Under the pieces are notes generated by a model. It worked only from the letters and a program-made list of their open reading frames with translations. It was not told the origin of the DNA and ran no database searches. Below, in pieces: positions 1-23,726 of a stretch of DNA of 23,726 bases (position 1 is the stretch's first letter; every line of letters starts with the position of its first letter). The translations under genes were made by a program, and so were the position numbers. The stretch covers positions 1 to 23,726 of the IMG/VR virus record IMGVR_UViG_3300027972_000050; one strand, given 5' to 3'. This DNA comes from a virus.

Positions 1-360
1 AATGCCGGCACATCCACTAAACCCCGTAATTACTGCAACCTCCGTATCATCAGCGACTAATCGCTTACTGACGGTACTATCATTGTAATTAGTAACATAA
101 TAATAGATATCGTTAAAGGCTATGCCACGAGGATTACTAAATCCCGTAATTACTGCAACCTCCGTATCATCAGCGACTAATCTCTTGCTGACTGTACTAT
201 TATTAAAATTAGTAACATAATAATATATATCGTTAAAGGCAATGTCGGCACATCCACTAAATCCCGTAATTAATGCAACCTGCGTATCGTCAGATATTAA
301 TCGCTTGCTGACGGTACTATCATTGTAATTAGTAACATAATAATATATGTCATTAAAGGC
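1..360 (-). repeat. Three in-frame 120-bp tandem repeats
   Basis: Units lie at 241-360, 121-240 and 1-120 and are roughly 85 to 90 % identical by eye. They are exactly 40 codons long, so the reading frame is kept. In the 1-120 versus 121-240 comparison most differences cluster in about ten bases that encode the inter-blade turn (SGCAG versus SNPRG). A degenerate end of a preceding unit (SSPIGIA) is visible at 361-380. The array may continue beyond the left edge. Confidence 0.93.
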
Positions 361-453
361 TATGCCAATAGGACTACTAATACTACCACCTATAGACCTA
401 ATATAAGTGTCCGTGTTTAAATAACCGCCTATCCTTCTATTTCTTTTTATCAT
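1..453 (-). CDS. YVTN-type beta-propeller protein, probable tail adhesin (partial)
   Basis: The gene starts at ATG 453-451 and runs off the left edge with no stop, giving 151 codons. It overlaps the stop of the upstream tail fibre gene in an ATGA, so it is translationally coupled to it. After about 31 N-terminal residues (starting MIKRNRRIGGYLN) come three 40-residue repeats, each beginning AFNDIYYYVTN followed by NSTVSKRL or DSTVSKRL and ending ITGFS. The phasing IAFN..YYYVTN...STVS..L...T.V..I matches YVTN/NHL-type beta-propeller blades, which form one four-stranded sheet each. A closed propeller usually has six to eight blades, so several hundred bases probably lie beyond the window. Position after the long fibre gene suggests a receptor-binding tail protein; an enzyme or chaperone role cannot be excluded. 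Frame and repeat are seen directly; the adhesin role is inferred. Confidence 0.82.
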   Translation of the reverse strand, partial: MIKRNRRIGGYLNTDTYIRSIGGSISSPIGIAFNDIYYYVTNYNDSTVSKRLISDDTQVALITGFSGCADIAFNDIYYYVTNFNNSTVSKRLVADDTEVAVITGFSNPRGIAFNDIYYYVTNYNDSTVSKRLVADDTEVAVITGFSGCAGI

Positions 454-2495
454 ACCACAATAAATTTAACTTTACCCCTTACAATAGTACACTCGTAACT
501 ATTACCACCCGTAAAAGTGGGATTACCCAAAGCCAATGTAATCCCTACCGGAAATACAAAGCTACCGCCCATCCCGTAAACAAATTTAAACATATACTCT
601 GCCAGCGTTGGGGACGTTACCCCCGTTAATGTTATATTAACAGTAACGCCTACCGCTGTAGTGCCAAAATCTCGGAGAACGTTAGATGTTAGATTAACGG
701 TTGTTTCTGCGCTCGTCCACGCTGTCAAGTCTTCCGTCCATCCACCGCCACCGCCTGCACCGTCCGCCAATAACACATTTAAAGCATCTTGATTGGTAGC
801 GCCTAATAGTGGGGTCGATAATGACACGTTAGCCGATACAACCGTTCCACCTCCTCCGCCTATAATCGAAGCTTGCAAAACCTTTGTCCCAACTAATTTA
901 GCAGAAGATATCCAAGTCCAATTATTACTTGCATATCTTACAATTATTTCGCCGATAAACACATATTCAGCTAGTGCGCTTGCTATATGACCAAGATTTA
1001 CACTGCTAGGCGATATGGCTTGGATAGTTGCAAGCGTGGTGCTTGTCGTTTGTGGCTGTATAAAAATAAACCTATTTTTTTGACACTCCGCATCGGAAGT
1101 AACAGGCACAGCCATCACAAAAATCTTACCGTATGCGTTATTCCCAAACAACGTCTGTTGCCACCCGTCCCCGCCGGTAAACTGGTTATAATACGGTTGA
1201 TTACCAGATAAGTTAATTATGTCGTCTGCATTTGTGGTTAAGTTTGCATTATTTGCACCATCCAAAAAAAGACGTGTATAGTTGCCCACTACCGTGATAG
1301 CTGGTAAACTTGTAGGCAAATCTTCATCGTTTATTGTTGCCGCACTAATTAACGGTCGCCTATTGGTTGCAACCGTGCTGTTAAGTACAAAACCGCTTAA
1401 ATCACCGCCCGCAGTTAGATAAGTGCCTAGGGTCTCGTGAAACTCTTTGTGTGTTTGATGTTGCATTAACCCGTGACACTCTCTAATACAGAAATTAACC
1501 CCATCTCTATAAACTAAAGCTATTTGCAACATTGAAAACTCCCACGGAGCATTTCCCCATACGTAATTAGTGCCGTTATAATACAGAAAATAACTTCCAT
1601 CATCTTCGCTATGAGCATCAGAAACCCACCCACTAACCATAGATGATATCAAATCCCCCTTAAAGTAGGCTTCTGTAGTTCCGGTTACTGTTACTTGTCT
1701 AGTCGTTGGATTATACGAAACGTCTACTAAGTGCGGATAACGAAAGCCTGTAGGCTCGCCGGTTATATCTGTTAACGATTTTAGCCAATTAATCGCGCCT
1801 ACAACTGTTTTGCTTGCAGTGGTTAACTCGCTTATAACGTATGTTTTAACATTGTTTATCCAATTTTCAAACACTCTCAAGGCTGTCATTACCTTAGTAT
1901 TTTCGGTGTTGCCCTCCGCTTCTAATTTTGAAGCGTAAACAATACCACTATCACCACCTAATAACTGCCAATCACCCGCCAGTATCTCGGTTGCAATATC
2001 TTCACTTTCAAATGCAATAGGTTCAACACTTGCTAATAGTAGATACTTTTCGTATTTTAATTTGTCAGGGTTATACCACATTACCTCCGAGCGCGCTTGA
2101 GTAAATTGACCAGCTACCCATAATGGAGTTCCACCGCCTGCACTTTTTGATGTTTCATTCCAATAGTCGTCATCACCTTCAAGGGGTGGTTGATTTCCTA
2201 AATTGTCATCAATTTTAGATGCAAATAAACGACCGTTAAACTGCACTAGATAGCCTTCGGGTAGTGGTATATTTTGCACGTCCTCCCAAAATGGTACGTT
2301 ACTTTCTGCACCTCCTCCCGGTGTTTCGCCACTATCTATAAGCACACCTCCCTCACCAAAAATAGGCACGTTACCCGGTACTGCTGTAACTACCTTATCA
2401 ACTTTTGACGGCACTACATTAGTTAGGTCAATCACTTCATTAAGTTTTGACCTAACAGCACCACCCCCCTCGCTATTCGCAATATGTTCTATCAT
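450..2495 (-). CDS. Long tail fibre protein
   Basis: 681 residues, lacking enzymatic motifs I recognise. The N-terminal part has a low-complexity stretch with NVPIFGEGGVLIDSGETPGG, a pattern typical of modular fibre attachment regions, then an aromatic module around residues 80 to 115 (YLVQFNGRLFASK ... DDYWNE) resembling small carbohydrate-binding or fibre modules. Glycine-rich linkers (GGGG) separate a beta-rich C-terminal domain of about 100 residues ending GGNSYECTIVRGKVKFIVV. It lies last of the fully contained genes, after the spike gene, with an ATGA overlap on both sides (spike stop at 2492; next start at 453). It probably forms the distal fibre that contacts the host surface. No chaperone gene is recognisable. 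The fibre call rests on composition, size and position rather than a specific family. Confidence 0.8.
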   Translation of the reverse strand: MIEHIANSEGGGAVRSKLNEVIDLTNVVPSKVDKVVTAVPGNVPIFGEGGVLIDSGETPGGGAESNVPFWEDVQNIPLPEGYLVQFNGRLFASKIDDNLGNQPPLEGDDDYWNETSKSAGGGTPLWVAGQFTQARSEVMWYNPDKLKYEKYLLLASVEPIAFESEDIATEILAGDWQLLGGDSGIVYASKLEAEGNTENTKVMTALRVFENWINNVKTYVISELTTASKTVVGAINWLKSLTDITGEPTGFRYPHLVDVSYNPTTRQVTVTGTTEAYFKGDLISSMVSGWVSDAHSEDDGSYFLYYNGTNYVWGNAPWEFSMLQIALVYRDGVNFCIRECHGLMQHQTHKEFHETLGTYLTAGGDLSGFVLNSTVATNRRPLISAATINDEDLPTSLPAITVVGNYTRLFLDGANNANLTTNADDIINLSGNQPYYNQFTGGDGWQQTLFGNNAYGKIFVMAVPVTSDAECQKNRFIFIQPQTTSTTLATIQAISPSSVNLGHIASALAEYVFIGEIIVRYASNNWTWISSAKLVGTKVLQASIIGGGGGTVVSANVSLSTPLLGATNQDALNVLLADGAGGGGGWTEDLTAWTSAETTVNLTSNVLRDFGTTAVGVTVNITLTGVTSPTLAEYMFKFVYGMGGSFVFPVGITLALGNPTFTGGNSYECTIVRGKVKFIVV

Positions 2496-2986
2496 TGTGT
2501 TTTTATTTTAGTCGTTTTTGCTCCGGATAAATTAAGACTTAAAGGCGAAACCACATAAGAGCCTCCACCCGTTGCAACCCCTGCCGATATCTTAACAAGT
2601 TCCGCGTTAATATCTAAAATTAATTGACTCATAGCACTATTAAGCGGTGTGTATTTAACAAAATTATCACCCGTTCCACCTACTTCAATCGTACCATCAT
2701 TTCTCAAATATATATCTATTTTCTCCACGCCCGTTGAATCAGTCGCAAATATACGCCTTTCGCCCGGATTACATTTTTGATTAGTAGAAATAACGCCCAA
2801 AATTACAGAGTCGTCGGTTGCCGTTTTTGTATGTACCAAATCAGCATCTTTTACAGGACAACTATCATCCCCGTGTTGCCCAACTTGGTAGCTCGTAAAC
2901 ACGTCAATTTTTGACCTTACAAACACTTTTAGTATTCGCCTAGCCTTATTGATTGTAGCCTCGTTAAATTTCGCAATTCGTATCAT
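2492..2986 (-). CDS. Baseplate spike protein, Mu gp45/gpV-like
   Basis: 164 residues. The N-terminal half reads as an OB-fold-like domain of the kind found in Mu gp45 and P2 gpV (VFVRSKIDVFTSYQVGQHGD, then SVILGVISTNQKCNPGERRIF). It is followed by the segment DIYLRNDGTIEVGGTGDNFV, which matches the beta-helical part that forms the trimeric membrane-piercing needle in this family. The C-terminus is a short Gly/Ser-rich region. In Mu-like phages this protein plugs the hub and punctures the outer membrane on contraction. It directly follows the gpP-like hub gene (TAATG junction at 2986), its usual partner. No HxH iron-binding motif is obvious at the tip. The family call is by visual similarity of motif order and by context. 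Confidence 0.8.
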   Translation of the reverse strand: MIRIAKFNEATINKARRILKVFVRSKIDVFTSYQVGQHGDDSCPVKDADLVHTKTATDDSVILGVISTNQKCNPGERRIFATDSTGVEKIDIYLRNDGTIEVGGTGDNFVKYTPLNSAMSQLILDINAELVKISAGVATGGGSYVVSPLSLNLSGAKTTKIKTQ

Positions 2987-4026
2987 TAACTAAATATGTT
3001 TTTAGGCTGATTTTCTGTAAATGTTTCGGGCATTACACACGTTAAAGTGGCTGTCCTACCCTCTGTATTTTCGGTTAAAACTACTTTTTGCACAAACCAA
3101 TCGGACGGCTTCGACAAGAAACAACTTGGCGATTGAACTTTTATATAATGGTCTGGTTTAATCATTGTGTATTTTCGACCGTCAAACCACTCCCATCGGT
3201 CTGTATTTATGGTTAAAACGATAGATTTAAGTTCCCCAGATATTGCGTTTTCTGTTGCATTCTCTGTATCGCCTGCATCACCTTTTGACTGCTCTTTAAC
3301 CAAAGGTCTGTATTGTCTTATTATTGGGTTTATTTTTTTGCTCTCACCTTCTAAACTACTGCCCACGGTTGACTCTCGTAATACTGACAATTCGCTGTGC
3401 ATCCCTTGACCGTCAAAACCTATTTCCATATCAACGCTTGGCATACCTTCGCTGTATGTAGCTATTGATGCTGTTTGTGTTCGAGGACGTGCAATTCTAA
3501 GCGCACCGCCCGCCGTGTGCGTTATAATTAAATTACGTTGACAAGCTATTTCAGCTAAATATTCCGCTATCGAACCTTTGCCCTCGCTTGTACTTTTTTC
3601 GTACAGTTTAGTCCCGTTTTCAACTGCATCATCATCAATAACAACTGTTATTCCAAACGGCTTACATAGTCGTAAGCATATATCGTAAAGGCTTCTATTA
3701 TTGGCTTCTAAAGGGTATTTATCAGTAGGGATTGAAACATCGCTTAATATACCCGTTTTTGAATATCCTGAAACCGGCACCAATTGATTAACCGCACTCG
3801 CTTTAAATTTGTGGCTTAAAATGTAACCGGTTAAAATGAGCTTTTTGTCTTTAAAAATTTGGATGTTATGAAACGATAAAGGACGGTATAACTCACGGTG
3901 TTCTATATTTTTTGGGTCGAAATAACCATCAAACGAAAATGTAGATGCAATTGCATCGTAGGTCAATTCGATTGATACGTTGTTAAAATTCGTATAGTTT
4001 TTACCGTTAATCTTTATCTCTAACAT
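2986..4026 (-). CDS. Baseplate hub protein, Mu gpP (gp44)-like
   Basis: 346 residues, close to the usual length of Mu gpP. The N-terminus (MLEIKINGKNYTNFNNVSIE) and the following segment with GYFDP, RPLSFHNIQIF and LILTGYI are characteristic of the first hub domain related to T4 gp27. Then comes GYSKTGILSDVSIP and LCKPFGITVVIDDD, the second barrel. Near the C-terminus HYIKVQSPS and TLTCVMPE complete the pattern. The protein should form the trimeric hub at the bottom of the tail tube onto which the spike (next gene) docks. The gene starts two bases after the stop of the gpN-like gene, and its stop overlaps the next start as TAATG. Confidence comes from sequence pattern plus the N-P-45 order seen in Mu. 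Confidence 0.85.
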   Translation of the reverse strand: MLEIKINGKNYTNFNNVSIELTYDAIASTFSFDGYFDPKNIEHRELYRPLSFHNIQIFKDKKLILTGYILSHKFKASAVNQLVPVSGYSKTGILSDVSIPTDKYPLEANNRSLYDICLRLCKPFGITVVIDDDAVENGTKLYEKSTSEGKGSIAEYLAEIACQRNLIITHTAGGALRIARPRTQTASIATYSEGMPSVDMEIGFDGQGMHSELSVLRESTVGSSLEGESKKINPIIRQYRPLVKEQSKGDAGDTENATENAISGELKSIVLTINTDRWEWFDGRKYTMIKPDHYIKVQSPSCFLSKPSDWFVQKVVLTENTEGRTATLTCVMPETFTENQPKNIFS

Positions 4027-4028
4027 AA

Positions 4029-5261
4029 TTAAATATAATATGCTATTTTACGCCCTTTTTTTATTTCAAAAAGCTCATCCAAAGATAAGTTATTTGTATC
4101 AATTAAAAACTGTATATTTTCATCTTCTTTGTCTAATCCGTAAAATCTGTGAGCTAATAAAATAGGGTTGCTGTCCTCTTCGAGTGCTACAACTCGCTCC
4201 TGTTTTGCGCCAAACGAATAATCATAAATGTTCGCCAACGTTTCCATCACCAACGCATTTACGTTTTGAGCAACGTCCGTATCAGCAGTATAACCGCCTT
4301 CAACGTCAGACCTCACCGCCTGATTACTGTCTAGGTTAATCAAATAGGTTTCGTAGGCACTTCTCACACTATCCATTGCATTCACAACGTCACTTCTTAA
4401 CTTGTAATCACCATCGTTCGGTGTCATTGTAGCATTTGCCATACCTGCCACAACTGCGGAGGCTTGGCATTCGTAAACTATAATAGTATCTTTTGTTTTT
4501 TTGCGCAAAATAATAGCCTCAATATTCGATAGCAATTCTTTTGCAATTTTAATGCGGTCGTTAACCGACTGCACTACTTCTACGGGATAGTTGATAACGT
4601 CAATTATTGACCGCATCACGTCAATTGGTGCTTGTATTGCATCGTCAATCATTGATTTTGCCTTGCTTACTTTGACTTTAAATTCTGCAAAATCTTCGCT
4701 TAAAGTCAAGTATTTTGAAGAGGTGGAATCTATCTTATCAACAGACTCTTTTAATGTAGTTTTAAGGCTCGCATCAATAACGGGTATCTGAGCCTCAAAC
4801 GTTTTTGAAGCCATTAAATTAACGTCACCCTGCAATTCTGTAACTCTGTCGTTTGATAACTGTTTTTGAAGCGGGTATTTATTGGATAACGTCTCCCAAA
4901 CTTGTATTTTAAAAATGGTTGTGTTTAGCGTTGTTTTGTCCTCTTCTATTGATATTGGCTGTACATATCTTTCACCCCAATAAGGATGGATTAAAGTCCA
5001 AAAACGCTTGTCATCTGCTGAGGTTTGGAATTTACTTGCAACGTCTAAATGACTTGCACCTGTAAAAAATAAAGTTAAATCATATTGGTAACCTTCTGGT
5101 TGCTGTCTATCTACGAGCGTACCAATAATATCAATGAAGTTATACGATGAGGTGTTATATTTCTTTGTTCTTTTGGCTTCCTTCCACAACGGCTTAAAGC
5201 GTTCGCCATCGCCTAATACTAATTCTACTTCAACGTTTTGTAATTGCTCTATCCAACTCAT
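4029..5261 (-). CDS. Mu gpN-like 'DNA circularization' family baseplate protein
   Basis: 410 residues. The first 120 residues fit the DNA_circ_N family: a conserved N-terminal strand, then FIDIIGTLVDRQQPEGYQYD, HLDVASKF and FWTLIHPYWGERYVQPISIE, with the characteristic HPYWGE. A long helical middle follows (ESVDKIDSTSSKYL through the repeated I/V heptads up to about residue 260) and a C-terminal domain rich in hydrophobics. Despite the historical name, members act in the tail or baseplate, bridging tape measure, hub and tube end. In Mu the gene lies immediately after the tape measure; here five other genes intervene. The Z-like gene ends four bases upstream and the gpP-like gene begins two bases downstream. 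Confidence 0.8.
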   Translation of the reverse strand: MSWIEQLQNVEVELVLGDGERFKPLWKEAKRTKKYNTSSYNFIDIIGTLVDRQQPEGYQYDLTLFFTGASHLDVASKFQTSADDKRFWTLIHPYWGERYVQPISIEEDKTTLNTTIFKIQVWETLSNKYPLQKQLSNDRVTELQGDVNLMASKTFEAQIPVIDASLKTTLKESVDKIDSTSSKYLTLSEDFAEFKVKVSKAKSMIDDAIQAPIDVMRSIIDVINYPVEVVQSVNDRIKIAKELLSNIEAIILRKKTKDTIIVYECQASAVVAGMANATMTPNDGDYKLRSDVVNAMDSVRSAYETYLINLDSNQAVRSDVEGGYTADTDVAQNVNALVMETLANIYDYSFGAKQERVVALEEDSNPILLAHRFYGLDKEDENIQFLIDTNNLSLDELFEIKKGRKIAYYI

Positions 5262-5265
5262 TTCA

Positions 5266-5976
5266 TTAGTCTTTAAAGTATTTCTTAAATTGACGGTTAA
5301 CGGCTCGCTTGTAAAATCTTTGTGCGTTGATTGTTACCGATTTAGTGGCTGATTTCTCTACGAAGTTAGTCGCTTCAACGTTTACTTTTTGCCCTTTTTT
5401 ACTTGTGTAAATCGCTTTCAAACGCATATCTACACCGCCTTTATTTGGCTTAAATTGAGTGGTTCTAAATAAAGTGCCACCGTGCCAAAATAACATTTTT
5501 AGTTTTTTACTCATAAACGCATCCGCCACAAATTGTGATTTTTTAGAACGTTTACGATTTGCCTTTGAACGGTCAATTTTCGGCAAATTAAAGTAAAACT
5601 GTTTTGATATTTTACCACGATTTGAACCGCCTACACGAGCGTTGTTAAATGGTACATTTTCGTGAGAATAACTACCGCCTTTTTCTTGTAAATCAAACGT
5701 TTTGCCAGCTCCCTTATCAATCATACCCGCACTTGCAACCATCGAATTGACATCGAACCCATCAGCCTTGTCAACTTTAGAAAAGTTTTTGATGAAATTC
5801 TTATTTCTGATGGTAAACGTTACATTACTATTGGTAATCAACTGTTTTTGTTTAGTATCAAATGCTAAATCGTTCAATGTTTGCCTAACTGCAACAGGAT
5901 AAGCCGACCGGTGCAATCCTTTGAGTGCTTCGGTCAACTTGTTTAATCCTGATAAGTCGGCGGTTAGTTTATACAT
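5266..5976 (-). CDS. Basic protein resembling lambda minor tail protein Z
   Basis: 236 residues, strongly basic. The first 70 residues parallel the prophage minor tail protein Z family: a GL..L...L helix, then AYPVAVRQTLNDLAFDTKQK, which aligns with the P.A...A.N..A segment of lambda Z, followed by FTIRNKNFIKNFSKV. The middle holds a Lys/Arg-rich patch (KIDRSKANRKRSKKSQF). The C-terminus QRFYKRAVNRQFKKYFKD recalls the end of Z/HK97 gp10-like neck proteins. In lambda, Z completes the tail and positions the DNA end. In head-tail modules this gene normally sits between connector and tube genes; here it lies between a small fibre and the gpN-like gene. Its start overlaps the upstream gene by 8 bp. 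The family link is moderately supported; the role here is inferred. Confidence 0.55.
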   Translation of the reverse strand: MYKLTADLSGLNKLTEALKGLHRSAYPVAVRQTLNDLAFDTKQKQLITNSNVTFTIRNKNFIKNFSKVDKADGFDVNSMVASAGMIDKGAGKTFDLQEKGGSYSHENVPFNNARVGGSNRGKISKQFYFNLPKIDRSKANRKRSKKSQFVADAFMSKKLKMLFWHGGTLFRTTQFKPNKGGVDMRLKAIYTSKKGQKVNVEATNFVEKSATKSVTINAQRFYKRAVNRQFKKYFKD

Positions 5977-6796
5977 TTACAAGTCGTTTTATCGCCATAT
6001 AGTCAAATATAAGCAAAGCTGAACTAAGCGGGTCTGCCACAAGGATAGTAAACCCATCCTTAAACTTTTGCACACTCCTAATTTCAATCCCGTTTCCCTG
6101 CATTATTGCATAGGTAAAATAATAATCGGTATCCGGAAATGGGGTATTGTAATAAAATGTAAAAGATGCAACATTGCCGGGTGAGGTCCCCAGTGTAATT
6201 GTGCCCATTTGTGAGTTATCTGCGTTTACAAATCTATAATAAGATTCGGTTTTTGTGTAGGTATCTGCTAACCCTGCTTCTAAACTATCAATATCACCCT
6301 CCGCAGTAGTTAACCTACTATTAATACCACTAACTGTGTTATTAGTTGCTTCAATATTGCTTTGCAACGTCCCAAATCTAACGTCGTTAAACACCAATTT
6401 AGAGCCATCCCATCGCAATATTTCAACCCAATTAGTAGTATCAATGTTTGGCGCTGTGTTTGTATTTGTAAATGTTTTATGATAGTAAATAGCGTTATTG
6501 TACTGAACGAATTTTACACTAGAATAATCAACCTTTGTGTTTAATGAACTCCATTTTGGGATAGAATTTTGAAATAAATTAGATAAAATCTGGAACCCGT
6601 TTGTTTGGTTATCAGGTAGCCCACTTGGGTCGTCCCCAAAACTATACGCTAACTTGTTAAACGTTTGCACTATATCACCATACAAAGCCTCAACAACAGC
6701 CGTGCCATTAATTCCCGGCGCATTATCAACTATTACACCATAGGGATAGTCTGCTGTAGATGCGCCCATATTTGGCACTTGATTTAAATCTCTCAT
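5969..6796 (-). CDS. Short tail fibre / tail collar-like protein
   Basis: 275 residues. The N-terminal half begins MRDLNQVPNMGASTADYPYG and carries a segment with ALYGDIVQTFNKL, probably the baseplate-attachment part. A short coiled-coil stretch lies at about residues 145 to 180 (NIEATNNTVSGINSRLTTAE). The C-terminal 75 residues (FYYNTPFPDTDYYFTY ... FKDGFTILV ... LLIFDYMAI) have the F..PFP...Y and F.I......FDYMAI pattern common in fibre tips with an H-type lectin-like fold. It follows the Mu gp48-like gene, exactly where Mu-type phages place their first fibre gene, and overlaps it by ATGA. It may link a baseplate wedge to the longer fibre encoded farther downstream. The fibre call is good; ligand unknown. 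Confidence 0.72.
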   Translation of the reverse strand: MRDLNQVPNMGASTADYPYGVIVDNAPGINGTAVVEALYGDIVQTFNKLAYSFGDDPSGLPDNQTNGFQILSNLFQNSIPKWSSLNTKVDYSSVKFVQYNNAIYYHKTFTNTNTAPNIDTTNWVEILRWDGSKLVFNDVRFGTLQSNIEATNNTVSGINSRLTTAEGDIDSLEAGLADTYTKTESYYRFVNADNSQMGTITLGTSPGNVASFTFYYNTPFPDTDYYFTYAIMQGNGIEIRSVQKFKDGFTILVADPLSSALLIFDYMAIKRLVNV

Positions 6797-7482
6797 ATAT
6801 ATTGTGTTATTAAAAACCCAACTAAATGTTGACCTTTTAAAGTTAATATTAATTTTCTAAATTCTTTCTCTCGTTCTGCGGGTATGTATGCCACATTCGG
6901 AAAACTACTGCCACCTATAAAAAATGTAGCTCGTAACTGTTCATTTGTGTAAACCGGTGGTACTTCGTAGGCTTTATTGTCGTGGTTAGTTATTTGCGAA
7001 TCATATTTAAACCCCGTTGACCCGTGTGTTGAAATTCCATGAATTGCTAACCCGTGTTGAGTAAATTCGCCCGAACCGTCCCCCGGATTAATTACCGTAT
7101 AACCGCCCATCCCATCACTAAACTTATTAGGGTGTACGTAAACATTAAAACCCGCTTTTTGTAGCTGATTTTGAAAATACAATAAAGACATTCGACCTTT
7201 GCACGCCCCCGGCTGATTTAGTTTTCTGCTTATATTTGCTTTTCTGATTTCTAAATCTTCACTAGTTTGCAACGCTAATCGTTTCTCCCACACGGTCGCA
7301 TCAGCCTCCGTAAATTGGTCATTATCGGGTAGTATTGTGTTTAAAATCCCCTTAGTTTCAACGATTGCCGTGTTTACGTTTTCGTTTATAGCCTCCATAA
7401 CCAACGCACCATTTTTGCCGTTCGGAAATTTAAACGCCCGACCGGTTGGAAATAGTTGTTTTGTGAGTTTATCTAAATTCAT
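6793..7482 (-). CDS. Mu gp48-like baseplate protein (DUF2313/YmfQ family)
   Basis: 229 residues, near the family's usual size. The N-terminus reads LTKQLFPTGRAFKFPNGKNG, the hallmark LPpGrAW-like opening of this family, and is followed by a helical region ending TVWEKRLAL and IRKANISRKL. The middle segment LYFQNQLQKAGFNVYVHPN is also typical. The C-terminus ends in a compact alpha/beta unit. In Mu-like phages it closes the baseplate wedge beside gp46 and gp47 and connects to fibres, corresponding to P2 gpI. Its ATG overlaps the gp47-like stop (ATGA) and its own stop overlaps the fibre start, as expected for stoichiometric assembly partners. Confidence 0.8.
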   Translation of the reverse strand: MNLDKLTKQLFPTGRAFKFPNGKNGALVMEAINENVNTAIVETKGILNTILPDNDQFTEADATVWEKRLALQTSEDLEIRKANISRKLNQPGACKGRMSLLYFQNQLQKAGFNVYVHPNKFSDGMGGYTVINPGDGSGEFTQHGLAIHGISTHGSTGFKYDSQITNHDNKAYEVPPVYTNEQLRATFFIGGSSFPNVAYIPAEREKEFRKLILTLKGQHLVGFLITQYI

Positions 7483-8630
7483 ACCGTTACAATTACACTA
7501 TTTGGATAAGGTATATTACCGTTTGTAAACCTATAATTTGCCAACTCAATAGAGTCAACCGTCATCACTAAATTAGTAAATGTTTGTTCAACAGGCAAAG
7601 CACTAGTAACCACACCTACTAATCTTTGAGCTGATAGGTTTGATAAATCGGTTAAATCAGCACCCGCCACATAAGGTCTGATTGTTTTTAAATATGTTTT
7701 TAACGCTGCTAAAATCAACGTTTGCGCCTCTGAAATATTACCGGTGTATTCTGTAATTTCTACACCTATATTTTTAATCGAAACAGGCAAATAGTTAATC
7801 TCATAAATCCCCATCGGCAAACGTCCCCTATCGTTAATATCTTTAGTCGTGTCGGGGTCAAGTTCTACCACCGCTTGCACATTGTCAATTATTGTTTGAG
7901 TTGGAACTCCATCACCTGCAATACTGTCCTCCTCAGTAGCTTCGATATATAGGTTAATCGTTCCCGGTGTGGTTACGAATGGGTAAACCTGCTCCACTCC
8001 CTGCGCATCACTGGACCATAAACGATAATCACCACTTGCGCCACCTTGAGATTCAGTTCTAAAAGCTAACATTATTTTAGCTCTGTAATCTTCTAAGTCC
8101 TCAGCATTTAAAGGAGTTTCTAATTCTGTGTTAACTATTGCTTTGCCGTCCGCATTTAACATCGGTTCGGTTGCATTCAATATATCACCGGGTAACAATT
8201 GAGCTACTAATCCGGGCGTTAAAGCTCGCACAGTAATCAAACCTACTGAGCTATCGAATGTAAATGATGACTCATTAGAGTAGTTATAACCGTTTGAGGC
8301 TTTGAAAATTACACCCTCACGAATAACACCGCCAATAGTTCCGGTCACATCCAATAAATAGACTCCCTGAGATGCCGGAAATGGGTCACGTCCCAACCTC
8401 GCACGCCCGAACCGTTCCAAAGTACCACCGTTTAACTCACTTTCTGCTAAATCAGCAAAACTATTTTGTTGGATTCGTGCAGCGTATAAGTAAACTAATC
8501 TTAATTCACCAGCTAAAACCTGCGAAATGGTGCGAAAAGTAGATTTTAAACCTCTGTTAATCGTTCCAAATCGGGTTTCAAATGCCGACAAAATAGAGTT
8601 CTGTAAATCGTTTAATTTTGGTGTATTCAT
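7479..8630 (-). CDS. Baseplate assembly protein J (Mu gp47-like)
   Basis: 383 residues from the start I prefer. Signature segments include LDVTGTIGGVIREGVIF, NAEDLEDYRAKIMLAFR, SQGGASGDYRLWSSDAQGV, the EATEEDSIAGDG..PTQ strand and PYVAGADLTDLSNLSAQRL, which together define the baseplate J-like family. The protein forms the main wedge of contractile tails. An upstream in-frame ATG at 8660 would overlap the preceding gene by 29 bp. The ATG at 8630 lies one base after that gene's stop and has GGAAGGA upstream, one of the few purine-rich Shine-Dalgarno-like leaders here, so I chose it. It is followed by the gp48-like gene with an ATGA overlap. Confidence 0.88.
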   Translation of the reverse strand: MNTPKLNDLQNSILSAFETRFGTINRGLKSTFRTISQVLAGELRLVYLYAARIQQNSFADLAESELNGGTLERFGRARLGRDPFPASQGVYLLDVTGTIGGVIREGVIFKASNGYNYSNESSFTFDSSVGLITVRALTPGLVAQLLPGDILNATEPMLNADGKAIVNTELETPLNAEDLEDYRAKIMLAFRTESQGGASGDYRLWSSDAQGVEQVYPFVTTPGTINLYIEATEEDSIAGDGVPTQTIIDNVQAVVELDPDTTKDINDRGRLPMGIYEINYLPVSIKNIGVEITEYTGNISEAQTLILAALKTYLKTIRPYVAGADLTDLSNLSAQRLVGVVTSALPVEQTFTNLVMTVDSIELANYRFTNGNIPYPNSVIVTV

Positions 8631-8631
8631 C

Positions 8632-9198
8632 TTATAAGTCCTTCCAATATTCGTTATCAAACCACGCCCCTAAGTCATCCCAAATGCCATTGCGTAAAAT
8701 CCAAAGTTGAGAAATTACACCGCCGTTTTTATCTGTGTTAGAGTCGTTTATATCTGTATTTTTTGTGCCGTCCCAAAGTATTCTAAACCGTTTTTCGCTC
8801 ACTTCTTTTGGTTCGGTTAACCCTATTTCAATTAACACCTTGTCAATCCCTGCAATAGATACAGCCACATCAACCGTCCCCAATTTGTTCAAAAATTTCA
8901 AGTCGTTTTTAACCGATTGTTCAATTTTTATACGTCCGGCACTGTTTAACGCCACTAAATCCAACGTTTTTTCAGTCTCAGAATTTAAGTATTCGTCTGG
9001 ATTAGCGTCTAAAAACTGATTTCCCCAAAAATCAAACCGTTGCTCGTTAATGCCTGACTTATCGCTTGTACTTTCGGCTCGATTGCCACCAAATAAACCT
9101 ATGTAAATCTGATTCCATAACGTCATTGTTTGCCAAATATCATTATTTTGCACCGACATATCCCCCCCATTCAACGTTTCATATAATCCTATATCCAT
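8632..9198 (-). CDS. Mu gp46-like baseplate protein
   Basis: 188 residues. The N-terminal half fits the phage GP46 family (T4 gp25-related wedge component): an opening MDIGLYETLNGGDMSVQNND, a helix LWNQIYIGLFGGNR, then INEQRFDFWGNQFLD and a later IEQSVKNDLKFLN. The core ends at about residue 140 (RFRILWDGT). The last 45 residues are an extension with Asn/Asp-rich linker and WILRNGIWDDLGAW, not expected in the basic family and of unknown purpose. The gene sits directly before the gp47-like gene, the standard pairing, and starts two bases after the tape measure stop. Assignment is by sequence pattern and by position. Confidence 0.76.
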   Translation of the reverse strand: MDIGLYETLNGGDMSVQNNDIWQTMTLWNQIYIGLFGGNRAESTSDKSGINEQRFDFWGNQFLDANPDEYLNSETEKTLDLVALNSAGRIKIEQSVKNDLKFLNKLGTVDVAVSIAGIDKVLIEIGLTEPKEVSEKRFRILWDGTKNTDINDSNTDKNGGVISQLWILRNGIWDDLGAWFDNEYWKDL

Positions 9199-9200
9199 AA

Positions 9201-11171
9201 TTAAAAGGCGTTAGATGTTCCGTTTACTTTTATAGGTATGCCACCCGGCGACCCTGAAACCGTTGACCTATTTTTAGGGTCGTTAATATTTATATCCACG
9301 TTTTGACGGCTTTCGTTTATTTGCGTGTTTGTAACCTCATTTTGAGTGGCTTGTGTATTGACCGCCTCTGGTGGCGTTTGAAATTCGCTACCAGTTGCGT
9401 CTAAACCCGCTTGAAAGTTGCCCAATTTATCCATAATTGGAGAAATAACACCTCCCAAACCGGGTATTTTAGATAACATTTTTAGAAAAAACATCATAGG
9501 GTCAATTAAACTTGACAATAAAACTGCTCCTATTTTCTTCAATCCTTCTAAAAATCCACCGTTTGCAAATGAGTTTTTAATGGCTTCCCAGCTATCCCAA
9601 AGTTTTTTAATAGCATTTACAAGCATTAAAATAGGTGCTAAAGCTATGATAAATGGCATTAACGCTGCTTTAACCCAAGTAGGTGCCGCCATAAATTTTG
9701 CTTTTAAGTCATCCCAATATTTTACAAGTAATACTATAACTGCAATAACTGCCACAATAGCCACTACGATTAAACCTATTGGGTTTGCTGTCATTGCAGC
9801 ATTCCACGCCCATTGTGCCGCGGTTGCCACATAAACCATCGAACGATAAGCCTTTAACGCTATCACATTACCTTTTAAAGCTATTGCACCTTTGCCGGCT
9901 ATAATTGCCTGAGCTGCTAAAGCTACGTTATAGGCTAAAGTGCCTAAGGTTACCAACTTATAAGCTAAATACATTGGTATTAATACCGATGCAACGGCCG
10001 CAATTAATCCAATAATCCAACTAAGGTTATTAGCTAAAAATCCCAACACTCCTGTAAACATTGATATACCTACAGAGCCTTGTGTAGCTCCTACAATTGC
10101 ATTATCAAAGGCGTTTTTTAGCTCTTTTATTTTGTTGGCTATTGTTGCCGAGTTTTTCGCTGCTTGTTCCTCCGCTTTTGAAGTATTTTCAATCTGTTTT
10201 ACCCAATCTTCATACGTCCCTAATTGGTCAAAAATTACTTTTCCTGCTGTAATGTTTTCTTTGCCAAATATTTTTGACATCGCCACACTGTCGTTCTGTA
10301 TTTTTGATAATTCACGGAGGCGGTCGGCTGTGCTTAAAGTCTTATCACTTAATACATCTAAACTAACACCATTTCTTTTAAACGCCTCCATAGCCTCCGA
10401 AGATGCACCTTTAGAAGTATCCATAAAAAGTAGTAAGTTTCTCGATGCCGTGCCAAGTTCCTCAGTAGGTAATTTTTTACCCAACACTTGAATTAATGCA
10501 ATAGACTCTGGTAGTGTAGTATTCATTGAGTTTGCGACCGCTCCAAACTTACTAAGCGCGTCAACTGATTTTTGAGTTGAAACCTGACCTACTATTTCAC
10601 CCGCCGTTAATTGTTGAACGGTTTGATTTGCCGATTCTGCACCCAAATTAAATTGGTTCATAGCTCCTGTCAACGCTTCCAACGCCGGTTGTACTTGCAT
10701 TCGTGAGGCTTTTGCTAGTAACACACCCGCCTCTGTAATTTGTCCTAATGCCTTTGGGTCGCTCAAATATTGTGACATAGCAGAGCCAACAGTTTGGAAA
10801 CCGTTGGCTATTTCTGACGCTGACATTTTAGATTTTGTTGCTAAGTCAAGAACCTGACCTTGCATATTTTCAAGTGCTTTACCACTAACTCCAGTTACTG
10901 CGGATAGCGAAGCCATTGAGTCATCAAACTTTACTATTGCATCGCCTGCCATATATGCTAAAGTGGCGATTGATGCAATACCTACCATTGACTTAAGTTG
11001 CCCACTTATACCACCGAGCGAACCTTTTAATCTGTTTGCATCCTGCTCAACTTTTTTAAAAGCGTTGCTCGAACTTGCTGCGAATTTACGGTTACGCTCT
11101 TCCATTTTGGATAGCACACCCGAAAATTTATCTACTGCGGAAAATCGTGCAACGGCGGAAAAAACAGTCAT
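9201..11171 (-). CDS. Tail tape measure protein, TP901 type
   Basis: 656 residues. The first 360 residues are helical and match the TP901 tape measure core: IASIATLAYMAGDAIVKFDD, LDLATKSKMSASEIANGF and ALTGAMNQFNLGAESANQT. Three long hydrophobic segments lie near residues 384 to 406, 464 to 485 and 499 to 520, typical of proteins that insert in the inner membrane during DNA ejection. The tail end is hydrophilic. At the usual figure of about 0.15 nm per residue, the tail would be close to 98 nm (an inference). The gene follows the 77-residue unknown gene across a 46-bp gap containing a TATATTTG box, so it may have its own promoter. No peptidase or lysozyme domain is apparent. Confidence 0.92.
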   Translation of the reverse strand: MTVFSAVARFSAVDKFSGVLSKMEERNRKFAASSSNAFKKVEQDANRLKGSLGGISGQLKSMVGIASIATLAYMAGDAIVKFDDSMASLSAVTGVSGKALENMQGQVLDLATKSKMSASEIANGFQTVGSAMSQYLSDPKALGQITEAGVLLAKASRMQVQPALEALTGAMNQFNLGAESANQTVQQLTAGEIVGQVSTQKSVDALSKFGAVANSMNTTLPESIALIQVLGKKLPTEELGTASRNLLLFMDTSKGASSEAMEAFKRNGVSLDVLSDKTLSTADRLRELSKIQNDSVAMSKIFGKENITAGKVIFDQLGTYEDWVKQIENTSKAEEQAAKNSATIANKIKELKNAFDNAIVGATQGSVGISMFTGVLGFLANNLSWIIGLIAAVASVLIPMYLAYKLVTLGTLAYNVALAAQAIIAGKGAIALKGNVIALKAYRSMVYVATAAQWAWNAAMTANPIGLIVVAIVAVIAVIVLLVKYWDDLKAKFMAAPTWVKAALMPFIIALAPILMLVNAIKKLWDSWEAIKNSFANGGFLEGLKKIGAVLLSSLIDPMMFFLKMLSKIPGLGGVISPIMDKLGNFQAGLDATGSEFQTPPEAVNTQATQNEVTNTQINESRQNVDININDPKNRSTVSGSPGGIPIKVNGTSNAF

Positions 11172-11194
11172 AACAAATAGATTGTATATTTTGC

Positions 11195-11202
11195 CAAATA
11201 TA
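11195..11202 (-). promoter_or_regulatory. Bacteroidota -7 box (TATATTTG) upstream of tape measure
   Basis: Minus-strand TATATTTG fits TAnnTTTG. It lies 24 bases before the tape measure ATG, in the only sizeable gap between the KilA-N cassette and the tail operon. No TTG is seen at the expected -33 distance, so activity is uncertain. Confidence 0.45.
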
Positions 11203-11217
11203 CAAAAAATATAGTTA

Positions 11218-11451
11218 CTAAAGTTTGTTATTATATTTTAAGTTAATTTTTACCAATTTATCTATTCTATCCGTTGCCCTATTAAACTCTGAAACGGTTA
11301 AAAATTGAGCCTCAAATAGTGATAATAGTTGTTTTACTGATACTTCATAGCTTTTTATTTTCGCCTCGTTAAATGCTATGTTTTTAGCCTTTAATTGAGT
11401 TGATAATGATTGACTAGAATAGTAGTTTAGTTTGACGAAATGGGGTAGCAT
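11218..11451 (-). CDS. Small basic hypothetical protein (KilA-N cassette)
   Basis: 77 residues, Lys-rich and apparently all-helical, starting MLPHFVKLNYYSSQ and ending LVKINLKYNNKL. I recognise no family. It starts two bases after the KilA-N stop, so it is probably cotranslated from the same promoter. Its AT-rich codon choice resembles KilA-N and differs from the adjoining tail genes. No signal peptide or membrane segment is visible. It could be a partner of the KilA-N protein or an independent passenger; nothing in the sequence decides this. Confidence 0.65.
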   Translation of the reverse strand: MLPHFVKLNYYSSQSLSTQLKAKNIAFNEAKIKSYEVSVKQLLSLFEAQFLTVSEFNRATDRIDKLVKINLKYNNKL

Positions 11452-11453
11452 AG

Positions 11454-12080
11454 TTATTGATTTAATGATTTGTATTCATTTAAAGCCTTTTCAATCCCAA
11501 TCCTAATAGCTTGGTTGTTATCACGCAAAACTCCTGCTAATAAAGTAATATTTTCGTGTATTTTATCTCTTAATTTTAATTGTTCTTCATTTGCTTTTTG
11601 CCAATCATTAACCCCGCAAGCATTTTGTATATTCTGAGCTGTAATCGTTATTCCTCTGTGGTATCTACTTTTATTTGAACAATTTTCATATAAAGCACCT
11701 GCCATTTTTTTATAAGAGTCTCCCGAACTATTTCTATATTTTAATAATTCATCTAATAAAAATTTGTACGCTTCAATTTTTAATTTTGGGTCAATAGCTA
11801 AAGCCATATCCATAAAAATAAGCGGGTGCGCCCACGTTTCTCCACTCTTACCTCTTTTACTTGAGATAACTTCTTTTTCTTCTTTTTTAATTTCTTCAAT
11901 AAATTCTTTTGTCGGCTTTGAATTTATCCACGAATTAAAATTAAATAAAGCCATCTTATTTGATGCTCTATAAAAATTACCTGCTTTTTCTAAATCGTTT
12001 AAACAGAAAAAACCAGTTTTTGAATTTTGTCTAACTTTGCAATCAAACAAATTTCTAACCATCATTACTTGTGTTTCCAT
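11454..12080 (-). CDS. KilA-N domain protein (putative DNA-binding moron)
   Basis: 208 residues. Residues 1 to about 115 form a KilA-N domain: NFNSWINSKPTKEFIEEI around 47 to 64, then RGKSGETWAHPLIFMDMALA (76 to 95) with the conserved TWAHP at 82 to 86, and IEAYKFLLDELLKYRNSSGD to about 121. The C-terminal 85 residues are helical with a coiled-coil-like end (EEQLKLRDKIHENITLLAGVL). KilA-N domains are predicted to bind DNA and often occur in phage proteins of regulatory or antirepressor type. Its place between tail chaperone and tape measure is not structural. A terminator precedes it, a consensus promoter lies directly upstream, and its composition is AT-richer than the tail genes, marking it as an inserted, separately transcribed cargo gene. 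Domain identity is firm; function and target are unknown. Confidence 0.9.
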   Translation of the reverse strand: METQVMMVRNLFDCKVRQNSKTGFFCLNDLEKAGNFYRASNKMALFNFNSWINSKPTKEFIEEIKKEEKEVISSKRGKSGETWAHPLIFMDMALAIDPKLKIEAYKFLLDELLKYRNSSGDSYKKMAGALYENCSNKSRYHRGITITAQNIQNACGVNDWQKANEEQLKLRDKIHENITLLAGVLRDNNQAIRIGIEKALNEYKSLNQ

Positions 12081-12097
12081 ACTGTAAATATATTTAA

Positions 12098-12145
12098 TTT
12101 GTACAAAGATAAAAATAATTTACATATTACAATAATTTATGTACA
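12098..12145. promoter_or_regulatory. Paired TGTACA sites flanking the KilA-N promoter (possible operator)
   Basis: The 10-bp palindrome TTTGTACAAA (12098-12107) overlaps the -7 box. A second TGTACA lies at 12140-12145. Their centres are 40 bp apart, close to four helical turns, so a dimeric regulator could bind both and bridge the promoter. The protein is unknown; autoregulation by KilA-N is one possibility. Confidence 0.35.
12104..12132 (-). promoter_or_regulatory. Consensus Bacteroidota promoter for KilA-N
   Basis: Minus-strand TTG (12132-12130) and TATCTTTG (12111-12104) are separated by 18 bases, fitting the TTG-N17-23-TAnnTTTG pattern known for Bacteroidota housekeeping promoters. The predicted start lies near 12097, giving a leader of about 17 bases. 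Confidence 0.75.
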
Positions 12146-12180
12146 ATTTATTTATATTTATTTTGCATTTTTATAAAAAC

Positions 12181-12205
12181 GGGTTTTATCGCTTTTATAA
12201 AATCC
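12181..12205. other. AT-rich stem-loop in the accessory island
   Basis: Arms GGGTTTTAT (12181-12189) and ATAAAATCC (12197-12205) pair over nine positions with one G-T wobble and a 7-base loop. No T-run adjoins it in a way that makes a convincing terminator. It may only reflect AT-rich sequence. Confidence 0.3.
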
Positions 12206-12222
12206 TAATTTTCAACTTGTTC

Positions 12223-12250
12223 TATAAACGTAGATATATCTACGTTTATA
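12223..12250. promoter_or_regulatory. Perfect 28-bp palindrome, possible operator
   Basis: The left arm TATAAACGTAGATA (12223-12236) is followed without spacer by its exact reverse complement (12237-12250). It lies between the chaperone terminator and the KilA-N promoter. Lack of a T-run and of a loop argues against a terminator and for a DNA site bound by a symmetrical protein, or a cruciform. Confidence 0.55.
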
Positions 12251-12281
12251 ACTTACTCATTTTCAATACTCAATTTTGAGC

Positions 12282-12309
12282 AAAAAAAAACCACCTATTA
12301 CAGTGGCTT
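12282..12309 (-). terminator. Intrinsic terminator after the chaperone frameshift extension
   Basis: On the minus strand the stem AAGCCAC / GTGGTTT (one G-U) with an 8-base loop is followed directly by a run of T. The stem begins at the last base of the -1 frame stop TGA. Plus-strand reading also gives a T-run after the stem (CATTTTTT), so it may work in both directions. Confidence 0.75.
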
Positions 12310-12892
12310 CATTTTTTCGGTAACGTCTTTTCTAATTGCTTATTATATTCTAGTATATCATCGTACCAATAGAATAAACCGTGATTATCTACTCTATCAA
12401 AATACATACTATCAACTATCGGAGGTGTCCACTTATAGAACCGGACAACGGATTTGACAACGTGGTCAAATCCGAGTCCCTCCTCTTCTATAAAAAATAA
12501 ACAGCAATTGAAGTGGCTCTATCAAAGTCGGGTGCCGACTCTAATTTTTTAATAATTCCTTTGGGCTGATTTGTCAATTGTGCAATAAGCCCAATTAAAC
12601 GACCTTCGCCATCGTTCGCGCTAATACCTTTCATAGCCTCCTGACGTTCACCTGCGGTCAATCTAAACTTAAAGTCTAACGATTTAACGCCGTCACCATC
12701 GCCAATTATAGGCCACACTAATTTTAATTCCATCGTGTTATCTTCATTGATAACCAAATCGCCATCTGTGATAGCTTCTAAGATAGTTTCTTCACTTCCT
12801 AGATTACCCTCACGTTTCTTTTCACCAATTCTACGAGCTTCCGCCCACTTGTTAAAGTCGTTCTGTGCGACTTCAAATGATACTTTTGTCAT
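12309..12892 (-). CDS. Tail assembly chaperone, -1 frameshift product (G-T type)
   Basis: The shared 134-residue N-terminal part is read to the TTT TTA codons at 12496-12491. Slipping back one base continues at ATA 12491-12489 for 60 more codons to TGA at 12311-12309, giving 194 residues. The extension has the acidic start IEEEGLGFDHVV, then YKWTPPIVDSMYFDRV and GLFYWYDDILEYNKQL, with an aromatic helix like those of downstream chaperone domains. The extension ends where a terminator begins, so the coding space is fully accounted for. In lambda G/GT and related phages a minor frameshifted product is needed for tape measure and tube assembly. The slip heptamer, open frame and position are seen; the frameshift itself is inferred. 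Confidence 0.8.
12449..12497 (-). other. Programmed -1 frameshift site: slippery heptamer and hairpin
   Basis: Heptamer T TTT TTA occupies 12497-12491 in phase with the chaperone codons (TAT TTT TTA TAG), the same X XXY YYZ form as the HIV-1 slip site. The zero-frame TAG follows immediately. Sixteen bases later a 10-bp stem forms, CGGATTTGAC (12474-12465) with GTCAAATCCG (12458-12449), enclosing a 6-base loop. The spacer is longer than the usual 5 to 9 bases. A purine-rich AGGAGGGA lies within the spacer. Confidence 0.78.
12488..12892 (-). CDS. Tail assembly chaperone, zero-frame product (G type, Mu gp41-like)
   Basis: 134 residues. The N-terminal 25 residues are helical; a beta-rich core follows with NTMELKLVWPIIGDGDGVKS, where the L..PI...G..V pattern is shared with Mu gp41-like and other chaperones, then KFRLTAGERQEAMKGI and a helix-rich end RLIGLIAQLTNQPKGIIKKL. 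This form should coat the tape measure during tail assembly and is absent from the virion. It ends one codon after a slippery heptamer that yields the longer form. A hairpin terminator lies between the tube gene and this start, so its expression may be set below that of the tube. Family call is by position and pattern. Confidence 0.82.
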   Translation of the reverse strand: MTKVSFEVAQNDFNKWAEARRIGEKKREGNLGSEETILEAITDGDLVINEDNTMELKLVWPIIGDGDGVKSLDFKFRLTAGERQEAMKGISANDGEGRLIGLIAQLTNQPKGIIKKLESAPDFDRATSIAVYFL

Positions 12893-12912
12893 AATTTTGC
12901 TGTTTATGATTA

Positions 12913-12947
12913 ATAAAAAAACCGACTCCCATTTCTGAAAGTCGGTT
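12913..12947 (-). terminator. Intrinsic terminator between tube and chaperone genes
   Basis: Minus-strand stem AACCGACT / AGTCGGTT (8 bp, perfect) with a 12-base loop is followed by TTTTTTATT. It lies 20 bases past the tube stop. Readthrough is expected to feed the chaperone gene. A TATATTTG box at 12948-12955 sits just upstream but has no -33 element. Confidence 0.82.
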
Positions 12948-12966
12948 CAAATATATAGAAAATTTA

Positions 12967-13377
12967 TTAAAGTTTTTCTAATTTTCCACCACCTGCTACT
13001 TTAAAGCCGGTTACTGTGCCTGCGTTTTTGTTGCCTTTCAAATCCCCACTGATTGAGCCGGTGCCTTTGTAAACTGTACCGTCCAAAAATGAGAACGTCC
13101 ACGGTGCTTCTACAGTACTATCTGCAATTTGTTGCAAACTTTCCAACGTATCTGGGTCTGATGCCCAACCAACCGGAGGACAAGCAACGCTCCAACGTTT
13201 GCGGTTCATTTGTTTGATGTTAGTGCCTGCGCCCGTTACCGAGTCGTCACCATCTGCAACAACGTAACCGCCAAAGTCGATTTCCACATCTTCGCTACCT
13301 TTCGGGTCGAATCTAAAAGAGCCTAAAGTCGGGTGATTGACCGTTATTTCTATTAAGTCACCTCCTACATATGCCAT
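12967..13377 (-). CDS. Tail tube protein (Mu gpM-like)
   Basis: 136 residues, the usual size for the single-domain tube subunit of contractile tails. It is beta-rich, starting MAYVGGDLIEITVNHPTLGS, with FDPKGSEDVEIDFGGYVVAD, a loop containing WSVACPPVGWASDPDTLE, and a Gly-rich C-terminus (GTVTGFKVAGGGKLEKL). It directly follows the sheath gene (24-bp gap), the invariant order of sheath and tube. It polymerises inside the sheath as stacked hexamers and is needed in many copies. A terminator right behind it fits a highly expressed last gene. The call rests on order, length and beta-rich pattern. Confidence 0.85.
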   Translation of the reverse strand: MAYVGGDLIEITVNHPTLGSFRFDPKGSEDVEIDFGGYVVADGDDSVTGAGTNIKQMNRKRWSVACPPVGWASDPDTLESLQQIADSTVEAPWTFSFLDGTVYKGTGSISGDLKGNKNAGTVTGFKVAGGGKLEKL

Positions 13378-13401
13378 AATTTTATATTTAAAAAGTTAAA
13401 A

Positions 13402-14928
13402 TTAAAATGCAAAATTAGCCTCTGCATCTGTTGATGCTATTCTTACCGTTCCGGTGCGCTTGTACTTAAATGTACTATTTAAGCGGTCTGGATTTGAACC
13501 GCTCACTTCCACAACTAAAGACTCTTTGCTAAAAGCTGATTGAGTAATTAGCGCGCGTTGTGCGAGGTCGTCAAAGTATTCAAACAAAATACCCTTCCAT
13601 TGTTTCGGCTTAATCACATTTGCAACCGTGATAAAGTCATCATCACCCGCAAGGGCTTTGTCTTTAACGTTCGCTTGCTCAAGTAGTAAGTAACCAAATC
13701 GGATATTCCAATCTAAAATAAGATTTCTTGAATATCTGAATTGTGGAGGAATTTCACCCGCCGGACGGTAAGTAGTTACCATATCTTGAACGGTATATAC
13801 TCCATTCTCTAAACTTACAGTAGATGCACCATTTTTAACTAAATAATCACGGCTATCATAATCAGCCATATCGCCAATTAATCCATCTGAAGGCACTGGC
13901 ATATCTAAATAAGCCTGACCATTTACATCTAAGTGAGGTGTATCTTGTGCGGTGCGCGCCATAAGCAAAATAACATTTGCAGCAGCTTCCCAATCAAACC
14001 CTTTTGAGTTTGGCGCGGGTGCTAGTACGTTTGTTACTTGGTTCATTCTTGCTGATGCTCCCGTAATTGCTACGATTGCATCCTTATCGCTTAAAGTCGA
14101 ACCCCAAACAGCTACAAACGGTTTGAAAACAATACCGGTGTAACGTCCCGTTGGTGTTGTTGCTGATGGTGTACCATTAAACGCTTCAAGTGCGGCGTGT
14201 TGTGCCGTTCCGTAAGGATTTAAAACGATGGTATTCCACTCATTACCAAACTGAGTTAATGAAGTCGCAATAGACTCCGCACCGGCTCCTGAAACTTTGT
14301 TATTTACAACATAAGTTAAACCGCTTGCATCGCCTAATGTGTTTACAGCAACGTCTAAGGATGCTGATGTTGCTCCGTACCATTTTGACGCAATTGTAAC
14401 TACTCCTAATAAGTTAGTAGCTGTTACTGGTGCGTTGGTCACATTGTTAATTGCATCTTTGATTTTGCCACCAATAATAGTAGGCGTGTCGGTTGATGCA
14501 ATAATAAATTCGTAATATTCACCATCTACGTTATCACGTCCGTTGATAATTAAACGGTGTGCAACGTTCTTGTTAGGCGTTCCGCTTACCGTTACATCAA
14601 TAGTTGTTCCAGTGCTACCATTTGCCTCCAATTGTGGATAGTAAACGGTAGGAATACCACCAATACCACCACCAAAAATAGGGCGCAAAATACGAGCTAT
14701 TTGATGAGCCGGTGAGCCGTAACCCGCCACATCACCAATCTCGTTGGCACTTGTAAAATTAATAGGTGTCGTTCCTACAGTTGATTGATTAGCGTGATTT
14801 GCTGGTCCTAAAATAGCAACACGCATTGGCAAATTTTGCCCCCCAACTTTAGAAACTCCTTTGGTTATTTTGTAACCAACTACCCTACTTAATCGTTCAA
14901 GTCCAACAGCATTTGAAATATCTGCCAT
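13402..14928 (-). CDS. Contractile tail sheath protein (Mu gpL-like)
   Basis: 508 residues, close to Mu gpL. The N-terminus GLERLSRVVGYKITKGVSKV and the following LPMRVAILGPANHANQST are typical of Mu-family sheaths. A central domain with TIDVTVSGTPNKNVAHRLII and KIKDAINN matches the insertion domain that decorates the sheath surface. The C-terminal third (RYSRNLILDWNIRFGYLLLE, then SKESLVVEVSGSNPDRLNST and a final RTGTVRIAST) is the conserved contraction core. It proves a contractile tail. It begins a base after the tail-terminator candidate's stop with an A-rich leader and is followed by the tube gene. Confidence 0.93.
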   Translation of the reverse strand: MADISNAVGLERLSRVVGYKITKGVSKVGGQNLPMRVAILGPANHANQSTVGTTPINFTSANEIGDVAGYGSPAHQIARILRPIFGGGIGGIPTVYYPQLEANGSTGTTIDVTVSGTPNKNVAHRLIINGRDNVDGEYYEFIIASTDTPTIIGGKIKDAINNVTNAPVTATNLLGVVTIASKWYGATSASLDVAVNTLGDASGLTYVVNNKVSGAGAESIATSLTQFGNEWNTIVLNPYGTAQHAALEAFNGTPSATTPTGRYTGIVFKPFVAVWGSTLSDKDAIVAITGASARMNQVTNVLAPAPNSKGFDWEAAANVILLMARTAQDTPHLDVNGQAYLDMPVPSDGLIGDMADYDSRDYLVKNGASTVSLENGVYTVQDMVTTYRPAGEIPPQFRYSRNLILDWNIRFGYLLLEQANVKDKALAGDDDFITVANVIKPKQWKGILFEYFDDLAQRALITQSAFSKESLVVEVSGSNPDRLNSTFKYKRTGTVRIASTDAEANFAF

Positions 14929-14929
14929 T

Positions 14930-15532
14930 TTATGAGTTTATTAATTGATAATAATAACCTTTATTTGTTTGTTCAATTGTAACAGTTGTATTGAGCTGTG
15001 ATAGGTCAATTGGTGCAACTCCATCTAAAGTAGAAATAGTTTTAACCGTAAATTTAAGCCTTAAAATACCACAACGACTGCCGTCTGTCAATTCGCCTTG
15101 ACCTGAATCAACTCCTGTCACTTCTGTGTGAAATATGTAAGGCTTTAATTGTAGATTTGCATAGGCTGAATGGTCTAAAATGTATTGAATGTTCCTGATT
15201 AAGTTCCAATTTGACTCCGTTACAACTTGTTCCGCATCTTCGTCATCTGTGTAAACTTTATAATCATAAACATCAATCGTATAAGTAGCATCTACGTTTC
15301 TTTGACCCCTAAACTTATCATTATAATTCACACTCGCAATTGATAAATTGATTGCCGGGATTTCCGATAAATTAAAAGGTCGTGAACGTTCCATCCATAT
15401 TTTTTCAAATGATAAGGCGGTGTTATCTTGCAAAGTCGCTTGGTTATCCAACTCATCTAATAAGATAGATGCTATCTTATCTCTGATTTGCTGAAATAAA
15501 TCCGCTGTTACTGTTGTGCTAATTACTGCCAT
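14930..15532 (-). CDS. Probable tail terminator / tail completion protein
   Basis: 200 residues. The protein begins with a helix (ADLFQQIRDKIASILLDEL), then an acidic beta-rich domain containing IPAINLSIASVNY, a YTIDVYDYKVY strand pair and a helix NLIRNIQYILDHSAYANLQL, ending RCGILRLKFTVKTISTLDG. This alpha-beta-beta-helix pattern and the position directly before the sheath gene fit tail terminators such as lambda gpU or Mu gp37-type proteins, which cap the tube and join it to the head. The start overlaps the connector gene by 14 bp. No single diagnostic motif is present, so the alternative of another neck component stays open. Confidence 0.6.
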   Translation of the reverse strand: MAVISTTVTADLFQQIRDKIASILLDELDNQATLQDNTALSFEKIWMERSRPFNLSEIPAINLSIASVNYNDKFRGQRNVDATYTIDVYDYKVYTDDEDAEQVVTESNWNLIRNIQYILDHSAYANLQLKPYIFHTEVTGVDSGQGELTDGSRCGILRLKFTVKTISTLDGVAPIDLSQLNTTVTIEQTNKGYYYQLINS

Positions 15533-15893
15533 ATCTTCCTACTGTGCAAACGATTAACCCTAATGTTTCTGATGGTTTTGTCTGAACTATTTTATAAGTT
15601 CTACTCGTTCCGGTGCCGTCAATCCAACTAATCAACCACCCGTCTAAAGCTACCACGCCTTTAGTATTTCTAACGGTTAAACCTTTAGAGACTAAATCGT
15701 TTTCACTTAAAAGAACGTGTGAATTAGTGCCGTTGATTGGTGCGCCGTCCCCATCAAACTCTAAATGATGGCGCGAAGTGATTGCATTTACTTCAATAGG
15801 TTCAACGCTTGGAGGCGTTAACGTACATAATACGTTAAACCCCCCGCGTGTTACTATCATTCGTGCATCTCTTATCGCTCTATCAATGCTCAT
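15519..15893 (-). CDS. Probable head-tail connector (lambda FII-like position)
   Basis: 124 residues. It opens with the helix DRAIRDARMIVTRGGFNVLC and continues as beta strands: VEPIEVNAITSRHHLEFDGD, HVLLSENDLVSKGL and KGVVALDGWLISWIDGTG, with a conserved-looking YKIVQTKPSETLGL strand near the end. Small proteins of this size and beta-rich build between capsid and tail genes usually form the hexameric connector ring (lambda FII, P21 gp15 type). Its start lies 11 bases after the small upstream gene. Function is assigned mainly from position; sequence support is modest. Confidence 0.55.
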   Translation of the reverse strand: MSIDRAIRDARMIVTRGGFNVLCTLTPPSVEPIEVNAITSRHHLEFDGDGAPINGTNSHVLLSENDLVSKGLTVRNTKGVVALDGWLISWIDGTGTSRTYKIVQTKPSETLGLIVCTVGRYGSN

Positions 15894-15904
15894 TTGTTAC
15901 TTTT

Positions 15905-16108
15905 TTACTTTTTTACAGGTTGCTTTTTTGCAACTGGTTCGATTTCTGTAGGTGCTTCGATTTCAGTTTTCACCTCTTCGATTGCATCCGATTTTAACAA
16001 GTAATCAATGTCATTCAACTGTTCCTCAGTTGGTAAGTCGTTGTAATTAAACAACAACTTACCTTTACCTGAAATTTGAATACATTTTACTCTAAAAATG
16101 CGTCCCAT
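15905..16108 (-). CDS. Small hypothetical protein after the capsid gene (lambda FI position)
   Basis: 67 residues. The first 45 residues include IFRVKCIQISGKGKLLFNYN and a helix EEQLNDIDYLLKSDAIEEV. The tail is a repetitive Glu/Pro then Lys-rich stretch (EIEPVAKKQPVKK), probably disordered. Its start overlaps the capsid stop as TAATG. Lambda FI and similar small proteins hold this place and help DNA packaging or connector docking, but I see no real similarity, so function is not assigned. The gene is supported by coupling and by preserved operon spacing. Confidence 0.6.
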   Translation of the reverse strand: MGRIFRVKCIQISGKGKLLFNYNDLPTEEQLNDIDYLLKSDAIEEVKTEIEAPTEIEPVAKKQPVKK

Positions 16109-17190
16109 TATGCTAATACTTGTTTGTTAAAGATAGCATCTACTTGTGTAGGGATTGGCAAACCTGCTGATTTAACAACAAATGTATGATTTGCTAATTT
16201 GTTATCAACAAAATTGTCGATTAAAAACTCGCCAGGTGCGTAAGAGATATACTCAGGAACGCCAACATTTTGAGATGCACGAGCTAAGTGAGGGACACCC
16301 GCATAAGCGAAGCTAAACGACATATCATTTGGTAAAATGATAATTTGTTTCTCCGGAATAAACGGTGTTTTACCTGTCTTATCCGTACCCGGTGCGTTGT
16401 AAAATTGCTCATAACCCCAAATATTAAAGCTATAAGAACCTGCCGATACGCGACCTAACAGAGTTGAACCTGTACCAAATTGGATAGGTGATACAATATT
16501 CATCAAGTTTATTCTCAAAAGGTTAGCTTTTTTCTGAATTACTGGATTGTTAATGTACTCGTTCCACGCTTTTGAACCCATAATCACGTTAAACTCACCA
16601 CCTGCATACAATCCTTGTGTGCGGATGAATTTTGCACCCTCTTCAAGAGTTACGTCTGGGTCAACGGTGTCAACATCCCAAGTTGCTCCACTGCCTAAAA
16701 CAGCTTTAGATGATGCTTGACGGTTAAAGTCAATGTTATCAGCATTGGCAGTCGTGATAATACCGGTTGTTAAAACCTGCGCGCACATCAACTCATACTT
16801 ACGGTTGATTTTGTCTTTCAATAACTGAATCTTTTGAGCCGCCTCATCTAATACCATTGCGAACTGGTCACCTGATACTTCGTTAGACATTCCAAAAATA
16901 CGGTCGTAACCGTCCAATTCATTAAGGATAAAACCCTCATTGAAATAAGGCGGGGTGTAAATCTTTTCAGTTGATTTATCCCAACGGTTCATATTTCCTT
17001 CTGCTCCGCGCATTACATCTACTGCAATAGGTTCTCCGTGACGCTTTACCTCAATAGATACGTTCTTTGCTGACGTTGTTTTCGTCTTAAAAAACGATTT
17101 TAAAAAACCCGTAGGGCTTGGAGTGATTTCCAATTTTTCGACTAAATACTTTGTAAATAGTCCCCTAACTTCTGATGCTGGTATTCCCAT
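16108..17190 (-). CDS. Major capsid protein (lambda gpE family)
   Basis: 360 residues, near lambda gpE (341). Signature segments of the gpE family are present: FLKSFFKTKTTSAKNVSIEV, KRHGEPIAVDVMRGAEGN and YTPPYFNEGFILNELDGYD at the N-terminal side; a helix QLLKDKINRKYELMCAQVLT; TLEEGAKFIRTQGLYAGGEF in the middle; and LIDNFVDNKLANHTFVVKSA near the C-terminus. It forms the HK97-fold shell. No N-terminal delta domain is seen, in keeping with a separate scaffold made inside the protease gene. It lies 14 bases after the decoration gene, following the lambda order D then E. Confidence 0.93.
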   Translation of the reverse strand: MGIPASEVRGLFTKYLVEKLEITPSPTGFLKSFFKTKTTSAKNVSIEVKRHGEPIAVDVMRGAEGNMNRWDKSTEKIYTPPYFNEGFILNELDGYDRIFGMSNEVSGDQFAMVLDEAAQKIQLLKDKINRKYELMCAQVLTTGIITTANADNIDFNRQASSKAVLGSGATWDVDTVDPDVTLEEGAKFIRTQGLYAGGEFNVIMGSKAWNEYINNPVIQKKANLLRINLMNIVSPIQFGTGSTLLGRVSAGSYSFNIWGYEQFYNAPGTDKTGKTPFIPEKQIIILPNDMSFSFAYAGVPHLARASQNVGVPEYISYAPGEFLIDNFVDNKLANHTFVVKSAGLPIPTQVDAIFNKQVLA

Positions 17191-17204
17191 TTTCGTAGTT
17201 ATGT

Positions 17205-17645
17205 TTAGTTATCGTAAAAAGTTGAATCACTAACAGCAACTAATTTGATACCTAAAGTATCTGACTTAATTCTGTCACCAATTTGTTTATCTTCAACAAC
17301 AGTAGTGATAACGTCTGTACCGTCAAAGATAAGTGCTGTTGATAGCACATCACCTGAAATACAAATGTTTACTGATGCTTCCGCTGTGGTTAACAAAGTA
17401 ACCTCCTCTGCTAAGATGCCTACCGGATATTGACTTCCGTCTGTTCCTGCACTTGCTAAAGGTACTAATTTGCCTGTTGCTGCCACTTTACCTAGCACCG
17501 TTCCAACGGCAAAAGTAACAGTAGTAAGTGCTGCATTTTTTAAAGTACCAACTTCAAAACGATTATCACCTAAAAAGGTCTTCGCTCTGTTGGTGTCGGC
17601 TGCAATAAAATTATCGGTAGCCGTTCTAATTGTGATTTCGCTCAT
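17205..17645 (-). CDS. Head decoration protein (lambda gpD-like)
   Basis: 146 residues, longer than lambda gpD (110). Core motifs are FEVGTLKNAALTTVTFAVGT, then LGKVAATGKLVPLASAGTDG and SQYPVGILAEEVTLL, the recognisable head decoration pattern G..LG......L.P......G...PVGIL. The rest is beta-rich with a C-terminal extension (EDKQIGDRIKSDTLGIKLVA). It trims and stabilises the expanded capsid as trimers on the shell. It sits between the maturation protease and the capsid gene, two bases after the protease stop, as in lambda. Confidence 0.85.
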   Translation of the reverse strand: MSEITIRTATDNFIAADTNRAKTFLGDNRFEVGTLKNAALTTVTFAVGTVLGKVAATGKLVPLASAGTDGSQYPVGILAEEVTLLTTAEASVNICISGDVLSTALIFDGTDVITTVVEDKQIGDRIKSDTLGIKLVAVSDSTFYDN

Positions 17646-17647
17646 CT

Positions 17648-18007
17648 CTATTTAGATTTAAGTGTTAAACCTACGTTGCTTAATGATGCTTCAATTTCGG
17701 CACTCATTCGCTTCGCCTCCGTTTCGCCTTTATCCGCGTCATCCGTTTCAATTGGCTTTGGGTTTTCTGTTTGTTCTGTTGCATTGGCTTTAATCTTAAA
17801 AGATGCCATTGCAAACTCCGACCTCTGTGTTTCGCTCATCGCTTTTCCAGACTCAATACCCGCCTTAACCAGTTCGGGACTTGTTTCTGCAAAAACTAAA
17901 AACGAACCAACTCGGTCACGTTCCGCATTGATTCCGGCTTGTTTGCCTTCCTCAACTACCTGAGCATATAAGCTCGGGTGTTCCGCTTTAAATTGTTCGA
18001 TTGTCAT
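17648..18007 (-). CDS. Probable internally initiated scaffold protein (lambda Nu3-like)
   Basis: In-frame ATG at 18007 (residue 220 of the protease ORF) follows an A-rich leader (AAAAATAACGTAAAA) like those of other genes here. It would give a 119-residue protein, MTIEQFKAEHPSLYAQ onward, highly charged and helical, exactly the scaffold part separated from the protease by a disordered linker. Lambda C/Nu3, P21 and Mu I/Z use the same nested design. Start and composition are seen; expression is inferred. Confidence 0.55.
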   Translation of the reverse strand: MTIEQFKAEHPSLYAQVVEEGKQAGINAERDRVGSFLVFAETSPELVKAGIESGKAMSETQRSEFAMASFKIKANATEQTENPKPIETDDADKGETEAKRMSAEIEASLSNVGLTLKSK

Positions 18008-18664
18008 TTTTACGTTATTTTTAATTACTCCCGAACCGTTCGGGGTGCCGTTGGTATCATTTTGAGTGATACTATTTTGTTTGCCTTGAAACGTTGCATA
18101 AATTTGCATAGCTGTTTCAAGTTTTGCTTTTACTCCTAAATCTAGTGTTCTGATTTCGGTTACTAATCCGATTGCTTTTGCATCTTTTGGCGAAACAAAT
18201 ACATCATTTCTAACGTCCGATTCAAACACTTTTGCAATAATTTCTTTTGATAGTGCGCTATCATTAAAACGGCTCTTCATTTTCGCCTTAAATTTAGCAT
18301 TCATCTCTTTTAGTTTAGCCTGCTCTTGCTCGCTTGACTGATACCACTCCGGATAAGATGCCTTGTGAAACATAAAGTCACTCATTTCACTTGCTACCAC
18401 GTTATTTGCCCAAAGGCACATAAACGCACCCATCGAATAAGCGTAACCATCAACAAATATAGTTGTTTCGCCTGTTCTATCGCTTAACCGTGAAAGTATA
18501 GCATAACCATCAATTACATTGCCACCCGGTGTATTCATTCGCAACGTCAACGCGTCACCATCTTCAAACTCGTTAATCTCTTCGACTAATTCCGCGGCCA
18601 CCTCATCCCAAATAGGGGTGTATAGGTACAATTCTTTCTTTGCCTTAATTTCCGGTGTTTCCAT
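17648..18664 (-). CDS. Capsid maturation protease, ClpP/S49 type, with scaffold tail (lambda C-like)
   Basis: 338 residues. Residues 11 to 175 form a Clp-type serine protease: oxyanion-loop NTPGGNVIDG (44 to 53), nucleophile Ser77 in GYAYSMGAF, His100 in FMFHKAS, and FVSPKDAKAIGLVTEI (157 to 172) near the end of the fold. A linker rich in Asn/Gly/Thr follows, then a charged helical tail (residues 220 to 338) of scaffold type. It should degrade the scaffold and process head proteins during maturation. Its start overlaps the portal stop by 20 bp; the next methionine, at 43, lies inside the fold, so this start is kept. It probably also yields a shorter scaffold from an internal start. Confidence 0.9.
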   Translation of the reverse strand: METPEIKAKKELYLYTPIWDEVAAELVEEINEFEDGDALTLRMNTPGGNVIDGYAILSRLSDRTGETTIFVDGYAYSMGAFMCLWANNVVASEMSDFMFHKASYPEWYQSSEQEQAKLKEMNAKFKAKMKSRFNDSALSKEIIAKVFESDVRNDVFVSPKDAKAIGLVTEIRTLDLGVKAKLETAMQIYATFQGKQNSITQNDTNGTPNGSGVIKNNVKMTIEQFKAEHPSLYAQVVEEGKQAGINAERDRVGSFLVFAETSPELVKAGIESGKAMSETQRSEFAMASFKIKANATEQTENPKPIETDDADKGETEAKRMSAEIEASLSNVGLTLKSK

Positions 18665-20273
18665 TTTGCGGTATATTAGGTTGTTCGGGTATAATTAAAT
18701 CGGTTGCTCTTTCAGCCTCCTGTTTGTAATTCTCAATATTCTGATTGTAATCACCTTCGCCTAGTCGTCTAGTTGACTTAGTAAAAGTGGTTAACGGTAC
18801 ATTCTCATTTATTTTACCTAGTTTCAATCGTTCTGCTGTGACCTCTTTTACGGGGTCAACGTGAGGCATATTAGGACCAGTAAACTCACAAGTTTTATAA
18901 GCTTCAAGTAGTTCAAAATCAGCATTTACAAGTGCAGTAATGTAACCAGGTATATTGATTTTATTCAATAGTACCCTAGTATCTAACCAAAAACCAAAAA
19001 TAGGCTTGTAAAATGATACTGCAAAATCCTCACGTTCAACGCTAAATTTAAACTCACTCATTTTAGTAGCCATTCGCGAAGCTGAATAATTTGAGTCGTA
19101 TTTGTTTAAAACGACCTCCGGTGCAACTCCAATTGTGGCGCAAATAATACCAAAGTTAGGTGTAAAAAAATCATTGAAATTAGTTTCTTTCTCTGATTTA
19201 AACGATACTAACTTTTGCCCTGCTCCCAAACTAAACGCTAAATTTTTTGTAGATGTTGCTACCTTTGTGGCTGTTGTATCGCCTGCGCTTGACTCTGTTT
19301 CTGGTACTGTTCCCTGACCTGACCTATTAGCATTTACAATAGCATTAGTTAATGGGTTTGAGGCTATTTCACCTTTCTCGGTTTCAACTGCATAAACCAC
19401 TTTTGCTCCCTCTTCCGCGCTTGCTATGATAGCCTCTTTGTAACGACCTAATTTTTTAAGTTCTTCAAGCACCACCGCAAATAGTGGCATTCCTCGTGTG
19501 TCGTCAATACGGTATTTTGAGCCGTAAACCAACCACGCTAAAGGTCTTTGAGTTTTTGAATGATATGCAGCAACTCGCTCAAATTTGCCGTCCTTATTTC
19601 GGACGTGAAAAGCAACGTGTTTACCTTTTTTGTCAATCTCAACGCCACATTTGATAGTATTACCTAAACTTTTTGCAGTGCTTAACGTTGCTGAGTCTGT
19701 TGGTGTCATTATATGTAACCCATCAATCAACTCAATGTTTGGATAAATACCATCATATCGCATTATTACCAATACATCACCCCCCACAATTGCGTTTAAC
19801 TTGCATTCGTGAGCTATCTGATTGAGGTTCTGCATCCCATTATAAGCGGGTTTCTTTGAGTTGGCGAAGATTTGCCATAAATCTTCAACGTCATCTGTGT
19901 AGGTATCTCTGTTGAAAGTGCTATCAAATTTCAAAATGTAACTATCAATAGGCTCACTATTCAAGTTTAACCCTTTGCCAACTACCCATAATAGATAGTT
20001 TCGGATAATCATTTGAGTAATATCACTTTCATAATAAGACTGCCACGAACGAATTGATAGACTTCTAAAATCAGCTAAATAGTTGATAGGTGCGCCAAGT
20101 TCACCCCAATTCTTCTCACCATCCCACAACTCAGTATATGATGGATAAGGCTTATAACTGTAGTCGTTGTATGCTTGTGGTTGATTGGCAATAAATGAAG
20201 CCTCAGACTCACGCCTTAATACGCTTGCATCTTTTATATTAAATCGCTGTTTTATGCTGTCAATTATACCCAT
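18645..20273 (-). CDS. Portal protein (lambda gpB family)
   Basis: 542 residues, near lambda gpB (533). The N-terminal SLSIRSWQSYYESDITQMII continues to WVVGKGLNLNSEP (about 80 to 108), a typical portal opening. A central stretch has GGDVLVIMRYDG, PNIELIDGLHIMTP and GMPLFAVVLEELKKLGRYKE, strong landmarks of the lambda portal family, followed by NFNDFFTPNFGIICATIGVA and YSASRMATKMSEF in the stem and crown. The dodecamer forms the DNA entry ring and docks the terminase. It directly follows the gpW-like gene (TAATG junction) and precedes the protease, as in lambda W-B-C. Confidence 0.93.
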   Translation of the reverse strand: MGIIDSIKQRFNIKDASVLRRESEASFIANQPQAYNDYSYKPYPSYTELWDGEKNWGELGAPINYLADFRSLSIRSWQSYYESDITQMIIRNYLLWVVGKGLNLNSEPIDSYILKFDSTFNRDTYTDDVEDLWQIFANSKKPAYNGMQNLNQIAHECKLNAIVGGDVLVIMRYDGIYPNIELIDGLHIMTPTDSATLSTAKSLGNTIKCGVEIDKKGKHVAFHVRNKDGKFERVAAYHSKTQRPLAWLVYGSKYRIDDTRGMPLFAVVLEELKKLGRYKEAIIASAEEGAKVVYAVETEKGEIASNPLTNAIVNANRSGQGTVPETESSAGDTTATKVATSTKNLAFSLGAGQKLVSFKSEKETNFNDFFTPNFGIICATIGVAPEVVLNKYDSNYSASRMATKMSEFKFSVEREDFAVSFYKPIFGFWLDTRVLLNKINIPGYITALVNADFELLEAYKTCEFTGPNMPHVDPVKEVTAERLKLGKINENVPLTTFTKSTRRLGEGDYNQNIENYKQEAERATDLIIPEQPNIPQNGNTGN

Positions 20274-20587
20274 TATCTATGTCTATTATTAAATGAGCGT
20301 GCATCTCTCAATGATACGATTTGAGTTCCGTATAGTCTGGCTTGCATACGTTGATACATAGAATCAAACATATTGATAGCTTTTGCAATTGTTTCGGGGC
20401 TTCGATATGCTGTTCGTATGTTGATTTGACCATCATTGAGTGAATAGTCGGCAATATTAACATCACCCGCCGCCACAATCATTTGATTTTCAAGTGCTAT
20501 AATGATGTTGTTTATCCGCGTCATTCTATCCAATGTAGATTGACTATCAGCAATATATAACGACTCCGAACTAAAATCAGCCATCAC
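20273..20587 (-). CDS. gpW-like head-tail joining / head completion protein
   Basis: 104 residues from the first of two adjacent ATGs. Two helices frame a short strand pair: DSQSTLDRMTRINNIIIALE, then the strand DGQINIRTAYRSPETIAKAI, then a helix MFDSMYQRMQARLYGT. Lambda gpW is smaller (68) but has the same helix-strand-helix build and sits at this place. It plugs the portal after packaging and prepares it for the tail. The gene follows a promoter-like box, so a new transcript for the head genes may begin here. Assignment is by place and general build. Confidence 0.6.
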   Translation of the reverse strand: MMADFSSESLYIADSQSTLDRMTRINNIIIALENQMIVAAGDVNIADYSLNDGQINIRTAYRSPETIAKAINMFDSMYQRMQARLYGTQIVSLRDARSFNNRHR

Positions 20588-20601
20588 TTAAAAAATTTAG
20601 C

Positions 20602-20634
20602 CAAATATACTAATTATATTAATACATTATACAA
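20602..20634 (-). promoter_or_regulatory. Probable Bacteroidota promoter upstream of gpW/portal
   Basis: Minus-strand TTG (20634-20632) and TATATTTG (20609-20602) are 22 bases apart, at the long end of the TTG-N17-23-TAnnTTTG range. The -7 box ends 15 bases before the gpW start. It lies in the gap after the unknown gene 20627-20938. Confidence 0.6.
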
Positions 20635-20938
20635 CACTTTTATAAACTTTCATAAAATAAAATTTATCAACTACACAATTTTTAGGCTTGTAAACCTCAT
20701 TTATGTAATCAACTTTTTCTGCATATCGCATTAAATAATATTCATAACAAGTTTTATAGCAAAAATCATACTCTAGGAATGTACTTTTATTTAATTCACT
20801 TACTGATTTTAAAAATAAATCTTCAACGTCAAAAACCAAAGCATTTAATTTCGTCAATTCTTTAACTAATTCTCTTTTTTCGGCTCTGTTGCGAGGGCGG
20901 TTAATTGGCTTAACTGCTAAATTAATTATCTGGTCCAT
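20627..20938 (-). CDS. Hypothetical AT-rich protein between terminase and gpW
   Basis: 103 residues. I prefer ATG 20938 because the longer reading from 20986 would begin 37 bases inside the terminase gene. The N-terminal third is basic (NRPRNRAEKRELVKELTKLN); the rest is rich in Tyr, Phe and Lys with four cysteines. I recognise no family. Codons are AT-richer than in the flanking terminase and portal genes. The near-consensus TTG-N20-TAATTTTT lies just upstream, and the gpW promoter just downstream, so the gene may be an inserted cargo gene (moron). A head role is possible but nothing suggests it. Confidence 0.62.
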   Translation of the reverse strand: MDQIINLAVKPINRPRNRAEKRELVKELTKLNALVFDVEDLFLKSVSELNKSTFLEYDFCYKTCYEYYLMRYAEKVDYINEVYKPKNCVVDKFYFMKVYKSVV

Positions 20939-20944
20939 TGTTTT

Positions 20945-20975
20945 AAAAATTATTTTTGCATAATTATACTTACAA
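20945..20975 (-). promoter_or_regulatory. Weak promoter candidate for the AT-rich gene at 20938
   Basis: Minus-strand TTG (20975-20973) and TAATTTTT (20952-20945, one mismatch to TAnnTTTG) are 20 bases apart. The -7 box ends 6 bases before the ATG, so the transcript would be almost leaderless. AT-rich sequence makes a chance match likely. Confidence 0.25.
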
Positions 20976-22971
20976 AAGTGTGCCAAGTAGCTTTTTTTAT
21001 TTTGTTTTCACGGCAAACCAAATCTACAAATATATCGCGAACAGCACCGCAATATAAGTCAGTATCCCAAAAGTGATTTTGTGCGCTCGAATGTTTTTTA
21101 ACCCACCGCGCCGCAATAGCTGTGCCGTTATCGTTTATCTTTACATCCCTGCGCTCACCAGAATACTGGTTAAAAAACTCAATAGTAAATTTACCATCGT
21201 TAGGTTGTGGAAAATTCATAAACCCGTACGGCTGTGGTTCGTTTTTGTCGTGCCACGTTAACGCGATACGGTCGCTTAATCTGTCTTTGAGCCTATTCGA
21301 CTGCAATAAATATAAACCTGCTTGCTCAATTGACTCTTTAAACGGTGGCAAATTGCTATCGTAAGCGGTAAATTTATTATCCTCTGTACCTTTTAGCGCA
21401 AATATCAATGGTGATTTAGCAATAAAAACATTTGCAAATGAAGTATGAAAACCAACATCAACGCCGGTCGCTAAAGCCTTAATATAATATCCTTCATCTG
21501 TTTGCCATTCTTTATTAACGATATCAAAAAAAACATCCCATACATTATTGCGCGCTTCATTTCGATAGGTCATCACTTCGCGGTCGTCTAATGTTTTGGA
21601 TTTCCTCCCCTGATATGTACCGATTGAACCGTGGTCAATACAGTAGCTCGTGCCGGTTTCGCTCCATCCCATAACCGTATAATCTAAGCGCGCATCATCG
21701 GTAGTTCCGTTTAAATCGGCTCCAATTGTGATTAAAACGATTGAGCCGTTACCGTCCTCTTTTGATAATTTGCACGGCACTACTCCCGGCATATATTCGT
21801 TCCTGGTATTTAAAGCTAAATTAAGCGCATCAATAGAACGCCCGCGCTCTTCATAAGTTTGACCTAAACAAATGTTTTTGAACGTCTTTAGTAAATGAAT
21901 TATCGGTTTACCTCCGTTTTCTTTGGGCCATACATCACACCAATCTTGAGCAAACTGCGCCCACGAATAAGCTCCCGGCGGTGCGTATAATCCTGAAATA
22001 TGATAACTACGAAAATACATTGCGCGAGCTTTCGCTGACGGCTCCCATTTGCCGGCTAAATTCATTTCGTACTTAAACTTTTCATCTATAAATCCACCGC
22101 AAAACTCACAAATATAACCTACTGAGTCGGGATAGACTAAACCACTATCACCGTCCTGTTCATAAATTATACCGGCTTTACCTGATTTATGAATTGATTT
22201 ATCAACGTCAACGCTCCATTTTAACGACTGATACGCACCACAACAACTGCACGGGATTTGATAATAACGTTGGTCGCCTTTTAAAAATAACGGTTCAATT
22301 ACAGAAGTCTGTTGAGTTACTGGAGTGCTTATGTAAAAAATCTTAGCAGTATCACCAAAAGTTGTAAAACGACCATCAACCAATTTTATCAAACTACCTT
22401 CGCGCTCGTCTGCTACCTTCGCACTATCTAAGTCATCCAAAAAACCATACTTTGCAGAAAATTGTCGCATTTTACCTGCTGACTTCACGGACGTAGCAAG
22501 TAGCCTACCACCGTGAAACTCTTTCATTTTTTCAGTGTCTCCGGTTCTTTGGTTCTTTGCTTTATTTGCTCCGGAGTGAGCACCAATCAAATGGCGAACC
22601 CCACAACTATCTATTGCTGGGTCTATCTTTTGAGTCATTGCAGTACGAACCAACTCATCATCGGCCGCCATCAATAGAATGTTTGATGGATATTGACTTA
22701 TTATCCACGGGATAGCATTCTCAATTAAACCCGTTGACAATCCAATCTGTGCGCCTTTCATTATTGCAATTCGACTAACCGGCACGTCTGGTGATAAACA
22801 GTCCAATATCTCGCGAGCATAAGGGGTCAAGTTAAATGAGTATGGTCCCGGCCATCTAGTTTCTCCAGTCCCCATAAAACGATGTTTTTCGGCAAAGTCC
22901 GAAGGCATTAACCTTGAAACTTTTGTATCAAACGACTGTAGTAATTCTAATTGTTGAACAGTTAAACTCAT
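20950..22971 (-). CDS. Terminase large subunit (lambda gpA family)
   Basis: 673 residues, near lambda gpA (641). The ATPase half has the variant Walker A KGAQIGLST (72 to 80), a Walker B-like YGFLDDLD (175 to 182), GRFTTFGDTAKIFYISTP (200 to 217) as the coupling motif, and a zinc-ribbon-like pair of Cys clusters (241/243/244 and 288/291). The nuclease half starts at IGADLNGTTDDARLDY with Asp419 and ends at NHFWDTDLY (about 631 to 639). It cuts concatemeric DNA and drives packaging through the portal; the gpA family cuts at cos sites. Its start overlaps the small subunit's stop in ATGA. Confidence 0.95.
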   Translation of the reverse strand: MSLTVQQLELLQSFDTKVSRLMPSDFAEKHRFMGTGETRWPGPYSFNLTPYAREILDCLSPDVPVSRIAIMKGAQIGLSTGLIENAIPWIISQYPSNILLMAADDELVRTAMTQKIDPAIDSCGVRHLIGAHSGANKAKNQRTGDTEKMKEFHGGRLLATSVKSAGKMRQFSAKYGFLDDLDSAKVADEREGSLIKLVDGRFTTFGDTAKIFYISTPVTQQTSVIEPLFLKGDQRYYQIPCSCCGAYQSLKWSVDVDKSIHKSGKAGIIYEQDGDSGLVYPDSVGYICEFCGGFIDEKFKYEMNLAGKWEPSAKARAMYFRSYHISGLYAPPGAYSWAQFAQDWCDVWPKENGGKPIIHLLKTFKNICLGQTYEERGRSIDALNLALNTRNEYMPGVVPCKLSKEDGNGSIVLITIGADLNGTTDDARLDYTVMGWSETGTSYCIDHGSIGTYQGRKSKTLDDREVMTYRNEARNNVWDVFFDIVNKEWQTDEGYYIKALATGVDVGFHTSFANVFIAKSPLIFALKGTEDNKFTAYDSNLPPFKESIEQAGLYLLQSNRLKDRLSDRIALTWHDKNEPQPYGFMNFPQPNDGKFTIEFFNQYSGERRDVKINDNGTAIAARWVKKHSSAQNHFWDTDLYCGAVRDIFVDLVCRENKIKKATWHTFVSIIMQK

Positions 22972-23615
22972 AATTGTGCGTTTTCAGTGGATAACTTTTC
23001 AATCAATTCCTTTTGTGTTCGCTCGGTGGCGTTGTTCATTATTCGTTCTAGGTCGCTTGTGTACTTTGTTTTTTCGGTCAACGGTATTTTGTGAATATCC
23101 ATCATTTTATACATCCACGTTTCTAAATCACGAAACAAACCTTTAGCATACGCGCTAGTGTATGCTGCCACCATATTTTTTGCCACGTCAATGTTGAGTA
23201 GTTTCCCTTCTTTCTGGTCAATCTCAATTTGAACCTTTTTTATGCTCAATAATTTTAAATCTAATTCCGCTTGCTGTTTCTGTGCAAACACACTTTGCTC
23301 TGAATTATCAAAGTCAATAGTAGCTTGGTCGGGTGACTGCTGTACTGATTTAAGTATAGATTTAATCTTTTGAGGCTTCGGGTCTGCTTTTTTTATAGTA
23401 ATAGTTTCGGATTTTGGCTCTAAATCTGCCGTCTCTGCTCGGTTTTCTATATATAAGCTTCGCCAATGATTATACCAACTCTTATTACCTGTTACCTCTG
23501 TATCAAAATTGCCATCTTCATTCAAAAAAACCTTCCCGCGTTTTTTGTAAATGTATATGAATTGCCTAGGCTTCCCAATTAATTTTCCTAGTTCTGTTGG
23601 TGTGTAAATTGGCAT
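22968..23615 (-). CDS. Terminase small subunit (probable, Nu1-like)
   Basis: 215 residues. The N-terminus YTPTELGKLIGKPRQFIYIY looks like a winged-helix DNA-binding unit as in lambda Nu1. A charged linker of about 70 residues follows, then LKLLSIKKVQIEIDQKEGKL and LNIDVAKNMVAAYTSAYAKG, helices of the kind seen in small terminases (the K.EG.L...... element), and a C-terminal helix RTQKELIEKL for contact with the large subunit. It recognises the packaging site and regulates the large subunit. It is the first gene after the operator-promoter region and overlaps the large subunit by ATGA. Family is inferred from pattern and place. Confidence 0.75.
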   Translation of the reverse strand: MPIYTPTELGKLIGKPRQFIYIYKKRGKVFLNEDGNFDTEVTGNKSWYNHWRSLYIENRAETADLEPKSETITIKKADPKPQKIKSILKSVQQSPDQATIDFDNSEQSVFAQKQQAELDLKLLSIKKVQIEIDQKEGKLLNIDVAKNMVAAYTSAYAKGLFRDLETWMYKMMDIHKIPLTEKTKYTSDLERIMNNATERTQKELIEKLSTENAQL

Positions 23616-23629
23616 AGTTTTAATTGTTT

Positions 23630-23680
23630 GTTACCACAAATATAGTCAATTTTTAATTTGTGGTAACTTTTAAAGGTAAC
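23630..23680. promoter_or_regulatory. Inverted-repeat operator over the terminase promoter
   Basis: The arm GTTACCACAAAT (23630-23641) is matched perfectly by its reverse complement (23656-23667) across a 14-base spacer. The left arm overlaps the -7 box. A third half-site GGTAAC lies at 23675-23680. This is typical of a dimeric transcription factor site; the regulator is not in the window. Confidence 0.7.
23637..23644 (-). promoter_or_regulatory. -7 box (TATATTTG) of the terminase operon
   Basis: Minus-strand TATATTTG fits the Bacteroidota TAnnTTTG element. It ends 21 bases before the terminase ATG. No TTG is present at -33, only a GTT, so a regulator or activator may matter here. Confidence 0.6.
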
Positions 23681-23726
23681 AATAATATTATGTTGAACAC
23701 GAATTGAAATCGGAGTTGGCACATAT

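What the first reader, a model, noticed from the sequence alone, without database searches (positions are those of the whole stretch)
12309..12892. Unannotated -1 frameshift product of the tail chaperone, 194 residues
Seen directly: slippery T TTT TTA lies in phase with the chaperone codons immediately before TAG, the -1 frame stays open for 60 codons, and it ends precisely at the base of a terminator stem. The extension encodes an aromatic, acidic-to-basic domain such as chaperone 'T' domains carry. Known: lambda G/GT and many myophages use frameshifting to make a minor long chaperone. Inference: this phage uses a -1 slip on an HIV-like heptamer, and the second domain would be missed by ORF calling.
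Basis: partly seen in the sequence, partly recalled or inferred. Interest (0 to 1): 0.8.

Follow-up and report, generated by a model that had tools for sequence, protein, structure and literature searches.

The report
Frameshifted tail chaperone of Bacteroidota myophage
This virus of a Bacteroidota-type bacterium almost certainly makes its tail-building helper protein in a short and a long form by letting ribosomes slip back one base on a run of six Ts, a well-known phage trick found here in a poorly annotated phage family, together with a conserved RNA fold just after the slip site.

Summary
T_TTT_TTA lies in phase directly before the TAG of a 134-residue ORF, and the -1 frame continues for 60 residues (194 in all), ending at a terminator hairpin. 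Relatives settle the reading. The extension is a conserved domain (phrog_5697) in at least 56 distinct loci, among them Flavobacterium and Cellulophaga phages, mostly unannotated. In all of them it lies out of frame with, and overlaps, a homologous upstream ORF (phrog_4648), and all have a T5-T8 run at the junction (1.6% background). Close pairs show purifying selection. The N-terminal part looks like a P2 gpE/Mu gp41-type chaperone; the extension resembles the P2 E' T domain by profile comparison. Best reading: -1 programmed frameshifting giving a G/GT (E/E+E') pair. (1) An RNA fold starts 7 nt after the heptamer, kept in the nearest relative with two compensatory changes; family-wide, folding exceeds synonymous-codon controls most strongly here. 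(2) A sister clade lacks the heptamer and slips on U_UUU before a stop or sense codon. (3) Eight relatives need +1 (or -2), some on the same slip site as -1 relatives. A new member of a known kind; shifting itself was not measured.

The parts
12488..12892 (-). 0-frame ORF: tail assembly chaperone, short form (G-like), 134 aa
   Evidence: phrog_4648 E 8.9e-10; Phage_TAC_7 weakly (0.043 here; 9 of 48 homologs, best 5.5e-4); AlphaFold2 pLDDT 93.6; Foldseek match to 'Tape measure chaperone' of Burkholderia phage Mica, E 3e-3; lies next to the tail tube gene
12491..12497 (-). slippery heptamer T_TTT_TTA, in phase, immediately before the TAG
   Evidence: T run at this place in 56/56 relatives
12309..12491 (-). 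-1 frame extension (T-like domain), 60 residues, stop TGA 12311-12309
   Evidence: phrog_5697 E 1.3e-12; 54/54 relatives match it; purifying selection in close pairs; profile match to P2-like E'; no ATG/GTG/TTG in this frame before the conserved WTPP motif
12484..12490 (-). 7-nt spacer between heptamer and RNA structure
12421..12483 (-). downstream RNA structure: outer stem 12483-12479/12425-12421, hairpin 12474-12465/12458-12449, hairpin 12447-12439/12434-12426
   Evidence: MFE -28.9 kcal/mol, z -3.39 against dinucleotide shuffles, z -4.11 against synonymous resampling; 23 pairs, 97.8% of cells paired over window and L008, 2 double and 4 single pair-keeping changes
12287..12310 (-). intrinsic-terminator-like hairpin overlapping the stop of the extension
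   Evidence: a counterpart at the same place in L008
12919..12948 (-). intrinsic-terminator-like hairpin between tail tube and chaperone genes
   Evidence: a counterpart in L008
12967..13377 (-). tail tube protein gene (context)
   Evidence: phrog_4699 E 3.4e-36
13402..14928 (-). tail sheath gene: contractile tail (context)
   Evidence: phrog_165 E 4.9e-85
9201..11171 (-). tape measure protein gene (context)
   Evidence: phrog_28 E 3.9e-56

Best explanation
The locus encodes a tail assembly chaperone in two forms, like lambda G/GT and P2 E/E+E'. Most ribosomes read the 134-aa short form and stop at TAG. A minority, with P-site tRNA-Phe on UUU and A-site tRNA-Leu on UUA of U_UUU_UUA, slip back one base, helped by an RNA fold that starts 7 nt downstream, and continue for 60 codons to make a 194-aa fusion with a C-terminal helical T domain. 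By analogy with lambda, the short form and the N-terminal half of the long form coat the tape measure protein, and the T domain recruits the tail tube subunit. Shown: ORF layout, conserved overlap, T run, RNA-fold signal, selection on the extension, similarity to the P2 T domain. Inferred: that slipping occurs, its efficiency, that the RNA stimulates it, and the tail-assembly role.
For: Geometry exact. Extension conserved and out of frame with a homologous upstream ORF in all 66 loci (63 in -1, 3 in +1/-2). T5 run at the junction 56/56 against 1.6% background. Purifying selection on the -1 frame: L011/L012 0 nonsynonymous and 8 synonymous differences, L064/L085 1 and 8. No start codon in the extension frame ahead of the conserved core in the window or in 15 other loci. 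Downstream folding: mean z -2.37 over 56 loci against synonymous resampling, -0.3 to -0.9 in other stretches of the same genes (Mann-Whitney p 1.6e-12); 23-pair structure kept in L008 with compensatory changes. N part with TAC_7-like sequence and TAC-like fold; T part against P2-like E' hhalign probability 84, E 7.7e-6. Gene order sheath - tube - chaperone/T - tape measure.
Against: No expression data. U_UUU_UUA is less shifty in E. coli than A_AAA_AAG (PMC5009743), and nothing is known for this host. The N part is below Pfam's cut-off for Phage_TAC_7. The T-domain model is only moderately confident (pLDDT 76.6) and has no significant fold match. A KilA-N gene and a small ORF separate T from the tape measure gene in the window, unlike most relatives. 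The shuffle control on the two-sequence RNA alignment (129/500) is uninformative because only two rows exist.
Confidence: 0.92

Rival explanations
1. Transcriptional slippage: RNA polymerase stutters on the T run, giving mRNAs with one base more or fewer, and the fusion is then translated without ribosomal slipping.
For: T runs of 7-8 occur in many relatives; insertion or deletion of one U would serve both -1 and +1 relatives.
Against: The window has only six Ts and a whole sister clade only five or six. An in-phase T_TTT is kept in 54 of 56 loci, though the conserved Phe residues partly explain that. The RNA fold just downstream at ribosome-appropriate spacing is not needed for transcriptional slippage.
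Confidence: 0.06
2. The extension is a separate small gene translated from its own start or by coupling to the upstream stop.
For: Some public records annotate it as a separate hypothetical protein, and many relatives have an ATG, GTG or TTG somewhere in the frame.
Against: The window and 15 other loci have no usual start codon in the frame before the conserved core; starts, where present, lie inside the conserved core or at unconserved places; the T run and the out-of-frame overlap are universal.
Confidence: 0.02
3. Chance open frame or a decayed gene end without function.
For: A 60-codon open frame has about 1.7% chance from base composition.
Against: Conserved protein domain with purifying selection across dozens of loci.
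Confidence: 0.005

Closest known systems
Phage P2 E / E+E' (Peduoviridae; PF10109 and PF06528)
   Same: Chaperone between tail tube and tape measure genes of a contractile-tail phage; U-run heptamer in phase near the 3' end (P2 T_TTT_TTG); -1 extension of similar length with an HW-x-P motif, profile match probability 84, E 7.7e-6.
   Different: P2-like phages are reported to have no downstream hairpin (PMC3091744) whereas this family has a strong fold there; here the slip site is directly at the stop; sequence identity is too low for ordinary search; relatives here include U_UUU-stop sites and +1 members.
Phage lambda G / GT
   Same: Same logic: a minor -1 extended form of a tail chaperone; slip near the gene's end (PMC5009743).
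   Different: Different slip sequence and no sequence similarity shown; a siphophage rather than a contractile-tail phage.
Phage Mu gp41/gp42 (-2) and halovirus HSTV-2 (+1) chaperone shifts
   Same: Show that tail chaperones use different shift directions in different phages (PMC5009743).
   Different: Here both directions occur among close homologs, in some cases on the same slip site.
HIV-1 gag-pol U_UUU_UUA with downstream stem
   Same: Same heptamer letters and an RNA structure a few nucleotides downstream.
   Different: Analogy only; no relation.

Membership tests
Tailed-phage tail assembly chaperone programmed frameshift (G/GT, E/E+E') | chaperone ORF between tail tube and tape measure genes | tested here: met
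   tube 12967-13377, chaperone 12488-12892, tape measure 9201-11171; a long ORF, annotated as tape measure in the named phages, follows closely in most relatives; two extra ORFs lie between in the window
Tailed-phage tail assembly chaperone programmed frameshift (G/GT, E/E+E') | slippery site near the 3' end with an overlapping open alternative frame, conserved in relatives | tested here: met
Tailed-phage tail assembly chaperone programmed frameshift (G/GT, E/E+E') | alternative frame under protein-level selection | tested here: met
Tailed-phage tail assembly chaperone programmed frameshift (G/GT, E/E+E') | both products made at a fixed ratio and needed for tails | not testable with these tools
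   needs reporter, proteomics or phage genetics
Phage_TAC_7 (PF10109; P2 E, Mu gp41) | profile score above the gathering cut-off of 25 bits | tested here: not met
   14.3 bits for the window; 9 of 48 homologs match at E up to 0.1, best 5.5e-4; so similar to, but not filed as, PF10109
P2 E' T domain (PF06528) | sequence or profile similarity | tested here: inconclusive
   single-sequence E 0.056 in one homolog; profile-profile probability 84, E 7.7e-6 over 42 columns
phrog_4648 / phrog_5697 pair | profile match of each half | tested here: met
   48/48 and 54/54 members; both families listed as unknown function

The most novel reading that the evidence does not exclude
The family uses a direction-neutral slip site: a short U run at the end of the chaperone gene yields both -1 and +1 shifts, so single-base gains or losses between slip site and T domain are tolerated and the required direction has flipped repeatedly. 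In the -1 lineages a downstream RNA fold does the stimulating in place of the upstream Shine-Dalgarno element that Bacteroidota ribosomes largely cannot use.
Probability: 0.35. Interest if true: 0.65.

Novelty: new member of a known kind. Interest (0 to 1): 0.42.

Why it matters
It gives a function to two 'unknown' phage protein families (phrog_4648 and phrog_5697) as the short and extended parts of a tail chaperone, and would correct annotation in dozens of Flavobacterium and Cellulophaga phages. It also offers a natural series of -1 and +1 shift sites with near-identical slip sequences, with and without a strong downstream RNA fold, in hosts whose ribosomes hide the anti-Shine-Dalgarno sequence: a useful test set for what sets frameshift direction.

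Tried and rejected
Single-sequence searches of viral and genome contigs for the chaperone or extension found no relative; an alignment of four relatives was needed. tblastn of the chaperone alone against phages found only one weak hit that was not followed. Solved-structure searches gave nothing meaningful for either part, and Foldseek gave nothing for the T-domain model. Rfam had no significant family for the RNA structure. A single consensus RNA structure for the family was not pursued: the register of the stems differs between clades, and the alignment of eight U_UUU-stop members shows only modest covariation. An upstream Shine-Dalgarno-like stimulator was looked for and is nearly absent (1 of 56 against 12% background). 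phrog_5697 is rare in a sample of bacterial genomes of the class of the Bacteroidetes MAG L089 (2 of 395). Paper searches found no report of this frameshift in these phages; the library is open-access only.

Full report
What is there. On the minus strand of this 23.7-kb virus record (its whole held genome) lies a contractile-tail module: sheath (phrog_165), tube (phrog_4699), a 134-aa ORF, and after a KilA-N gene and a small ORF the tape measure gene (phrog_28). The 134-aa ORF ends ...GTT TAT TTT TTA TAG. The heptamer T_TTT_TTA (12497-12491) is in phase, and the -1 frame continues ATA GAA GAG GAG ... to TGA at 12311-12309, giving 194 residues. The stop overlaps a terminator-like hairpin at 12310-12287.

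Is it more than chance? In the window's other genes, none of 5,789 60-codon stretches of the -1 frame is open; from base composition the chance is about 1.7%. Homology decides: the extension matches phrog_5697 (E 1.3e-12) and the short ORF phrog_4648 (8.9e-10), both of unknown function. tblastn finds the extension in 79 Flavobacterium and 7 Cellulophaga phage records, most of those listed with no gene annotated there. With a four-member alignment, 80 viral loci were retrieved, and two loci in metagenome-assembled genomes, one titled Bacteroidetes and one Cocleimonas.

Anatomy across relatives. In 66 loci with an intact upstream ORF (56 distinct T tails, the window included), every extension overlaps the end of a homologous upstream ORF out of frame: 63 in -1, 3 in +1/-2. 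All 56 have at least five Ts in a row within 17 nt of the 0-frame stop; the background in the same ORFs is 1.6%. These loci are related, so the count is not 56 independent events. All 54 extensions and all 48 upstream ORFs tested match the same two PHROGs. Between close relatives the extension changes mostly silently (0 nonsynonymous and 8 synonymous in L011/L012; 1 and 8 in L064/L085), as the upstream part does. The window and 15 other loci have no ATG, GTG or TTG in the extension frame before the conserved W-x-P motif, which argues against separate initiation.

What the two parts are. The N part gives a confident model (pLDDT 93.6). Its named structural neighbours include 'Tape measure chaperone' of Burkholderia phage Mica (E 3e-3) and, weakly, other tail assembly chaperones; the three best matches have no name in the table. 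Nine of 48 homologs match Phage_TAC_7, the P2 E/Mu gp41 family, best E 5.5e-4; the window itself is below the curated cut-off. The extension is predicted as three helices (pLDDT 76.6) with a motif HW-x-P...LY-DD-D..GL.YWY. Compared as profiles with nine P2-like E' extensions it aligns over 42 columns with probability 84 and E 7.7e-6, matching the HWPP motif of E'. P2 itself has T_TTT_TTG in the same phase, as published (PMC3091744, PMC3931495).

The 75 nt after the heptamer fold at -28.9 kcal/mol (z -3.39 against dinucleotide shuffles): an outer 5-bp stem starting 7 nt after the heptamer encloses a 10-bp hairpin and a second hairpin. In the nearest relative L008 (about 58% protein identity, synonymous sites of the extension saturated) 22 of 23 pairs are kept, two outer-stem pairs with changes on both sides and four others with one-sided changes; sliding the partners by 1-3 columns drops pairing to 33-48%. 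The tool's shuffle control (129/500) cannot be informative with two rows. Over all 56 loci the stretch just after the junction folds better than synonymous resamples of the same peptide (mean z -2.37, 57% below -2); other stretches of the same genes average -0.3 to -0.9 (Mann-Whitney p 1.6e-12; relatedness not corrected). Stem register differs between clades, so the presence of a fold is conserved more than one particular structure. Upstream Shine-Dalgarno-like stimulators are nearly absent (1/56 against 12%). Flavobacterium johnsoniae ribosomes have an occluded anti-Shine-Dalgarno sequence (PMC8710568), so relying on downstream RNA would make sense; that link is inference, and the window's host is known only through kinship with Bacteroidota phages.

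Two slip-site clades and flips of direction. A tree of 47 members splits (SH-aLRT 96) into a heptamer clade holding the window (T_TTT_TTN, with two variants) and a clade with U_UUU followed by a stop or a sense codon. A second scan brought the +1/-2 members to eight distinct loci, including the isolate FL-1; the tree of that scan needs at least three changes of direction, two forced by starred branches. L113 (-1) and L122 (+1) share GCA_ACA_GTT_TTT_TCA_TA around the slip site; a one-base difference in the stretch between slip site and T domain goes with the direction needed. Re-pairing of tRNA-Phe on a U6 run is plausible in both directions; +1 and -2 cannot be told apart here. In L124, L138 and L141 the stop lies a few codons further from the T run, so their folding windows are misplaced.

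Mechanism and comparison. The best-supported account is programmed -1 ribosomal frameshifting producing a minor long chaperone, as in lambda G/GT and P2 E/E+E'. Review literature already states that tailed phages use -1, -2 or +1 in this gene pair (PMC5009743), so the kind is known. What is added here is the assignment of phrog_4648/5697 to it, the downstream fold at a U-run site of the P2 type, and direction flips among close homologs. Transcriptional slippage remains a minor rival, mainly for relatives with T8 runs. No product was observed; reporter and mass-spectrometry tests are listed.

Noticed in passing
window 11454-12080 (-) and 11218-11451 (-): A KilA-N domain gene (PF04383, E 4.5e-11) and a 77-aa ORF sit between the T extension and the tape measure gene; in most relatives a long ORF (tape measure where annotated) follows within about 100 nt, so this looks like a later insertion.
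   Followed up: partly
window 12223-12250: A perfect 28-nt palindrome TATAAACGTAGATATATCTACGTTTATA between the terminator after T and the KilA-N gene; possibly an operator or an insertion scar.
   Followed up: no
window 12919-12948 and 12287-12310 (-): The chaperone gene is bracketed by terminator-like hairpins on both sides; L008, L027 and L046 show the same arrangement. Could grade expression tube > chaperone > tape measure.
   Followed up: partly
window about 12272-12315: A 44-nt stretch over the terminator is 86% identical to Pseudoalteromonas phage J2-1, which shows no other match to the queried 701 bases.
   Followed up: no
L003, L028, L053, L108, L110, L114, L116, L122: Relatives whose T domain lies in +1 (or -2) instead of -1, on slip sites like those of -1 relatives.
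   Followed up: partly
L004, L015, L035, L058, L073, L074, L076, L087: Relatives in which the stop codon directly follows GTT_TTT (U_UUU_UAG/UAA), most with very strong downstream folds: possible P-site slippage at a stop codon.
   Followed up: partly
window 1-453 (-): Near-identical repeats (AFNDIYYYVTNYNDSTVSKRLV...) in a protein running off the window's end, probably a propeller-like tail-fibre protein.
   Followed up: no
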